Origin: Nitrospirales bacterium LBB_01
Lineage (GTDB): Bacteria > Nitrospirota > Thermodesulfovibrionia > Thermodesulfovibrionales > Magnetobacteriaceae
Length of the DNA: 64,000 nucleotides
Assembly (NCBI GenBank): GCA_004376055.2
Contig: CP049016.1
Location: forward strand, 1,364,001-1,428,000
Direction of reading: 5' to 3'
The position numbers and the translations under genes were made by a program. The first letter of the stretch is position 1, and each line of letters opens with the position of its first letter. Shown here in pieces: positions 1 through 64,000 of this stretch. The notes below the pieces were generated by a model, which did not search any database, was not told the origin of the DNA, and was given only the letters and a program-made list of their open reading frames with translations.

Positions 1-885
1 TACCTTATTACCCGACAAAAAATCCTTTATTTGCCCATAGTCAAGTTTTATTACCTGCCGTCCTATGAGGTCCTCTATTTTTAAATCCTCAAGAGAACTT
101 ATTGCCACATTGACGTTGTTTTCTCCGTGCATCATGGGGGTGATTTTTATGTTTTTTATCCCCGAGCCGCGTGACATTTCATATATTCTCTTAAGCACGC
201 CATAATCAAGATTGGTTATTGCTATAATAACCACCTGAATGTTGTATTGATATATGAGGTCTCTGAGTTTATCAATCTTTCCCAGCACCTTAATGCTGTG
301 CACATAGGCGCCGATTTTATTAGGGTCATCATCAAGAAAACCGATTACGTTAAATTCCGGTACAAGCTGTCTGGATATCTCTCTGACCAGCATTTCAGCA
401 GAGTTGCCTGCTCCGATTATTATTGTGCTCTTGCCCTCTTTACTCCGTTTCCGGCTTAGTATCTCGTGATAGAGGCGCTTGGAGATTCTTATGGCAGACA
501 TAAACATTAGCGACAATATCCAGTCTATGACTACTATACTGCGGGGAAACACTATGCCGCCTCCCAACAGCGAACTAAATCGTGCTGTCTCCGGTAAAAA
601 CATGTAATATATGACTCCTATAAGAACCATCTCAGAGGCTATTAATGAGTTAACAATTTTAATTAAGTCATTTAAGCCAACGTACCGCCATGTAATGCTG
701 TAGATTCTAAATACGTAAAAAGTTGAGACTTTTACTATCATAAAAATTGGCAGAAAAAAAACTATTAGCTGCAGATATCTGTCCACAAGGTCAGAGGAAA
801 AATCAAAACGGATGTAGAAGGCCAGGTATAGAGACGCCGCAATGATAAGAGTATCAGATAAGATAAAGTAAAATTTCCGCTTCAC
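1..885 (-). CDS. Membrane-anchored nucleotide-sugar dehydratase/epimerase, FlaA1/CapD-like (partial, C-terminus outside window)
   Basis: The reading frame is open for exactly 295 codons from GTG at 885 to the left window edge. A Shine-Dalgarno-like AAGGTGAT lies just upstream of the GTG. The N-terminus carries several hydrophobic helices and begins VKRKFYFILSDTLII, typical of polysaccharide-biosynthesis proteins of the FlaA1/WbpM/CapD class. A CoA-binding-type Rossmann segment follows (IIIGAGNSAEML, around residue 155), and the visible part ends at LSGNKV, where the NAD(P)-binding dehydratase domain should begin. The family converts UDP-GlcNAc-type sugars for capsule, O-antigen or glycan synthesis at the inner membrane. 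The catalytic domain is not visible, so substrate and activity cannot be judged. Confidence 0.8.
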   Translation of the reverse strand, partial: MKRKFYFILSDTLIIAASLYLAFYIRFDFSSDLVDRYLQLIVFFLPIFMIVKVSTFYVFRIYSITWRYVGLNDLIKIVNSLIASEMVLIGVIYYMFLPETARFSSLLGGGIVFPRSIVVIDWILSLMFMSAIRISKRLYHEILSRKRSKEGKSTIIIGAGNSAEMLVREISRQLVPEFNVIGFLDDDPNKIGAYVHSIKVLGKIDKLRDLIYQYNIQVVIIAITNLDYGVLKRIYEMSRGSGIKNIKITPMMHGENNVNVAISSLEDLKIEDLIGRQVIKLDYGQIKDFLSGNKV

Positions 886-1298
886 TTTATCACCTTGCCG
901 CAAAACCTGTTTCCATGCCGCAGACGGCAAGCCCCCAACACAAGGTAACAAGTCTCAAAAAAGACAATATGATTTTGTAATTGCGGCATTGTAATAATTC
1001 TGAAGTTGATTCTACGCTTTTATCAGGTTTTATGTCAAGCACGCATGATGGTTATATTTTTTTCATTTTATTTAGGTAAACACTACCCGTTGCGTAACTT
1101 GTTATATTAATATCTCAAACAAAATGAAAAAATGGTATTCCTTTTAAACTTTCTCTAACGGGTCTGGATTTTAGTGTGAAAAAATTCAAAGTGAGAGTTT
1201 CATAATGCTCATTGATTTATGATAAACTATCAAAGTTTTGGAAAAGATTTGATGTTCGACCATTTAGGAGCTAAGGTAAGAGTCAGCAGGTGATTAGA
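886..1298. other. Intergenic region between divergent genes; nothing firm seen
   Basis: About 410 AT-rich bases separate the divergent sugar-dehydratase and histidine-kinase genes. Promoters for both must lie here, but no convincing -35/-10 pair, riboswitch or small ORF was found by eye. Confidence 0.5.
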
Positions 1299-3098
1299 AT
1301 GAAATTTAACATAAAGATACTGCTATCGTTTGTTGGGCTTTCACTGGTATCATTGCTTTTTTTTGGCTACATAGTGTGGCATGGCATGACAGAACTTAGT
1401 GACTACATTACTGTTATTAATGCCCGACTTGGAGAACTGGCACGACAAAACAACATTGACAAGCACAGATATGAGGCGGAAAAACACCTTATTGAAACAG
1501 CAGCAAGCGAGGTAGATATCCAGGTGTTGCATGTTAAAAAGATGGTGGCTTCCGCAATTCCTTTTATCCTGCTTATGGTTTTATGTGCGTCAGCCTTAAT
1601 AACAAGAAAAGCAACAAGATCTATAAAGTCTATTATAGAGGGAATAAAGAGTGTAGGACGTGGAAATCTACAATACAGGATGAGCATTACTGTCGGTGAC
1701 GAGTTTGAGGAACTTGCCCATGCCTATAATAAAATGGCTGATGAGCTTCAGGCATACGATTTAAAGCTAAAGGAACAGACTCAACAGCTCATAAATACAA
1801 ACGATGACATGGTTAGAGAAATATTGGTTCGCATGGAAAAAGAGGATATTGAAAATAAAAGAAATGCAGAGCGACTGCGCTTCAGGGACGCCCTTCTTTA
1901 TTTAAGCCGGAGGGATCTTTCAGAGCCAGATGCGGCATTTAAAAAAATAACCCTGTTGGTTTCAGAAACTATTGCAGTAGCGCGTGTAAGCATATGGCTG
2001 TATGACAAGGACAAAACAGCTATCCTCTGCCGCTGTCTTTATAAAGCAGAGCAGGATGCTTATGAGTCGGGCTTTATTCTGAAAGCTGTGGATTACCCAA
2101 GGTACTTTGAAGCGTTAAAGAATAACCGTATCATAGTTGCCTCCGATGCGCGTACAGACCCACGCACCTCTGAGTTTACAGAGGGCTACCTCAAACCGCT
2201 TAACATTGTCTCTATGATGGATGCCGGTATAAATCAGAAGGGAGAGGTTGCAGGTGTAATCTGTTGTGAACAAACAGAGACACAAATAGTGTGGACTATG
2301 GAGGCACAAGAGTTTGTCTCCTCGGTGTCGGATATGATCTCATTAGTTTTAGAGTCGGCACAGCGCACTCAGACCGAACGTATGCTGATACAACAGTCAA
2401 AACTTGCCGCCATGGGAGAGATGCTCTCTATGATAGCGCATCAGTGGAGACAGCCGCTTTCTTCTATCAGTACAATTGCTGCGGACATGCAGGTTGCTAT
2501 TGCCATTGGGCAGCTTGACATGAAGGATTTTAACGACTCTCTGGACAAGATTAACGAACAGTCACAGTATCTATCAAACACTATTAATGATTTTAAAAAC
2601 TTTTTCAGCCCGACAAGGAAAAAGGAAACAGTCATGCCTGATTATATAATTGAGCATGCATTGAAGATAATTGGTAAATCCATCGAGTATAAAACTATTG
2701 AAGTCCGCAGGGAATACTCTTACAAGACAGCTATACTCTCATACCCTAATGAACTTATCCAGGTTCTCTTAAATATCCTGAAAAATGCCCAGGACATCTT
2801 GTTGGAAAGAAAGGTTACATCTCCGGTCATTGTCATAGGAGGGTATGATGATGACGTCAACACTTTTATAGAGGTCTCTGACAATGCAGGAGGTGTAGAT
2901 GAGAATCTTATCGATAAGATTTTTGAGCCATATTTTACAACACGAGAGGACACAGGCGGTACAGGACTTGGACTTTACATGTCAAAGACTATTGTAGAAA
3001 AACACTGCAAGGGCAGCTTCACCGTAAAAAACCAAAAAGACGGTGTTTGTTTTATAATAAAACTTCCTGTTGAAAACAAGGAAAATGAGGACGTATGA
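1299..3098 (+). CDS. Sensor histidine kinase with HAMP and GAF domains
   Basis: This is an inner-membrane sensor kinase of about 599 residues. A first membrane helix (about residues 6-26) is followed by a roughly 58-residue periplasmic segment and a second helix (about 84-102). Then come a HAMP domain with a coiled coil, a GAF-type domain (about 190-345), a dimerisation helix with phospho-acceptor His at about residue 381 (motif AHQWRQPL), and an HATPase domain with N-box NILKNAQD, VSDNAGG and GTGLGLYMSK. An in-frame GTG lies at 1290, but the AGGTG at 1287-1291 sits correctly for the ATG at 1299, so the later start is preferred. The stop overlaps the next gene (ATGA at 3095), an HD-GYP response regulator, so the two form a co-translated pair. 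The signal is unknown. Confidence 0.9.
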   Translation: MKFNIKILLSFVGLSLVSLLFFGYIVWHGMTELSDYITVINARLGELARQNNIDKHRYEAEKHLIETAASEVDIQVLHVKKMVASAIPFILLMVLCASALITRKATRSIKSIIEGIKSVGRGNLQYRMSITVGDEFEELAHAYNKMADELQAYDLKLKEQTQQLINTNDDMVREILVRMEKEDIENKRNAERLRFRDALLYLSRRDLSEPDAAFKKITLLVSETIAVARVSIWLYDKDKTAILCRCLYKAEQDAYESGFILKAVDYPRYFEALKNNRIIVASDARTDPRTSEFTEGYLKPLNIVSMMDAGINQKGEVAGVICCEQTETQIVWTMEAQEFVSSVSDMISLVLESAQRTQTERMLIQQSKLAAMGEMLSMIAHQWRQPLSSISTIAADMQVAIAIGQLDMKDFNDSLDKINEQSQYLSNTINDFKNFFSPTRKKETVMPDYIIEHALKIIGKSIEYKTIEVRREYSYKTAILSYPNELIQVLLNILKNAQDILLERKVTSPVIVIGGYDDDVNTFIEVSDNAGGVDENLIDKIFEPYFTTREDTGGTGLGLYMSKTIVEKHCKGSFTVKNQKDGVCFIIKLPVENKENEDV

Positions 3099-4207
3099 TA
3101 GATTCAGGAAAGATTAAAGAGCTGTCTAAACAAGCCGAAGGGCTTTCGGTGCTTTATGTTGAGGATGACGTCCATCTTCAGAGAAACACACTGAAACTTT
3201 TGTCCAGATTTTTTGAAAAAATTGACACAGCGTCAAATGGCAAAGAGGGTATTGAAAAATACTCTAACGGTGCCTACGATATAGTCATAACAGACATCAG
3301 AATGCCTGTTATGAATGGAATTGAAATGGCAGCCCAAATAAGGGAAATCAATCCTGCTCAACCCATAATAGTTACGTCGGCGCACGACGAGTCACAGTTC
3401 CTTATCGAGCTTATCAACTTAAATGTAAGCAGTTTTGTTTTAAAACCCATTGACGCAAGTAAAATTATAGATGTTCTCAGAGACATAGTTGATAAGATTT
3501 GGGTTAATAGATACGAACACGACTACAAAAGACTCCTTGAGGAGGCGGTGAAGGACAAGACACGGGAGCTTTCCGATGTCATAGATGTAGCGACAAGTTT
3601 GGGTAACGAGTTAATGCAGCGGCTTGTGGCAGCAAGTGAGCAAAAGGACACAGACACCGGCAGCCATATAGTTAGAATTGGGCTATACGCCGAACACCTT
3701 GCCAGGGAAATGGGTATGACGGAGGATTTTATAAGCTCTATTGCATTTGGGGCACAGTTGCACGACATCGGGAAAATTGGAATAAAAGACAGCATTCTCT
3801 TAAAATCTGGGCCGCTTACTGCCGAGGAGTTTGATACTATGAAATCACATACAGAAATCGGAGCCAAAATACTTTCCGGTTCAAAGTATGCAAGAATACA
3901 GATGGCTGAGGCCATTGCCCGCTGTCACCACGAAAAATGGGATGGTACCGGCTATCCCAGAGGCCTCACAGGCACTGATATACCACTTGAGGCACGAATC
4001 GTAATCATCTGCGACCAATATGACGCATTAGCTATGAAAAGACCTTATAAGCAGGCCCTTGAACATAAAGAAGTCGTTAGAATAATCACAGAAGGCGACG
4101 GCAGAACCATGCCTCAACACTTTGACCCTGAGGTTTTAAATATATTTGCAAAAGTCTCTGATAATTTCATGCAAATATATGGAAAAAATAACACCGCAGG
4201 ACTGTGA
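3095..4207 (+). CDS. Response regulator with HD-GYP domain (probable c-di-GMP phosphodiesterase)
   Basis: 370 residues. The N-terminal receiver domain has phospho-acceptor Asp67 (motif VITDIRMPVMNG) and acidic residues in YVEDD. A linker helix leads to a C-terminal HD-GYP domain with the metal-binding pair His223-Asp224 (motif LHDIGKIGIKD) and the HHEKWDGTGYPRGL signature, so both the HD and GYP elements are intact. The family hydrolyses cyclic di-GMP. Start and stop overlap by four bases with the preceding kinase, which is the likely phosphodonor. Expected output is a change in c-di-GMP controlling motility, adhesion or secretion; the link to the pilus system elsewhere in the window is only inference. 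Confidence 0.9.
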   Translation: MIDSGKIKELSKQAEGLSVLYVEDDVHLQRNTLKLLSRFFEKIDTASNGKEGIEKYSNGAYDIVITDIRMPVMNGIEMAAQIREINPAQPIIVTSAHDESQFLIELINLNVSSFVLKPIDASKIIDVLRDIVDKIWVNRYEHDYKRLLEEAVKDKTRELSDVIDVATSLGNELMQRLVAASEQKDTDTGSHIVRIGLYAEHLAREMGMTEDFISSIAFGAQLHDIGKIGIKDSILLKSGPLTAEEFDTMKSHTEIGAKILSGSKYARIQMAEAIARCHHEKWDGTGYPRGLTGTDIPLEARIVIICDQYDALAMKRPYKQALEHKEVVRIITEGDGRTMPQHFDPEVLNIFAKVSDNFMQIYGKNNTAGL

Positions 4208-4454
4208 TACCAGCTAAAGCAGCAGGACTTTGCAGCTAACAACCAGTTATATAAACAAGATTTTAGCTTTAAACTTCAATAATTTTCTGCCTATAAATAA
4301 GATTTATAACTTCATGATAAAATTTAATAACTATAAACAAAAAACGTGTGGAAATAATTTGTTAAAAGATTGTATTTTTTCAGGTGTGACCTTTACGATT
4401 TAGTTAAACTTATGTTACCATCTGAGCAAAATTTATTTTAAAGGAGAGATGTGA
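4208..4454. other. Intergenic region upstream of the CODH/ACS operon
   Basis: About 245 AT-rich bases with no ORF. They should hold the promoter of the acs operon; no known riboswitch fold or clear sigma-70/sigma-54 consensus was recognised. A strong ribosome-binding site (AAGGAGAG) immediately precedes acsE. Confidence 0.45.
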
Positions 4455-5234
4455 ATGTTGATAATAGGTGAAAAGTTAAGCATAATAGCTAAGAGGGTTA
4501 GAGAGGCCATGAACAAGAGAGACAAGGGTCCCATTCAGGAGATAGCAAAGGCACAGTTTGCAGCCGGAGCTGGGATGATTGACGCTAATATTGGGCCAGC
4601 AGAAGGGATGGAGGATCTAATGGAATGGATGGTTACAACCATTCAGGAGGTTGTGCCGGCGCCTATATGTCTTGATACGACTAACTACGATGCGCTTGAA
4701 AAGGGACTCAAGGTGCATAACAACGAGTGGGGAAAGCCGCTCATTAATTCCACATCAAACGACCCTGAGCGTTTTCCAATTCTTGAGCTTGCCGCTAAGT
4801 ACAACTGCGATGTTATTGGTCTTACTGTAGGTAAAGGAGGGCTTCCTGCCGATGCCGAAGAGCGTTCCGCTATTGCCGCAGAAATTATGGCAAGGGCTAT
4901 GGAGTATGGACTTCCGGTAGAAAACATTTATCTTGATCCGCTTGTCCTTCAGATTGCGACCACTCAGGATCAGGCTCTAAAGGTGGTTCAAACCATCAAA
5001 ATGTTTCAGGAGCTAAATGATCCGCCTATGAAAACCGTTGTCGGTCTTAGTAACATATCTAACGGTTGTCCTAAGCATATCAGACCGATTCTCAACAACC
5101 ACTTCCTTGCACTTTTAATGTACGAGGGACTGACGGCAGCTATCGCAGACGCTCACGAAATTATCACCACCGTAAAAACCATAGACGCTATTACAAATAA
5201 CACCTTGTATGCTCATTCTTATCTTGAAATGTAG
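4455..5234 (+). CDS. acsE: Methyltetrahydrofolate:corrinoid/iron-sulfur protein methyltransferase
   Basis: 259 residues forming one pterin-binding TIM barrel of the dihydropteroate-synthase/MeTr family, the usual AcsE length. Visible family segments include MIDANIGPAEG near the N-terminus, LDTTNYDALEKGL (conserved Asn region that helps polarise methyl-H4folate), NIYLDPLV and GLSNISNGCP. It transfers the methyl group of methyl-tetrahydrofolate to Co(I) of the corrinoid protein AcsCD in the cytoplasm, joining the folate branch to the carbonyl branch of the Wood-Ljungdahl pathway. It is the first gene of the acs cluster, with an AAGGAG ribosome-binding site eight bases from the ATG, and acsD follows directly, supporting the assignment over MetH-like or DHPS paralogues. 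Confidence 0.93.
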   Translation: MLIIGEKLSIIAKRVREAMNKRDKGPIQEIAKAQFAAGAGMIDANIGPAEGMEDLMEWMVTTIQEVVPAPICLDTTNYDALEKGLKVHNNEWGKPLINSTSNDPERFPILELAAKYNCDVIGLTVGKGGLPADAEERSAIAAEIMARAMEYGLPVENIYLDPLVLQIATTQDQALKVVQTIKMFQELNDPPMKTVVGLSNISNGCPKHIRPILNNHFLALLMYEGLTAAIADAHEIITTVKTIDAITNNTLYAHSYLEM

Positions 5235-5316
5235 TATTATATATATAAGGTAGCAGAGATTACGAAAGTTTAGGCAGTTAATAGATAAAATTAAAAAAAA
5301 TTCAGAGGAGGGGTAA

Positions 5317-6258
5317 ATGGCATTCACACTACCCAAAGAGACTTACACCGGTAAGGTATATCCGGTAACTATAGGCAGCGGTGACAAAACTGTCACCTTT
5401 GGTGGAGAAAACGTGCTTCCCTTTCATTCATTTGAAGGGACAACTCCCTACAGACCGTTGGTTGCATACGAGATAATGGATGTGCCTCCAACAGAGTGGC
5501 CAGATAAAGTAAAAGAGCCATATGCGGCAGTTTCAGACAATCCCGTAAAGTGGGCTAAGTATTGTGAAACTGAGTTGAAAGCGAAAGCCATAGCGCTAAG
5601 GCTCTACGGCACTCATCCCGATAATGGCGACAAGTCTGCTGCCGATGCCGTTATTGTCGTAAAAGACGTCCTTGCCGCAATAAACGTGCCGCTTATAATT
5701 ATTGGCAGTAACCATGCGGAAAAAGACACCGATGTGCTTGTCAAAGTTTCTGAGGCAGCTAAAGGACATACCTGCATTATCGGTAAGGCACAAGAGGCTA
5801 ACTATAAAACTATTGCAGCATCGGCTATGGCAAACGGACACATGCTTATAGCCATGTCAGAGCTTGACATAAATCTCTCCAAGCAGCTGAACATCATGAT
5901 AACTCAACTGGGGTTTACCAAAGAGAAAATCATCATAGACCCCATGTGCTCAGCGCTTGGCTACGGACTTGAATACACTTACACGGTTATGGAAAGAATC
6001 CGGCTTGCCGCTTTAACCCAAAATGATACCACGATGCAGCAGCCAATGCTTGGCGATGTCGGCATGTACGTGTGGAAAATCAAAGAGGTTACCGCTTCAG
6101 AAGAAACACTGCCTGAGTGGGGCGCACTGACGGAAAGGGGTATTGCATGGGAGGCACAAACTGCCGCCTCGCTTATGCTCTCAGGAGCGGAGCTTCTTAT
6201 CATGAGGCACCCTGAGGCTGTTAAGGCAGTTGAATCTTTTATTGATGAGTTAATGTAA
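5317..6258 (+). CDS. acsD: Corrinoid iron-sulfur protein small subunit (CODH/ACS delta subunit)
   Basis: 313 residues, the normal AcsD size. The N-terminal segment (YPVTIGSGDKTVTFGGENVLPFHSFEG region) and a TIM-barrel body are characteristic of the small subunit of the corrinoid/iron-sulfur protein. With AcsC it forms the heterodimer that carries the cobamide between AcsE and acetyl-CoA synthase. It has a strong GAGGAGG ribosome-binding site and lies 82 bases after acsE and 34 before acsC, in the same direction. Nothing is truncated or unusual. Confidence 0.93.
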   Translation: MAFTLPKETYTGKVYPVTIGSGDKTVTFGGENVLPFHSFEGTTPYRPLVAYEIMDVPPTEWPDKVKEPYAAVSDNPVKWAKYCETELKAKAIALRLYGTHPDNGDKSAADAVIVVKDVLAAINVPLIIIGSNHAEKDTDVLVKVSEAAKGHTCIIGKAQEANYKTIAASAMANGHMLIAMSELDINLSKQLNIMITQLGFTKEKIIIDPMCSALGYGLEYTYTVMERIRLAALTQNDTTMQQPMLGDVGMYVWKIKEVTASEETLPEWGALTERGIAWEAQTAASLMLSGAELLIMRHPEAVKAVESFIDELM

Positions 6259-6292
6259 AGAAAATGAAAACATATATTTGGAGGTTTAAGAA

Positions 6293-7636
6293 ATGGCATT
6301 AACAGGAGTTGAAATATTTAAACTGCTACCAAAGACCAACTGTAAGAAGTGCGGGTTTCCGACATGTTTGGCTTTTGCCATGCAGTTGGCAAGCCGCAAG
6401 GTTTCTTTAGATGCCTGCCCGGATGTCTCTGACGCTGCTAAGGCAACACTTGGAGAGGCATCAGCCCCGCCGATTAGACCAATCACACTTGGAGCAGGCG
6501 CAAAGGCCGTAAAGCTTGGCGAGGAAACGGTGCTTTTCCGCCATGAGAAGAAATTTGTAAATCCGTGCGCTTTTGCTATCGGGATTAAAGACACCGATGA
6601 TGCGGCTCTTCAGGACAAGAAAATCGCCGAATGCCTCACATCGGAAATTGAACGCGTTGGTCAAAAGTTGAAAGTTGACGCTATCGCCATAATAAATGAA
6701 TCCGGTGATAAGGGAAAATTTGAAACCCTTGCTAAAAAGGTCGCCGAAAAAGCCGGCGATGTTCCTGCTATAGTTTGTTCCTCTAACACTGACGCCGCCT
6801 CAGCCGCCCTTGCTGTTTTTAAAGACAAAAAAGCGCTTCTTTATGGGGCAACAATGGCAAATGTCGTTGAGATGGCGGCGCTTGCAAAGGCAAACGGTGC
6901 AGCTCTGGGCGTTACCGCTTCAAATCTTGATGAGCTTGCAGATTTAACTGAGAAGGCAAAAGCCGCTGGTATTGAGGACATCGTCATGGACTCAGGGGCT
7001 AAAAAGGCTAAAGATATTTTAGAGCATAACACGATGATTCGCCGGGCGGCTATCAAAAAAGGCAACAAATCAGTCGGGTTTCCCATTATTAACTTTATGA
7101 TGAGAGACGACAACATGCTGGAGACTCTGATGATAGGTCTTGGCATTGCCAAGTACTCATCAATTGTAGTGCTAAGCAGCGCCGAAAAATGGAAAAACCT
7201 TGTCACATTCACGTTGAGACAAAACATCTACACAGACCCTCAGGTGCCAATGCAGGTACAGCAGAAGATTTACGAAATCGGAACACCTGCGCCAAATTCC
7301 CCGCTGATTGTAACCACAAACTTCTCGCTTACGTACTTTATAGTGGCTGGAGAGGTGGAAAACAGCAAAGTTTCCACATGGCTTGCAGTTATGGACTGCG
7401 AGGGGCTGTCGGTGCTTACCGCATGGGCGGCAGGTAAATTCACGGCAGGTAAAATAGCCGCATTTATTAAAGAAAGCGGTATAGAGGATAAGATTTCCAA
7501 TAAGGAGCTGATAATCCCCGGCTATGTTGCCATTCTTAGCGGCGCTCTTGAGGAAAAGCTTGATGGCTGGAAAATCACCGTTGGGCCGCGTGAGGCTAAC
7601 GCAATCCCCACGTATTTAAAGTCAAGGAGCGCATAG
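6293..7636 (+). CDS. acsC: Corrinoid iron-sulfur protein large subunit (CODH/ACS gamma subunit)
   Basis: 447 residues. The N-terminus has the four-Cys [4Fe-4S] motif of AcsC/CdhE (KTNCKKCGFPTCLAFA followed by ACPD), whose cluster reactivates inactive Co(II) corrinoid. A TIM barrel and a C-terminal corrinoid-binding domain follow (AILSGALEEKLDGW region). With AcsD it shuttles the methyl group from AcsE to the A cluster of AcsB. A GGAGG site precedes the ATG. The gene is followed by a 160-base gap holding a dispersed repeat before acsB. Confidence 0.93.
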   Translation: MALTGVEIFKLLPKTNCKKCGFPTCLAFAMQLASRKVSLDACPDVSDAAKATLGEASAPPIRPITLGAGAKAVKLGEETVLFRHEKKFVNPCAFAIGIKDTDDAALQDKKIAECLTSEIERVGQKLKVDAIAIINESGDKGKFETLAKKVAEKAGDVPAIVCSSNTDAASAALAVFKDKKALLYGATMANVVEMAALAKANGAALGVTASNLDELADLTEKAKAAGIEDIVMDSGAKKAKDILEHNTMIRRAAIKKGNKSVGFPIINFMMRDDNMLETLMIGLGIAKYSSIVVLSSAEKWKNLVTFTLRQNIYTDPQVPMQVQQKIYEIGTPAPNSPLIVTTNFSLTYFIVAGEVENSKVSTWLAVMDCEGLSVLTAWAAGKFTAGKIAAFIKESGIEDKISNKELIIPGYVAILSGALEEKLDGWKITVGPREANAIPTYLKSRSA

Positions 7637-7662
7637 AGTAGTGTTTTGCAAGCATAAAGGAG

Positions 7663-7735
7663 TTAATACGCAGATGACACAGATGAACGCAGATGAAAAA
7701 ATCTGTGAAAATCTGCGCAATCTGTGGATAAAAAG
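7663..7735. repeat. Dispersed 'atctgcg' repeat between acsC and acsB
   Basis: Tandem-like copies of cgcagatgaca/acagatgaacgcagat are followed by an inverted half with aatctgcgcaatctgtgg. A related unit occurs at 27746-27806. The family looks like a short, non-coding intergenic repeat able to fold into an imperfect hairpin. Here it lies inside the acs operon. Confidence 0.7.
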
Positions 7736-7795
7736 CTTTTTAAAACAAATTGTTAAGGATAGATTTAGTCCTAAATAGATGTTAAGGAGGTCAAG

Positions 7796-9994
7796 ATGTC
7801 TAAAATTATAGCATCGGCTGCTATAAGAGGTGCCCAAACGGTGTTTAAAAACGCCGAAGCACTGCTCTATAAGCATATAGCGGAAAAGGGTGAGGATTTT
7901 GTTTTTGAGTTTCCTGATACGGCATACCACCTTCCCATGATATATGCGATGACGGGCTTTGCCGTTCGGACGCTTAAAGATATGAAAGAAGCCCTTGAAA
8001 TGACAAGGGGATACCTTCACCCAGAGCCTGTAGAAAAGGAGTGGACTCCCTACTTAGGCGAGGCTCTTGACTCAGGTATGGCAACACTGTTTGCAGAGGA
8101 AATATGGCTTGCCATGAGATACCTTGAGGGGCTTGAACCAGAGAAAGACCCAGAGACAGGGTATGTCTATAACGGTTTTATTACCGATACTATTCAAAGA
8201 AACCTTGGTATTCAACTGGTTGACGGTAGAATGCCCGGGTTTGCCGCTATTATTGGGGCTGCTCCAGATGACGACACCGCAGTCCGTATAGTAAGGGAGA
8301 TACAGGAAAAAAACATTCTGGTTTTTCTTTCCGGCACATCCGGCGGTGAGACGATAACGCGGCAGTTACTTAGAAAAAAAGTGGAACTTGGTTGGGATAC
8401 GTACGTTGTTCCACTTGGCACAAAAACCGAGCACACACTGTATGCTCTTGATTGGGCTATAAGGGCCTCTATGATTTACGGCGGTATGAAGCCCGGAGAT
8501 TTCGCAGGCAACCTTAAATACACTAAAGACCGTGTGTTTGCATTTGCTCTCCCTCTAGGGCCCCTTGATGACATCAAATGGGCAACCGGAGCCGGAGCCA
8601 TAAATATGGGATTCCCCGCAATCTGCGACACCGATGTTCCCGTCATTCATCCTACCGGCGTTTGCACGTACGAGGAGGTTGATAAGGAGTTTGACCACAC
8701 AAAGATTGTCTCAAAGGCGATAGAGGTAAGGGGTCTTAAGATAGTGTCTCATAAACCGCCGATTCCAATAGCTTACGGGCCTGCGTTTGAGGGCGAACGT
8801 ATCAGAAAAGAGGATACTTTTGTAGAGTTTGGCGGTAACAGAACGCCTGCCTTTGAGTTTTTGAAAAACAGAGAGCTTGATGAGATAGAAGACGGTAAGA
8901 TAACCATAAAGGGCGATAACTGGCAGGCAAGATATGAGGCCGGAGGCGCCATGCCGCTTGGTATTTTGGTAGAGGTGGCAGGACGTGAGATGCAGCCCGA
9001 CTATGAGCCTATTATGGAAAGAAAACTCCATCATAATATAAACGAGGGACAGGGAATATGGCACATGGGGCAGCGTGATGTTAACTGGATACGAATCAGT
9101 AAAGCCGCCAAAGCCGAGGGTTTCTCGCTTGAGGATATTGCAAAGATTCAGCACACGATGATTCACAGCAGGTTTAAAGCGATTGTGGATAAGGTGCAGG
9201 TTACGCTCTTTGTAGATGAGGCTGACGTGCTATCGTATCGGGATGAGTCACGAAGGGTCTGGAAAGAAAGAGATGACAGACTTGGCTCCATGACAGATGA
9301 AAACGTTGACACTTTTTACTCATGTCTGCTTTGTCAGTCCTTTGCTCCGACACATACGTGTGTTATAACCCCTGAGAGACTGGGGCTTTGCGGAGCTTAC
9401 AATTGGCTTGACTGCAAGGCGGCTTTTGGCATAGACCCAACCGGCGGTAATCAGCCGATTCCCAAAGGTGAGACGCTTGACTCTAAATTTGGCAGATGGA
9501 CGGGTGTGGACGAGTACATTGTAGCTTCAACGGGCGGCGCTGTGGAGTCCTTTAACGCATATACGATTATGGAAAATCCTATGACCTCCTGCGGCTGTTT
9601 TGAGTGCATACTGGCGGTGGTGCCTGAAGCGAATGGAGTTATGATAGTGCAAAGAGGCCATACAGGGATGACCCCTATTGGCATGAAGTTTTCCTCACTT
9701 GCCGGCACTGTAGGCGGCGGTGTGCAGAGTCCCGGATTTATGGGAATAGGGGTAAACTTTGTAACAAGCCGAAAGTTTCTTTTTGCCGATGGCGGGTTAA
9801 AGAGGGTAGTGTGGATGACTAAGGCTTTGAAAGAAAGAATAAAGGATTCCTTTAACGAAAGAGCAGTGGAGGAGGGAGTGCCTAACCTGCTTGATATGAT
9901 AGCGGATGAGACCGTTGCTGAGGACTCTGAAAAGCTGCTTGAATTCCTTTCAAGTGTCGGGCATCCGGCTCTTACCATGGATTCCATGTTCTAA
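7796..9994 (+). CDS. acsB: Acetyl-CoA synthase (CODH/ACS complex acetyl-CoA synthase subunit)
   Basis: 732 residues, essentially full length compared with Moorella AcsB (about 729). The A-cluster ligands are intact with the Moorella spacing: Cys510, Cys513, Cys522 and Cys532 bind the [4Fe-4S] part, and the Cys599-Gly600-Cys601 motif binds the distal nickel. The enzyme condenses CO (from CODH), a methyl group (from AcsCD) and CoA into acetyl-CoA. The N-terminal CODH-interacting domain is present, so this is the long bacterial form, not the short archaeal CdhC. An AAGGAGG site precedes the ATG and cooS follows. Confidence 0.95.
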   Translation: MSKIIASAAIRGAQTVFKNAEALLYKHIAEKGEDFVFEFPDTAYHLPMIYAMTGFAVRTLKDMKEALEMTRGYLHPEPVEKEWTPYLGEALDSGMATLFAEEIWLAMRYLEGLEPEKDPETGYVYNGFITDTIQRNLGIQLVDGRMPGFAAIIGAAPDDDTAVRIVREIQEKNILVFLSGTSGGETITRQLLRKKVELGWDTYVVPLGTKTEHTLYALDWAIRASMIYGGMKPGDFAGNLKYTKDRVFAFALPLGPLDDIKWATGAGAINMGFPAICDTDVPVIHPTGVCTYEEVDKEFDHTKIVSKAIEVRGLKIVSHKPPIPIAYGPAFEGERIRKEDTFVEFGGNRTPAFEFLKNRELDEIEDGKITIKGDNWQARYEAGGAMPLGILVEVAGREMQPDYEPIMERKLHHNINEGQGIWHMGQRDVNWIRISKAAKAEGFSLEDIAKIQHTMIHSRFKAIVDKVQVTLFVDEADVLSYRDESRRVWKERDDRLGSMTDENVDTFYSCLLCQSFAPTHTCVITPERLGLCGAYNWLDCKAAFGIDPTGGNQPIPKGETLDSKFGRWTGVDEYIVASTGGAVESFNAYTIMENPMTSCGCFECILAVVPEANGVMIVQRGHTGMTPIGMKFSSLAGTVGGGVQSPGFMGIGVNFVTSRKFLFADGGLKRVVWMTKALKERIKDSFNERAVEEGVPNLLDMIADETVAEDSEKLLEFLSSVGHPALTMDSMF

Positions 9995-10083
9995 GTGGAT
10001 AAAGGCATGAATGGTAACTCTGTTGTCAAATACTCAGGTTTTAGCCTGAGTGAGCTTTAATGAGCTAAGGAGAGAACACTATT

Positions 10084-12075
10084 ATGATAGAAGATAAGCA
10101 AGAAGGAAATGCTCAGACTGCCGATAAGGTAGCTAAAGAGATACTGGACTGGGGTCATGCTCATGGCATAAGCACTGCCTTTGACCGTGCTCAGCACCTA
10201 AAGCCGTGTCCGATAGGGCACTCGGGCGCCTGCTGTAAGATTTGTTTTATGGGGCCGTGCCGATTGGTGGGCCCAGATGCCGAGGAAAAAGCTGCCGGAG
10301 TATGCGGAGCCACGCTTCCGGTTGTGTCGGCAAGGAATTTTCTCAGAATGTGTGCAGCTGGAACCGCAGCGCACAGCGATCACGCAAGGGATATGGCATT
10401 TACACTGCTTGAGGCATCTACTGGAGAAATCTCTGATATACAGATAAAAGACGAAAAGAAATTAAGGAAAGTTGCCGGTATATTGGAGATACCCACAGAG
10501 GGTAAAACTAAAAATGAGCTTGGCAAAGAGGTGGCGCTAAAAATCCTTACCAACTTTGGTCAGCAAAAGGGAGAGCTCTCCTATGTTAAGAGAGCGCCAA
10601 AGAAGCGGCAGGAAATCTGGCGGAAGTGGGGCATTGTTCCCCGCGGCATAGACAGAGAGATAGCAGAGGCCATGCACAGAACCAATATGGGAGTTGACCA
10701 GGATCCGGAAAACCTGATGATGGCCGCCATGAAGGTTTCTTTAGCAGATGGCTGGGGCGGCTGCATGTTAAGCACCGATATGACTGATATTCTCTTTGGC
10801 ACTCCATCGCCAGTGCACTCAACGGCAAGCCTTGGCGTTATGAAAACCGATGAGGTCAATATCGTGGTGCACGGTCATGAGCCTACACTTGCCGAGATGA
10901 TTGTTGATGTAAGTACGGAAAAGGAACTGGTTGATTATGCTAAGAGCAAGGGAGCAAAAGGGATTAATCTTGTCGGTATGTGCTGTACAGCTAATGAAAT
11001 TCTGACAAGACACGGGATACCTTCTGCAGGTGGATTTCTAAATCAGGAGCTTGCTCTTATGACCGGAATGGCTGAGGCCATAGTGGTTGACGTTCAGTGT
11101 ATAATGCCTGCAATTGGACAGGTTCAGAAAAAGTTCCATACTAAGGTTATAACCACATCCTATAAAGGTAAGATGATAGACGCCATGCACATTCAGTACG
11201 ATGAGCATAGGGCAAAAGATATAGCACGGGAAATCATAAGGCTTGCCTGTGATAATTACCCAAAGAGATCGGGCTTTGGAAAAATGGACTCTGCTGCCGC
11301 ATCGCCGGTAGTTGCTGGATTTTCCCACGAATACATTGCCTACATGCAGGGGGGGAGTTTCAGAGGCTCATTTAGACCCTTAAATGACGCAATCATGGCA
11401 GGCCGCATAAGAGGTGTTGCCGCTCTTGTCGGATGTAATAATCCCCGAACTGCTCAGGACAGTTTCTTTGACTATCTGGCCACCGAGTTTATAAAACATG
11501 ACATCTTAGTGGTATCAACCGGCTGTGGAGCGGCGGCATTTGCAAAGGCCGGGTATATGACTCCGGAAACAGCGCTTGAACATGCAGGCCCAGGGTTAAA
11601 AGAGGTCTGTGTAGCTATAGGGATTCCTCCTATGCTTCATCTGGGATCCTGTGTTGATAACTCCAGAATTTTAACCATTATGACCCAAATGACGGAGGAG
11701 GGAGGTCTGGGAGACGATATCTGTGATCTGCCAGCCATCGGTATTGCTCCTGAGTGGATGAGCGAAAAGGCTCTTGCCATTGGGGTTTACTTTGTTGCCT
11801 CTGGAGCACACATAATATTTGGCTCGGAAAGTCCAGTTGAGGCAAGTCCTATAGTTCAGGCGATAAAACATGATCTGTGGTTTAAGAGAGTGGGCGCAAA
11901 GCTTGAATTTATTCCTGATGCAAGGGATATTCTTGTTGCCTCGCTTGCCGCAATAGACGCTAAACGAGACGCTCTTAAACTGAAAAAGTACGAGCCAGGA
12001 AAGTTTGGCGCGGAAAGAGTGCTGATGACTATGGAAGACAGACGGAAGCTCGAAAAAGAGACGGCAAAAAAATAG
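10084..12075 (+). CDS. cooS: Anaerobic carbon-monoxide dehydrogenase catalytic subunit
   Basis: 663 residues, Ni-Fe CODH family. The N-terminal Cys cluster (CPIGHSGACCKICFMGPCR) supplies the B- and D-cluster ligands, and later segments such as GMCCTANE, GCNNPRTAQD, STGCGAAAFAKAG and HLGSCVDNSR contain C-cluster and CO-channel residues. It interconverts CO2 and CO; next to acsB this is the AcsA subunit of the bifunctional complex. A ribosome-binding site AAGGAGAG precedes the ATG. No accessory cooC/acsF nickel-insertion ATPase lies in the window. Confidence 0.94.
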   Translation: MIEDKQEGNAQTADKVAKEILDWGHAHGISTAFDRAQHLKPCPIGHSGACCKICFMGPCRLVGPDAEEKAAGVCGATLPVVSARNFLRMCAAGTAAHSDHARDMAFTLLEASTGEISDIQIKDEKKLRKVAGILEIPTEGKTKNELGKEVALKILTNFGQQKGELSYVKRAPKKRQEIWRKWGIVPRGIDREIAEAMHRTNMGVDQDPENLMMAAMKVSLADGWGGCMLSTDMTDILFGTPSPVHSTASLGVMKTDEVNIVVHGHEPTLAEMIVDVSTEKELVDYAKSKGAKGINLVGMCCTANEILTRHGIPSAGGFLNQELALMTGMAEAIVVDVQCIMPAIGQVQKKFHTKVITTSYKGKMIDAMHIQYDEHRAKDIAREIIRLACDNYPKRSGFGKMDSAAASPVVAGFSHEYIAYMQGGSFRGSFRPLNDAIMAGRIRGVAALVGCNNPRTAQDSFFDYLATEFIKHDILVVSTGCGAAAFAKAGYMTPETALEHAGPGLKEVCVAIGIPPMLHLGSCVDNSRILTIMTQMTEEGGLGDDICDLPAIGIAPEWMSEKALAIGVYFVASGAHIIFGSESPVEASPIVQAIKHDLWFKRVGAKLEFIPDARDILVASLAAIDAKRDALKLKKYEPGKFGAERVLMTMEDRRKLEKETAKK

Positions 12076-12091
12076 CCCTTTAGGAGGGGAA

Positions 12092-12598
12092 ATGGATATA
12101 GAAAATATAAATGTTAAATCATCAATCGGTGTGATAGGCACTATCATCACAACCAGTGAGAGCAGGCGGGGAATACTAATTCCCACCCTCCATAAGATGC
12201 AGTCGGAAAACGGCTACCTGCCCGGGGATTTACTGAGACTGCTCTCTAAGAAGTTAAGCATTCCGCTTGCTGAGATCTACAGTGTAGCGAGTTTCTACAA
12301 GCAATTTCATTTTACCCCGCGAGGGAAAAATATAGTCAGAGTGTGCACAGGCACGGCTTGCCATGTAAGGGGAGCCTCAAAAGTGGTGCACGCACTTCAG
12401 GACAAGTTTAACATAAGCCCAGGTGAAACCACCGAGGATTTAAAGCTGACTCTGGAAACCGTGGGCTGTGTGGGGTGCTGCGGGCTTGCTCCCGTGGTTA
12501 CGGTTAATGAGGGCGTGGTCGGTGCCGTTGGGCCAAAGAAGCTAAAAGGATTAATTCACGATATAGAACAAGAGGGTGAAGATCATGGAAAAAGTTAA
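12092..12598 (+). CDS. NuoE-like [2Fe-2S] subunit of a NADH dehydrogenase-type complex
   Basis: 168 residues, thioredoxin-like [2Fe-2S] ferredoxin fold with the four ligands in CTGTACHVRG and VGCVGCCGLAP, matching complex I 24-kDa/NuoE and HydC/HymA subunits. It lies 16 bases after cooS with an AGGAGG site, and its end overlaps the following NuoF-like gene. It would relay electrons between the flavin subunit and partner ferredoxin clusters. Its position behind cooS suggests coupling of NAD(H) with the low-potential ferredoxin needed by CODH; that role is inference. Confidence 0.88.
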   Translation: MDIENINVKSSIGVIGTIITTSESRRGILIPTLHKMQSENGYLPGDLLRLLSKKLSIPLAEIYSVASFYKQFHFTPRGKNIVRVCTGTACHVRGASKVVHALQDKFNISPGETTEDLKLTLETVGCVGCCGLAPVVTVNEGVVGAVGPKKLKGLIHDIEQEGEDHGKS

Positions 12599-14465
12599 GA
12601 GCTTTGAGGCTTTTAAAAACCTTCAACTGCTCCTCAAAGAGGAAACTTTTAAAGAGGATGTTCCACGCCTTCGCACCTGTACAGGCACGGCTTGTATGGC
12701 TATGGGGGCGGAAAGTGTCATTCATAAGGTGGAGGATGAGGCTGCACATTCCGGCAAACACGTTGACATAGTTAAGACCGGCTGTCAGGGATTCTGTCAA
12801 CAGGGGCCGGTTATGAAAGCAGAGCCTTACGGCTACTACTACAAGCAGGTTAGAGCGGCGGATGCTCACGACATAGTTGTCACCACGTTTTCAGGCGGTT
12901 TTCCGGTAAGGAATCTGCTCTACAGAGATGACATACTAAGTGAACCAAAAGAGATAATGGAGACATTGCCGTTTTATAAAAAGCAGATGCGTATTGCGCT
13001 TCACAACAATGGGCTTATTGACCCTCGTAACATAAACCACTACATAGCGGTGGGAGGTTATGCAGCACTGGTAAAGGCTCTTGAGAGCATGACTCCTGAT
13101 CAGGTGCTTGAAGAGGTGGATAAGGCTAATCTCAGAGGGCGTGGCGGCGCCGGATTTCCTGCAGGTAAGAAGTGGAAACACACAAAGGGCGCAAAAAGTA
13201 AAATAAAATTGGTAATAGCTAATGGTGATGAGGGAGACCCCGGAGCGTTTATGGATCGCTCCATAATGGAGGGCGACCCGCACGGTTTGATAGAGGGAAT
13301 GCTTCTGTGCGCTTATGCAATAGACGCTCAGTACGGGTTTGTCTATGTGCGGCATGAGTATCCGCTTGCGGTTGTCCACCTTAAACTTGCTATAAAACAA
13401 GCCGAGGAGATGGGTGTGCTCGGTAACAATATACTGGGAAGTAATTTCAGCTTTACGCTTGATGTAAGAGAGGGCGCCGGGGCTTTTGTCTGTGGTGAAT
13501 CAACCGCACTTGTCGCCTCAATGGAGGGTGAGAGAGGTTTCCCTCGTCCGCGTCCTCCAAGACTATCGGATATTGGCGGCGGCGCTTGGGGCTATCCCAG
13601 CAACTTAAATAACATTGAGACGTTTGCCTGCGTGCCTCATATAATCGTAAAGGGCGCTGACTGGTTTAAAAGCATAGGGACGGAAAACTCTCCGGGTACA
13701 AAGGTGTTTGCATTGACAGGTAAGGTTAAGAACACCGGACTTGTTGAAGTGCCTATGGGAATAACGCTGAGAGAGATAATTTTTGAAATAGGCGGTGGAA
13801 TTTTAGACGGCAAAAAATTTAAGGCTGTTCAGACTGGAGGCCCATCGGGTGGATGTCTGCCAGAGGAGTATCTTGACCTGTCTGTTGACTTTGATTCTCT
13901 TAGCAAAGTCGGTTCTATGATGGGCTCTGGTGGTATGGTTGTAATGGATGAGGAAACGTGCGTTGTAGATGTGGCAAAGTTTTTCCTATCATTCACCAAG
14001 GAGGAATCGTGCGGAAAGTGTCCGCCGTGCAGACTTGGCACCTACCAGATGCTTGAGATATTGAAAAAGATAACATCGGGCAAGGGTGAGCCATCGGATT
14101 TAGACTTTCTTGATGAGATATGCCACAAGGTGCAGCGAGGCTCTCTCTGTGGATTAGGACAGAGCGCTCCAAACCCGATTGTTTCCACACTTAAGTATTT
14201 TAGAGAAGAGTACGAAGAGCACGTCCATGATAAGTATTGCAGGGCTAAGGTCTGCAGCGGTCTTGGCACTTACACGATAGAGCATAGCGAGTGTTTCCTG
14301 TGCGGACTGTGTAAACAGGCTTGCGCATTTGGAGCTGTTAAGGAGACAAGGATATCATATTTCATAGACCAGGACATGTGCACAAAGTGTAAGGCTTGTT
14401 ATATGGCCTGCCCGATAGGTGCGGTAAAAGTGGGTAAGGGCACGGCAAAAGCCGCAAGGATATAA
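12585..14465 (+). CDS. NuoF/HydB-like NADH-binding flavoprotein with extra ferredoxin domains
   Basis: About 626 residues. Domain order: N-terminal thioredoxin-like [2Fe-2S] domain (CTGTACMAMGA, GCQGFCQQGP), NADH/FMN-binding 51-kDa core (GRGGAGFPAGKKW, NGDEGDPGAF, GAGAFVCGESTAL), SLBB domain, [4Fe-4S] N3 motif (CGKCPPCRLG), and a C-terminal 2x[4Fe-4S] ferredoxin (CFLCGLCKQAC, CTKCKACYMAC). This is the architecture of soluble NAD-linked hydrogenase/formate dehydrogenase and electron-bifurcating subunits. The start is placed at ATG 12585, seven bases after AGAGGGTGA, rather than at in-frame GTG 12576. It overlaps the NuoE gene by 14 bases, so the two are translationally coupled. Confidence 0.9.
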   Translation: MEKVKSFEAFKNLQLLLKEETFKEDVPRLRTCTGTACMAMGAESVIHKVEDEAAHSGKHVDIVKTGCQGFCQQGPVMKAEPYGYYYKQVRAADAHDIVVTTFSGGFPVRNLLYRDDILSEPKEIMETLPFYKKQMRIALHNNGLIDPRNINHYIAVGGYAALVKALESMTPDQVLEEVDKANLRGRGGAGFPAGKKWKHTKGAKSKIKLVIANGDEGDPGAFMDRSIMEGDPHGLIEGMLLCAYAIDAQYGFVYVRHEYPLAVVHLKLAIKQAEEMGVLGNNILGSNFSFTLDVREGAGAFVCGESTALVASMEGERGFPRPRPPRLSDIGGGAWGYPSNLNNIETFACVPHIIVKGADWFKSIGTENSPGTKVFALTGKVKNTGLVEVPMGITLREIIFEIGGGILDGKKFKAVQTGGPSGGCLPEEYLDLSVDFDSLSKVGSMMGSGGMVVMDEETCVVDVAKFFLSFTKEESCGKCPPCRLGTYQMLEILKKITSGKGEPSDLDFLDEICHKVQRGSLCGLGQSAPNPIVSTLKYFREEYEEHVHDKYCRAKVCSGLGTYTIEHSECFLCGLCKQACAFGAVKETRISYFIDQDMCTKCKACYMACPIGAVKVGKGTAKAARI

Positions 14466-14479
14466 GGAGAACGTTGAAA

Positions 14480-15067
14480 ATGGCTGACGAGAAGGACATT
14501 AAAACAATAACCGAGGAGACCGGCAAGTACCGGTGTCCGATACAGAAAACGATACTGTTTCTGGATGAGTTCATAGCGGGACCTATGTGTGCCCGCTGTC
14601 TGCCCTGCCCTATGGGAGCGTATGAGATGAGGGTACGCTGTAACAGGCTTGCCGAGGGACAGGGGACTTCAGCGGATGTGGAGGCAATCAAAAACATAGC
14701 TCCAATTATGTTTGACGCATCGATGTGCAAAAAGGGCAAAGACACGGCTAAATTTATAATTGACACCTTAGAAAACCTGCCGGGCGTATATGAGGCACAC
14801 ACTGACGGCACCTGCCCCGACAGGGAATGCGTTAAGTTGGTTGCTTACAGGGTAATACCGGACAAATGCACGGCATGTGATGAGTGCAGGGTTGTGTGCA
14901 AAGACTTTGCCATACTGGGGGAGAAGAGAAAACCCCATCTTTCCGGCTACTATGCTTATGAGGTAGTGGATGTGAGGTGCAGCCGCTGCGGCAAGTGTGC
15001 TGAGGTATGCAAGTTCGGGGCAATAGAAATCGTCAACATAAAAGACACCTTAGCGGTTAAGGCTTGA
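14480..15067 (+). CDS. Small iron-sulfur protein: NuoF-tail-like [4Fe-4S] domain fused to a dicluster ferredoxin
   Basis: About 195 residues. The first half has CARCLPCPMGAYEM and a later MCKKG, echoing the N3-cluster motif (CGKCPPCRLGTYQM ... GSLCGLG) of the NuoF protein encoded immediately upstream, but it lacks the flavin/NADH domain. The second half has two [4Fe-4S] ferredoxin motifs (CTACDECRVVC and CSRCGKCAEVC). It looks like a duplicated NuoF C-terminus that became an electron-transfer subunit. The ATG at 14480 is chosen because AAGGAGA lies nine bases upstream; in-frame TTG at 14474 is too close. It sits between the NuoF- and NuoG-like genes, so a complex subunit is likely. Confidence 0.8.
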   Translation: MADEKDIKTITEETGKYRCPIQKTILFLDEFIAGPMCARCLPCPMGAYEMRVRCNRLAEGQGTSADVEAIKNIAPIMFDASMCKKGKDTAKFIIDTLENLPGVYEAHTDGTCPDRECVKLVAYRVIPDKCTACDECRVVCKDFAILGEKRKPHLSGYYAYEVVDVRCSRCGKCAEVCKFGAIEIVNIKDTLAVKA

Positions 15068-15094
15068 AATAAAAAAGAGACGGAGGGATTTTTA

Positions 15095-17089
15095 ATGGCT
15101 AATCTGATAACAATAAAGATAAACGGCACAGAGCACAAGGTACCGGAGGGAGTCAATCTCATTGATGCCGCACAGGGTGTTGGGGTACATATTCCCAATT
15201 TCTGTTATCTAAAGGGTATGAAGGGAATAGGGGCCTGCCGTATGTGTCTTGTTGAGGTTAACGGCCGCTCAATGACTGCCTGCATAATGAAGACCAAAGA
15301 CGGTATGGATGTGGTAACAGACAGCGAGAAGGTAAAAGAGGCGCGCAAATTTGTCGTTGACCTCATTCTTTCAATGCACCCGCTTGACTGTATGACCTGT
15401 ACGAAGGCCGGCGTCTGTGAGCTGCAAAACTATGCCTATGATTTTGAAATAAAAGACTCATCCTTTACACGGAAAAAATTTGGATTCCCTATAGATGACA
15501 AAAATCCGTTTATAAAAAGAGACCCCGATTACTGCATACTCTGCGGTAGATGCGTACGCGTGTGTAAGGAGCAGGGAACATCTGTGTTGGAATTTTACGG
15601 CAGAGGGGTTGGCTCAAAGGTGACAACTGCTGCCGATAAGCCGCTTCATGAGTCGGATTGTACGTTTTGCGGCTCCTGTCTTGACGTCTGTCCGGTTAAT
15701 GCCATAGTTGAGGCCGACAGGTGGCGTAAGGGGCGTGAGTGGCAGTATGAAAACACAGAATCGGTTTGCCTTTATTGCGCCGGAGCTTGCGATATAAAAG
15801 TCAGCACGTATAAAGGTGATGTGGCAAAGGTCTGTGCCGGAGGGGATGACGCATTGGCTGAGCACTTTATCTGTGCGCTTGGCAGATACGGCTTTGACTC
15901 TCTTAATGCTGAAACCCGTGTGTTAAATCCGCTTAAGAAAGTTGGCGGAAAACTTCAGGAGACCACATGGGCAGACGCCGCTAAAATTGTCTCAGATAAG
16001 ATAAAAGGCGCAGGCTCTGGAATTTTAACAGTATCTTCAATTACTAATGAAGACACGCTTGCTATGAAAGGCTATTATGAAGCAGCAGGGGTTGAGCACT
16101 TAGCCGCCTCAGTGTCTTCGTATAGCGATAAAGCCTCTCTGATTGGCGATGCCGTAGATGTTGAAGGCGCTGATTTAATGATAGTAGTTGGACTCAATCC
16201 AAATCAATGGACGCGGTTTATGCCATCCATTGATGCGCTTATCAGAACAAAGGCTGACAGGAAAACGAAACTTGTTGTGATTAACTCAGATGATGCAAAA
16301 ATCGCCGAGATTGCCGATGTTGTACTTAGCGGTGATGAGGCCTCATTGTTAAAATCATTGGCAAAGGCTATTGCAGCTGGGCTTGCCCTGCCTGCCGGTT
16401 TAGACGTGTTGGGAGCAAGCGTATCTGAGGATATTACCAAAGCTGCAGAGTTATTTAAAAACGCAGAGTCGCCGGTTGTCATAACGACTCCTCAACTGTA
16501 TCAGGCTGCGGCAAATCTATCGCTTTTTAAAGGCGGTGCGGTGTCTGTAGGATACGAGGCAAACTCCAAAGGTATAACCCTTATGGGACTTCAGGGCAAG
16601 GGTGTAAAGTGTAAAGAAATGATTGGCGGTAAGGCCTCGTCGCTTCTAACTGTCGGTAACGGCCCCTTACCGGGCAGACCCAAAGCAGACTTCTGGGCAG
16701 CTATAGTTACAAACATGACAGATGTGGTTAAAGAGGCTGATGTGGTGCTTCCAATGGCGGCATTCCTTGAAGTCAGCGGCACAATCGTGGATTATCAGGG
16801 ACGGCTTAAAAAGCTTTCAAAAACAGTGGAACCGCTCGGTCAGGCAAAACCGGTTTCAGCAATATTTACTGAGCTTGCAAAAGCTGCCGGAAAAGATATA
16901 ACTGTAAATGCTTCTGAGATAGAATCTCTGGCAAAAGAAACAATAAAGGTAAAGGCTGCTCCGTTTGAAAAACGCACCGATATTGAAGCAATGTCTGTGG
17001 AAATAGAAGAGCTTATAAACGCTCACGTCGTTAACGGCTCAAGGCTATTCTGGCTTAAAGAAGTTCAAAAAGCAGCACTTGTTGGATGA
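15095..17089 (+). CDS. NuoG-like iron-sulfur protein with molybdopterin-oxidoreductase fold
   Basis: 664 residues. Order of motifs: [2Fe-2S] ferredoxin (CYLKGMKGIGACRMC ... C), the His-Cys [4Fe-4S] motif (HPLDCMTCTKAGVCELQ), two [4Fe-4S] sites (CILCGRCVRVC, CTFCGSCLDVC), then a 4Fe-4S/Mop segment (CLYCAGACDIKVS ... FICALGR) and a shortened molybdopterin-oxidoreductase-like C-terminus. No selenocysteine or obvious catalytic Cys of formate dehydrogenase is seen, so it is more like complex I NuoG or HylA-type electron conduits than an active FDH. It is the last gene of the acs-nuo run. A hairpin follows the stop. Confidence 0.85.
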   Translation: MANLITIKINGTEHKVPEGVNLIDAAQGVGVHIPNFCYLKGMKGIGACRMCLVEVNGRSMTACIMKTKDGMDVVTDSEKVKEARKFVVDLILSMHPLDCMTCTKAGVCELQNYAYDFEIKDSSFTRKKFGFPIDDKNPFIKRDPDYCILCGRCVRVCKEQGTSVLEFYGRGVGSKVTTAADKPLHESDCTFCGSCLDVCPVNAIVEADRWRKGREWQYENTESVCLYCAGACDIKVSTYKGDVAKVCAGGDDALAEHFICALGRYGFDSLNAETRVLNPLKKVGGKLQETTWADAAKIVSDKIKGAGSGILTVSSITNEDTLAMKGYYEAAGVEHLAASVSSYSDKASLIGDAVDVEGADLMIVVGLNPNQWTRFMPSIDALIRTKADRKTKLVVINSDDAKIAEIADVVLSGDEASLLKSLAKAIAAGLALPAGLDVLGASVSEDITKAAELFKNAESPVVITTPQLYQAAANLSLFKGGAVSVGYEANSKGITLMGLQGKGVKCKEMIGGKASSLLTVGNGPLPGRPKADFWAAIVTNMTDVVKEADVVLPMAAFLEVSGTIVDYQGRLKKLSKTVEPLGQAKPVSAIFTELAKAAGKDITVNASEIESLAKETIKVKAAPFEKRTDIEAMSVEIEELINAHVVNGSRLFWLKEVQKAALVG

Positions 17090-17101
17090 TGAAAGATAAA
17101 A

Positions 17102-17161
17102 AAGGGAGAGGGCGTTGCCCTCTCCCTTAAACCCTCTCCCGCAAGGGGACGAGTCCCCTTG
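17102..17161. terminator. Two consecutive GC-rich hairpins after the acs-nuo operon
   Basis: A perfect 12-bp stem (17102-17113 with 17117-17128, loop gtt) begins 12 bases after the NuoG-like stop. A second stem (caaggggac/gtccccttg, 17142-17161) follows. No strong T-tract is present, but the location between convergent genes fits transcription termination. The sequence style matches the repeat at 20813-20962. Confidence 0.55.
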
Positions 17162-17174
17162 ACCTTAGGTTTGT

Positions 17175-17504
17175 TTACCACTTCTTAAAAACGAAAAACA
17201 CTGCAGCCGCTATAAAGAAAAATCCTACAATGTAATTCCATCTCAGCTCTTCTTTAAGGTAGAAAATGGAAAAAACGCAAAAAACCACCAGAGTTATCAC
17301 CTCTTGAATGGTCTTAAGTTGTGCGCCAGAGTAGTGTCCGTATCCAATCCGGTTAGCTGGCACCTGAAAACAATATTCAACAAAAGCAATAAACCAACTG
17401 ATTAGGATAACTTTAAAAAGTGGGCTTTCTCTATACTTAAGATGACCATACCATGCAAAAGTCATAAAGATGTTAGATATTGTCAGAAGGATTATTGTTT
17501 TCAA
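17175..17504 (-). CDS. DMT-superfamily small membrane protein (DUF486-type)
   Basis: 109 residues with four hydrophobic helices and the family's conserved EYCFQVPANRIGYGHYS segment between helices 2 and 3, followed by KTIQEVITL. These are features of the DUF486/DMT small-transporter-like family, of unknown substrate. It stands alone, convergent with the acs-nuo operon. Function is not assigned. Confidence 0.8.
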   Translation of the reverse strand: MKTIILLTISNIFMTFAWYGHLKYRESPLFKVILISWFIAFVEYCFQVPANRIGYGHYSGAQLKTIQEVITLVVFCVFSIFYLKEELRWNYIVGFFFIAAAVFFVFKKW

Positions 17505-17580
17505 TCAATTGAGCCTTTCTTCAAACAGAAATATTTTGAAATCATCATGCCGTGTATTATAAAGGATTATTAAAAAAATA

Positions 17581-17781
17581 TGCTTATATACTTAACTCAG
17601 GTACATGGTTTTATGTCAGTTAAAGAAACATTAAAAAAAGACTGGATTCCCGCTCGGAGGCGGGAATGACAAAGGGAAGAGGCGGGAATGACAAAGGAGA
17701 GTGCGCTTCTTTTTTCTGTCATTCCTTTACAGGGGAATCCCCTTTAGGGGAGTGTCATTCCTGCGAAGGCAGGAATCCAGT
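17581..17781. repeat. Palindromic intergenic element, copy A
   Basis: The left end TGCTTATATACTTAACTC (17581-17598) is followed by the nested palindrome from ACTGGATTCC (17641) to GGAATCCAGT (17772-17781). A duplicated ggcgggaatgacaaag unit and an extra aggggaatcccctt hairpin lie inside. The right terminal repeat seen in copies B and E is missing. Confidence 0.8.
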
Positions 17782-17892
17782 CTTTATTAACGATTAAACC
17801 ATAAATCCAAATCAGCATATTTACAAATCATCACTATATCTGCTACCATACTCTCAGTAAAATTATCACGGTAACACGAGGGGAGTTTGTAA

Positions 17893-17946
17893 ATGAATAC
17901 AGCGCTAAATACGGAGTTACGACGTGCCCACAGAACCGCCGACTGA
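17893..17946 (+). other. 17-codon ORF with strong ribosome-binding site overlapping the WD40-caspase start (probable frameshifted N-terminus)
   Basis: GAGGGGAG lies seven bases before ATG 17893, a better translation start than that of the next gene. The 17-codon frame begins MNTALNTEL and stops at TGA 17944. The WD40-caspase frame is shifted +1 and begins at GTG 17924. The two peptides join naturally near 17920, suggesting a one-base indel in the 5' end of the gene, or a coupled leader. Confidence 0.45.
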
Positions 17947-20740
17947 GCCAATCCTTCGCATAAATACCGAAATGCACACTGCACCGATTTTAAGAATCGG
18001 TGTTGACGCCGCAAACAAATATCTCGTCACCGGCTCACATGACAAAACTGTAAAAGTGTGGGATATTCGTGACCTTTCCTCGGTAAAGCTGATACAAACC
18101 CTCCGAGTACCCATAGGTTTGGGCGATGAAGGAAAAATATATGCGGTTGCCATATCTCCTGATGGCAAAACGATTGTCTGCGGCGGGTGGAGTGCTGAAG
18201 ATTCCATCTACATATTTGATCGCCAGACCAGAAAAATAGTAAAGCGGATTGCAGGGCTGCTTGATGTTATAAGCCATCTTGCATATTCTAAAGACGGAGG
18301 GTTTCTTGCTGCAACATTAGGAGGAACTAACGGCATACGAATTTATGAAACCAATAATTATACACAGACTGCGTCAGATAGTGAATATGACGATGGCAGT
18401 TTCGGAGCTGATTTTGACAAAGAGGGCAGGCTTGTTACATCATCAAATGATGGTTATATCCGGCTTTATGACAGTGATTTTAAATTAATCAAAAAGGAAA
18501 AATCGCAGGGAGGCAATAAACCATTCTCAGTGCGTTTTTCACCTGATGGCTCACAGATAGCTGTTGGGTTTGCTGATACAAGCAAGGTGGATATCCTTTC
18601 CGGCGCTGACCTTTCATATCAATACTCTCCTGATACGTCAGGCGCTAATAATAATTTAGGACGTGTTTCTTTTTCACCTGACGGTAAATACCTTTATGCC
18701 GGTGGAAAGACTATTGCTAATGGTCAACATTTTATTAGAAAATGGCTGGACAGTGGAAGAGGTCAATACAAAGACCTTTCAGCTTCAAACAGTACCATAA
18801 TGCAAATCATATCGCTTAAAAACGGCGGCATAGTTTTTGGTTCTCAAGATCCGGCCTTTGGGATATTTGATAGTAATGATACACCGATTGTTTTTAAGCA
18901 AAGTGATATTGCTGATTACAGAGGAATTGAGAACGCTCCTCAAATATCTGAGGAATTCCAAATATCTCAAGATGCTAAAACTATCAGGTTTTGGTATGAA
19001 CCGCGTGGTAACTCTCCAAAAGTCTTTTCACTTAAAGACAGAGAGTTGTTAGATGTCTCCGATTTAAAAGATGACCTGCTTAAACCCATTTTTAAATCTG
19101 AGAAATTAAATATTACATACTGGCTTAATAACGATTACCCAAAACTAAACGGGACACCCTTAAAACTTAAGCAGTACGAAGTATCACGGAGCCTTGCGAT
19201 ATTACCTAATGATAGCGGTTTTTTACTCGGCACGGAATGGTATTTAAGGTTTTTTGACACTAATGGAAAAGAAAAATGGAATGCTTCTTCACCAGGTGTA
19301 GTATGGAACGTAAACGTATCACCGGATGGGAAAATAGCGGTGGCGGCGTTTATTGACGGAACTATCCGGTGGTACAGGGTAAGTGACGGAAAAGAACTGT
19401 TAGCGTTTTTTCCGCTTAACGATACCGAAAGAAATAAATGGGTGTTGTGGACGCCAACCGGGTATTACGACGCCTCAGTCGGCGGCGATGAGTTAATCGG
19501 CTGGCACGTAAACAGGGGGAAAGACAAAGAGGCTGATTTCTACTCCGTATCAAAATTCAGCCATATCTACTACAGACCGGATATCGTCTCAAAAGTGCTC
19601 GATACGCTTGATGAGGATGAGGCGATACGTCAGGCTAATGCAGAGGCGAATAGAAAACCAAAGGCAATCCCGATTATGGAAATGCTGCCGCCTAAAGTCA
19701 GAATCATATCACCCGCCGATGGCGCAAAAACTACCAGCACAGAAGTTACGATAGATTATGAACTCCAAACACCTGCGGATGCCCCGGTTACATCGCTAAT
19801 GCTGCTTGTAAACGGCGTAAGTCAACCTTGCGAAGACAATGTTAACAAAACAAGCAACAAATACGAAATAAAGACAACCATACAGAGAAAAGACAGTGAA
19901 ATCAGATTAATAGCCATAAATAAAAATGCCGCAAGCGTACCTGCCGTTGTTATGCTTAATTGGCAAGGGATAGTCAAAAGAGGCGGCTTTGTTGAACTTA
20001 AACCAAACCTCTATATATTAGCCGTTGGAATAGACAACTATACCATATATCCACAGCTGTCGTATTCTGTAGAAGACGCTGATAAATTTGTTAAAGTAAT
20101 GGAGAAGCAGGAGGGCAAACTTTATAAAAAAGTGGAAGTTAACTTAATTTTAGATAAAGACGCAACAAGAGACAGAATTAAGAGCGGTTTGAAATGGATA
20201 AAAGAAGAAGCGACAAATAAGGACGTATCCATATTGATGTTTTCCGGTCATGGGTCAAATGACGATGATTTTATTTATCATTATATTCCTGTAGCAGGTG
20301 ACAGAGAAGATTTAACTGATTCAGCCATACCGCAAGCACTTATTACAACCACCCTTTATACTACTTTAGGCAAACGAATACTATTTATGGATACATGCAA
20401 TTCCGGCAATGTGGTTGGTGGCGCAAGGGGTTATGGTGACAATCTGACAGGATTTATAAACGCATTAAACGCAGCCGAAAATGGCGTTATTTTGTTTGCG
20501 TCATCTAAGAGAAATCAGGCGTCTTTGGAAAGCGGCGCATGGCGCAATGGAGCATTCACAAAAGCAGTCTTAGAGGGTTTAAACGGCGAAGCAAAATTAA
20601 ACAACGATGGTTTAGTAACAGTTGATTCACTTAATCACTACACAGCCGACAGGGTTAAAGAACTAACTAACAAAAAGCAGGCCACAATTTTTGATAAACC
20701 GGCAAGGATGGACGATATTCCTATAGCAGTTTCCCCATAG
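17924..20740 (+). CDS. WD40 beta-propeller protein with C-terminal caspase-like (peptidase C14) domain
   Basis: 938 residues in this frame. The N-terminal two thirds hold WD40-type repeats (SHDKTVKVWDIRD, ISPDGKTIVCGG, FSPDGSQIAVGF, FSPDGKYLYAGG, VSPDGKIAVAAF), likely one or two propellers. A linker/Ig-like segment (PPKVRIISPADG) leads to a caspase-fold domain from about residue 695, with catalytic His776 (FSGHGSND) and Cys825 (DTCNSG). Both catalytic residues are intact, so a cysteine protease of the prokaryotic metacaspase/orthocaspase group is expected. No signal peptide is visible in this frame; related proteins I recall often have one, and the upstream 17-codon frame suggests an N-terminal frameshift. 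It is monocistronic, flanked by repeats. Substrate and trigger are unknown. Confidence 0.85.
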   Translation: MPTEPPTEPILRINTEMHTAPILRIGVDAANKYLVTGSHDKTVKVWDIRDLSSVKLIQTLRVPIGLGDEGKIYAVAISPDGKTIVCGGWSAEDSIYIFDRQTRKIVKRIAGLLDVISHLAYSKDGGFLAATLGGTNGIRIYETNNYTQTASDSEYDDGSFGADFDKEGRLVTSSNDGYIRLYDSDFKLIKKEKSQGGNKPFSVRFSPDGSQIAVGFADTSKVDILSGADLSYQYSPDTSGANNNLGRVSFSPDGKYLYAGGKTIANGQHFIRKWLDSGRGQYKDLSASNSTIMQIISLKNGGIVFGSQDPAFGIFDSNDTPIVFKQSDIADYRGIENAPQISEEFQISQDAKTIRFWYEPRGNSPKVFSLKDRELLDVSDLKDDLLKPIFKSEKLNITYWLNNDYPKLNGTPLKLKQYEVSRSLAILPNDSGFLLGTEWYLRFFDTNGKEKWNASSPGVVWNVNVSPDGKIAVAAFIDGTIRWYRVSDGKELLAFFPLNDTERNKWVLWTPTGYYDASVGGDELIGWHVNRGKDKEADFYSVSKFSHIYYRPDIVSKVLDTLDEDEAIRQANAEANRKPKAIPIMEMLPPKVRIISPADGAKTTSTEVTIDYELQTPADAPVTSLMLLVNGVSQPCEDNVNKTSNKYEIKTTIQRKDSEIRLIAINKNAASVPAVVMLNWQGIVKRGGFVELKPNLYILAVGIDNYTIYPQLSYSVEDADKFVKVMEKQEGKLYKKVEVNLILDKDATRDRIKSGLKWIKEEATNKDVSILMFSGHGSNDDDFIYHYIPVAGDREDLTDSAIPQALITTTLYTTLGKRILFMDTCNSGNVVGGARGYGDNLTGFINALNAAENGVILFASSKRNQASLESGAWRNGAFTKAVLEGLNGEAKLNNDGLVTVDSLNHYTADRVKELTNKKQATIFDKPARMDDIPIAVSP

Positions 20741-20812
20741 CGGTAGTGTAATTTGTAAATTTTTTAATCTGCTCATCATCTTTACTAATAGGCACACAAC
20801 GTTCTGTTAAAG

Positions 20813-20962
20813 GAGGAGATTGCCCTCCCCTGAAGGGGATTCCCCTGGTCGCTATCGCTCCTCGCAATGACAGCATGGGAGTATCGCTAACTCCAAAATC
20901 TGAGGTCAAGGAGGCAAGCCTCCTTACGGGAGGGTCAAAGGGAGGGCAGCGCTCTCCCTTGT
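20813..20962. repeat. GC-rich hairpin repeat cluster between convergent genes
   Basis: Contains gccctcccctgaaggggattcccct, a perfect 8-bp hairpin (20908-20915 with 20918-20925, loop aa) and a further aagggagg...ctctccctt stem (about 20938-20960). It lies between the convergent WD40-caspase and cusA-like genes and may terminate both. Short sections resemble 17102-17161. Confidence 0.6.
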
Positions 20963-20978
20963 TCCTTTCATTAACTCA

Positions 20979-23900
20979 TTAACTTTTCCAGATAGAGTAT
21001 ATAGCTGGGTAGATTATTAATTCAAGGATAGTTGAGGTGACAACGCCTCCGACCATTGGGGCGGCGATTGTTTTCATTACGTCGGAGCCTGCGCCGGTGC
21101 TAAATAGCACAGGAATAAGTCCTGCAAGGATTACGCTAACTGTCATAATCTTTGGGCGGATGCGCTTGACTGCTCCGTACATTATACATTCTCTGAGGTC
21201 TTCAGGCGTATTAAGTCTGCCCTCTTTTTCCCACTTATCGTGGGCAAGGTCAAGATAGAGGAGCATTACGACTCCGGTTTCGGCGTCAAGCCCGGCAAGC
21301 GCTATCATTCCAACCCACACAGCTATGCTCATGTTGATATTCAGATAGTAGAGCAGCCAAAATGAACCGACAAGTGAAAACGGCACTGCCAATAGCACGA
21401 TAAATGTCTTTACCATAGATTGAGTGTTAAAGTAAATCAAAACAAATATTATAAATGCGGTAAGTGGAATTACGAGTTTAAGCCGCTCGTAGGTCTTAAC
21501 AAGATACTCATACTCGCCGCTCCACTTAAGGCGGTATCCGGACGGGAGCTTGACGGCTTTTGCTTTTTCTTTGGCGCGTTCCACGTATCCGCCAACATCG
21601 GAGCCTGAGTAATCAACATAGACGTAGGAGACAAGAAGTCCCTCCTCGCTTTTAATGTTGGTCGGGCCTTTTACGATTTCAATGTCGGCAAGCTCACTCA
21701 TAGGAACTCGTAAGAGTCCGGGCGCCTCCGCCACGGCTGTCCCAACCATGCCCTGTGATGAGGGGGTTTTCTTATCCGGCATCATAACGGGAACAAACAC
21801 ACGACCGAGATCATCAATACTGCGGCGAAGGTCTCTAAAATAGCGCACATTGACCGGATACCGCTCACGCCCCTCAACTGTGGTTGTTACATTCATGCCG
21901 CCTATCGCAGTTTGAATAACCTCCTCCACGTCCTCTACCGTTAGACCATACCTTGCGGCAGCCTCACGTTTGACTGTAAAATCAAGAAAATACCCTGTCA
22001 TTACGCGTTCGGCATACACGCTCCGTGTGCCGGGCAGGTCTTTGATTGCTTTTTCAAGGTACAGCCCGATTTGTTCAAGCTGCTCAAGGTTTGGCCCAAG
22101 CACTTTTATTCCCACTGTAGTACGAATTCCGGTAGCCAGCATATCAATACGCGCTTTTATGGGCATCGTAAAGGAGTTAGAGACGCCGGGAATAGACAGC
22201 GCCGAGTTCATTTCATTTTTTATGCCCTCAACAGTCATTCCCTTTCGCCACTGTGACTCGGGTTTAAGGTTAATCACCGTTTCAAACATCTCTACAGGTG
22301 CAGGATCGGTTGCGGTTTCGGCACGCCCTGCCTTACCAAACACTTGAGCGACCTCTGGGATTGATTTTATTATCCTGTCCTGAATACCAATGAGTTTGGC
22401 TGATTCCGAAATTGACAGCCCAGGCACGGTTACCGGCATGTAAAACAATGTTCCCTCATACAGTGGCGGCATAAACTGTGTGCCCAGTTTTTTGTAGGGA
22501 TAGATGGTTGCAATCATTAAAATAACTGCCACAACGATGACTGATTTTCTGTGTCTTAGTGAAAAGCCCGCAACCGGTTCATATATCTTATGAAGCAGCA
22601 CGTTAAGCGGGTTTTTCTCCTCTGGGCGAATCTTACCCTTGATGAATAATGTCATAAGAACGGGAGTAAGCGTTACCGCTAAAAAAGAGGAAAACAACAT
22701 CGCAAATGTCTTAGTGTAGGCAAGGGGTTTAAACAATCGTCCGGCTTGCTCCTGTAAAGTAAAAACCGGTAAAAACCCCACAGTTATTACAAGTAATGAG
22801 AAGAATAGCGACGGGCCTACCTCTTTTGCGGCTTCAAGAACGACTTCAAATCTGCTCCCCTCTGAGCCACTGGTTTCCCACTCGTCAAGCTTCTTGTGAG
22901 CGTTTTCAACCATTATGATTGAGGCGTCAACCATAGCGCCAATAGCGATAGCTATTCCGCTTAGGCTCATTATGTTTGACGTAACTCCTATGTAGTACAT
23001 GGCAATGAAAGATATTATTATGGCTACAGGTAAAGTTAAAATCACAACAAGTGCGCTTGGCAAATGAAACAAAAACACTATACAGACAACGCTTACTGCG
23101 ATAGAGAGTTTAATAATTTCCTCTTTAAGCGTATCAATTGCCCTGTGGATAAGCTCCGAGCGGTCATAGGTGACAACAAGTTTAACCCCTTCAGGCAAAC
23201 TTGGAGCAATATCGTTTTTGATTTTTTCTTTAACCCGTTCTATAACACTTAAGACGTTTTCACCAAACCGCACTACAACAATCCCTGCTGCGGTTTCTCC
23301 TTTACCGTCAAGCTCGGCTAATCCCCGGCGAATCTCCGGGCCAAGCTTTACTGAGCCAATGTCTCTGACATAAACCGGAGTGCCGATGCCATTAGTTCCA
23401 ACGGGAATTTCTTCAATGTCTTTTACGTTTTTAATGTAACCGCGCCCTCTTACCATATACTCTGCCCCTGAGTACTCAACCACACGTCCCTCAACATCCT
23501 TGTTGCTTTTCCTTATAGCCTCTATGACTTTATTTAGCGGAATGTTAAACGCCAGCAGCCGGTTAGGGTCAATACTTACTTGATACTGCTTTACAAAGCC
23601 TCCGACACTCGCCACCTGTGACACTCCCTGCACACTTTCTATGGCAAGTTTAATATTATAGTCCTGCATGGAACGAAGTTCGGCAAGGTTGTGTTTGCCT
23701 GAGTCATCAACAAGCGCATAGGAAAATCCCCAGCCAAGACTTGTCGCATCAGGGCCCAAAATTGGATTAACATCCTGCGGGAGCTTGCTCCGTACAGTTT
23801 GCAGGTACTCAAGCACACGGCTCCGTGCCCAGTAAATATCAGTGCCCTCTTCAAATATTACGTATATAAAGGAACTGCCCAAAAACGAGTACCCGCGCAC

Positions 23901-24143
23901 GGCAGTAACCTTTGGCGCTGCAAGCAGAGTTGATGTTATTGGGTATGTGACCTGATCCTCGACAAGATCGGGGCTTCTGCCGCTCCAGTCTGTGTATATT
24001 ATCACCTGTGTGTCACTAAGGTCTGGGATTGCGTCTAATGGTGTACGCTCAAGTGCCCATATGCCCCAGATAATTAAAAACGTTATTAGAAGGAATATGA
24101 CAAACTTGTTGCGTCCACTGAAGTCAATTAGTTTTGCAATCAT
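20979..24143 (-). CDS. cusA: Heavy-metal RND efflux pump, CusA-type (copper/silver)
   Basis: 1054 residues, 12-helix RND inner-membrane antiporter of the HME family with TM4 motif SGIAIAIGAMVDASIIMVEN. Alignment by motif to E. coli CusA places the three metal-binding methionines (M573, M623, M672) at Met569 (LFYMPVTVPG), Met619 (PAPVEMFET) and Met668 (RIDMLATG) with identical spacing, arguing for Cu(I)/Ag(I) rather than Co/Zn/Cd. It ends the operon FixH-like, TolC-like, CusB-like, CusA, with four-base overlaps between the last three genes. It pumps periplasmic or cytoplasmic metal through the CusB/TolC-like partners to the outside. Confidence 0.93.
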   Translation of the reverse strand: MIAKLIDFSGRNKFVIFLLITFLIIWGIWALERTPLDAIPDLSDTQVIIYTDWSGRSPDLVEDQVTYPITSTLLAAPKVTAVRGYSFLGSSFIYVIFEEGTDIYWARSRVLEYLQTVRSKLPQDVNPILGPDATSLGWGFSYALVDDSGKHNLAELRSMQDYNIKLAIESVQGVSQVASVGGFVKQYQVSIDPNRLLAFNIPLNKVIEAIRKSNKDVEGRVVEYSGAEYMVRGRGYIKNVKDIEEIPVGTNGIGTPVYVRDIGSVKLGPEIRRGLAELDGKGETAAGIVVVRFGENVLSVIERVKEKIKNDIAPSLPEGVKLVVTYDRSELIHRAIDTLKEEIIKLSIAVSVVCIVFLFHLPSALVVILTLPVAIIISFIAMYYIGVTSNIMSLSGIAIAIGAMVDASIIMVENAHKKLDEWETSGSEGSRFEVVLEAAKEVGPSLFFSLLVITVGFLPVFTLQEQAGRLFKPLAYTKTFAMLFSSFLAVTLTPVLMTLFIKGKIRPEEKNPLNVLLHKIYEPVAGFSLRHRKSVIVVAVILMIATIYPYKKLGTQFMPPLYEGTLFYMPVTVPGLSISESAKLIGIQDRIIKSIPEVAQVFGKAGRAETATDPAPVEMFETVINLKPESQWRKGMTVEGIKNEMNSALSIPGVSNSFTMPIKARIDMLATGIRTTVGIKVLGPNLEQLEQIGLYLEKAIKDLPGTRSVYAERVMTGYFLDFTVKREAAARYGLTVEDVEEVIQTAIGGMNVTTTVEGRERYPVNVRYFRDLRRSIDDLGRVFVPVMMPDKKTPSSQGMVGTAVAEAPGLLRVPMSELADIEIVKGPTNIKSEEGLLVSYVYVDYSGSDVGGYVERAKEKAKAVKLPSGYRLKWSGEYEYLVKTYERLKLVIPLTAFIIFVLIYFNTQSMVKTFIVLLAVPFSLVGSFWLLYYLNINMSIAVWVGMIALAGLDAETGVVMLLYLDLAHDKWEKEGRLNTPEDLRECIMYGAVKRIRPKIMTVSVILAGLIPVLFSTGAGSDVMKTIAAPMVGGVVTSTILELIIYPAIYSIWKS

Positions 24144-25306
24144 TTCTGTTCCGAAGCGGGTTTGGGTCCCTTCCCAATACTTTGAACCGGTTTAATATTT
24201 TTTAGCTGAGCCTCAGAGTCAATAAGGAATGAGGCTTCTGAGGCAACACGATCGCCTGACTTCAGTCCTTCAACGATTTCCACCATCGCATCAGCCTTGA
24301 TTCCAACTTTGACAAGCCGTGGAGAATAGTTGCCCTCTCCTTTGTCCACATACACTACCTGCTGTTTACCGGTATCAAGGATGGCGTCCTCTGGAACTGA
24401 CAATCGTTCTCCGAGATTTATAGCAAGCTCTACGTTACCATACATCTGGGGTTTTAGCAGACCATCGGTATTTCTTATTATAAAACGCACCTTAGCAGTC
24501 CGAGTGTCAGCCGATATGCCGGGGTAGATGTAGTCAAGCTTTGATTTTATCACCTTACCCGGAAAGGAACTTATTGTTATGTTGGCGGTTTGACCGGTTT
24601 TAATAAGCGAGAGTTCATTTTCGTAAATGTCAGCGATAAGCCATAGGGTGGATAAATCGGCGACATCAAATAGTTTCTCACCGGGCATCACTTTCATTCC
24701 CTGCACGACACGCTTCTCTGTGACAAAGCCGCTAACCGGACTAAAAATGGTTATGGTTTTAGTTATCTGTCCCTTTTCCTGAAGCCGTTTAATTTGAGCA
24801 TCGGTTATATCCCAAAACTTAAGTCTCATTTTGGCTGCCGACACAATTGAGTCAGTGTCTTTAGAAAGCATATCCGAATACGAGGACTGACCGGGTTTTG
24901 CGCTGTCATGTGTGCTTTTAGCCCATCGTACAAGGTTTAAAAACTCTTGCTGAGTGGCAACAAGTTCAGGGCTGTAGAGTTCCGCCATAGGCTCGCCCTT
25001 TTTAACATAACGTCCGGTGTAATCCACGTAGAGCTTCTCAATCCAGCCCTCTATTTTGGTGTTAACTGTGGCAAGTCTCTGTTCGTCATATTCTACCTTA
25101 CCAACGGTTCTTATGGTTTTGCTAAAGTGTTTCTTTTTGACCTCAACTACCTTTACGCCGATAAGCTGTCTTTGAGAGTCTGTGACCTCTATGGTTGACT
25201 CATCTTCAGTGTCTGCCACTGTTTGGTTATCTGCCGCTTTAAGAACTGTCGGCAAAAAAACGAAAAACTCAAAGATAAGGAAAATTGAAAATATCACATT
25301 TTTCAT
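24140..25306 (-). CDS. cusB: RND efflux periplasmic adaptor (CusB-type membrane fusion protein)
   Basis: 388 residues. An N-terminal hydrophobic signal (about residues 5-24) is followed by the adaptor sequence: beta-barrel entry around DSQRQLIGVKVVEV, lipoyl half-motifs (GWIEKLYVDYTGRYVKKGEPM), an alpha hairpin with ELVATQQEFLNLVRWA, and a C-terminal barrel/membrane-proximal domain. It links the CusA trimer to the TolC-like channel in the periplasm. The gene overlaps its neighbours by four bases on both sides, so it is co-translated with them. The long Met-rich N-terminal tail seen in E. coli CusB is not obvious. Confidence 0.9.
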   Translation of the reverse strand: MKNVIFSIFLIFEFFVFLPTVLKAADNQTVADTEDESTIEVTDSQRQLIGVKVVEVKKKHFSKTIRTVGKVEYDEQRLATVNTKIEGWIEKLYVDYTGRYVKKGEPMAELYSPELVATQQEFLNLVRWAKSTHDSAKPGQSSYSDMLSKDTDSIVSAAKMRLKFWDITDAQIKRLQEKGQITKTITIFSPVSGFVTEKRVVQGMKVMPGEKLFDVADLSTLWLIADIYENELSLIKTGQTANITISSFPGKVIKSKLDYIYPGISADTRTAKVRFIIRNTDGLLKPQMYGNVELAINLGERLSVPEDAILDTGKQQVVYVDKGEGNYSPRLVKVGIKADAMVEIVEGLKSGDRVASEASFLIDSEAQLKNIKPVQSIGKGPKPASEQK

Positions 25307-26586
25307 TTTGGCTGCTCCATTTTTACATCAGAGATAAGGCTATTAGCTGCCACAATGGCCTCTATTTGTGCGATTGCTTTTTCTCTATCCGTATATTGCT
25401 TGTCGCAAAGGATTTCATAGTCAAGAAGTGACTTTAACCTTGATATAACAGAAAGAGCATCGCTTTTGCCAGAAATGTAGCTGCTTAAAAAAAGTTCAAA
25501 CTCCTGATAAGTCTTAGGTATAAGCACGTTTTGATAGAGGTCAATGAGGCTCTCGGAGGTTTTAACCATAGAGAGCATCTCTCTTAGGCTTGAGGCAACC
25601 ATGTACTTATAAGCGTCAACCTCATGCAGTGCGCTTTCCGCCTCAGAGCGCGCTTGCATAACGGCCATATCCTGTTTTTTCTTATAGAAAATCGGCAAGT
25701 TGACAGTTGCCGTAAGAGACCACATATCCTCAAACGGCGGGGTTCTCTTAGCAACGGCTGTGTTAACTGTCACATCAGGATAGTAGTCCTTTTTGGTTAG
25801 AGCTATTTTTGTTTTTGCGGCCTCAAGCATCATAAGGCGCGCCTTAATTTCAGGGGAATTGTCATAAGCTGTTTTTATTAATTCTTCAAGCGTATGATTA
25901 TAGGGCGACACAGGCTTTTTAACGGGTTTTCCAAGAGGCGAATTGACCTCTCTGCCCAAAGTCAAGTTAAGCATTCCCTCAAGAGTTTGAATACGCTGTT
26001 TTTCCATTATCTCTTTTTCAAGGCTCATGTATTTTTCCGTTTGAGCCATAAGAACATCCTGTTGTGAGGCAACACCGGAGGAATAGCGGGCAAGGGCTGC
26101 ATCCTCAACCCGCAAAAAGAGAGCGATACGTTTTTCAATTGTTTCAACAAACAGGGTTGAATACAGAAGACTATAGTATAGCTCCTTAATCCGTGCCACA
26201 GTACGGAACTTGACGCCGTTTGAAGATTCTTTAAGGGACTGAGTTTCCTTAGCCGCCATTTCCTCTTTGAGAGCAAGTTTGCCGGGAAAGGGGATGGTCT
26301 GAGACAGGGAAAACATCCACTGAGCGCCCTGCATCTCCCCAAACGTGTATCTGTTCCATGACTCGTTTTGATAGCCAAACATAAACATCGGGTCAGGGAG
26401 CGCTCCGGCTTGCGGAATTTTAAACTCCGCAGTGAAGACCTTTTCATTAGCCATAAGCACCTCGTGGTTCTCAGTGAGCGCCTCAGAGACAAGAGAATTG
26501 AGGTCAAGCTCACTGTCAGCAAACGCTGGTGCGGCTAAGAGAAAAAGCAAAAACCCTAAAATTGCGGTCTTACTTAGCATCCACAT
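25303..26586 (-). CDS. TolC-family outer-membrane channel (CusC/CzcC-like)
   Basis: 427 residues with signal peptide (about 1-23, ending APAFADS) and two long coiled-coil outer-membrane-efflux repeats. Segments such as DPMFMFGYQNES, SLSQTIPFPGKLALKEEMA and NLPIFYKKKQDMAV are typical of the heavy-metal TolC group. It overlaps the stop of the upstream FixH-like gene by 17 bases, so the start is ATG 26586 or ATG 26580. It forms the outer-membrane exit for the CusBA pump. No lipobox Cys is seen, unlike E. coli CusC. Confidence 0.88.
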   Translation of the reverse strand: MWMLSKTAILGFLLFLLAAPAFADSELDLNSLVSEALTENHEVLMANEKVFTAEFKIPQAGALPDPMFMFGYQNESWNRYTFGEMQGAQWMFSLSQTIPFPGKLALKEEMAAKETQSLKESSNGVKFRTVARIKELYYSLLYSTLFVETIEKRIALFLRVEDAALARYSSGVASQQDVLMAQTEKYMSLEKEIMEKQRIQTLEGMLNLTLGREVNSPLGKPVKKPVSPYNHTLEELIKTAYDNSPEIKARLMMLEAAKTKIALTKKDYYPDVTVNTAVAKRTPPFEDMWSLTATVNLPIFYKKKQDMAVMQARSEAESALHEVDAYKYMVASSLREMLSMVKTSESLIDLYQNVLIPKTYQEFELFLSSYISGKSDALSVISRLKSLLDYEILCDKQYTDREKAIAQIEAIVAANSLISDVKMEQPK

Positions 26587-26986
26587 TGTACTTCGCCGAC
26601 TCTGTTTTGCCGCCTCTTGATATCTTGATTGTTATGTTCCACGCCCCTGCCATAGGTATTGTCATAGTAGCAATAAACTCCTCGGCGTTTTGTTTAGCGT
26701 TTGTCTTGTAGTTCATAGGCGGCATTCCAGGCATACCGGGCATTGAGTATTCCACTGTCACCTTTGCGTCTAAAACGTACTTTCCATCAGCATCTTTAAT
26801 TTCAATGGTTGCGATGTTATCACCGACCACAGGCGCCTTCTTGTCAAGTTTCAACGTGACAGCATACACTCCTGCAGTGGCTGTCTGTTTGTAGGTTCTT
26901 AAATCTGCCATAGCGCTTGTCGCTAAAAAAACAATGGCGATAGATACTACCAAAATCATTGTGGTTGCTTTTTTTAATCTCTTCAT
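26570..26986 (-). CDS. FixH/YtkA-like secreted protein, first gene of the Cus-type operon
   Basis: 138 residues from ATG 26986, which has AAAGGAGGT ten bases upstream; the in-frame GTG at 27013 would place that site inside the gene and is rejected. A clear Sec signal peptide (about 1-27, ending TSAMADL) precedes a beta-sandwich domain with KKAPVVGDNIATIEI, PGMPGMPPMNYKT and PMAGAWNITIKI, as in FixH/YtkA-like domains that commonly precede CusCBA genes. The Met/Pro-rich PGMPGMPPM loop could bind copper or silver; this is inference. It should act in the periplasm, perhaps as a metallochaperone. Confidence 0.82.
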   Translation of the reverse strand: MKRLKKATTMILVVSIAIVFLATSAMADLRTYKQTATAGVYAVTLKLDKKAPVVGDNIATIEIKDADGKYVLDAKVTVEYSMPGMPGMPPMNYKTNAKQNAEEFIATMTIPMAGAWNITIKISRGGKTESAKYNVDAK

Positions 26987-27025
26987 AACGTGTGTAACCT
27001 CCTTTTTTTTCACAGATATTTTAGC

Positions 27026-27043
27026 GTCTATTGTAACATAGAC
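27026..27043. promoter_or_regulatory. Perfect inverted repeat GTCTAT-N6-ATAGAC upstream of the Cus-type operon
   Basis: The 6-bp arms are perfect and lie about 40 bases before ATG 26986. On the minus strand a TATAAT (27054-27059) lies just upstream, so the repeat would sit at the transcription start, a usual place for a repressor or MerR-type site. No regulator gene is nearby. Confidence 0.4.
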
Positions 27044-27105
27044 TATAGTGTGTATTATAAAGACAAATTGTGAATAAATTATGAATTTGTGAGGTTAGAT
27101 GTATT

Positions 27106-27558
27106 TCACATCAGAGATTCAAAATAACTTTGCAGCTTATCAGGGGGGAGAAACTCCTCTGGCAGTTTTAAATCGGGAAAACATAACGGCAGCGATAATC
27201 TAAGAAATTCCTTAACGGTAAATTCAAATAACTCATTTAGAAACGCCTGAGTTGCGTTTTCAATCAAGAGAACCTCTGTACGCCACATATCGGGGCTCAC
27301 TGGTATTATGCCGTCACAATACCGTGGTTTGGTGAGCACGGGTTTTGCGCCCCGCATAATGGCAAAGGATATTACATTAAGATTTGCAGACTGAAGTCCC
27401 TTAACGGCAGGATTTTGTGCAAAGCGATGCTTGCGTTGTGTGAGAGGTATAAAGCGCGATACATTAACGCCGGAGCAGTAAAGCCAGCCCTCCCTATCAG
27501 TACCGTTATACGGCTTTAGCACAAAATACAAATAATCATTTATATATTCATAGACCAT
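27106..27558 (-). CDS. Hypothetical protein, unrecognised
   Basis: 150 residues with no domain I recognise. It has no signal peptide, is rich in aromatic and Pro/Leu residues, and ends in a helical segment (LPPDKLQSYFESLM). It lies upstream of, and in the same direction as, the Cus-type operon, but a 120-base gap with a promoter-like TATAAT and an inverted repeat suggests separate transcription. Codon use and frame length look genuine and no longer competing frame exists. Confidence 0.6.
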   Translation of the reverse strand: MVYEYINDYLYFVLKPYNGTDREGWLYCSGVNVSRFIPLTQRKHRFAQNPAVKGLQSANLNVISFAIMRGAKPVLTKPRYCDGIIPVSPDMWRTEVLLIENATQAFLNELFEFTVKEFLRLSLPLCFPDLKLPEEFLPPDKLQSYFESLM

Positions 27559-27745
27559 ACACCTAATTAAAGCATTTTTTTGGTGTTTTTTCCAAATTGT
27601 TTTTAGTTGTTTAAGCTGATAAAAAACTAAATGCTTATTGAGTTAACTCCGGCAGACGGTTTTTTACCAAGTAATACAGAGTGGCGTTCAAATATATAGT
27701 ATTTTAAAAGTTTTTCTATAACATTATAATAAAGGATACAGAGAA

Positions 27746-27806
27746 AAGATTTTATCCGCAAATTCTCGCAGATTTTTCCATCTGCGTCATCTGCGGATTA
27801 AATCTT
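27746..27806. repeat. 'atctgcg' repeat with inverted ends
   Basis: The ends aagattttatccgca (27746-27760) and tgcggattaaatctt (27792-27806) are inverted with one mismatch. The middle has ctcgcagatttttccatctgcg, also palindromic. Same family as 7663-7735. Confidence 0.7.
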
Positions 27807-27813
27807 ACTTTTC

Positions 27814-27845
27814 TTGTCATTCCTGCGAAAGCAGGAATCCAGTTT
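27814..27845. repeat. Half copy of the palindromic intergenic element
   Basis: Right-half sequence tgtcattcctgcgaaagcaggaatccagt only, as in copies A-F, followed by tttttattagcgga. The left half is missing. Confidence 0.65.
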
Positions 27846-27920
27846 TTATTAGCGGAACTACAAAGACAATTAAATAAATTCTATTGATTTTTATCTTATT
27901 TTTACTTATGCTAACTGATA

Positions 27921-30599
27921 ATGTTAACTGAAAATTCAACATATTCAGTCCCTGCGTGGGTTTTTGAAGCTGCAAAGAAATATTCTGAAAACCCTGCCTT
28001 TATCCAATATGTTAAAAACAACGCTCAAGACTCTGAGTCTTATTCTAAGATAGAAATATCGTACGGGGAGTTTCTTACAAAAACTCACAACATATCACAT
28101 TACCTTTCCAGAGAGTTAAGAGTTAAGTTTGGCGACAGGGTTGTGATTTGCTCAGAGAGTATGCCCAAGTGGTTTGCCTCATATCTTGCAGCATCGGCTC
28201 TTGGCGCTGTGTGTGTGCCGATAGATTGTGAATTGGGCGAAAGTGAAATCAGAAATCTTGCTGTGGTATCGGAAGCTTTGGTGGTCTTTGCCGGTATTAC
28301 GGTTAAGGAAAAAGTGCAAAGTGCTCTTAGCGGCTTAAATAAGACGATTATCCCATTTGACAGCCCTGATTTTATGAATGCGTGGGACACTAAAACTACC
28401 CCTCAGTTTAACTATAAACAACAGCCCTCAAATGATGACGCTGCTTCAATTATATTTACCTCAGGCACTACATCTAAACCAAAGGGGGTTGTCCTAACGC
28501 ACGCAAATCTATGTTCCGATGCAAAGGCTGCTATGGAGACCAATATAATCTGCGGCAGCGATAATGTGCTCTCGGTGCTTCCGGCGCATCACACATATCC
28601 GTTTATGTGTGCATTCTTGGTTCCACTGCTTGTAGGCGCAACTGTTACGTATCCTCTGGGGCTTAAGGGCGCAGACCTTGTCAAGACCATCCGTGACTGC
28701 CGGGTCACAGGCTTAATCGGTGTGCCGCGCCTTCTTGAGATGTTTCTTAACGCTATAGATACTAAGATTGCAATGCGTCCCAGTCACATCAGATTTTTGA
28801 CAAAGCAGATGCTATCTCTATCAGATTTCTTACGGAGGTCTTTTGATATAAACGCCGGAGCGGTCTTTTTTAAAGCGGTCTTAGATGCTTTTGGAGAGCA
28901 GTTTAAGTTTATAACCTCTGGGGGCGCTAAACTAAAACCAGAAACAATGCGCCGTCTTGAGGCATTTGGTTTTACCGTTATCGAGGGTTATGGGCTAACT
29001 GAAACCTCTCCGATTGTTACCTTTAATCCGATTAGTAAGCGAAAACCAGGCTCCGCAGGAATTCCATTAAGCGGCGTCACTATAAAAACACTGCATTCCA
29101 CTGATACATCAGAGATATTAATAAAAGGCCCTATGGTTATGAAAGGCTACTACGGCAAGGCAGCTGATGAGACAGCATCTGTTATAAAGGACGGATTTTT
29201 TCATACCGGAGATTTGGGCTTCATTGACTCTGATGGATACCTATTTATCACAGGACGGGCTAAAGAGGTGATAGTGCTTAGTTCCGGTAAAAACGTTTAC
29301 CCTGAAGATGTTGAGGCAAAGTATCTTGAGGAACCGCTTATCAAAGAAATCTGTGTTTATGAGGGAATTGACGACAGAGGGGCACCGTCACTTTATGCGC
29401 TCATTGTCTGTGATGCTGATTACGCTAAGAAAATGAAAATCCCGTCTATGTATGAATCAGTCAAGTGGTCAATCAATAAAATATCTACTGAACTCCCTCC
29501 ATATATGAGGCTAAAGGGTTTTAAACTATGGCCGGATGAGCTTCCTAAGACCAGATTAGGGAAACTACAAAGATATTTAATCAAAGAGATGGTAAAAGTG
29601 GATACAATTGAACGCAATACCGTTTCTCAACACAAAGAGGAACCGATCGGCCCGTATGCTTTAATCGTGCTTGCGTTAATCCGCACAATTGCTGAAATAA
29701 ATACTCCAATAAGTGGCAGCGATAACCTTGAACTTGATCTGGGGTTTGACTCCTTAAAAAAAATAGAGTTGATTGCAGCAATTGAGAATAAGTTTAAAGT
29801 CCGCCTCCCTGAATCTGTGATGGCTGAGTTGCAATCGGTTGATAGCGTGATAGAGGCAGTATCAAAACTTGCCGTAGATGGGGTTACAGAGGGCGCTGCA
29901 ACTAAAACCGGTTATTCGGAAATTTTGAAGGCAACACCTGACAAAGACGATATCATAAAGTCAGGTTTCTTTAACAAAAATTATGAAGTTTTTATAGCTA
30001 AAATTATGAATTCTGTTTTAAGAACTGCTTTTAGAATATTTTTTAAGGCAAAATTACAAGGAATTGAAAATTTGCCTGAGACAGCCTATATTCTTTGCCC
30101 AAACCACACAAGCTACATGGACGCATTCTTTATATCCGCCTGTGTGCCGCATGGGGTATTTAAACATCTGTTTTTTCAGGGTGACAGTGGATTTTTTACA
30201 GGCTTATTTTCAAGCCGTTTTGCAAGGTATGCTCATGTAATCCCAATAGACCCGGGTGAGCATCTTATGCGCGCTCTTACCACATCAGCGTATCTGCTTA
30301 ACCACAGTCAGTCGCTCTGCATATTTCCAGAGGGTGGGCGCTCGGTTGACGGCACGCCTCAGGAGTTTAAAAAAGGGATTGGAATTCTGGCCTGTGAATG
30401 TGGTGTTCCGCTTGTGCCGGTATTAATCACTGGCGCTCATGAGGTATTGCCGCGTGGCTCATTTTTACCAAAACCGCACAATGTAACAGTCATCATCGGC
30501 AAACCGATTTACCCAGACAAAGCTGATAATAAAAACTATCAGGAGCTTTCCAATCAGGTTAAAAATCAAATTCTTACTTCTATGAATATTCAGCGATAA
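27921..30599 (+). CDS. Trifunctional fusion: acyl-CoA/acyl-ACP synthetase, acyl carrier protein and PlsC-type acyltransferase
   Basis: 892 residues in three parts. Residues 1-560 form an AMP-binding (adenylate-forming) domain with IIFTSGTTSKPKGV, GYGLTETSP and TGRAKEVIVLSSGKN. Residues about 575-655 form a carrier domain with the phosphopantetheine Ser in DLGFDSLKKIEL. Residues about 690-892 form a 1-acylglycerol-3-phosphate acyltransferase with NHTSYMDAFF (HX4D catalytic motif) and FPEGGRS. The logic is to activate a free fatty acid, load it on the built-in carrier and transfer it to a lysophospholipid, like an elaborated Aas. It is monocistronic and flanked by repeats. Substrate is not deducible. 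Confidence 0.9.
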   Translation: MLTENSTYSVPAWVFEAAKKYSENPAFIQYVKNNAQDSESYSKIEISYGEFLTKTHNISHYLSRELRVKFGDRVVICSESMPKWFASYLAASALGAVCVPIDCELGESEIRNLAVVSEALVVFAGITVKEKVQSALSGLNKTIIPFDSPDFMNAWDTKTTPQFNYKQQPSNDDAASIIFTSGTTSKPKGVVLTHANLCSDAKAAMETNIICGSDNVLSVLPAHHTYPFMCAFLVPLLVGATVTYPLGLKGADLVKTIRDCRVTGLIGVPRLLEMFLNAIDTKIAMRPSHIRFLTKQMLSLSDFLRRSFDINAGAVFFKAVLDAFGEQFKFITSGGAKLKPETMRRLEAFGFTVIEGYGLTETSPIVTFNPISKRKPGSAGIPLSGVTIKTLHSTDTSEILIKGPMVMKGYYGKAADETASVIKDGFFHTGDLGFIDSDGYLFITGRAKEVIVLSSGKNVYPEDVEAKYLEEPLIKEICVYEGIDDRGAPSLYALIVCDADYAKKMKIPSMYESVKWSINKISTELPPYMRLKGFKLWPDELPKTRLGKLQRYLIKEMVKVDTIERNTVSQHKEEPIGPYALIVLALIRTIAEINTPISGSDNLELDLGFDSLKKIELIAAIENKFKVRLPESVMAELQSVDSVIEAVSKLAVDGVTEGAATKTGYSEILKATPDKDDIIKSGFFNKNYEVFIAKIMNSVLRTAFRIFFKAKLQGIENLPETAYILCPNHTSYMDAFFISACVPHGVFKHLFFQGDSGFFTGLFSSRFARYAHVIPIDPGEHLMRALTTSAYLLNHSQSLCIFPEGGRSVDGTPQEFKKGIGILACECGVPLVPVLITGAHEVLPRGSFLPKPHNVTVIIGKPIYPDKADNKNYQELSNQVKNQILTSMNIQR

Positions 30600-30607
30600 A
30601 GGTTAAT

Positions 30608-30727
30608 ACCAAGTAGCAGTCTGAAGTATAACGAGGCGGCAAGGCAAAAGCGACACAGGCGTACTTTTAGTACGTTGAGGAGCTTTTGACGATGCCAACA
30701 AAGTTAGGCGATAGAATGCTACTTGGT
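30608..30727. repeat. Palindromic MITE-like element with 11-bp perfect terminal inverted repeats
   Basis: ACCAAGTAGCA (30608-30618) and TGCTACTTGGT (30717-30727) are perfect inverted repeats about 120 bases apart. The interior is an imperfect palindrome around gcgtacttttagtacg. It is non-coding and its right end overlaps the stop codon of the adjacent minus-strand gene. Confidence 0.75.
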
Positions 30728-31326
30728 TAAAACATCATAAGCGTACAGAGCATACACACATACCATATAACATCAGTGGGAAGGTGAAAGTCGCAGCTTG
30801 AGTCAAGCAGAAGGTCTGCTCTTGGGGGAAATTCATCATCTGAGTGCCAAAGTATTAATATAACAGGAAGGCGTGGAAACGGATAGACCTTTAAAGAAAC
30901 ATCGCCATAAGTTGATAACTCACCACCCAAAGAAAACCCTCTGTTTAAAAAATCATCCCTCTTGTTGTCATACTTTAGGGCAAGTTTATTAAGAGGGAGC
31001 GTGTGACCGCCTCTAAAGAATATATCGCCGCCCTTAATCTCAAGCGGAGAAACAATTCTGCCGCTTTCAGGGATGTCCTTTGCCTCGTTTAAGTAAAACA
31101 ATGTAGATAGCGTGAAGAAATCCGAAAACCGTTCTGTTACTATTTTGCCTTGTTCACTAAGCGGCGCAATTTTTCTTGTTTTAGGAGACACCGAAAACTC
31201 CGCAGCAAATGACTTAACCACGTAGTGCTCTTTGCTTTGGTCGTAAGAAACCCCACATCTTCTACAGACATCCGTAACACTTAAGCCGTTAAGTGTTGCC
31301 CAGCATTTATCCTCACTCGGTACCAT
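30727..31326 (-). CDS. DUF3786 domain protein
   Basis: 199 residues. The N-terminal CRRCGVSYD segment and the C-terminal WHSDDEFPPRADLLLDSS ... HLPTDVIW segment match the DUF3786 family, often found in anaerobes next to corrinoid or Wood-Ljungdahl genes; its function is unknown. The last codons (MLCTLMMF) run into the terminal repeat of the element at 30608-30727, which supplies the first base of the TAA, so the extreme C-terminus may have been altered by its insertion. It stands alone, divergent from leuS. Confidence 0.72.
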   Translation of the reverse strand: MVPSEDKCWATLNGLSVTDVCRRCGVSYDQSKEHYVVKSFAAEFSVSPKTRKIAPLSEQGKIVTERFSDFFTLSTLFYLNEAKDIPESGRIVSPLEIKGGDIFFRGGHTLPLNKLALKYDNKRDDFLNRGFSLGGELSTYGDVSLKVYPFPRLPVILILWHSDDEFPPRADLLLDSSCDFHLPTDVIWYVCMLCTLMMF

Positions 31327-31483
31327 AGAACTATTTTATAATATATGAATTTGTAAACACAAAAACTATTTTGGTTTAGCGTGAATTAGACTAATTTGAT
31401 ATAGTTAAGAGATTTACTTTGAAACGACTGTTAGTTTAATATAATAACGCAGGGATTTAAATTGTTTTTCGGAGGTTATTCTT

Positions 31484-34012
31484 TTGGACGAAAAGTACAA
31501 CGGATTAAAAATAGAGTCAAAGTGGCAAAAGTTTTGGCAAGAGACGGGACTAAATAAGACCGATTCCAAAAGCGGCAAGCCCAAATTTTACTGCCTTGAG
31601 ATGTTTCCATATCCATCCGGTAAAATCCACATGGGGCATATCAGAAACTATGTAATCGGCGACGTTATTACGCGCTACAAACGGATGCGCGGGTTTAATG
31701 TATTGCATCCGATGGGCTGGGACGCTTTTGGTCTGCCTGCTGAAAATGCTGCCATTAACAGCGGCACACATCCATATAAGTGGACTCATGAAAACATCGA
31801 GTACATGAAAGCTCAAATTAACAAAATCGGTTGCAGCTACGACTGGGATAGAGAAGTCACAACGTGCACTCCTGAGTATTATAAGTGGAACCAGTGGTTT
31901 TTTATCCAAATGCTTAAACGCGGACTTGCTTATAAAAAGAACTCCTATGTCAACTGGTGCAGTAAGTGTGCCACTGTGCTTGCCAATGAACAGGTGATTG
32001 ATACGCAGTGCTGGAGATGCGACACAGTAGTAGAGCAGAAGGAGCTTGAGCAGTGGTTTTTTAAGATAACTGCCTATGCCGATGAGTTACTGGCAGCCTG
32101 TGATACGCTAAACGGCTGGCCACAGCATGTGGTAGCTATGCAGAGGAACTGGATAGGGAAAAGCCGCGGCGTTGAAATGGATTTTCCTGTGGATGGCTCA
32201 GATTTAAAGATAAAAATTTTCACCACACGCCCCGATACCCTCTTTGGCGCAACATTTGTCTGCGTTGCTCCGATTCATCCCATTGCCGACATCATCATGG
32301 ACGATAAAAACGCTCTTAACGATGTGAAATCATTTTATGGCAACGAGGAGGAAAAGCGCGGGGTTTTCACCGGTAAATACGTTGTTAATCCAATGAATAA
32401 CGAAAAAATTCCAATCTATGCCGCTAATTTTGTTCTTATGGATTACGGCACAGGCGCTATAATGTCAGTGCCTGCGCATGACCAGAGGGATTTTGATTTT
32501 GCAAAAAAATACAGTTTGCCCATAAGAGAGGTTATTGTGCGTGAGAAAGACGCTGCCGTTTCAACAGAGCTTACTGAGGCGTACGAGGGCGAAGGATACC
32601 TTATAAACTCCGGGCAATTTACTGGACTTGATAATAAAACCGCTATTGAGAAAATCGGTAAGTTTTTAGAACTTGCTTCTGTGGGCATGGTTGTTACAAA
32701 CTACAAACTAAGAGACTGGGGTATATCTCGGCAGAGGTATTGGGGAACTCCAATTCCTGTGGTTTACTGCAAGAGCTGCGGAGTGGTTTCGGTAAAGGAT
32801 GAAGACCTTCCCGTAATACTGCCCGATAACGTCTCACTTAAGGGAATGGGAGGCTCGCCGCTTTCCGGAGTTTCCGACTTTTTAAATACCACATGTCCCA
32901 CCTGCGGCTCAAATGCAAGACGTGAGACAGACACGATGGATACGTTTGTCGATTCCTCATGGTACTTTGTACGGTACTGTTCGGAAAAAGATGCAGCGGA
33001 GCCTTTAAATAAAGCTAACATTGATACGTTTATGCCTGTAGATCAGTACATTGGAGGTGTTGAGCACGCAGTACTCCATCTTCTGTATTCAAGATTTTTC
33101 AGCCGTGTGCTAAGAGACATTGGCATTATAAGTTGTGATGAGCCATTTGAAAATCTTCTTACACAGGGGATGGTCTGTAAGGAAACACTGAAGTGTAATG
33201 AACACGGCTGGCTTTTTCCCGATGAGACCAGAAATGGAAACTGCATACACTGTAACAGTCCTGTAATACGCGGACGAACTGAGAAGATGTCCAAGTCAAA
33301 GAAAAACCTTGTGACACCAGATGAGATAACAGGCAAGTACGGCGCTGATACGGCGCGGGTGTTTTCACTGTTTGCAGCACCGCCGGAAAAAGACATAGAG
33401 TGGTCGCATCAGGGAGTTGAAGGCGCTTATAGATTTCTAAACAGGCTTTGGAATCTGCTTTATACGTATGCTGACAAGTTAAAAACTATTACAGTAACCC
33501 CTGATAAATTAAGCGGCAAATTAGTTAGAAAAACCCATCAGACAATAAAAAAAGTGACAGGCTCAATAGAGCGGGATTATCACTTTAACACGGCCATTGC
33601 ATCTCTTATGGAGCTTCTTAACGAAATGTCGGCATTTAAACCCGCTGATATGGCCGATTACGCCTCTCTTAAGTTTGCCTTTAAATCGATGACATTGCTG
33701 CTGAGTCCGTTTGCTCCGCATCTGTGTGAGGAGCTGTGGGTGTCTTTGGGGGATAGTGGAAAGTCTGTGTTTTTAGCTCAATGGCCGGACTTTGATGAGA
33801 TTGCCGCTAAAGAAGAGGAGATTGAACTTGTGGTTCAGATTGGCGGCAAGGTTAGGGCAAAGATGATGATTCCTGCCGACTCAAACGACGAAACAGTAAA
33901 GGCCGCAGCACTTAGTCATGATAAGATACGTGACTACATTACCGGTAAGAAGATAAAACAGGTGCATATTGTTAAGGGCAGACTTGTAAATATCGTGTTA
34001 GAAAATGGTTAA
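31484..34012 (+). CDS. leuS: Leucyl-tRNA synthetase
   Basis: 842 residues, class I synthetase of full bacterial length. The HIGH-type motif appears in PYPSGKIHMGHIRNY, the editing (CP1) domain has TTRPDTLFG and YGTGAIMSVPAHDQRD, and KMSKSKKN is the KMSKS loop. The start is TTG 31484 with GGAGG eight bases upstream. It heads a three-gene run leuS-lptE-holA; the lptE ATG overlaps the leuS stop. It charges tRNA-Leu in the cytoplasm. No anomaly seen. Confidence 0.96.
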   Translation: MDEKYNGLKIESKWQKFWQETGLNKTDSKSGKPKFYCLEMFPYPSGKIHMGHIRNYVIGDVITRYKRMRGFNVLHPMGWDAFGLPAENAAINSGTHPYKWTHENIEYMKAQINKIGCSYDWDREVTTCTPEYYKWNQWFFIQMLKRGLAYKKNSYVNWCSKCATVLANEQVIDTQCWRCDTVVEQKELEQWFFKITAYADELLAACDTLNGWPQHVVAMQRNWIGKSRGVEMDFPVDGSDLKIKIFTTRPDTLFGATFVCVAPIHPIADIIMDDKNALNDVKSFYGNEEEKRGVFTGKYVVNPMNNEKIPIYAANFVLMDYGTGAIMSVPAHDQRDFDFAKKYSLPIREVIVREKDAAVSTELTEAYEGEGYLINSGQFTGLDNKTAIEKIGKFLELASVGMVVTNYKLRDWGISRQRYWGTPIPVVYCKSCGVVSVKDEDLPVILPDNVSLKGMGGSPLSGVSDFLNTTCPTCGSNARRETDTMDTFVDSSWYFVRYCSEKDAAEPLNKANIDTFMPVDQYIGGVEHAVLHLLYSRFFSRVLRDIGIISCDEPFENLLTQGMVCKETLKCNEHGWLFPDETRNGNCIHCNSPVIRGRTEKMSKSKKNLVTPDEITGKYGADTARVFSLFAAPPEKDIEWSHQGVEGAYRFLNRLWNLLYTYADKLKTITVTPDKLSGKLVRKTHQTIKKVTGSIERDYHFNTAIASLMELLNEMSAFKPADMADYASLKFAFKSMTLLLSPFAPHLCEELWVSLGDSGKSVFLAQWPDFDEIAAKEEEIELVVQIGGKVRAKMMIPADSNDETVKAAALSHDKIRDYITGKKIKQVHIVKGRLVNIVLENG

Positions 34013-34508
34013 ATCACCACTAAAAATAGCAACCGCATTGCTGCTCTTATTAAGTCTTTTATCAGGATGCGGTTACAGAGTGATAGGCAAAGATTCGCTG
34101 CCGTTTACCACGGTAAAAATTGGGAGGATTAAAAACACCACATCCGAACCTAAACTTGAAGACCTGTTTTATAAGGCTTTGGCTGAGGAGTTTCTAAAAA
34201 GAGGCATAACTGTTACCGACTCAGCGCAAAACACTATAGAGGGAGAAATTAACTCATTCCAGTTAGGAATTGCTGCTGAAAAGACAGGTTATGCCACTGA
34301 TTACAACATAACCATGGGCGGTAATTTTGTGCTAAAGAGCCGTGATGGCAAAAAGAAAGAGTTTAAAGGAGTGAAATCCCCGTTTTATGAATCTGTTACC
34401 TCGCTTGATACGGTAAATGAGGTAGTTGCAGCAAAAGAGCTGGCTGCGGCAGGGGCTGTAAAGCGGCTGGCGGCCTCGTTGGTTTTTGAGCTTATGATGT
34501 CAGAATAA
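34005..34508 (+). CDS. lptE: LPS-assembly lipoprotein LptE
   Basis: 167 residues. Lipoprotein signal with lipobox LLSGC (Cys about residue 22), then GYRVIGKDSLPFTTVKIGRIKNTTSEP, the usual start of the LptE fold that plugs the LptD barrel and guides LPS to the cell surface. The gene order leuS-lptE-holA is common in diderms and supports the call. It overlaps leuS by eight bases, so it is translationally coupled. Its presence indicates an LPS-bearing outer membrane. Confidence 0.85.
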   Translation: MVKSPLKIATALLLLLSLLSGCGYRVIGKDSLPFTTVKIGRIKNTTSEPKLEDLFYKALAEEFLKRGITVTDSAQNTIEGEINSFQLGIAAEKTGYATDYNITMGGNFVLKSRDGKKKEFKGVKSPFYESVTSLDTVNEVVAAKELAAAGAVKRLAASLVFELMMSE

Positions 34509-34517
34509 GGATTAACG

Positions 34518-35426
34518 ATGAGCTTAAAGACACTTCAGGAGGAAAAACAGAAGGGATTCCCTGAACAAGTATATGTAATTCGTTACGAGGATCCTTTTTT
34601 TGAAAAGCACATTATTTCCGTTATTAGAGACGACGTGTTTTCTTTGGACGTTTATGACACACTGGACACAGAACAGCCGCTTTCTATACAAAATATTGCT
34701 GACAGTCTTTGTGTGATGCCTATGTTTTCATCCAAAGCAATGGTCGCAATCAGAAACGTGCAGAAACTTAAGGTGAAAGAGCTGGAAACCCTTAACAGAT
34801 ATGTTTCAAAGCCGGCTGATGGTGCTGCCTTGTTCCTTTTTTATGCGGTACCTCGTGGCAGCAGTAAAAAAGAAGACACAATAAAGCTTGCCGGTAAGTT
34901 TAGGCTGATTGATCTTACGCTCAGCGGTAAATATGCCCTTAACGACTGGATAGTGAGCGAGTGCGACAAAAGAGGCATCGTTTTAGAGACTAAGGCGGCA
35001 GAGTTTCTTAAGGAAATGTATGGCGATGATCTGCAGCTCTTTAGTAACGAGCTTGAAAAACTCAGTCTTTTGGGCAGCAAAAAAATCACCCTCTCCGATA
35101 CGTATGAAACTTGTTTTGGAAGCCATGACTTCAACATTTTTGCTTTTGTTGGGATGATTACACGTGGCGATACGTCAGGGGCATTGTCTATGATTAAAGG
35201 AATGAAAGACGCTTTTGACGACAAGTTTCACGGCGCTGTAAATTATGGTTTATCAAAGGGAAATACCCCGCTTGAGGCTTTTAAAACACACCTTATGCTG
35301 CACATCAAAATGCGCCTTAACGCCGATTTTCCGTATGAATTGTTTGTTGCAGAGCTAAGCAAATCCTGCAAGACCGACCGAACACAAGCCCGCCTGCCTG
35401 TAATGGGGAATAGACCCCATTATTAG
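34518..35426 (+). CDS. holA: DNA polymerase III delta subunit (clamp loader), C-terminus unusual
   Basis: 302 residues, somewhat shorter than the usual 320-345. The N-terminal QVYVIRYEDPFFEKHIISVI region, the AAA-like middle (PADGAALFLFYAVPRGSS, KDDL-type LFSNELEKLSLL) and position after lptE fit HolA. It would load the beta clamp as part of the clamp-loader complex. The last about 15 residues (TQARLPVMGNRPHY) do not look like a folded helical collar end, and the final codons run through a small hairpin (35401-35422) next to a convergent pilin gene. A 3' truncation or replacement is possible. Confidence 0.78.
   Translation: MSLKTLQEEKQKGFPEQVYVIRYEDPFFEKHIISVIRDDVFSLDVYDTLDTEQPLSIQNIADSLCVMPMFSSKAMVAIRNVQKLKVKELETLNRYVSKPADGAALFLFYAVPRGSSKKEDTIKLAGKFRLIDLTLSGKYALNDWIVSECDKRGIVLETKAAEFLKEMYGDDLQLFSNELEKLSLLGSKKITLSDTYETCFGSHDFNIFAFVGMITRGDTSGALSMIKGMKDAFDDKFHGAVNYGLSKGNTPLEAFKTHLMLHIKMRLNADFPYELFVAELSKSCKTDRTQARLPVMGNRPHY
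35401..35422. terminator. Short perfect hairpin between convergent holA and pilin genes
   Basis: TAATGGGG (35401-35408) and CCCCATTA (35415-35422) form a perfect 8-bp stem with a 6-base loop, 12 bases past the pilin stop on the minus strand. No T-tract follows, so function as a terminator is uncertain. Confidence 0.35.
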
Positions 35427-35434
35427 GCCGTTCT

Positions 35435-35887
35435 CTAAAACCCCTGCCTATTGTTATTCTGGTCAATACTGAAGATGCCGGTGTTGCCTGTTGCACCGAT
35501 TTTGACCGCAGTTGCCACAAAAGTGCTTGCTGTGCCGGCGGTTGTAATGTTGTAGTTAAAATGTAACCCCGCTGCATTACCTGGTTTAAACCCTGTCAGA
35601 TAGTTTGTAACAATGGTGTTGCTGGTTGAGTTGTAGTACAGTGTTGCGTTAGTACATGTACCTGCTGGTTTGTAGTAACAGCCGTTTTCGTTATAATACT
35701 GTTCAAGAAGCTGTCTAAGTGCAAGCAAGTTTTCCTGAGCCTCAACGTTTTTGGACTTTTCTCTCTGCCCCAAATAGATTGGCACTGCAATCCCTGCCAG
35801 TACTCCCAGTATCAACAATGTTATTATTAATTCAACAAGAGTAAAACCATTGCGCTTTGACGCTTGCCTGTTATCTGTCCTGTCCAT
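35435..35887 (-). CDS. Type IV pilin-like protein
   Basis: About 150 residues. A short basic leader ends in SKRNG, followed by FTLVELIITLLILGVLAGIAV, the prepilin peptidase site with Glu5 and hydrophobic spine of type IV pilins. A Cys pair (CYYKPAGTC) suggests a small disulfide loop. ATG 35887 has AGAAGGAGGAG eight bases upstream and is preferred to the in-frame GTG at 35914. It is separate from the main pilus operon (42505-55499) and on the other strand, and could be its major pilin or an independent one. Confidence 0.85.
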   Translation of the reverse strand: MDRTDNRQASKRNGFTLVELIITLLILGVLAGIAVPIYLGQREKSKNVEAQENLLALRQLLEQYYNENGCYYKPAGTCTNATLYYNSTSNTIVTNYLTGFKPGNAAGLHFNYNITTAGTASTFVATAVKIGATGNTGIFSIDQNNNRQGF

Positions 35888-35950
35888 AAGTTTGGCTCCT
35901 CCTTCTGTTTTCACAAGTTATATACAATGGTAACATAACTCTGTCAGAAT

Positions 35951-37600
35951 TTACAAAAGACCATGTGAACCATGCTTTTCAGCAATAAGCTCCGACAGCG
36001 CAGATTGTTTTGACACACACACTTTAAAATTATCTATAAAACCGCAGGTGATTTTATCTTTTGGAATTGCTGTTATTTCTTTTGATACAATATAAACATT
36101 TTGAGGGTCAGCTATTCCCTCTTTCAACTGGACTGTAAGGTTTTTTACGTAAGACTGAAGCGCTCTCCAGTCAAAACGAGCCGCAAATCCTCTGTTGATT
36201 TTCATATTGTGTTTGCACGCAAACAGAGCTAAAAATTTACCATCATCCCATGGAACTTTACCGGCTATTACTAAGTTTTTACTGCCGCGTCCAATGACCT
36301 CCCATTTAGACGATTTTATAGGATTTTCTGCAGGGTTAAAGTTATTTTTATGTTTGTCAATATCACAATTGTCAAAAATCTGCAGTGCTATCAAAACTAT
36401 CAATATGGGAATACTCTTTTTATCGTAATATTTAACAACAAAAAACAATAGAACGTAAATTAAAAAGTAATAAGCAGGCCAAAATAACCTGCCTGACGCT
36501 CTGAATACACTAAGTAAAGCGAATATTTTCTCACTTAGTTGAATTTCAAATATAACTTGATTAAAAACAGTTATTCTATTGCTAATGGCTATTAAAGTTA
36601 ATAAAGATAAGGCAACTAACAGGGGTATGTAGTTCCTTATTTTGCAGCGTTTGATATTGGATTTAAATGCAACAGCTATTGCAAGAAATAAAAGTATGAT
36701 TCCGCCTATGCCGAGATAATTGTAACCCTCAGCCCAGAACACACTTCCCTCTTTCATAAAATAAAGCAGCTTTGAACTTCCGTAGGGATTAAATAAAGCC
36801 AGAAGATCAAGATTTTTCTCTCCATAACCCCATGCAGAATAATCTCCTGATTTATTAAACATGAAGCAGCCGTTAATCAACCCTATAAGCATTATCGTTA
36901 ATAATACCGATACGATAGAAACAATCAGTTGATGGTAACTGGCTTTTTTTTCTATAAACCTGAGTTTAAACAAGTGAGCAATGAAAACAACAAGTACTAC
37001 AAACTCAAGATGTGGAAAGATAAAAGTTGTAACTATGTGCAGAATTAACCACTTTGTAAAGATTTTATAAAATGACTCCTCATGTTCTTTCATATAAAAC
37101 CATAAGGCACAGAGAATAGCCCACTGAGCACACAGACCAATGTGATAATAACGATTAACTAAAACCGGGCTTACAATAAAAAATGATGCAACTGTAAGTT
37201 GGATTAAACGGTTTTTGGTAAATAATCCGGCCAAAAGAAAACCATAAAGCCCCTGAAGCATAAAGCAAGACAAAAAAAACAATCCATAAAATTGAATTTC
37301 GGATGGAAAGAAATCTTTAAATAGTTTTAAAGGGATAGCTAATAGTGTTAATGTGTCTGTGTAACACATACTTGCACCAAATTGATAGTTATAGTTAGAA
37401 ATTTTTCCTAACGGGAATTGCCATGGTTCACTTTTAAAAAACAACCAGCTAACATAGCTCACCGCCCAGTCATATCCGTTCATCAACCAGGATGTGTAGA
37501 GAGGATTTACAATTCTTATGTCCATTGAATAGACAAAGAAAAGAGCGCCGAGTAACATTGAAAATAAATGATAACGATTTTTAGAAATACTATTTACCAA
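35951..37600 (-). CDS. Polytopic membrane protein, DUF6311/YfhO-like (possible glycosyltransferase)
   Basis: About 549 residues with roughly a dozen hydrophobic helices, e.g. HLFSMLLGALFFVYSM, FYGLFFLSCFMLQGL and IGGIILLFLAIAVAF, and a C-terminal soluble domain. The periplasmic loop after helix 1 (NPLYTSWLMNGYDWAVS and the QFPLG segment) resembles DUF6311/YfhO-type integral-membrane sugar transferases. The preferred start is TTG 37600, seven bases after GGGAGG; this overlaps the mnmE stop by 11 bases, so it is coupled to mnmE. Substrate unknown. The lower GC content than its neighbours suggests cell-surface variation or transfer. Confidence 0.65.
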   Translation of the reverse strand: MVNSISKNRYHLFSMLLGALFFVYSMDIRIVNPLYTSWLMNGYDWAVSYVSWLFFKSEPWQFPLGKISNYNYQFGASMCYTDTLTLLAIPLKLFKDFFPSEIQFYGLFFLSCFMLQGLYGFLLAGLFTKNRLIQLTVASFFIVSPVLVNRYYHIGLCAQWAILCALWFYMKEHEESFYKIFTKWLILHIVTTFIFPHLEFVVLVVFIAHLFKLRFIEKKASYHQLIVSIVSVLLTIMLIGLINGCFMFNKSGDYSAWGYGEKNLDLLALFNPYGSSKLLYFMKEGSVFWAEGYNYLGIGGIILLFLAIAVAFKSNIKRCKIRNYIPLLVALSLLTLIAISNRITVFNQVIFEIQLSEKIFALLSVFRASGRLFWPAYYFLIYVLLFFVVKYYDKKSIPILIVLIALQIFDNCDIDKHKNNFNPAENPIKSSKWEVIGRGSKNLVIAGKVPWDDGKFLALFACKHNMKINRGFAARFDWRALQSYVKNLTVQLKEGIADPQNVYIVSKEITAIPKDKITCGFIDNFKVCVSKQSALSELIAEKHGSHGLL

Positions 37601-38987
37601 TGCAAAACCTCCCAAAGATTATATTTAAAATACTATCCGTTGTTACCACTCCGGTAATTTCCGAAATAGAGTTTAAGGCTGAGCGAAGTTCAAAGGCTGC
37701 AAACTCAAGCGGCATGTTGTCTGAAAGCAGTGCGCTTGAGCGTTTCAGTGCAAGGAGGCAGTCATCCATAGCTCTTTTGTGTCTTACGTTTGTTATAAGC
37801 ACATCCTGTTTTACCTCTGTTGAGTTTCTGGCAACAATTGTAAAAATCATATCTTTAAGCGTACTTAGTCCTTCGTTTTTCTTAGCAGATATTCTTAAGA
37901 CATGAGTGCTGCTCTCACTGCTATAAGATTCCGATAGTACAGAGGCACTGAAGGCTGGTTTAAGGTCAGATTTATTAATTACTGCGATAAGCGTTTTCCC
38001 TGACGTTTTTTCAATAATGTGAAAATCCTCAATCGTTAACTCTGTGCCTCCGTCAAAGACGGCGATTACAATGTCAGCGGTCTCTATTGAGGATAAGGAA
38101 CGTTTAATTCCCTCAAGTTCGGCATACTCGCGGCTTTCTCTTATTCCTGCTGTGTCTATAACCCGGGCAGGTATCCCGCCAAAGTTTAAACATTCCTCTA
38201 TTGTGTCCCGCGTTGTGCCGGGAGTTTCTGACACTATAGCCCTGTTTTTTTCCAACAGTGCATTAAGAAGGGATGATTTCCCGACATTTGTGCGTCCCAC
38301 TATTGCTATAGATATACCGTCGCGGTAAAGCCGTCCTGTTTCATAGGTTGCAGAAAGTAGTTTTAACTTTTTTTCAATTTCCCCAATATTTATTAATACT
38401 TCTGCCACATCAGACAATTGTGCATCCTCATCTGAAAAATCTATGTGAGCCTCAATCAGGGCACATGCAGCAGTCAAATCAGAGACAATTGCAGTTATTT
38501 TCTCCGACACTCCGCCGGAAAGCTGCTCAAGAGCAATGCGGGAACTCTCTGCGGTTTTAGATTTAATGACATCAAGGACACTCTCGGCTTGAGCAAGGTC
38601 AAGTCGTCCGTTTAAAAATGCCCGCAATGTAAACTCCCCTGGCTCAGCAAGACGCGCGCCAAGGGACAGGGTTATCTCAAGGGTTTTTCTTACTGTAAAA
38701 TACCCTCCATGGCAGTGAAACTCCACCACGTCCTCTGCTGTATAGCTCTGAGGAGCACGCATCACGGCTATCAGCGCCTCATCCACAGCACTGCCGTCAT
38801 GAGGATTAATTACAAGCCCCAGAGACATCGTAAAGGCAGGCATTGTTGAGGGTAATTTGCACTTTTTTGACTTAAACATCCCCTCTGATATTACAATGGC
38901 ATCTTTACCGCTTATCCGTACAATCCCAATACCTCCCTCACCGGGCGGTGTTGAAACTGCGGCTATTGTATCCTGATAAGAATTCAT
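37590..38987 (-). CDS. mnmE: tRNA modification GTPase MnmE
   Basis: 465 residues. N-terminal formyl-THF-binding-like domain starts DTIAAVSTPPGEGGIGIVRISG; the central G domain has GRTNVGKSSLLNALL, DTAGIRES and NKSD; the protein ends in the CIGK tail, the conserved C-terminal Cys used in catalysis. With MnmG it installs the cmnm5 group on wobble U34 of certain tRNAs. Full length. It is followed, with overlap, by the membrane protein at 35951. Confidence 0.95.
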   Translation of the reverse strand: MNSYQDTIAAVSTPPGEGGIGIVRISGKDAIVISEGMFKSKKCKLPSTMPAFTMSLGLVINPHDGSAVDEALIAVMRAPQSYTAEDVVEFHCHGGYFTVRKTLEITLSLGARLAEPGEFTLRAFLNGRLDLAQAESVLDVIKSKTAESSRIALEQLSGGVSEKITAIVSDLTAACALIEAHIDFSDEDAQLSDVAEVLINIGEIEKKLKLLSATYETGRLYRDGISIAIVGRTNVGKSSLLNALLEKNRAIVSETPGTTRDTIEECLNFGGIPARVIDTAGIRESREYAELEGIKRSLSSIETADIVIAVFDGGTELTIEDFHIIEKTSGKTLIAVINKSDLKPAFSASVLSESYSSESSTHVLRISAKKNEGLSTLKDMIFTIVARNSTEVKQDVLITNVRHKRAMDDCLLALKRSSALLSDNMPLEFAAFELRSALNSISEITGVVTTDSILNIIFGRFCIGK

Positions 38988-39217
38988 AACTTTTTTATAA
39001 AATATTATATCATTAAGATAGCTGATAATGTTAGAATGCTTGAGTATGATATGTATAAAACGGATGGAAGATATGCGGCAGATTTTTATAGATGGAGCCC
39101 TTGATAAAAAAATAGTAAAATATAATAAAAAATATTTTGAAAAATATAGTATAATACGTTTGCACTTGATATATTACATTGTAATGTTATTTAAAACGAC
39201 CACAAGGAGGGATTGAA

Positions 39218-39520
39218 ATGAAGTATGTGCTTTATTTTGTGTTAGTGCTGTCTTTGGTTTTCTCAGTAGCAGCGTTAACCGGCTGTAAACAAGCGCCAGC
39301 ACCAGCACCTGCGCCATCAGCGGCACCGTCTGTAGAGGCACCAGCACCTACACCAGCGCCATCAGCGGCAGCACCTGAAGCAGCAGCTCCGGCCCCAGCA
39401 GCACCTGAGGGAGCAGCTCCAGCAGCGGCATCACCAGCAGCGGCAGCCCCAGCGGCAGCACCTGAAGCAGCATCACCAGCAGCGCCAGCGGCAGCATCAC
39501 CAGCTCCGGCTGCTAAATAA
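39218..39520 (+). CDS. Ala/Pro-rich lipoprotein of low complexity
   Basis: 100 residues: a lipoprotein signal with lipobox (LTGC, Cys about residue 24), then about 75 residues made almost only of Ala and Pro with scattered Ser and Glu, in imperfect repeats of APAP, AAPEAA and AASPA type. It has an AAGGAGGG site before the ATG and a hairpin terminator after it. It probably forms an extended tether or spacer anchored in the outer membrane. The repeats at DNA level (gcagcaccagc-like) make the length likely to vary between strains. Confidence 0.75.
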   Translation: MKYVLYFVLVLSLVFSVAALTGCKQAPAPAPAPSAAPSVEAPAPTPAPSAAAPEAAAPAPAAPEGAAPAAASPAAAAPAAAPEAASPAAPAAASPAPAAK

Positions 39521-39551
39521 CAAAAACGCATCTTATGGTTATTATGTAATG

Positions 39552-39590
39552 AACAGGGAAAGAGTTAATCCTCTTTCCCTGTTTCTATTG
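39552..39590 (+). terminator. Rho-independent terminator after the Ala/Pro-rich lipoprotein
   Basis: A perfect 13-bp stem (39552-39564 with 39571-39583, loop ttaatc) is followed by a short T-rich stretch. It lies 32 bases after the stop. Confidence 0.75.
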
Positions 39591-39654
39591 TTGTGGAGGG
39601 GAAGGGTAATATGATATACAAGATTAAGTTGTGGATGAAAAAGGAGCATATATA

Positions 39655-40134
39655 ATGAAAGCCGATATAATCAATCCATTTTTAGTATCAATAGTGAACG
39701 TACTTGCCACGATGGCACAGACTGAGGCAAAGGTTGGGAAACCAGTGCTTAAACGCGACAATGTAGGGCAAGGGGATGTATCAGGAGTAATCGGTCTTGC
39801 AGGTGAACAGACAAAAGGCTCTATTGCTATTACATTTACCGATAAGGCCATAATAGACATAGCCTCTAAGATGCTTGGTGAACAGTTGGACACGGTGGAC
39901 GAAACAGTGGCTGATATGGTCGGTGAAATAACTAACATGGTAACCGGCGGGGCTAAAAAAATTCTTTCTGAAAAAGGTTACAAATTTAACCTTGCCACTC
40001 CCACAATAATTGTGGGAAAAGGACATATGATTTCACACAAGTCTAAGGCTCCCGTGATATTGCTCCCTTTTGAGACAAGCGCAGGCAGTTTCTTTGTAGA
40101 GATTTGCTTTGATAATTTTGGTGTTAAACAATAA
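39655..40134 (+). CDS. cheX: CheX-like protein (CheC/CheX phosphatase family)
   Basis: 159 residues from ATG 39655, which has AAAGGAG eight bases upstream; the in-frame GTG 39631 is rejected. The fold signature DMVGEITNMVTGGAKKIL contains the E-x2-N catalytic pair of CheX/CheC, which dephosphorylates CheY-P. No other chemotaxis gene is adjacent, so it may act on one of the stand-alone response regulators instead. It is convergent with the lipoprotein gene at 40157. Confidence 0.85.
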   Translation: MKADIINPFLVSIVNVLATMAQTEAKVGKPVLKRDNVGQGDVSGVIGLAGEQTKGSIAITFTDKAIIDIASKMLGEQLDTVDETVADMVGEITNMVTGGAKKILSEKGYKFNLATPTIIVGKGHMISHKSKAPVILLPFETSAGSFFVEICFDNFGVKQ

Positions 40135-40156
40135 TTTACTTATAGTAATTCACTAT

Positions 40157-40810
40157 CTAATAAATGGATTTCCCGTAAGTGTGTGAGCCTATTAAGTCTG
40201 CCGCTTCTGTCATAACAGAGGCGCCAAGCTGTTTGGGCAAAGGCGAGGATATATTGTATCTTTTCATTTCAATGATAGAAAACCCTTTTTTAGGGTCTCC
40301 GATTTCACATCTGTCAAAGTACAACAAGGTAATTTCTCTTTTTGGATCAATGACTCTGAAGGTCGCAGACATCTGTGACTTTCCTGTTTCACCTCCGTTG
40401 ACTATATTATTAATCTCTCCGATAATAATAAGGTTGTAGCCATTTTCCCTTGAATATCTCATAGTTTGTTTTAAGTCGGTAACTATCTCTTCAACTTTTT
40501 CCACAAGGTGAAAAGTCTTTCTTTCAAGAAAGAGTTTATGTAAATAATCAACCATAAAAGCAGCAATCTCCTTTGCATCTTTTGACGACTTCATCGTAAA
40601 AATTCCAACATTGCTTTCAAAGACAAGTTTTTTCTCGGGCTCTATGTAGATGGCATTAGTGCAAGGTGGCAGCTCTTTCTGGGACTTAACAAGTGTTGAT
40701 GGTTTCATGGAAACCTCATATCTTTCCGGTTTAATGGAAATATCCATGCACCCAGCAGTGAGTATGACAACGACAAATATCCAGGCTTTACTTAACCGGC
40801 ATTCTTTCAT
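40157..40810 (-). CDS. Lipoprotein, last of a three-gene lipoprotein cluster
   Basis: About 217 residues from ATG 40810 (start MKECRLSKAWIF). This gives a compact lipoprotein signal with lipobox VILTAGC, whereas upstream in-frame starts put 28 extra residues before it. No family is recognised; a GYNLIIIGEINNIVNG segment suggests a beta-strand-rich domain as in FlgO-related or GNA1162-type lipoproteins. It overlaps the preceding FlgO-like gene by 23 bases and is surely co-transcribed. Confidence 0.6.
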   Translation of the reverse strand: MKECRLSKAWIFVVVILTAGCMDISIKPERYEVSMKPSTLVKSQKELPPCTNAIYIEPEKKLVFESNVGIFTMKSSKDAKEIAAFMVDYLHKLFLERKTFHLVEKVEEIVTDLKQTMRYSRENGYNLIIIGEINNIVNGGETGKSQMSATFRVIDPKREITLLYFDRCEIGDPKKGFSIIEMKRYNISSPLPKQLGASVMTEAADLIGSHTYGKSIY

Positions 40811-41537
40811 AAACCGTAACCGGCTCATCGTCCATCCCATTTTCGTTTTGCTTATTAGTATTAGCTTTAGTCTTTTTATTTTTTGACTTACCATTACTTT
40901 TTTCGTTTTCTGCCTCAGGTATGACTGTGCGGTTTTTTTGCCTTAGGAGTGAATCAACCTCTTTAGTACGAACAAGGCGTGTTGTCCATGCCGAATAGAG
41001 TTTTGAGTCAGAAATCCCTATTAATCTGCCGTTAAACACCACAGACTTATCGGTGATAGTGTATGTGCCGACAAAAACGCTCTTGGCGTTTTGTTTTTTT
41101 GCCAGGTCTCTTAGATTCCTTGTCAACATGAATTCGCCGTCATTTTTTACAATGTCTATGGCATTACCTTTTCTCATTTCAATAATCTCAAAATTTCTTG
41201 CATGAAGCCCTGTCATCACCATCTCTGAAAAACTCCGTCCGAGTGTAGTGGTCAGTGATAGATCGTTTAAGTCGGCAAAGGTGGTAACCACTATCGGGGA
41301 AAGGTTAATGGTGTCAGATCTGTGAAATTCAATCTTAAGATTTGTGACAATACCGAGAGCCATATCCTTTGCGGCACCCTCAAGATCGTTAAAGACATTG
41401 TACATTCCCTCATAATACCCGCGGTCTTCACCCTCTGGAGGCTTTTTCTTATCAGGAAACAATACACTACAGCCTGACATCACAATAAGTATCAGGACTA
41501 AGGCTGTAGCAGTCGTTTTTGAATGTTTATGTCTCAT
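40788..41537 (-). CDS. FlgO-like lipoprotein
   Basis: About 249 residues (ATG 41537; GTG 41540 also in frame). Lipobox IVMSGC near residue 23. The body has VVTTFADLNDLSLTTTLGRSFSEMVMTGLHARNFEIIEMR and SVFVGTYTITDKSVVFNGRLI in the FlgO arrangement. It is paralogous to the upstream gene at 41542. The C-terminus is a charged Lys/Asn-rich tail. FlgO acts at the outer membrane in Vibrio flagella; no flagellar genes occur here, so the role may be in another envelope machine such as the divergent pilus operon. Confidence 0.7.
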   Translation of the reverse strand: MRHKHSKTTATALVLILIVMSGCSVLFPDKKKPPEGEDRGYYEGMYNVFNDLEGAAKDMALGIVTNLKIEFHRSDTINLSPIVVTTFADLNDLSLTTTLGRSFSEMVMTGLHARNFEIIEMRKGNAIDIVKNDGEFMLTRNLRDLAKKQNAKSVFVGTYTITDKSVVFNGRLIGISDSKLYSAWTTRLVRTKEVDSLLRQKNRTVIPEAENEKSNGKSKNKKTKANTNKQNENGMDDEPVTVYERMPVK

Positions 41538-41541
41538 CACA

Positions 41542-42324
41542 TCATCTCTGTCTGATTTGAACGCCGTCTTTTTCGTTTTTTAACTCATCAGGGTGGTCAA
41601 GATAGTACCTGAGATCTTTTGTAAGATGAAGCCTGTAGGAGGCGATGGCTACGACCTCTGACTTCACAGGGTCTATTACCCGTGCATTTACAAATACATC
41701 GCAACGACCAACCTCATAGGTGCCTGCAAGAATTATGGTATCAGGGTAATTTCTCTTTATAGTGTGAGCTGGTTGATAGGTTTCTGTTGTCTTAGAGCGC
41801 TTTTTGGACTTTTTGGATTTTTTGGATTTTGGCGCTGCTTCAGGCTGATGGGATGCAGGCGTTACATCTTTAGTAAAAGTATCCTGACGAATCGGTCCGC
41901 GCGATAAAAATATTTCCCCAAAATTCTCAGACATTTGAATTGTCCCAGTTTCTCGTATGTCAGCCACTTTAAATCCTCTCTTGTGAAGCTCAGAAAGGGT
42001 TTCCTCTGCCAGTGTTCTGCCAAATTTTGAAGTCCTGTTGAGATTATTTAAATCAACAAAGGTAGTGACTATGATTTTTCTGTCGTCTTTAAAAAGGTAT
42101 CCGTAGTATTCAAGCTGAGCTACAAGATATGAGGCTTTAAAAACGCTCTTATCCCCTGAACCACGTACTCCCTCATCATTACGACCTAATAAGTCTTCAA
42201 AAAAGCCGCAGCCGTTATCCTCCTTTGGGAAATTTACCTTATATCTTTTGTCTGCGCATGATGCCGTTAAAAACAATAAAGCAGCTAAAACTATAAACGC
42301 CGTTATCCTTGTAATAAATGCCAC
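41542..42324 (-). CDS. FlgO-like lipoprotein with Lys-rich insertion
   Basis: 260 residues, lipobox LFLTASC near residue 23. It has the same core as its downstream paralogue (IIVTTFVDLNNLNRTSKFGRTLAEETLSELHKRGFKVADIRETG, later ILAGTYEVGRCDVFVNARV), showing tandem duplication. A Lys/Ser insertion (SKKSKKSKKRSK) splits the domain and may bind peptidoglycan, LPS or nucleic acid; this is inference. First gene of the minus-strand cluster, divergent from the kinase-headed pilus operon 180 bases away. Confidence 0.7.
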   Translation of the reverse strand: MAFITRITAFIVLAALLFLTASCADKRYKVNFPKEDNGCGFFEDLLGRNDEGVRGSGDKSVFKASYLVAQLEYYGYLFKDDRKIIVTTFVDLNNLNRTSKFGRTLAEETLSELHKRGFKVADIRETGTIQMSENFGEIFLSRGPIRQDTFTKDVTPASHQPEAAPKSKKSKKSKKRSKTTETYQPAHTIKRNYPDTIILAGTYEVGRCDVFVNARVIDPVKSEVVAIASYRLHLTKDLRYYLDHPDELKNEKDGVQIRQR

Positions 42325-42412
42325 ACACTAACTTAATAAATTTTAGTGGTAATTGTCAAATGTTGAATAAAATGGCTTTTTGGGTTTGTTTTGATCATCA
42401 TAAATAATAATC

Positions 42413-42442
42413 TTGAAATATATTCACACAATAAGGTATATT
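42413..42442 (+). promoter_or_regulatory. Sigma-70-like promoter of the kinase/pilus operon
   Basis: TTGAAA (42413-42418), 18-base spacer, TATATT (42437-42442). It lies downstream of the TTG at 42391 and 63 bases before TTG 42505, supporting the later start of the kinase gene. Confidence 0.5.
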
Positions 42443-42504
42443 GTACATATTTAACTCTGAAAAGTGGAGGCTCTGGAGATTTACGAAACCCTGGGAGATT
42501 ACAG

Positions 42505-44193
42505 TTGATTAAAGCAGTACAAGAGTATTATGACGATAAACCAACTTGTTGGGTAGTGGAGGGGCCGACTGTTTCTCTGGATACAGGGGTTAATCCGGAA
42601 ATTCACACATCTAAGAAGACTCCTCTGTTTAAAGATTCGCGATACGATGTGCGAAGGAAGCTAGGCACAGGCGGTCAGGGGACAGTGTATCTTGTGTGGG
42701 ACAATGTAGTTGAAAAACCATTTGCTATAAAGGTGCTTCCAGCCGCATATCTCAATAATAGGGTTAACTTTGCAAGGTTTCAGGATGAGATAAAAATCCC
42801 ACAGCGCATAAAACACCCTCTCATAGCCTCAATACACGATGCCGTTGAGCTTAAAGACGGCAGCTTTGGGATTAAAATGGAATTTATTGGCGGTACTGAC
42901 CTGCTTTCATGGATTGCTGATGTGGTGCGTCCAGACAGATTTAAAGCTGCCGATGATGTTTTAACAGTATTGATAAATCTTTCCGAGGCACTGGCTGCGG
43001 CACATGAAAACGGCGTAATACATAGAGACCTTAAGCCATCCAATGTGATTTTAAAAGACGGTAATCCTGCGCACCCAATTTTACTTGATTTTGGCCTCGC
43101 ATTTTTATCCGGTGAGGGTTTAAAGCAAAGAGCCGCCGGAACCTTTGCATACATGGCTCCCGAGCAGGTACATGATAACGCAGAGCTGGACGGCAAGGCT
43201 GATTTGTTTGCTCTTGGAGTAATTGTTTATAAAATGTTTACAGGATTTTTGCCTCCGTGTTCGCTGAAAGATTTTGAAAAAACTCTGACCGTCCCATCAA
43301 TTCCAATAAGGGATATTGAACCAATTTTTAAATATAATCCCAGAGTGCCGGCCTCTCTTGATTATCTGATACGCTCTCTGCTTGCTCATGATCCCTCCGA
43401 AAGATTTGGAGGTGCTGCCGAACTAGTCAGAGAACTTAGAACTATTAAACTCATATCGCCTGATGACATTGTGTTTAGGGACAATCCAGTCCATGACGTC
43501 ATAAACTCTATTGACTTTATTGTGATACCCTCTGGCAGCTTTGACATTGGAGGTGCTGAAAAGGGCTGTTCTCAGTGTGAAAAACCTATGCGCAGAGTTA
43601 CCCTCAATACTTATGAAATCAGTGTGCATCCAATAACTAATGCGATTTACCGGGAATTCCTAAAACACAGCGGGTTTCCCAAACCTCCGTGGATTGATGA
43701 CACTGAGTTTGGACGGGACAACTGTCCTGTGGTTGGTGTGACGTGGGATGAGGCGATGGCTTGTGCTCTTTGGCTAAACGGCTCCCTTCCAACTGAAGCT
43801 CAATGGGAAAAAGCTGCCAAAGGCACTGAAAGAAGGATTTACCCGTGGGGAAACGAATATGCTGCATTTAAGGCAAATGTAGAGGGCTGCCAAAAGACGA
43901 CTACTCCTGTCGGGGCATTTAAGGATGGTAAGAGTTTTTACGGAGTGTTGGATATGGCAGGCAATGTCAGAGAATGGTGCTTTGATTGGTACAATCCAGA
44001 GGCATACACGTATTTAACATCGGGTAATAGAGACCCAAAGGGCCCACAGACAGGCACAGAAAAGTCTCTGCGCGGTGGCGGCTATAGAAGTCTGCACTAC
44101 GAGGCTAGATGCAGTTTCAGAGGGCACAGAGATAAAGACAAACGAGAGCCGGATATAGGGTTTAGGGTTGTCAGAGTCAAAGTCGGCGTATAA
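42505..44193 (+). CDS. Serine/threonine protein kinase fused to an FGE-sulfatase-like (SUMF1) domain
   Basis: About 562 residues from TTG 42505 (GGGAG six bases upstream; the open frame extends to TTG 42391, but that is upstream of the likely promoter). An N-terminal about 45-residue segment is followed by a complete Hanks-type kinase: LGTGGQGTVYLVWD glycine loop, Lys in FAIKVLP, HRDLKPSN catalytic loop, DFG in LLDFGLAF, and APE in MAPEQ. There is no transmembrane helix. The C-terminal domain has the formylglycine-generating-enzyme fold signature (TPVGAF ... GVLDMAGNVREWCFDWY ... LRGGGYRS ... GFRVVR), but the position of one of the two catalytic Cys is not Cys (SLH in place of LCH), so oxidase activity is unlikely and a ligand-binding role is more probable. 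TAATG links it to the pilB-like gene. Confidence 0.88.
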   Translation: MIKAVQEYYDDKPTCWVVEGPTVSLDTGVNPEIHTSKKTPLFKDSRYDVRRKLGTGGQGTVYLVWDNVVEKPFAIKVLPAAYLNNRVNFARFQDEIKIPQRIKHPLIASIHDAVELKDGSFGIKMEFIGGTDLLSWIADVVRPDRFKAADDVLTVLINLSEALAAAHENGVIHRDLKPSNVILKDGNPAHPILLDFGLAFLSGEGLKQRAAGTFAYMAPEQVHDNAELDGKADLFALGVIVYKMFTGFLPPCSLKDFEKTLTVPSIPIRDIEPIFKYNPRVPASLDYLIRSLLAHDPSERFGGAAELVRELRTIKLISPDDIVFRDNPVHDVINSIDFIVIPSGSFDIGGAEKGCSQCEKPMRRVTLNTYEISVHPITNAIYREFLKHSGFPKPPWIDDTEFGRDNCPVVGVTWDEAMACALWLNGSLPTEAQWEKAAKGTERRIYPWGNEYAAFKANVEGCQKTTTPVGAFKDGKSFYGVLDMAGNVREWCFDWYNPEAYTYLTSGNRDPKGPQTGTEKSLRGGGYRSLHYEARCSFRGHRDKDKREPDIGFRVVRVKVGV

Positions 44194-45965
44194 TGACAGA
44201 AGCAGCTGTGTGTTCATTCAGAGACTTTCTGCTAACTGAGGGTATTGTTGATACTGATGCTTTGGATAATTACCAAAGCGAGGCGCTAAAAAAGGGCGTA
44301 ACGTTGTTTAAACTTGTTGTAGAGAAAGAGGCGCTGCACCAAAATGTTGAAGGCTTTTTAATTAAGATATCTGAATGTCTTGGCTGCAAATATTTTTCCC
44401 TGAAAGACGATTTAAGAGCCAAGATGGAAATCCCTGAAAATGCCTCCAAATCTTTGTTTATCTGCACGGAGGTTGTGCCGCTTAAGCAGTTTCACAAAAT
44501 CGGAAACGCTAAAAGAGTTCTTGAAGTTGCAGTAAAAGACCCATTTAATATTCAGATACGAGACCTTATAAGTCAATCACTGCCGGAGTTTGAAATCAAC
44601 TGGCACATAGCGCATCCGATTGTAGTTGACTATGCCGTAAAATTTCTGAAATCACTGCGTCCTGATATGGGTCAAAAGGACATAATAGCGGTGGATTTTA
44701 ACTCTAATAAGGCTGCAGCGCTTCAACTTCACGTGGAGCAGGCCTCGGTTCCTGATATGATTAACTGGTTTTTGTTTAGAGCGCACGAAATCCGTGCTTC
44801 TGATATTCACATAGAGCCCGGAGAGAGTATTTTAATTATTCGTCTGAGAGTTGACGGCGTTCTGATAGAGGAGTCCTCGATGCCTATGGAACTTCACCCG
44901 GAGCTAACCTCTCGTATAAAAATTCTATCAGAGATGAACCTTGCCGAAAAAAGACTGCCTCAAGACGGCAGATTTGAAGTACGAGTGCGAGAGGACAACA
45001 TAGACCTCAGAGTTTCCACTTTTCCAACCGTGTATGGGGAAAAGGTGGTGATGAGACTGCTTAACAAAGACGCTCTTCAACCCTCATTGGAAAGTATCGG
45101 GTTTGGAGGCGTTGACCTTGAGCGTTTTAAACGAGCGCTGAAAAACCCGTTTGGTATGATAATTATATCAGGGCCAACAGGAAGCGGCAAAACCACTACA
45201 CTATACTCTGCCCTTAACACGCTTCCTCTTGCCGACGTAAACGTTGTAACCGTAGAAGACCCGGTTGAATATAGACTGAATGGCGTTCATCAGTTGCAGG
45301 TTAAGGAAAAAATCGGGCTTACATTTGCATCAGCTCTTAGAACCATATTGCGGCAAGACCCGGACGTAATCCTGGTTGGTGAGACGCGCGACTCTGAAAC
45401 CGCAGCCATTTCAGTTAGAGCGGCGCTTACCGGTCATGTTGTGCTAACCACGTTGCACACAAACGATTCCATTGGCGTTGTGACAAGGCTGCTTGATATG
45501 GGAATTGAGCCGTATCTTCTTGCCTCGGCACTGTCTATGGCAATGAGCCAGCGCCTTGTGCGCATGATTTGCTGGGATTGTCAGGAAACAATCAGCGGAG
45601 TTGAAGTCTTAGAGAGGCTCTTTGCCGGAGGCGTCACCGAAGAGCGCCTGAAAGAGCTAAACATAAGGGTCAACACGGAGTCATTTTATGAATGGGGTAG
45701 GGGGACGGATTGCAAAAAGTGCCGCAACACCGGCTATTACGGCAGACATGCCGTCCATGAGCTTTTCGAGGTGGATACACAAATGAAAAAAGTAATAGCA
45801 GAGGCGTCTTCTAAAGATGGAAAGGTATCTTTTAATGAGGTAAAGCTTAGGCAGCTTGCTAAAGAACAAGTGATGAAAACTATGATGGAACACGGGATGC
45901 AGCTTATAGAGGAGCGCACGACAACGTTTGAAGAGTTGATACGCGTGCTTGGGGAGCACCAGTAG
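44193..45965 (+). CDS. Type IV pilus/type II secretion assembly ATPase (PilB/GspE)
   Basis: 590 residues. N-terminal MshEN-like domains (about 1-170), then the secretion ATPase core with Walker A GPTGSGKTTTLYSAL, Asp box, Walker B DPDVILVGETRD, and the His box. The zinc-binding tetracysteine (ICWDCQ ... CKKCRNTGYYG) is present, as in PilB and GspE. Its start overlaps the kinase stop (TAATG), so the kinase and motor are made together and phosphoregulation is plausible. It powers addition of pilin subunits from the cytoplasmic face. No PilT retraction ATPase lies in the operon. Confidence 0.94.
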   Translation: MTEAAVCSFRDFLLTEGIVDTDALDNYQSEALKKGVTLFKLVVEKEALHQNVEGFLIKISECLGCKYFSLKDDLRAKMEIPENASKSLFICTEVVPLKQFHKIGNAKRVLEVAVKDPFNIQIRDLISQSLPEFEINWHIAHPIVVDYAVKFLKSLRPDMGQKDIIAVDFNSNKAAALQLHVEQASVPDMINWFLFRAHEIRASDIHIEPGESILIIRLRVDGVLIEESSMPMELHPELTSRIKILSEMNLAEKRLPQDGRFEVRVREDNIDLRVSTFPTVYGEKVVMRLLNKDALQPSLESIGFGGVDLERFKRALKNPFGMIIISGPTGSGKTTTLYSALNTLPLADVNVVTVEDPVEYRLNGVHQLQVKEKIGLTFASALRTILRQDPDVILVGETRDSETAAISVRAALTGHVVLTTLHTNDSIGVVTRLLDMGIEPYLLASALSMAMSQRLVRMICWDCQETISGVEVLERLFAGGVTEERLKELNIRVNTESFYEWGRGTDCKKCRNTGYYGRHAVHELFEVDTQMKKVIAEASSKDGKVSFNEVKLRQLAKEQVMKTMMEHGMQLIEERTTTFEELIRVLGEHQ

Positions 45966-45966
45966 A

Positions 45967-47028
45967 ATGGCGCTTGGGATAGGAAGGGTCAACAGCGGAA
46001 ATCTTGTGCTCTTTACCGAGCAGCTTGCCGCTATGATTTCGGCTCAGCTGCCGCTTTTTCAGGTTTTGGTTAATTTAGCAACTGAGACATTGGACAAAAC
46101 CCTCAAAAAAGTCCTCAATGAGGCCGTTAGCAGGCTTGAGTACGGGCAGGACTTTGCAGAGGTTCTTGAAGACTACCCTGAGACGTTTGATGCTATATAC
46201 GTAAGCATGGTTAAAGCCGGTATGAACTCCGGCAAACTTGATTCCACGCTTGAACACCTTGCAAAGTACATTAAACAAGTCCATGAGACAAAGGGAAAGG
46301 TGCTTGCCTCCCTGTCATATCCGCTCTTTTTAATTGGGGCGCTTGTTGTCCTCATTTTTGTAATGACAAAGTTTATACTGCCTAATTTTAAGAAAATGTA
46401 CGAAGACTTTGGTGGTAAATTGCCCCATGCTACACAGGTACTTTTAAAGATTATCGCCTTTTTTGAAAAATGGGGTATCTTAATATTTTTTGTCGTACTG
46501 TCCTGTTATGGAGTTTGGTTTTTGTATGTAAATACTGTACAGGGCAGGATTAATTGGGATAGATTCAAACTTGATATGCCGATAATAGGGAGTTTGTCTT
46601 TCAGGGTGGTTCTGTCTCAATTGCTTCACACAATGGCAGTGCTTATGAAAAGTGAAGTCCCCATAGTCACGACTTTAACAATAGCTGCGGCGGCATCCGG
46701 CAACAAGTACGTAGAGGAACTGATTTTACAGGCTTCAGAAGAGGTCAATCGCGGCAGGAGCCTTGCCGAGGCATTCAGTAACTGCAATATTTTCCCGGGC
46801 ATAGTGATACAGATGATTTCATCCGGCGAGGAGGGAGGCACACTTGAAAGGCTTTTGGCGTCGGCTGCCAATTACTATGACAAACAGGTTGAAATCAGAC
46901 TTAGAACGATAGTTTCTCTGATTAATCCGGCGCTTACGGTAATCATAGGGCTGGCAATAGCCGGTATTATGGTAGCTCTGTTTTCACCTGTGTTTGGTAT
47001 AGCAAACCTGACAAATCGTGGTGGTTAA
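45967..47028 (+). CDS. Inner-membrane platform protein (PilC/GspF)
   Basis: 353 residues from ATG 45967, one base after the pilB stop; in-frame TTG 45949 is upstream of GGGGAG and less likely. Two tandem T2SSF domains are visible (FTEQLAAMISAQLPLFQVL, VVLSQLLHTMAVLMKSEVPI), with helices at VGALVVLIFVMTKFILPNF, ILIFFVVLSCYGVWFL and PALTVIIGLAIAGIMVALF. It anchors the ATPase to the membrane and directs pilin into the pilus or pseudopilus. Slightly shorter than the usual 400 residues because the N-terminal extension is absent. Confidence 0.93.
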   Translation: MALGIGRVNSGNLVLFTEQLAAMISAQLPLFQVLVNLATETLDKTLKKVLNEAVSRLEYGQDFAEVLEDYPETFDAIYVSMVKAGMNSGKLDSTLEHLAKYIKQVHETKGKVLASLSYPLFLIGALVVLIFVMTKFILPNFKKMYEDFGGKLPHATQVLLKIIAFFEKWGILIFFVVLSCYGVWFLYVNTVQGRINWDRFKLDMPIIGSLSFRVVLSQLLHTMAVLMKSEVPIVTTLTIAAAASGNKYVEELILQASEEVNRGRSLAEAFSNCNIFPGIVIQMISSGEEGGTLERLLASAANYYDKQVEIRLRTIVSLINPALTVIIGLAIAGIMVALFSPVFGIANLTNRGG

Positions 47029-47057
47029 TAAATATAACAAAAAAGGGAGGAGTAAAA

Positions 47058-47597
47058 ATGAGTACGAAAACGATGGGTAAGAAAGGTTTTACGTTGGTAG
47101 AAATGATGGTCGTGGTTGCCATAATAGGAATATTAGCGGCAATCGGGGTGCCACAATATTTGCGAATAGTTGCTGATTCAAAAGCGAGCGAAGCAGTGCA
47201 ATATGCTGGACGTCTTGCACAGGGTCTGAATGCGTGGAAAGATATTCACCAGCAATATCCAAAAGAGGGTGGCACTGTGATGACTGAGACTATTCTCTCA
47301 GAATATCTGCCTCAGATCGATATGTCGGGTTCTCAGCATTTCACTTACACAGCAGTTGTCACCGGTAGTTCCACCGTTGATCCGAGTACGGCTAATTTGT
47401 GTATTGCTGCCAAATCAAATATCACAGGCTACACAGTTGGATGTGTTTATTATATTCAATCAGTAAACGCTGCTGATGCTGATAAAATGGATGATGAACA
47501 TTTCTTTAGAAAGGAATTTGTAACTAAAGGAAAAATAACATTACAGAGTCAAATAAAAAATACGCCTGATGCATGCACCGGTATTACATGTAATTAA
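47058..47597 (+). CDS. Major pilin/pseudopilin (PilA/GspG-like)
   Basis: 179 residues. Basic leader KTMGKKG then FTLVEMMVVVAIIGILAAIGV, the canonical prepilin site with Glu5. The C-terminal domain has Cys residues (e.g. NLCIAAKS, GCVYY, and a DACTGITCN tail) and no obvious GspG calcium-loop sequence. A strong AGGGAGGAG site suggests high expression. It is followed by copy B of the palindromic element, which may attenuate transcription so that this pilin exceeds the downstream products. It could be the main pilus subunit or a T2SS pseudopilin. Confidence 0.9.
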   Translation: MSTKTMGKKGFTLVEMMVVVAIIGILAAIGVPQYLRIVADSKASEAVQYAGRLAQGLNAWKDIHQQYPKEGGTVMTETILSEYLPQIDMSGSQHFTYTAVVTGSSTVDPSTANLCIAAKSNITGYTVGCVYYIQSVNAADADKMDDEHFFRKEFVTKGKITLQSQIKNTPDACTGITCN

Positions 47598-47604
47598 TGC
47601 TAAA

Positions 47605-47794
47605 TGCTTATATACTTAACTCAGGTACATAGTTTTATGTCTGCTAAAGATACATTAAAAAGGACTGGATTCCAGCTCGGAGGCTGGAATGACAAAGGAG
47701 AGTACTCTTTTTTTTTCTATTATTCTCTTTTTTCTTGTCATTCCTGCGGAGGCAGGAATCCAGTTTTTTACTAACGGAGTTAACGGCATAGGCA
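47605..47794. repeat. Palindromic intergenic element, copy B (complete, inside pilus operon)
   Basis: Left end TGCTTATATACTTAACTC (47605-47622) and right end GAGTTAACGGCATAGGCA (47777-47794) are imperfect inverted repeats. The core runs ACTGGATTCC (47664) to GGAATCCAGT (47755-47764). It lies between the pilin and minor-pilin genes; no clear target duplication. Confidence 0.82.
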
Positions 47795-47804
47795 ATAAAA
47801 ATAT

Positions 47805-48341
47805 ATGAAAATGAAGTATTTAAAATTAAATGACAGATTCTCCACCAACACTGGCTTTGCTGTTTACTCGGTGGTGGTTGTGACGATTTTGGTGATGCTG
47901 ATTTTTAGCGGTTTAATCAGTCACGGCTATAACGTGGAGACCGAGAGTGTCCAGCAGTCGCTCTACAGGATGCAGGCTTACTGGGCAATGGTGGGCAGCC
48001 TTGAGTACTCTCTTGCCCGATGCCGTAAGGATAAGGACATGGAATTTACAATCGATTCCTGTAACAGAGCGTCTGCGTTCCTTAATCTGTCAGTGGCATA
48101 CAGCAGCGAGATTGCCTCCACGTGGCAGTATGACGGCTCAGGCGCAAATCTAACCTATAATCCTATTGTGACCCTTGCAAGCGCTACCAGAACAGGAGAG
48201 GTTGTCACAGTAAAATATACAAACACATCGGCAGGTAACAGCCAAACTCAGGCTCTGACATTTCCTCCGTTAAGTGTCGGCGTTGCGATTGATAATTCAA
48301 CCGGCTGGAACTTAGTGGTTACATCGTGGGAGAGAAAATAG
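47805..48341 (+). CDS. Minor pilin-like membrane protein (GspK/PilX-like)
   Basis: 178 residues. After a basic leader a possible prepilin site appears as NTG then FAVYSVVVVTILVMLIFSGL. Glu5 is missing, as in GspK-type tip pseudopilins, which fits a tip-like subunit. The body is soluble and rich in Ser/Thr. It begins ten bases after copy B of the palindromic element with no good ribosome-binding site visible, and its stop overlaps the next gene by one base (TAGTG). Identification rests mainly on context. Confidence 0.68.
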   Translation: MKMKYLKLNDRFSTNTGFAVYSVVVVTILVMLIFSGLISHGYNVETESVQQSLYRMQAYWAMVGSLEYSLARCRKDKDMEFTIDSCNRASAFLNLSVAYSSEIASTWQYDGSGANLTYNPIVTLASATRTGEVVTVKYTNTSAGNSQTQALTFPPLSVGVAIDNSTGWNLVVTSWERK

Positions 48342-50215
48342 TGGAAAACGTCTTTAGCAGCTTTAAAACAAAGTTTTTTGGAAACACTGAAGATGAGACA
48401 AATCAGGATGTAAGTGAAGAGCCGATAACTCTGAGTATTTATATTGGCGGGGCTTCATATCAGGTAGTCAAAACCGGCGCTGACATTATAGAACCACCTG
48501 AGAGCGCCTCAAGTTATGATCTCAGCGGTGATTTACCAAAAGATGTGCTGAGAAAGCTGAGTCCCGATAAAAGTAACATAAAAATAAGATATGTCTTTAG
48601 CCGTCCTGAGGTGTATTTCAAAGTTTTTACGCCAAAGAGCAGACCGCTTAAAAAGGAGCAGGCAAAGGGGTTTTTCTCATTTATTCCGCCTCCAACCTCA
48701 ATAGATTCTAAGCCTCTGTGGGAGGAGGTCAGAGAACAAGATGATTTCCACACAATAGTAGCCATGCCGGTTGAGCCGCTTAGGAAAATGCTTGAGAGCA
48801 TGAGCGACAAGGCGCTCACTGTGGAATCTATGGTACCGTTGTCGTTTTCAGCGCTGTTGGCGTTTAAGTCCGGGGTTATGGGAGATGGCCCAGCTTGTAT
48901 CGTCTATCCTGACTATAATTGTACAACCGTTGCCATAGGCTCAATAAACGGCCCCTTTATCATACGCTCCTTTTTACCGGGTTGGGAAAGTGTTGTTAAT
49001 GGGCTAATAGAGTATGGAATTGCAAAAGATGAGGCAATCAATGCGGTTTTAACCAAGCGAGAATTTTTTGAAAGCTCGGCTTACACAGATATTGTTGCAC
49101 CATACAAGACACAAGTCAAAAAAGGGATAGACGACACCCGCACGTTTTATAACGATCAACTGGGCGGCAAGTGCCCTGAGAGTTATCTGCTTTGCGGGTA
49201 TGAAAAACCGATGGCGCTGCTAAAAGCTGACTCCGTAACATTTGATCCGCTTGCTCTGATTGCCAAAGAAACCGCCGCAACGCTGCCAAATCTCCTAAGC
49301 GGCACCGATGAGGCGATATTTAAAAAAGGTACGGTTGTCTTTGGGTTTGATTCCGAGACAAACACGTTTAAAGAAATGGCAGAGCCGGAGAGACGAGCTG
49401 CTAAACCCTCTAGACACAGAGTAAAAAAACCTAAAGAAAAAAAGGCAGTCACATTTGCCTCATTAATTGAAAAGTTTAGAAATATGACAAAAAATACAGG
49501 ATCCTTCGGTAAACTGTTTAAAGACTTAATTAAAGCAAAAGGCGCTAAGGGTGCATCGGCGGTAAAACTCAGCGGCGCTGATGTTATTAATACGATTTCC
49601 AAAGGGTTATCACTTATTCTGATTTTGTTTTTTGTTTATGGTACGTATAAATATTTTACACTTGGCTCTCAATATCGCAAAGAGATTCAAAGCTATGAGT
49701 CGCTGCACGAGGATATCGATAAACTGACCCATGCAATTGAACAAAACAAAGGCTCTGTCAAACACTTCTGGACTCAAAAGGTACTCGCTATAGCAAAAAA
49801 TCTGGATTTGTCACTGTGGGTTATGGACATCACGGTGGATGAGTCCGGCAAGAAACAACAAAAGGGCAACCCCGCACCCGGAGGCGCTCTTGTGAAAAGG
49901 ATATTAACCATAGAAGGCGCAGCTCTGCCCTCAATTGACGGTCACCTTAAGGATGTCGCTAATTTTATGGAAAAGCTGGATAACGACACAACATTTATGG
50001 TTGGCATATCCAAGATTGATTTTAAGGGGCTGTCGCTTGAAAAATCCGATGATAAGGTTGTCCACTTTACGATAGATGCTATTTATGAGGGTGGTGTGCC
50101 TAAACCCAGAGAAAAAGACAACTCTAAACCTGACATGCCCTCCCTGCCTGAGACTATACAGAAAACTCAGGAGCATAACAAACAGGCTGAGGAAGTTTTG
50201 GAAAAGAAATTTTAA
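48341..50215 (+). CDS. PilM-PilN fusion / GspL-like assembly protein
   Basis: About 624 residues from GTG 48341 (GGGAGAG upstream; TAGTG overlap with the previous stop; an in-frame GTG lies at 48326). The N-terminal about 400 residues are actin-like (GPACIVYPDYNCTTVAIGS, GPFIIRSFLPGWESVV, YLLCGYEKPM), like cytoplasmic PilM/GspL. A single transmembrane helix (LSLILILFFVYGTYKYF, about 430) is followed by a coiled coil and a PilN/GspL ferredoxin-like periplasmic domain. Fusing PilM and PilN gives the GspL topology. It connects the cytoplasmic ATPase to periplasmic PilO. Confidence 0.82.
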   Translation: MENVFSSFKTKFFGNTEDETNQDVSEEPITLSIYIGGASYQVVKTGADIIEPPESASSYDLSGDLPKDVLRKLSPDKSNIKIRYVFSRPEVYFKVFTPKSRPLKKEQAKGFFSFIPPPTSIDSKPLWEEVREQDDFHTIVAMPVEPLRKMLESMSDKALTVESMVPLSFSALLAFKSGVMGDGPACIVYPDYNCTTVAIGSINGPFIIRSFLPGWESVVNGLIEYGIAKDEAINAVLTKREFFESSAYTDIVAPYKTQVKKGIDDTRTFYNDQLGGKCPESYLLCGYEKPMALLKADSVTFDPLALIAKETAATLPNLLSGTDEAIFKKGTVVFGFDSETNTFKEMAEPERRAAKPSRHRVKKPKEKKAVTFASLIEKFRNMTKNTGSFGKLFKDLIKAKGAKGASAVKLSGADVINTISKGLSLILILFFVYGTYKYFTLGSQYRKEIQSYESLHEDIDKLTHAIEQNKGSVKHFWTQKVLAIAKNLDLSLWVMDITVDESGKKQQKGNPAPGGALVKRILTIEGAALPSIDGHLKDVANFMEKLDNDTTFMVGISKIDFKGLSLEKSDDKVVHFTIDAIYEGGVPKPREKDNSKPDMPSLPETIQKTQEHNKQAEEVLEKKF

Positions 50216-50273
50216 TGATAATGAAGTCAACTGAAATCAAGAGTTCTCTTCCTTTAGGGATACAAAGAAGGGG

Positions 50274-50369
50274 ACTGGATTCCCGCTCGGGGGCGGGAAT
50301 GACAAAAGACTGGAGTTCTTTTTTTGCGTTTCTTTTCTCTTGTCATTCCTGCGAAGGCAGGAATCCAGT
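50274..50369. repeat. Palindromic intergenic element, copy C (core only, inside pilus operon)
   Basis: ACTGGATTCC (50274-50283) to GGAATCCAGT (50360-50369) with two inner hairpins (cccgctcgggggcggg; cctgcgaaggcagg). The outer arms are degraded. It lies between the PilMN-like and PilO-like genes. Confidence 0.8.
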
Positions 50370-50426
50370 TTTTTGTTGGAGGAGTAAATAATGGCAATAA
50401 GATATTTTAAATGAAAGAGGTATGAG

Positions 50427-51254
50427 ATGGAATCAATAAACTATAGAAAGATTTTTGCGGTGCCGGCGTGGCTTATGGTTTTAATTATTGCGGGTTCTTT
50501 GTTTTTTTATTATCCGCTTAAGCGCGATATGCTTGAGCTATCTAAATTAAACGATGCGATGAGGAAACGTCATGAAGAGGTAAAGCAGATAAACATTGAA
50601 TATCTGAAAAAAACGTCCAATCCGCTATCTGGAAAGCGCCCATTCATTAAGTCAATGGAGGGATTTTTAAGAAAATTAAACGATGTCGGGAAAAACTCTA
50701 ACGTGCTGATTAATTCGGTTGAACCGGAAAGCGCTAAGGAACTTCAGTTTAACCTAAAAATTACGGCAGACTATTTTTCGTTTCTTAGATTTATAAGCAG
50801 GCTTGAGGCACTGAGTATGGATATAAGCAACCTTGGCATTCACCAGTACGACAGCACAGGGGCACTGCCGCGCCATGCCATATCGTTTACCGTTACACCG
50901 CTTTCAGGCGGTCAGGAGCTGCCTGAGGCTCAAGCAATTGCATTAACACAGTCATCAGATAACACAAAATTCAGAAATCCGTTTCTACGCTCTGTTGAAG
51001 CGGAAAAAATTCTTAAGTATAAGCAGGTTATAGATTTAACATGGATACACAAACTCACCTCCATTGGATTTTCTGGTGGCAAAAAAGAAGCTACAATTGA
51101 TGACAGGGTGGTAACGGCCGGAGATAATTTCCCCTCTGAAAGTAAAAGAAAAGTTGAATCAATCGGCGTTGACAGAGTGTATCTGTCAGAGCAGACGGAT
51201 GTCGGCAAAATTGACTACATCATAAAGTTTCGTAAGGCAAAGAAAAATGAATAA
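50427..51254 (+). CDS. PilO-like (GspM-like) assembly protein with PilP-like C-terminus
   Basis: 275 residues. One N-terminal membrane helix (WLMVLIIAGSLFFYYPL), a coiled coil, then a ferredoxin-like periplasmic domain (LQFNLKITADYFSFLRFISRLEAL) as in PilO/GspM. The last about 75 residues (KLTSIGFSGGKKEATIDDRVVTAGD ... VDRVYLSEQ) resemble the beta-domain of PilP/GspC that contacts the secretin, suggesting a PilO-PilP merger. It has a GAGGT site and follows the PilMN-like gene, which it should bind. The gene is bracketed by repeat copies C and D. Confidence 0.75.
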   Translation: MESINYRKIFAVPAWLMVLIIAGSLFFYYPLKRDMLELSKLNDAMRKRHEEVKQINIEYLKKTSNPLSGKRPFIKSMEGFLRKLNDVGKNSNVLINSVEPESAKELQFNLKITADYFSFLRFISRLEALSMDISNLGIHQYDSTGALPRHAISFTVTPLSGGQELPEAQAIALTQSSDNTKFRNPFLRSVEAEKILKYKQVIDLTWIHKLTSIGFSGGKKEATIDDRVVTAGDNFPSESKRKVESIGVDRVYLSEQTDVGKIDYIIKFRKAKKNE

Positions 51255-51260
51255 AAAAAA

Positions 51261-51398
51261 TGCTTATGAATTTAACTACTGTGGTTGGTTTTTGTGTTTA
51301 AGGATATAGGGCTAAGAACTGGATTCCCGCTCGGAGGCGGGAATGACAGAGGAGGGGATTTTCTTTTTCTGTCATTCCTGCGAAAGCAGGAATCCAGT
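51261..51398. repeat. Palindromic intergenic element, copy D (inside pilus operon)
   Basis: Left arm TGCTTATGAATTTAACT (51261), core ACTGGATTCC (51318) to GGAATCCAGT (51389-51398); right arm lost. It lies between the PilO-like and secretin genes. Confidence 0.8.
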
Positions 51399-51457
51399 CT
51401 TTTATTATTGGACTTTACTATAAGGCATTTGGCAGAGTTTGGAGGAATAAAGATAAG

Positions 51458-53341
51458 ATGAGAAAGTTAGCGGCAGCAACACTTCTTGCAGTGTTTTTTA
51501 TGGGTTGGTTTTGTACGCCCGTGTGTGCAGAGGAGCTTAAGTGGAAAGATGAGCTATTTACCCGCGACATACACGGAGAAGATATTAAGACCACCTTAAG
51601 GAGTATCGCAAAGGCAAACAACACAGAGATAATCTTTAAGGGAAACATCAAGGGAGAGGTTAATAAGAAATTTGAAAATATGACGCTTGAGGGCACATTT
51701 AAAATGCTACTTGATGAATACGGGCTTGATTACAGTTACAGTCCTCAGAGCAAGTATATGACTGTGACTTTGAAAACTGAAAAGCAAAGCATAGTGTTTT
51801 ATCGCATGAAGTATGAAAACCCGCAAAATGTAAAAACTGTTTTACAAAAATTTAAAGCATGGGCTCAGGGGTTTGAAATCCATATGGAGACAAACTCGCT
51901 TTTTCTAAAGGGCAGTCAATCAGAAATAGACTCCGCTCTGTTGATTGTCAAAGAGCTGGATAAGGCCACTGAGGAGGAGTTGAAAAATAAACTTCTGAAA
52001 AAATCCATAGAAATGCTAACCTCCGAAGTAAAATATGAGGTAATTCCTCTCCTATATGCTTCAGTTGGGCCAACTACCTATAGGTATGCTAATGAGACAG
52101 TGTCAGTACCGGGAGTGGATGAGACCATAAAGGAAATCCTTGGCTACAGCAAAGATAAGGAAAAAGCTCAAACGCTTCAGTCAATGCAGCAGGGACTTTT
52201 GCCACAAACTCTAATTGGTATAGACAAGACATCGCAAACCTCGTCTGATGATTCTCTTAAGTCCTCTTACAGCATTAATTCAGGCTTAGATAAGCCCCCT
52301 TTAATATCCATTGATAAGAGAACCAACTCAGTAGTAGTAAGAGGACGTGACGACCAGATAGCTAAAGTAAAAGAGCTGCTTAAGCAACTGGACAAGCCGA
52401 TTCCTATGGTAGAGCTTGAGATAATGATTCTGTCGGCAAAGGAAGATTTTTCACGCAGTCTTGGCATGAGCTGGGAACATCTGCTTGGAGGCGGTAATAA
52501 TATTGCAACAAGAGCTGGAACTCTCTCCAGTGATACCTCTGTTGCCACAGGCTCATCATCCTCAAAAACATCCTCATCCGGCTCCACCACGGTTGACTCA
52601 ATCGCACCCGCAATAAGCTTTATATATAGTGACGCTAAAACCACTATCTCAAGTCTGATATCTGCCGTTGAATCCAAAGACCTTGGGAAAGTTCTTGCCG
52701 CTCCACGACTGATTACACTGGATAACAGAGAGGCGACAATTAAAATAGGACTTGACCATAACGTTAAAGTCTATACGCAAAACACATCGTCTGTAACGAC
52801 AATCCCAACCGGAATATCTTTTAGAGTGACTCCTCACGTCATTAATCCAGCTGACAACGTTACGCATAAACAGGTACTTTTAAACATCTTTGCAGAAAAA
52901 AGCGGAGCAGCTTCAACGGCGGTTGACGGTATTTCAGACACCGACAAAAGTGAAATCAATACACAAATCATCGTGCCGCAAGACAGCACTGTGGTTATCG
53001 GAGGGTTGTTTAAAACCGAGGAGGGTTATAACGATGAGGGCGTACCAATTTTAAAAGACATCCCCATCATAGGCGCTCTGTTTAAAAAAGACAGTAAGTC
53101 CAATAACAAAACTGAAACCGTGTTTTTTATAACTCCAAGAATCATAGATGTAGTCGGACTGGATGCTGTGCGGATACTTGAAAAGTCAGCAAAAGATAGG
53201 GATGAAAAAGCGCTTCACAAGGTAATAGATGAAAAATATAACGCACCAAAAACAGAAACTAAGAAGGAAAAAGATTCAGGGAAAACATTTGAGATTGTCA
53301 CAGATAATTTGCCCTTTGACGGCAGTGTACTGGACAGATGA
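51458..53341 (+). CDS. Outer-membrane secretin (PilQ/GspD)
   Basis: 627 residues. Signal peptide (about 1-25, ending PVCAEE), an STN/N0-like domain (ELFTRDIHGEDIKTTLRSIA), N1-type repeats, a short-loop region with RTNSVVVRGRDDQIAKVKELL, and the C-terminal secretin barrel (VESKDLGKVLAAPRLITLDN ... VPQDSTVVIGGLFKTEE ... VFFITPRIID). It has a Ser/Thr-rich insertion (SSSSKTSSSGSTTVDS) in the gate region. It forms the outer-membrane channel for the pilus or secreted protein. No dedicated pilotin is adjacent, though the divergent lipoproteins are candidates. Confidence 0.93.
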   Translation: MRKLAAATLLAVFFMGWFCTPVCAEELKWKDELFTRDIHGEDIKTTLRSIAKANNTEIIFKGNIKGEVNKKFENMTLEGTFKMLLDEYGLDYSYSPQSKYMTVTLKTEKQSIVFYRMKYENPQNVKTVLQKFKAWAQGFEIHMETNSLFLKGSQSEIDSALLIVKELDKATEEELKNKLLKKSIEMLTSEVKYEVIPLLYASVGPTTYRYANETVSVPGVDETIKEILGYSKDKEKAQTLQSMQQGLLPQTLIGIDKTSQTSSDDSLKSSYSINSGLDKPPLISIDKRTNSVVVRGRDDQIAKVKELLKQLDKPIPMVELEIMILSAKEDFSRSLGMSWEHLLGGGNNIATRAGTLSSDTSVATGSSSSKTSSSGSTTVDSIAPAISFIYSDAKTTISSLISAVESKDLGKVLAAPRLITLDNREATIKIGLDHNVKVYTQNTSSVTTIPTGISFRVTPHVINPADNVTHKQVLLNIFAEKSGAASTAVDGISDTDKSEINTQIIVPQDSTVVIGGLFKTEEGYNDEGVPILKDIPIIGALFKKDSKSNNKTETVFFITPRIIDVVGLDAVRILEKSAKDRDEKALHKVIDEKYNAPKTETKKEKDSGKTFEIVTDNLPFDGSVLDR

Positions 53342-53348
53342 GTAAATT

Positions 53349-53924
53349 ATGAACAAACGCGGCTTTACACTGATTGAGATTATGGTTGTAATGGCCATAA
53401 TAGGCATACTTATGACAGTAGCGATAACCAGTTATAAAAGTGTGATAATAAATGGCAGGCTTGAGGAGGCAAAGATATACATGTCGGCTATTATGGCGGC
53501 AGAAAAGCGATATAAAATGGAGTATGGCAGCCATTTTGCCGGAACCGGAGGCGCAGTTACAACCTGTGATGAGACGCTGCTTGTCTCAACGCTGGGGTTA
53601 AATGCCCTTCAAGAGTCGCCGAATTTTTACTACACGGTTTCATGTAACGGCAGCTGCACGCCAAATGCTGCTAACACATGGGATATTCGTATAACAGCCA
53701 CGCTTTTGAAGGACAACTCTGATGCAACAGCATCCGGCTGCACCCTTTCAAGCAATAAATCCACAGCCGACAGATGGGTTAAAGATGACCTTAAAGGCAG
53801 AAAGGTTTATCTCTGCTACCCACCGCCTACAAGCGGACTTACAACCGAGACATGCGGTGTTATGGACAATATAACTAAAAGATTATGGGAAGGAGGTATG
53901 TCTGTTTCAGATATTTTTAAATAA
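53349..53924 (+). CDS. Type IV pilin/pseudopilin
   Basis: 191 residues. Short leader NKRG and FTLIEIMVVMAIIGILMTVAI with Glu5 at the prepilin site. The C-terminal domain has several Cys and AAEKRYKMEYGSH near the stem helix, as in minor pilins. It begins 7 bases after the secretin stop. It is the third prepilin of the operon and may be a minor or alternative subunit. Confidence 0.9.
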   Translation: MNKRGFTLIEIMVVMAIIGILMTVAITSYKSVIINGRLEEAKIYMSAIMAAEKRYKMEYGSHFAGTGGAVTTCDETLLVSTLGLNALQESPNFYYTVSCNGSCTPNAANTWDIRITATLLKDNSDATASGCTLSSNKSTADRWVKDDLKGRKVYLCYPPPTSGLTTETCGVMDNITKRLWEGGMSVSDIFK

Positions 53925-54348
53925 TCGTGGGGTCACAAGTCACGGAGCACTCAGGGCGCTTACAATAGTTTTAACTATCGCCGGTATTTCACTTTTATTG
54001 GTGCGGCAATTTTATCTGATACCAAAGGTAAAGTCAGATTTATTAAGCGCAGTTGATAAAATTGTGATAGCTGAGAAATTTCGCAAGACTAAGACCGGCT
54101 ATTTTCTTTCATTCAGCCAGTCGGATCAGACAAAAGCCCTTGATTTACTTTCTATCAAAGTGGAACCTGCCATTGTGTGCAGAGTTGAGACAATAGAGAG
54201 CGATGAGTTATATCTTTATTGTTTTCCTGATAAAACTAAAACCGGCGGTTGGTTTTACAGGGGCAGACCGCTTACGTTTGTTTATAAGGAAAAGGGACGC
54301 AATATTAAAAAAGGGTTTTTAGCTCAGAATGACGCCCTTGTTCCGTAA
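53902..54348 (+). CDS. Small membrane-anchored pilus-operon protein, start codon uncertain
   Basis: Up to about 148 residues. The frame holds an N-terminal hydrophobic helix (ALTIVLTIAGISLLLV) and a soluble domain of about 100 residues. The first ordinary start codons in frame (TTG 53995, GTG 53998) fall inside or after that helix, so the true start is probably upstream: CTG 53902 lies five bases from GGAGG (53892-53896). The preceding segment LNNRGVTSHG looks like a degenerate prepilin leader without Glu5. The 3' end overlaps the next gene by 20 bases. No family recognised; a minor pilin or assembly factor is likely from context. Confidence 0.5.
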   Translation: MFQIFLNNRGVTSHGALRALTIVLTIAGISLLLVRQFYLIPKVKSDLLSAVDKIVIAEKFRKTKTGYFLSFSQSDQTKALDLLSIKVEPAIVCRVETIESDELYLYCFPDKTKTGGWFYRGRPLTFVYKEKGRNIKKGFLAQNDALVP

Positions 54349-54964
54349 GTCAGGATTCACTCTGGTTGAGATAGTGGTTGCGATGTTTATAGCCGGAGTT
54401 CTTTGTGCAGCGACAGTTAAACTATGGGATGTTACAGGGCTGCTTTATTTTCATAGCAGCCTCAAACAAAAAGCAATTTTTGCGCTTAACTCTCAAACCG
54501 AACGCTTAACGTCTCTTTATAGATGGTGCGACTTATATTCTCACATCACCCACTCATCTGACAATATCTCCTATCGCAGCGGTTACGTAACAACATGTAA
54601 TTATGACTTCTTTAAGACAAATGCCGCCGATTTCACCCAGTGGGAGGACGTCTATTATGATTCAGGTAATGACTATGATGCAGTCTATGTAGATAAGAAT
54701 AGAAACGTGGTTGGGAAACTTTATTGGACGCAACAGAGTGTGTATGACTGCGGAATGTGCAGCACAAACGGCGGCACTTGCAGCGGCTCAGGGGATGACT
54801 TTGGTACATACTCAGGCTTTAAAACAAGCGAGGCCGTGTGTCTTACGATTAATTTAGACTATCCTTATAGATGGGATAACAATACGCTATCAATCAAAGA
54901 GGATAGCGCCATGCTGCCTCATCGCACAATTAAGGTTATGACCATTGTTGCAACCAAACAATAA
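54329..54964 (+). CDS. Minor pilin (PilV/GspI-like)
   Basis: 211 residues. Leader PLFRKSG then FTLVEIVVAMFIAGVLCAATV with Glu5. The globular part contains Cys-rich YDCGMCSTNGGTC. It overlaps the previous gene and the next one by 20 bases each, so the last genes of the operon are tightly coupled. Such proteins prime the tip of a pilus or pseudopilus. Confidence 0.82.
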   Translation: MTPLFRKSGFTLVEIVVAMFIAGVLCAATVKLWDVTGLLYFHSSLKQKAIFALNSQTERLTSLYRWCDLYSHITHSSDNISYRSGYVTTCNYDFFKTNAADFTQWEDVYYDSGNDYDAVYVDKNRNVVGKLYWTQQSVYDCGMCSTNGGTCSGSGDDFGTYSGFKTSEAVCLTINLDYPYRWDNNTLSIKEDSAMLPHRTIKVMTIVATKQ

Positions 54965-55499
54965 AAACTCATCTGGATTTACACTTATGGAGATGATAGT
55001 GGCAACTTTTGTTGCCTCGCTTCTTATGGTGTTTATTTCCAAACTTCTTCTTGAGACATCGCGTTTTGAGGCGCTCACACAAGCGGATTTTAAAATAATG
55101 AAAGAGGCTAGGGAGCTAAATCAGGTAACTGGTGACGGCGTGTATGACCATAATGGCTTAAGAGGTGACAACTCCACACTGTTGAACTTTACCGGCACAA
55201 GTAATACATGGTCAATGTCAAAAGACAGATACGTTAAAACAACGCAAAACACTGTAACGCTTGGGGATGGCTCAGGTCAGAGCAGTTATGTAAGTGATAC
55301 AGCGCCTGGGTCCAAAACCGGATATGTGAAAAGCGTAGATATGAATTTTGACAACTCCACCGGTTTGAACAAAGACTGCCGTACGGTTTATATACAAACA
55401 GACCTTGTCGAACCGGATGTCAATAGAAGACTTGAAACAGAAACAGCCAAAGAACAGTGGTGGTGGCTTTTTACCGTAAACACAGGTAAAAGGATGTAA
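54945..55499 (+). CDS. Minor pilin (PilW/GspJ-like)
   Basis: 184 residues from TTG 54945. A short leader NKNSSG is followed by FTLMEMIVATFVASLLMVFISKLL with Glu5 intact, as in GspJ/PilW. The globular domain is Thr/Ser-rich with one Cys. It is the last gene of the operon, 32 bases before the convergent MBL-hemerythrin gene. The operon contains no prepilin peptidase, so PilD must be supplied elsewhere. Confidence 0.8.
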   Translation: MLQPNNKNSSGFTLMEMIVATFVASLLMVFISKLLLETSRFEALTQADFKIMKEARELNQVTGDGVYDHNGLRGDNSTLLNFTGTSNTWSMSKDRYVKTTQNTVTLGDGSGQSSYVSDTAPGSKTGYVKSVDMNFDNSTGLNKDCRTVYIQTDLVEPDVNRRLETETAKEQWWWLFTVNTGKRM

Positions 55500-55531
55500 A
55501 GTTCCTACCGCATTGGAGACGGGTATAAAAA

Positions 55532-58159
55532 CTAATAAATCCCTTTGGCATTAAGGAATTCGCCATACTTGCGGTCCTCCTCCAACAGGTGTTTGACTAC
55601 CCAGGATTCAAAAAATGACATAAAAGCTGCCTTTTGGGGTACATCTCCGTTACGTACCAGCTCTATATATTCGGTAACTTTCCGAATCAGTTCTTTGTGG
55701 TGTTTGCGGTGAGTTTCTATGCCGGAGTACTGGTAAAGAGACATAAGATTCTCTTCATCTTCAAAATGATAGTGAGTGTAATCTACGAGAGCTTTAAAGA
55801 CCTTGTTCAGAGATTCTCTGTCAATATCTTTTTGCAGATGTTCTATAATTGCGTTACCAATTTCTATAAAGTGCATATGTTGGATATCCATCTGTGCCAC
55901 ATTCAAGGAAAAAATATCATGCCAGTTGAGAGCATCCTCATGTTTATTGCCATATACAAAACGCTCTGTCCTTTGTTGATAACTTTCAAGAAACCTCCAG
56001 GACAGGATTGGTACGTTTTTTAGAAGTTTGCCTGGTATCTGGATAACTGCCATATCCTCCATCACTCGCAGACTATATAGATATGGAACGTTTAAAATTG
56101 CGCCCTCCTCACCAAAAAAGTCACGTTCCTTTAAAACATCTAAGACCTTACTGCCTGCTATTCGCTCAACGCTCCCGTAGCAAATAATATTAACAATCTG
56201 AAGGTCTTTATCTGAAATTATATCACCCTTTAGGTAAACACGCTCTGATACACTGTCTATAATGCGGTTAAAGACCTCCGCAGGCAGTCCGTCGACAAAC
56301 AGCTTTGTTGTTTCCAAAAAGGCACGGATATTAGCAGTTTTCTGCACATGCTCCAGCAGCCCATTGCGTTTTATAACCTTGGCATAGAGTCCACCCGGTC
56401 CAGCCGGAAGTTTCAACACCCGCACAAAAGAGGAGGCACGGTATGTGCTTAGGGAGGGGCTGTTGTCTATTATAACGCCGTCGCCTATGAGCGCTCCGCT
56501 TCTAAGGCTGCCATACAAATTGTCGCGGGTACATATCTTTTCCACTAGTCCGCTAATGAGAAGCAGTACATCCTTAGGCGTCTCACCTTCTTTCAGTATA
56601 ATAGCGCCAGGGTTTATATCTTTTATTGGATGGTTTACCAACATTCTGATATGATGTAGCGGCACACCGGGAAGATGTGCCTGCAAATAGGTGAAAGCGT
56701 TGCGGCGATGCATATCTGATGGCGATGTGCCTGATATCAGCAAGTCACACGTACCAAATACTGCGCTTGAACCAATCTCCTTTTCTATAGGTGTTAAATC
56801 ACCGGCACGATGAGCAAGCAAAATGTGGGTTGATTTGTCTGTTTTGAAGTCCTTTGCATCCCCGTGGATCATGCCTCCGCCAATATCAATCTTTTTCAGA
56901 TCGGCTCTTGTAAGATATGCACTACGGATGGATTCAAAAAAGTGGATGTCAAGACCTGGCTCATTATAGTTTTGTGTTACCATATTTTTAAGAATATCCA
57001 GCGAAACGATGTCTGCAAAATGACAATAGGTTCTATATCCATTTCCCCATAAGGTTCTGAAGATAAATATGTTGGTCTCTATTGGGTGCGGTGAGAAAAC
57101 TGGCATCACCTCAAGTCCCTCTATATCTGTCCACGTGTCAAAGGCAAGGTCTCGTATTTCAAAAAAGTCAGTGAACTTTCTTTCATCTATAGCAAGTAAG
57201 GCGCAAAGTTTTTTTGTCACAGAAGCTCGTACCAAAGGCGTAGCAAAGTACGTAATGCGTCGTCCGGCACGCATAAGTGTGGTAAGACCGGCAAAGTGGT
57301 CATCATGAGCATGAGTGTGAAAAATACCATCCACCTGATCAATATCTATTCCTAACGCTGCCAGTGTGTGAGAAATCTGAGGACCGGCGTCAATCAGATA
57401 CAAACGACCCTGAAAAGTAATAATGCTTGACATACATGGTCGTTCAATGTCCCATCCGTCACCTTCGCCTGAGTTGATAACGGCAAAGTACTCTGATTCC
57501 AGTTTGCGGAACCCCAAAGGATATGGACATTCATATTTTTCCTCCGTAAGTAGATTTAAGTTAACAGTTACAGTTTCTCCTCCATAAGCAAACTGAAAAA
57601 CATTTGTTTGCAGGCGGCTTAGAGTTACACCATTAACCACCTCCACAGCATCATCAGCAAGTATGCAGGTGTCTATGAAGTCTCTGGTAGGCCGAATACG
57701 CCCAAATGCAAACTTGAGCTTTAGACGCATCATATCATGAGCTTGCTCAAGTGGTACACCGGTCTGAGCTATTTCCTCGGTTGATACCAGTCCGTAGTTC
57801 CCTCGGTAGATATAGCTTATCTGAGATTCTATTTGTGCAGCCGAACCGATTAGTATGGGTTTGTGTCCTGTATTGTTAGGATGTCCGGGAAGAATCAGTC
57901 CCTGCTTATAAAGCATCTGAAGTACAGGAAATTCTGCAAGATTAGAAAACTCTCCATTTTGCAGTGAAAGGTCTGAAAGGAGTATTGCGTTGGGCCCGGT
58001 TTCGCAAGCGACACCCTTAACCTCTTGAGGCAGGATAAGCCCTCGCTTAATCAAATGTTTAACTGAGTCAGCGGGGCATCCGCAGAGGACTCGTAAATTA
58101 GCCTCTGGAATCTCTACCCATTGGATTCCTTTTGCAACCTCAATTTTGGTTATTTTCAT
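55532..58159 (-). CDS. Metallo-beta-lactamase-fold protein fused to two cyclic-nucleotide-binding domains and a bacteriohemerythrin
   Basis: 875 residues. An N-terminal about 230-residue region of unknown fold (repeated LIKRGLILP / YKQGLILPGHP motifs) precedes an MBL hydrolase domain with metal motif HTHAHDDHFAG (about residue 280). Two cNMP-binding (CRP-like) domains follow at about 525-650 and 655-740. The last about 125 residues are a hemerythrin with a complete set of likely di-iron ligands (DIQHMHF, HYHFEDEEN, HRKHHKEL, KHLLEEDRKY). It has no membrane helix or HTH, so it is probably a cytosolic O2- or NO-gated enzyme or second-messenger switch. Both the fusion order and the stand-alone position are unusual. 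Confidence 0.85.
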   Translation of the reverse strand: MKITKIEVAKGIQWVEIPEANLRVLCGCPADSVKHLIKRGLILPQEVKGVACETGPNAILLSDLSLQNGEFSNLAEFPVLQMLYKQGLILPGHPNNTGHKPILIGSAAQIESQISYIYRGNYGLVSTEEIAQTGVPLEQAHDMMRLKLKFAFGRIRPTRDFIDTCILADDAVEVVNGVTLSRLQTNVFQFAYGGETVTVNLNLLTEEKYECPYPLGFRKLESEYFAVINSGEGDGWDIERPCMSSIITFQGRLYLIDAGPQISHTLAALGIDIDQVDGIFHTHAHDDHFAGLTTLMRAGRRITYFATPLVRASVTKKLCALLAIDERKFTDFFEIRDLAFDTWTDIEGLEVMPVFSPHPIETNIFIFRTLWGNGYRTYCHFADIVSLDILKNMVTQNYNEPGLDIHFFESIRSAYLTRADLKKIDIGGGMIHGDAKDFKTDKSTHILLAHRAGDLTPIEKEIGSSAVFGTCDLLISGTSPSDMHRRNAFTYLQAHLPGVPLHHIRMLVNHPIKDINPGAIILKEGETPKDVLLLISGLVEKICTRDNLYGSLRSGALIGDGVIIDNSPSLSTYRASSFVRVLKLPAGPGGLYAKVIKRNGLLEHVQKTANIRAFLETTKLFVDGLPAEVFNRIIDSVSERVYLKGDIISDKDLQIVNIICYGSVERIAGSKVLDVLKERDFFGEEGAILNVPYLYSLRVMEDMAVIQIPGKLLKNVPILSWRFLESYQQRTERFVYGNKHEDALNWHDIFSLNVAQMDIQHMHFIEIGNAIIEHLQKDIDRESLNKVFKALVDYTHYHFEDEENLMSLYQYSGIETHRKHHKELIRKVTEYIELVRNGDVPQKAAFMSFFESWVVKHLLEEDRKYGEFLNAKGIY

Positions 58160-58191
58160 CCTCTGCCGGCCTCCCCTGAAAATAGTTTATA

Positions 58192-58379
58192 TGCTTATAT
58201 ACTTAACTCAGACATGGTTTTATGTCAGTTAAAGAAACATTAAAAAGGACTGGATTCCCGCTCGGGGGCGGGAATGACAAAGGAGAGTGCGCTTCTTTTT
58301 TCTGTCATTCCTTTTTTTCTTGTCATTCCTGCGAAGGCAGGAATCCAGTTTTTTCTCTGCGGAGCTAAGGGCATAAGCA
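58192..58379. mobile_element. Palindromic element, copy E: complete MITE-like element with probable target duplication
   Basis: Inverted ends TGCTTATATACTTAACTC (58192-58209) and GAGCTAAGGGCATAAGCA (58362-58379) match at 14 of 18 positions. The core is ACTGGATTCC (58249) to GGAATCCAGT (58340-58349). ATAGTTTATA occurs directly repeated at 58182-58191 and 58382-58391. No transposase is encoded. Confidence 0.75.
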
Positions 58380-58404
58380 ATATAGTTTATAAAAAGATTT
58401 TTCA

Positions 58405-59052
58405 TTATAAGTTAAGTTTATACCCTCTGCCTTTATAAGTGGAGATAGCATTAGGAGGCAGAATTTTTCTAAGCATTTTTACATAGGTTCGTATTATCTC
58501 ATCACTTGAGGGTTTATCGCCCCACACGTAGCCCATAATTGTATCGTTGTAAACAATCTCGCCGCGATGCTTAAGCAGCAGATAAAAAAGATTCCACGCT
58601 ATTTTTGAAAAATTTACCTCAGCTCCGTCCTTATAAATCACCTGAGCGTCAATATCCACCGTGATATTGTCTATTTTTATAAGGCTGTGAATGTGAGATC
58701 TGTTTGACAGGGATTTGATTCTTAAAACCAGCTCTCGCAAATTAAACGGTTTTGTAAGGTAATCGTCAGCGCCATATCTAAAACAGGTCTCCTTATCAGA
58801 TATGTTTTCTTTGGAGGTAAGAATAAGTATAGGTGTGCTGATTCCCTTTGCTCGTATCTGTCTGAGAATGTCCTCGCCTTTAAGATACCGAAGTACCAGG
58901 TCAAGTATTATCACATCATACGTATAATTATTCAGATAATTAAAATACTCCCTTTCATCAGGAGGGTAATCAGCCATAATATCCTTTGTCTTTAGATATT
59001 CCACCAAACTCTCACACAGTATCTTATCGTCTTCTATAATTAATACTCTCAT
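58405..59052 (-). CDS. OmpR/PhoB-family response regulator
   Basis: 215 residues. Receiver domain with acidic pocket IEDD, phospho-acceptor Asp51 (VIILDLVL), conserved LTSKE and KPF, then a winged-helix DNA-binding domain ending RGRGYKL. It is a DNA-binding transcription factor. It lies in the same direction as a PfkB kinase and a haem-c histidine kinase (60081), making that kinase a candidate partner; the HisKA_2 type of that kinase more often pairs with other regulators, so the pairing is tentative. Confidence 0.92.
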   Translation of the reverse strand: MRVLIIEDDKILCESLVEYLKTKDIMADYPPDEREYFNYLNNYTYDVIILDLVLRYLKGEDILRQIRAKGISTPILILTSKENISDKETCFRYGADDYLTKPFNLRELVLRIKSLSNRSHIHSLIKIDNITVDIDAQVIYKDGAEVNFSKIAWNLFYLLLKHRGEIVYNDTIMGYVWGDKPSSDEIIRTYVKMLRKILPPNAISTYKGRGYKLNL

Positions 59053-59113
59053 ATGACATTAAGTATAACATCTAAATGTGACAAAATACACACTATAACC
59101 TGAAAATTGGGGA

Positions 59114-60052
59114 CTAAGTGCCGGGCTTTTTTTCCGAAGGATTAGTGATATGACCAATAAACTCATCCACTTTATCTTTATCAAGAAAACCTGCGCCAAG
59201 CTCCATAGAGCTTGCAGACCCAGCACAAGCTCCTGAAATTAGAGCCTCTTCTGTAGTCTTACCTTCACTTAAGGAAAGTGCAAGCCCTGCAGTAAAACTG
59301 TCGCCGCAACCCAGAGCATTTACGGCTTTTACCTCAGGCGGCATAACCGTATAAAGCTTCCCCTCAGAGGCTGCATGTATTGCCCTGTCACCGTCTGTAG
59401 CTATGCTTATAAACACGCCCTTTTTGTTTATTTTGCCAAGTTCTTTCAGTATTCTGTCGTCAGATGGAGGGCTCTTTCCAGAAATCGCCATAAGTTCATC
59501 CCTGTTTATTTTTATCACATGCGGTGAGGCGGTCAGTGCTTTCTTAAGAGGTTCTCCGCTTGTATCCAGTATCACTGTGGCTTGCTGTTGTCTGGCCATA
59601 AGAATCAAATCACAGAATATGTCCTCGCCAAAGCCGATAGCTGCAGAACCGCTTATGACTATCATATCGCCGGCACTGACAGTTTCTGTAAATAGAGATT
59701 TAAAATCGGCAACCTCAGATGCTGTTACTGCGGGGCCTGTCTCGTTTATAACAGTCTCTGACGTTTCGCTTATAATGGACATACATGTGCGCGAATTTTC
59801 TGCAATCTTAACGTATCTGAGACTTAAGCCCTCCTCAGATGCCATGTCGCGGATTTGTTTCCCAGCGCCTCCGCCAAGGATAGTTAGTGAGAGAGAATCT
59901 TTACTGAGTGATTTTAAAGCCCTTGATACATTTATGCCCTTACCGCCGGCATACTTTTTAAGCACTACTGCCCGATTCATTGTGCCTGTCTGAAAGTTTG
60001 AGATTCTCAGTATCTTATCAACTGCCGGATTAAGAGTTACCGTTATAATCAT
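59114..60052 (-). CDS. PfkB-family sugar kinase, 1-phosphofructokinase/tagatose-6-P kinase type
   Basis: 312 residues. The N-terminus MIITVTLNPAVDKIL and the KKYAGGKGINVSRALK substrate motif, with the C-terminal ATP/anion-hole signature GCGDSFTAGLAL, place it with FruK/LacC-type phosphosugar kinases. It would phosphorylate fructose-1-P or a similar hexose phosphate at the expense of ATP. No PTS genes are close, so the true substrate is open. It lies between a response regulator and a sensor kinase on the same strand. Confidence 0.87.
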   Translation of the reverse strand: MIITVTLNPAVDKILRISNFQTGTMNRAVVLKKYAGGKGINVSRALKSLSKDSLSLTILGGGAGKQIRDMASEEGLSLRYVKIAENSRTCMSIISETSETVINETGPAVTASEVADFKSLFTETVSAGDMIVISGSAAIGFGEDIFCDLILMARQQQATVILDTSGEPLKKALTASPHVIKINRDELMAISGKSPPSDDRILKELGKINKKGVFISIATDGDRAIHAASEGKLYTVMPPEVKAVNALGCGDSFTAGLALSLSEGKTTEEALISGACAGSASSMELGAGFLDKDKVDEFIGHITNPSEKKPGT

Positions 60053-60080
60053 GTCAGACCTTGTCCTCCCCCCGTCTTTT

Positions 60081-62054
60081 TTACAAGCGTTGTTTGTATA
60101 TGTTTTCCTTAAAAACTAATATAAATTTTGTGCCGCTTTTTCGCTCAACTATAACCTGTCCCTGTAGTTGATTTTCCACTATCGAGTGTACTAATTGAAG
60201 TCCGAGTGATTTATGCTCTGCAAGCTCAGACTCCTGTGGGATTCCAACTCCGTTGTCCCAAACTAATAATTTATAACTGTCAGTGCCATCGTCTGGGATG
60301 TGGAGAGAAATGCCGATTTCTCTTTCTGGTGGCTGAGAATCATTGATAGAAATATCAGGAAAAGCATACTTTATTGAGTTTGAAATCAACTCATTTATGA
60401 CAAGTCCGCAGGATATGACCGTGTCTATAACAAATGATATCGAAGGGACATCCACTTTCAGGTTGATTTTCCGCTCACTGACCCCGTATGATCTGAAAAG
60501 CCCAAGAGCAAGATTTCTGACATAGTCATTAAAGTCTATTTTAGACAGGGTTTCGGACTGGTACAGTTTCTCATGTACTAAAGACATTGCTTTTATACGG
60601 TTTTTTGTTTCGGTAAAGATGTCAATGTCTTTTTGATCTTTAAGGTATCGGTTCTGAAGGTTAAGCAGGCTTGTTATTATTTGCATGTTGTTTTTAACGC
60701 GATGGTGAATTTCACGAAGGAGCACCTCTTTTTCATGCAAAGAAGCGGATATCTGATTTTCCATATGTTTTCTCTCAGTAATATCTCTGACTATGGCAAC
60801 GTAAAACCTGTCCTCTTTAATTTTCCACGAGGCGATGGATACCTCACATGGAAACTCGGTACCATCTTTTCTGTGTCCTTCAAATTCCAATCTCTTACCG
60901 GCAAAGTAAGAATCACCAAGTAGTTGCAGCATCTGAACTGCTCTCTTGTATGTATCCTGAAGTCTTGACGGAATCAGCTCAGCAGCATGTTTGCCTGTCA
61001 AGTCTGCCTCTTTGTAACCAAATATTGCTTCAGCCCCGCGGTTAAATGATATAATCACACCGTTTTCATCGGTTGAGATAATCCCGTCTTGTACTGATTG
61101 AATGAGAGAGCGGTACTTAGTTTCAGACTCGCTTAGAATCTCCTCAGTATGTCTGCGTTCGTTAATCTCAATGGTTAACTGTTCGTTAGTTTCCCTGATT
61201 TCACGAGTCCTTAATTCAACCACAGAGTCCTGCTCTACTTTTGCATGTCTGAGTTTAAGCCATTGGGAGCGAATTTTAGACATAAACAGAAGTATCATAG
61301 CGCTTATTGATAAAAACACCATTATGTGAAGAAGCGATAGAGCGATTTTCTGTTTTTTTACTGTACTGTAAAGAACATCAACAGGGACTGTAACACTTAT
61401 CCCGCCTCTAATGTCGCCTACTTTATAACCCTGGTTTTGATGGCATTTTAAACAGGCATCTTTAACTCTAAGAGGAGCCATGTACCGAAACACTGAGTTT
61501 TCAAACATCTCTGACTTTTCGGTAATACCGCCTTCAAAGTCCCTCAGTGCAGCGCTTTCCCAGGTATCGGGGCTGTTTTGGGGACGGATTGGTTTTAAAC
61601 TGGTTATGTGGAACATGATACTGTTACGTTCCATCAAAACCTCTGACATTTGGCGCGTCATATATGCAGGGTTTACGAGAGTGAGTTTCATGCCGTTTGT
61701 GGTTACGACGTCTCTGTCTTTTACCTCAAGATACGGATTTGGTGTTGTCTCATCAGTTATAACCACATAGACGCCTCCATGACGCGCATTCCAGAGCCTT
61801 GCGTTTTCCACCATCTGAAATATTACTCTGCCGTCTTCAATAGCCAGTGCCTTGAAGTTAGTGTCAATTTGAAAAAAGTACCATTTGAGCGATATTGCGG
61901 TTATTATAAGACACAACAGCACAGGCAACAGCCAGTATGCCCTGTTCTCTATAAAGTCTGAGTACGCCCCAGAGCTATTATGACTGCCGACTGGTTCAGG
62001 CTTTTCCGGTGTCAGAGAGTTTTCCATGTTATGTCTCATATTTAAACATAACAC
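60081..62054 (-). CDS. Sensor histidine kinase with periplasmic haem-c (Tll0287-like/DUF3365) and PAS domains
   Basis: Up to 657 residues. Start GTG 62054, ATG 62039 or ATG 62027 are all in frame; the ATG at 62027 gives the tidier N-terminus. A transmembrane helix (YWLLPVLLCLIITAISL) is followed by a periplasmic DUF3365 domain with one haem-c site CLKCH, a second helix (LHIMVFLSISAMILLFM), a coiled coil, a PAS domain (GIISTDENGVIISFNRGAEAIFGY), and a HisKA_2 (IHHRVKNNMQIITSLLNLQ) plus HATPase domain. The haem suggests sensing of redox state, O2 or NO in the periplasm. Candidate partner: the OmpR-type regulator at 58405. Confidence 0.88.
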   Translation of the reverse strand: MLCLNMRHNMENSLTPEKPEPVGSHNSSGAYSDFIENRAYWLLPVLLCLIITAISLKWYFFQIDTNFKALAIEDGRVIFQMVENARLWNARHGGVYVVITDETTPNPYLEVKDRDVVTTNGMKLTLVNPAYMTRQMSEVLMERNSIMFHITSLKPIRPQNSPDTWESAALRDFEGGITEKSEMFENSVFRYMAPLRVKDACLKCHQNQGYKVGDIRGGISVTVPVDVLYSTVKKQKIALSLLHIMVFLSISAMILLFMSKIRSQWLKLRHAKVEQDSVVELRTREIRETNEQLTIEINERRHTEEILSESETKYRSLIQSVQDGIISTDENGVIISFNRGAEAIFGYKEADLTGKHAAELIPSRLQDTYKRAVQMLQLLGDSYFAGKRLEFEGHRKDGTEFPCEVSIASWKIKEDRFYVAIVRDITERKHMENQISASLHEKEVLLREIHHRVKNNMQIITSLLNLQNRYLKDQKDIDIFTETKNRIKAMSLVHEKLYQSETLSKIDFNDYVRNLALGLFRSYGVSERKINLKVDVPSISFVIDTVISCGLVINELISNSIKYAFPDISINDSQPPEREIGISLHIPDDGTDSYKLLVWDNGVGIPQESELAEHKSLGLQLVHSIVENQLQGQVIVERKSGTKFILVFKENIYKQRL

Positions 62055-62093
62055 TCTCTAATTGTAAAGCATTTTCAAAAAGATAACTTTTGT

Positions 62094-62203
62094 TGCCTAT
62101 GCAGTTAGCTCCGTTAACAAAAAAACTGGATTCCTGCCTTCGCAGGAATGACAAAAAAAGCAAGCCCCCTCTTGTCATTCCCGCCTACGAGCGGGAATCC
62201 AGT
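62094..62203. repeat. Palindromic intergenic element, copy F (inverted orientation)
   Basis: Reverse-oriented copy: arm TGCCTATGCAGTTAGCTC (62094-62111), core ACTGGATTCC (62125) to GGAATCCAGT (62194-62203). The second arm is missing. It lies between the haem kinase and priA genes. Confidence 0.78.
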
Positions 62204-62274
62204 CCTTTTTCCCAATTTAAAATAAATAGAAACCTACCTCCTTAGAACCATGAAAATCCGCTAGCAGTTAATGT

Positions 62275-64000
62275 TCAGGCAGTAACAGGGTCAACATCAA
62301 TATCGACAGTAATGTTTTTGTTAAGTATGATTTTGCTGAGTATTCTGCTTACGGAGCCGCTGTCTTTAGCCTTTATCAGAGCCTCAACGCTGTGTTTATA
62401 ACCCTCTTTGACAACAGCCTTATCAATTGGGCCAAGCACCTCCGCCTCATCAGAGAGAAACAGGGCGGCTGGAGGCGCCACGCCGTTAAAGTGAATGTCA
62501 ATCTTAGCCAGCCTGCCATAGGGGGGATAATGAAGCTGTTTTCTTTTATTTATTTCAGATTTAATAAAACCATCATAGTCGCTGTGTCTCAGAAATCGGT
62601 AAATATCCTTATCAGCTATAGAGGTTTGAATGATTAAGCGCCCTGCGGTTGGAATCATTTCCGATAGAGCGGAAACATCTTGATACAGGCGCTCTGAGGC
62701 CATGTAGTCGGGAAAACTGAAATACACGTCAGGGTTTGCAACTACTATGAGGTCAAAGTGGCCTCTGAAAAAAAGCCGTTTAAGTATTATTCTTGTGCCT
62801 ACAACTATCGTGGCTTTTGTTGCGGCAGCTAAGAGTTTTTCAAGTTCTTTGGGAGTTTTTGCACAATCGGAGTCCACCCTCAGCGGCTGCGCCTCTGTGT
62901 TTTTAAGGAGAAACTCTTCTATTTTCTGAGTGCCGGCACCGGCTTGTCTTAAATCAACACCCTTACATCGCGGACAAATTTCTTTGATTTTGCCCTCATG
63001 CTTACACCTGTGACAGAGCATGGTTTTTTTGTTATGCAAACCCAGCGGGGACTTGCATTTTGGACACTCATCTATGAGACCGCATTCGGCGCAAACAACG
63101 ATGGAGTGTCCACGCCTGTTTATAAAAATCAGGATTTTGTGCTGTTTTTTTAGAGCAGTTTTTATTGTAGATATGACTCTGTCTGAAAGTGTCTGACGTG
63201 TTTGCACCACAGACACTGCTTGTGGGTGTGCATAGCTTTTAATCTCAAGGTATTTGTATTTTCCTGTAGAGGCATTATAATAAGACGTTGCTGACGGGGT
63301 CTTAGACATAAGAATAACCGGGATGTTTTCCATATACGCTCGCATGATTGCAGCATCTCTTGCATTATAACGGGGACTTGAAAGCTGCTTGTAGTGTGGA
63401 CTTTGTTCTTCAAGCACAATAATCAGAGACGGTTTTTTTATCGGACAGAGCACGGCCGGCATTGTGCCGATAACTTTTGAGGCAGTACCGTCAATGAGCT
63501 CATGATATGTATCACGTTTTTGTGCAGAGGTTAGCCCGCTGTTAATGGTGACATTGCCTGTGGCTCCGGTATCGCTTACCATGTTGGCAAGTATTTCAGA
63601 ATCAGCCTTTCCCGGGCATAAGACAATGGCAGAGGAGACCTCACTTAATAGCCTTACGGCATATGAAAGTTCATATAAAAAATCCGGCATTTTTATTAAT
63701 ACACAGGTATAGCTGTTTTGTTTAACCACCTTAAGCGCTTCAGATAACTCAGTGTCACGTATAGTTAGCGCTCTGTAGAGGTGTTTCGTTGGTTTGCTTT
63801 TGCGCTTCTTTGTCGATTTATGGAATAACTCATCCGGCAGCACGGAGGCAAGGACAAGTCCTGCATTTGAAAAATAATAACTACTGACCCATTCTATAAG
63901 TTTTAAGTGAGAGGGGGTAAGTATTGGGCTTTCGCCTTCAAGGCTGATTATAGATTTAAGGGTTTTTCCTACACTTTCGCTTTTATAGGTAGAATCGCCG
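62275..64000 (-). CDS. priA: Primosomal protein N' PriA with degenerate helicase motifs (5' end outside window)
   Basis: The frame stays open to the right window edge (575 codons seen). The upstream part (LKLIEWVSSYYFSNAGLVLASVLP) is the PriA DNA-binding-domain end, so the ORF does not begin at GTG 63843. PriA features: SPRYNARDAAIMRA, SKTPSATSYYNA, the eight zinc Cys (CAECGLIDECPKC ... CHRC ... CPRC), LHYPPYGRLAKI and a C-terminal domain. No GxGKT Walker A is visible, the DEEH box reads LEEQ, and the arginine-finger motif VI (VAGRAGR in typical PriA) reads IPTAGRL. It likely recognises DNA forks without being an active helicase, as in actinobacterial PriA. Replication restart role is inferred. 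Confidence 0.85.
   Translation of the reverse strand, partial: GDSTYKSESVGKTLKSIISLEGESPILTPSHLKLIEWVSSYYFSNAGLVLASVLPDELFHKSTKKRKSKPTKHLYRALTIRDTELSEALKVVKQNSYTCVLIKMPDFLYELSYAVRLLSEVSSAIVLCPGKADSEILANMVSDTGATGNVTINSGLTSAQKRDTYHELIDGTASKVIGTMPAVLCPIKKPSLIIVLEEQSPHYKQLSSPRYNARDAAIMRAYMENIPVILMSKTPSATSYYNASTGKYKYLEIKSYAHPQAVSVVQTRQTLSDRVISTIKTALKKQHKILIFINRRGHSIVVCAECGLIDECPKCKSPLGLHNKKTMLCHRCKHEGKIKEICPRCKGVDLRQAGAGTQKIEEFLLKNTEAQPLRVDSDCAKTPKELEKLLAAATKATIVVGTRIILKRLFFRGHFDLIVVANPDVYFSFPDYMASERLYQDVSALSEMIPTAGRLIIQTSIADKDIYRFLRHSDYDGFIKSEINKRKQLHYPPYGRLAKIDIHFNGVAPPAALFLSDEAEVLGPIDKAVVKEGYKHSVEALIKAKDSGSVSRILSKIILNKNITVDIDVDPVTA

Follow-up and report, generated by a model that had tools for sequence, protein, structure and literature searches.

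The window, that is, the whole stretch of 64,000 nucleotides of the genome of Nitrospirales bacterium LBB_01 analyzed here, encodes on its minus strand a single intact ORF of 875 aa (55532-58159). The ORF, the Pfam matches, and the comparison with relatives give the order of its parts: a predicted degenerate metallo-beta-lactamase (MBL) domain, an MBL domain, two CNB folds, and a hemerythrin, all features of the gene being on the minus strand. The original prediction had put an MBL domain, two cNMP domains, and a hemerythrin on one chain with exactly these coordinates, and Pfam, NCBIfam, and the complete ligand sets bear this out. In agreement with it, family searches of the 875-aa protein gave no membrane or DNA-binding domain, and the metal ligands on which it depended are all there (7/7 in the MBL domain and 7/7 at the di-iron site). 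Two same-genus genomes encode the ORF at full length with 86% identity, and the same-genus comparison gives a dN of 0.075 for a dS of 0.62, which together show that this is a real gene. Text searches of the literature for hemerythrin, MBL, and CNB together gave no paper on such an architecture. The protein is intact, conserved, rare, and modular.

The gene is preceded on its own strand by a run (58405-62054) that encodes a Tll0287-like/PAS/HisKA_2 histidine kinase, a PfkB kinase, and an OmpR-type regulator, the PfkB sugar kinase sitting between the two-component parts. The OmpR-type response regulator (58405-59052, minus strand) is the nearest of them, a neighbor by adjacency only, and a gap of 245 bp with a copy of a hairpin repeat separates these genes from the MBL-CNB-hemerythrin gene. 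This upstream order is kept in a same-genus contig and not in other genera, and the gene neighborhoods of relatives from different genera have nothing in common. The hairpin, of 21 bases (GATTCCTGCYTTCGCAGGAAT), occurs seven times in the window against an expectation of 0, one copy having a mismatch; the copies are at 17757, 27819, 47740, 50345, 51374, 58325, and 62129, one of them just upstream of the gene. A role in defense or in phage biology was considered and rejected, given no PADLOC match and a match only to a generic phage metal-dependent hydrolase family.

The genome has five matches to class III cyclases, along with 29 to CNB domains that fall in some two dozen genes. Its host therefore probably makes cyclic mononucleotides, as far as can be judged from these gene families. 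It has one copy of the core (the protein up to its hemerythrin), and the other four matches to the protein cover the hemerythrin part only. Elsewhere in this genome, two arms of about 13.7 kb (C1:1066870-1080581 and 1083986-1097697; L052, L053, L054) form a perfect inverted repeat, which is either a recent duplication or an assembly artefact. A bacteriohemerythrin gene is present in identical form in both arms, and the 3.4 kb spacer holds a hybrid histidine kinase-like gene.

The catalytic MBL domain and its N-terminal partner

The catalytic MBL domain spans residues 216-480 (56720-57514). Pfam finds Lactamase_B at residues 240-299 (E 1.9e-10) and Lactamase_B_2 (E 2.2e-9), and PF12706 scores 37.7 bits for a cut-off of 27. 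The metal motif HTHAHDDH (residues 281-288, 57296-57319) contributes the ligands H283, H285, D287, and H288; to these the alignment of seven sequences adds H358 in an SPHP motif (57086-57088), the bridging ligand D383 in an ADI motif (57011-57013), and the last ligand, H450 (56810-56812). These seven residues, identical in 7/7 sequences (the window protein and six relatives), correspond by alignment to the full dinuclear ligand set of an MBL hydrolase. That these ligands and many residues around them do not vary, at a domain identity of 56-57%, suggests that catalysis has been retained.

The motif T-H-x-H-x-D-H is of the dizinc hydrolase type. Flavodiiron O2/NO reductases carry H-x-E-x-D-H instead, and an oxidoreductase of that kind was rejected on the arrangement H283-x-H285-x-D287-H288. 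In a PDB search with the seven-sequence profile, the top match is Apyc1 (7u2s, E 1e-5), in an alignment that begins with the metal motif and includes the histidine of SPHP. A model of residues 1-500 has three Apyc1 structures as its best fold matches (Z 14.8-15.2 over 183-192 residues), followed by PqqB, RNase Z, PhnP, the phosphodiesterase YhfI (Z 12.2), and flavodiiron MBL domains, with Brucella MBL proteins with bound GMP/AMP also among the matches. Apyc1 (PMC9117128) and YhfI (PMC9293780) are class II cyclic-nucleotide phosphodiesterases. Atypical class II enzymes are defined by a [T/S]HXHXDH motif together with family PF12706 (PMC9293780), and the window protein has both, with THAHDDH and a PF12706 score above the cut-off. 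Since the motif is of the dizinc type and Apyc1 comes closest among solved structures in both the profile and the fold comparison, a phosphodiesterase is favored over an oxidoreductase on sequence and predicted fold.

Two positions depart from the known enzymes. Glu74 of Apyc1, five residues past the last histidine of the motif, corresponds to T293 here, and none of the relatives has a Glu there; the residue is essential in Apyc1 (PMC9117128), the one enzyme for which this requirement is known. Its lack of a counterpart makes the exact substrate less certain. Similarly, Asp286, directly before the DH, is invariant in the window protein and its relatives, a place that in atypical class II phosphodiesterases is more often taken by a small or hydrophobic residue (PMC9293780).

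The N-terminal domain (residues 1-215, 57515-58159) has TGPNAILLSDLSLQNGEFSNLAEFPVLQMLY where an MBL would show THxHxDH. It is as conserved as the MBL domain, with 55-60% identity to four distant relatives, for which the MBL figure is 56-57%. Neither Pfam nor the PDB profile search recognizes it as an MBL by sequence, and a profile-profile comparison with the protein's own MBL domain gives an hhalign probability of 0.4%. The AlphaFold model of the full-length protein (875 residues, five sequences) was unusable, at a mean pLDDT of 47. The model of residues 1-500 reached a mean pLDDT of 67 and a pTM of 0.69, with the N-domain mostly at 60-90, these figures being those of the best of five models, the other four of which were worse. 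In it, the strands and helices of residues 1-200 succeed each other as in an MBL half. Human ELAC2, a long RNase Z, is a tandem that pairs an inactive MBL domain at its N-terminus with an active one at its C-terminus. Nine entries for ELAC2 align over residues 1-468 of the model (334-349 residues, Z 11.6-13.7, with a sequence identity of 12-14%), whereas on the same model single-MBL chains align only some 170-200 residues, over 211-477. From the model and these alignments, we predict that the N-terminal domain is a second, degenerate MBL without the metal motif, packed as in the tandem-MBL ELAC2. We keep this as a prediction because the sequence methods are silent and one model in five reached such confidence. 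Apyc1 (PMC9117128) and YhfI (PMC9293780) are homodimers, and in our reading of the model the N-domain may replace the second protomer of such class II enzymes. The original prediction had left some 230 N-terminal residues unassigned, and they are best read as this degenerate MBL; of the two activities it had proposed, phosphodiesterase or oxidoreductase, the motif and the Apyc1 matches favor the former and the ligand motif disfavors the latter.

The CNB folds and the hemerythrin domain

Pfam places cNMP_binding on two stretches (E 1.1e-15), corresponding to CNB fold 1 (residues 495-600, 56360-56677) and CNB fold 2 (residues 605-735, 55955-56347). The canonical phosphate cassette reads FGE(L/I/V)AL..(P/V)R, and its arginine holds the cAMP phosphate (PMC2246266). 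This position is Ser569 in the first fold and Tyr693 in the second; over all relatives with readable sequence, it is S, L, or Q in CNB1 and Y, D, G, or N in CNB2. The cassette Gly-Glu/Asp is retained, and CNB1 keeps an invariant Arg574, five residues from the usual arginine position. Families without the cassette arginine include CooA, which binds heme, FNR, and others, some of which bind other ligands or none known (PMC2246266). Since the arginine is missing from both folds, it is unlikely, judging by the alignment, that they bind cAMP or cGMP in the standard way and that standard cyclic-nucleotide gating takes place. The folds also diverge fast, with identities to the window protein of 26-36% for CNB1 (four distant relatives) and 22-27% for CNB2 (three), which, with the missing arginine, leaves cyclic-nucleotide gating hypothetical. 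The two cNMP domains of the original prediction are indeed CNB folds, but they lack the canonical phosphate-binding arginine, and the proposed response to cyclic nucleotides is weakened.

The C-terminal bacteriohemerythrin domain (residues 744-875, 55535-55930) is recognized by Pfam (Hemerythrin at 754-867, E 9.3e-12; PF01814 at 46 bits for a cut-off of 25.3) and by the NCBIfam bacteriohemerythrin model NF033749 (102.5 bits for a cut-off of 84). Its ligands H761, H798, E802, H817, H821, H857, and D862, the five His, one Glu, and one Asp of a di-iron site, are complete in all four sequences with an HHE domain, and the solved structure that matches it best is that of the hemerythrin domain from DcrH, a chemotaxis protein. 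As the site is complete, gating by O2 or redox through the hemerythrin is plausible from the sequence, with the domain lying outside the conserved core. The outputs of known bacterial hemerythrin sensors are chemotaxis and the synthesis or breakdown of c-di-GMP (PMC9388753), and a survey counts 56 hemerythrin architectures (PMC4919030). The window protein resembles DcrH, Bhr-DGC, and Bhr-HD-GYP, the last of them a phosphodiesterase, in joining a bacteriohemerythrin as putative O2/redox sensor to a signaling output. It differs in that their outputs are chemotaxis or c-di-GMP turnover, whereas its own would be an MBL hydrolase with CNB folds.

Relatives and distribution of the core

By profile search, the core is present in 7 of the 230 genomes examined from the class, in 5 of 176 from the order, and in 4 of 396 from an even sampling of the phylum. 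Outside the phylum, one broad single-protein scan, sensitive to close relatives only, yielded a Nitrospirae MAG and nothing else. On plasmids, the matches were confined to the hemerythrin or were weak and partial, several of them to generic MBL proteins, and no core relative was confirmed either there or on viral contigs.

The relatives carry the same core with different sensors or none. G447 has the core of about 730 residues alone (730 aa), and G014 has a receiver domain (REC) in front and no hemerythrin (879 aa). A hemerythrin behind the core occurs in the genus of the window and in G367, which belongs to another family; the core homologue of G451 ends at a contig end. The sensor is thus exchangeable on one core, and the switch may be exchanged between species. 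The HHE domains of the window protein and G367 are 29% identical and do not group in the tree, and a single HHE clade is not rejected (p-AU 0.386), so that one or two gains are both compatible. In the core tree, G014, from the same family, is set apart from the genus of the window, a placement that on seven sequences does not argue for lateral transfer. The identities given above for the two halves indicate that selection holds the catalytic half while the regulatory half changes. Near the core homologue of G447 (L050), we also observed, reading from the sequence, a protein that resembles class III cyclases and seems to include an FHA region (1041-1973), and a 746-aa protein with apparently two CNB folds (2314-4554).

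A candidate sensor-regulated phosphodiesterase

We tentatively prefer, at somewhat less than even confidence, an MBL-type (class II) phosphodiesterase controlled by O2 or redox through its hemerythrin, for which we infer the substrate, the O2/redox gating, and the direction of regulation. The protein would be a soluble, sensor-regulated enzyme with a tandem MBL as its catalytic unit, the N-terminal MBL, its metal motif lost, acting as an intramolecular partner and the second holding the dinuclear metal site and cleaving a phosphodiester, with a cyclic mononucleotide as the most likely substrate. The CNB pair, probably devoid of standard cAMP/cGMP binding, would serve as a regulatory or oligomerizing relay between sensor and enzyme. 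In the genus of the window, O2 binding or a redox change at the di-iron site would set the activity; in the G014 relative, the receiver domain would set it by phosphorylation. The invariant MBL and HHE ligands, the Apyc1 matches, the motif with PF12706, the domain order of GbpA/GbpB, the occurrence of the core alone, with REC, or with HHE, and the cyclase and CNB genes of the genome count in favor. For the tandem MBL in particular, so do the homodimeric state of Apyc1 and YhfI and the alignment of ELAC2 over both halves. The residue at the E74 position, Asp286 before the DH, the model pLDDT of 67, the silence of the sequence methods on the N-domain, and the non-conserved HHE count against, and the MBL fold houses many chemistries, with good matches to PqqB, RNase Z, and lactonases as well. 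Apyc1, YhfI, and Rv1339 share the THxHxDH motif and a PF12706-type MBL with the window protein; they differ in being small enzymes, single-domain homodimers in Apyc1 and YhfI, where the window MBL is a tandem within a multi-domain protein.

A hydrolase of RNA or nucleotide adducts of the RNase Z/PhnP kind, with sensors tuning RNA or metabolite processing, we consider somewhat unlikely. Among NCBIfam models, RNase Z fits the MBL part best (TIGR02651, E 2.8e-9), but far below the cut-off (36.5 bits vs 292.95). The likeness of the tandem to ELAC2, itself an RNase Z, and the fold matches to PhnP and to the Brucella proteins with GMP/AMP speak for such an enzyme, yet no RNA-binding exosite was identified and the fusions to CNB and HHE domains point to signaling, domains that also set the protein apart from ELAC2. 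An unrelated small molecule (a lactone, thioester, or similar) as substrate, or a catalytically weak MBL scaffold serving as a signaling platform, would suit the great diversity of MBL superfamily chemistry and the lactonases and PqqB aligning at Z 11-14; the invariant ligands and surroundings at 56-57% identity argue for retained catalysis and make this reading quite improbable.

A parallel in plan is offered by GbpA and GbpB of Dictyostelium, class IIb phosphodiesterases in which the MBL is followed by a pair of CNB domains and which are activated by cyclic nucleotide bound to those domains (PMC11988041). The likeness, an intracellular MBL followed by two CNB domains, is one of domain order, not of sequence; the window protein adds the predicted degenerate MBL and the hemerythrin, and lacks the canonical cyclic-nucleotide arginine. 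A true bacterial counterpart, with CNB folds binding cAMP or cGMP non-canonically to activate the phosphodiesterase and the hemerythrin as a second input, would agree with the identical MBL-CNB-CNB order, with Arg574 near the cassette, and with the retained Gly-Glu/Asp. We find it unlikely all the same: the equivalent of Arg209 is missing from both folds in all readable relatives, arginine-less families include some with other ligands or with no known one (PMC2246266), and the CNB folds are 22-36% identical, vs 55-60% for the catalytic half. The window protein may work like GbpA/GbpB in plan, and we do not claim membership, because the CNB arginine is missing and the comparison is one of domain order.

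The phosphodiesterase controlled through its hemerythrin remains our preferred reading. Its extension to a modular family of cyclic-nucleotide phosphodiesterases, built of an MBL pseudo-dimer, a non-canonical CNB relay, and a plugged-in hemerythrin or receiver, in which O2/redox state or phosphorylation would control the breakdown of cyclic mononucleotides, as a bacterial structural counterpart of GbpA/GbpB, is less likely than not. If true, the preferred reading would tie O2/redox sensing by hemerythrin straight to an MBL phosphodiesterase, which the review of hemerythrin sensors (PMC9388753) does not describe among their outputs, and would give a bacterial parallel to GbpA/GbpB, which were described in a social amoeba. 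Since one core occurs with three sensor arrangements, the gating can be tested directly by comparing natural variants.
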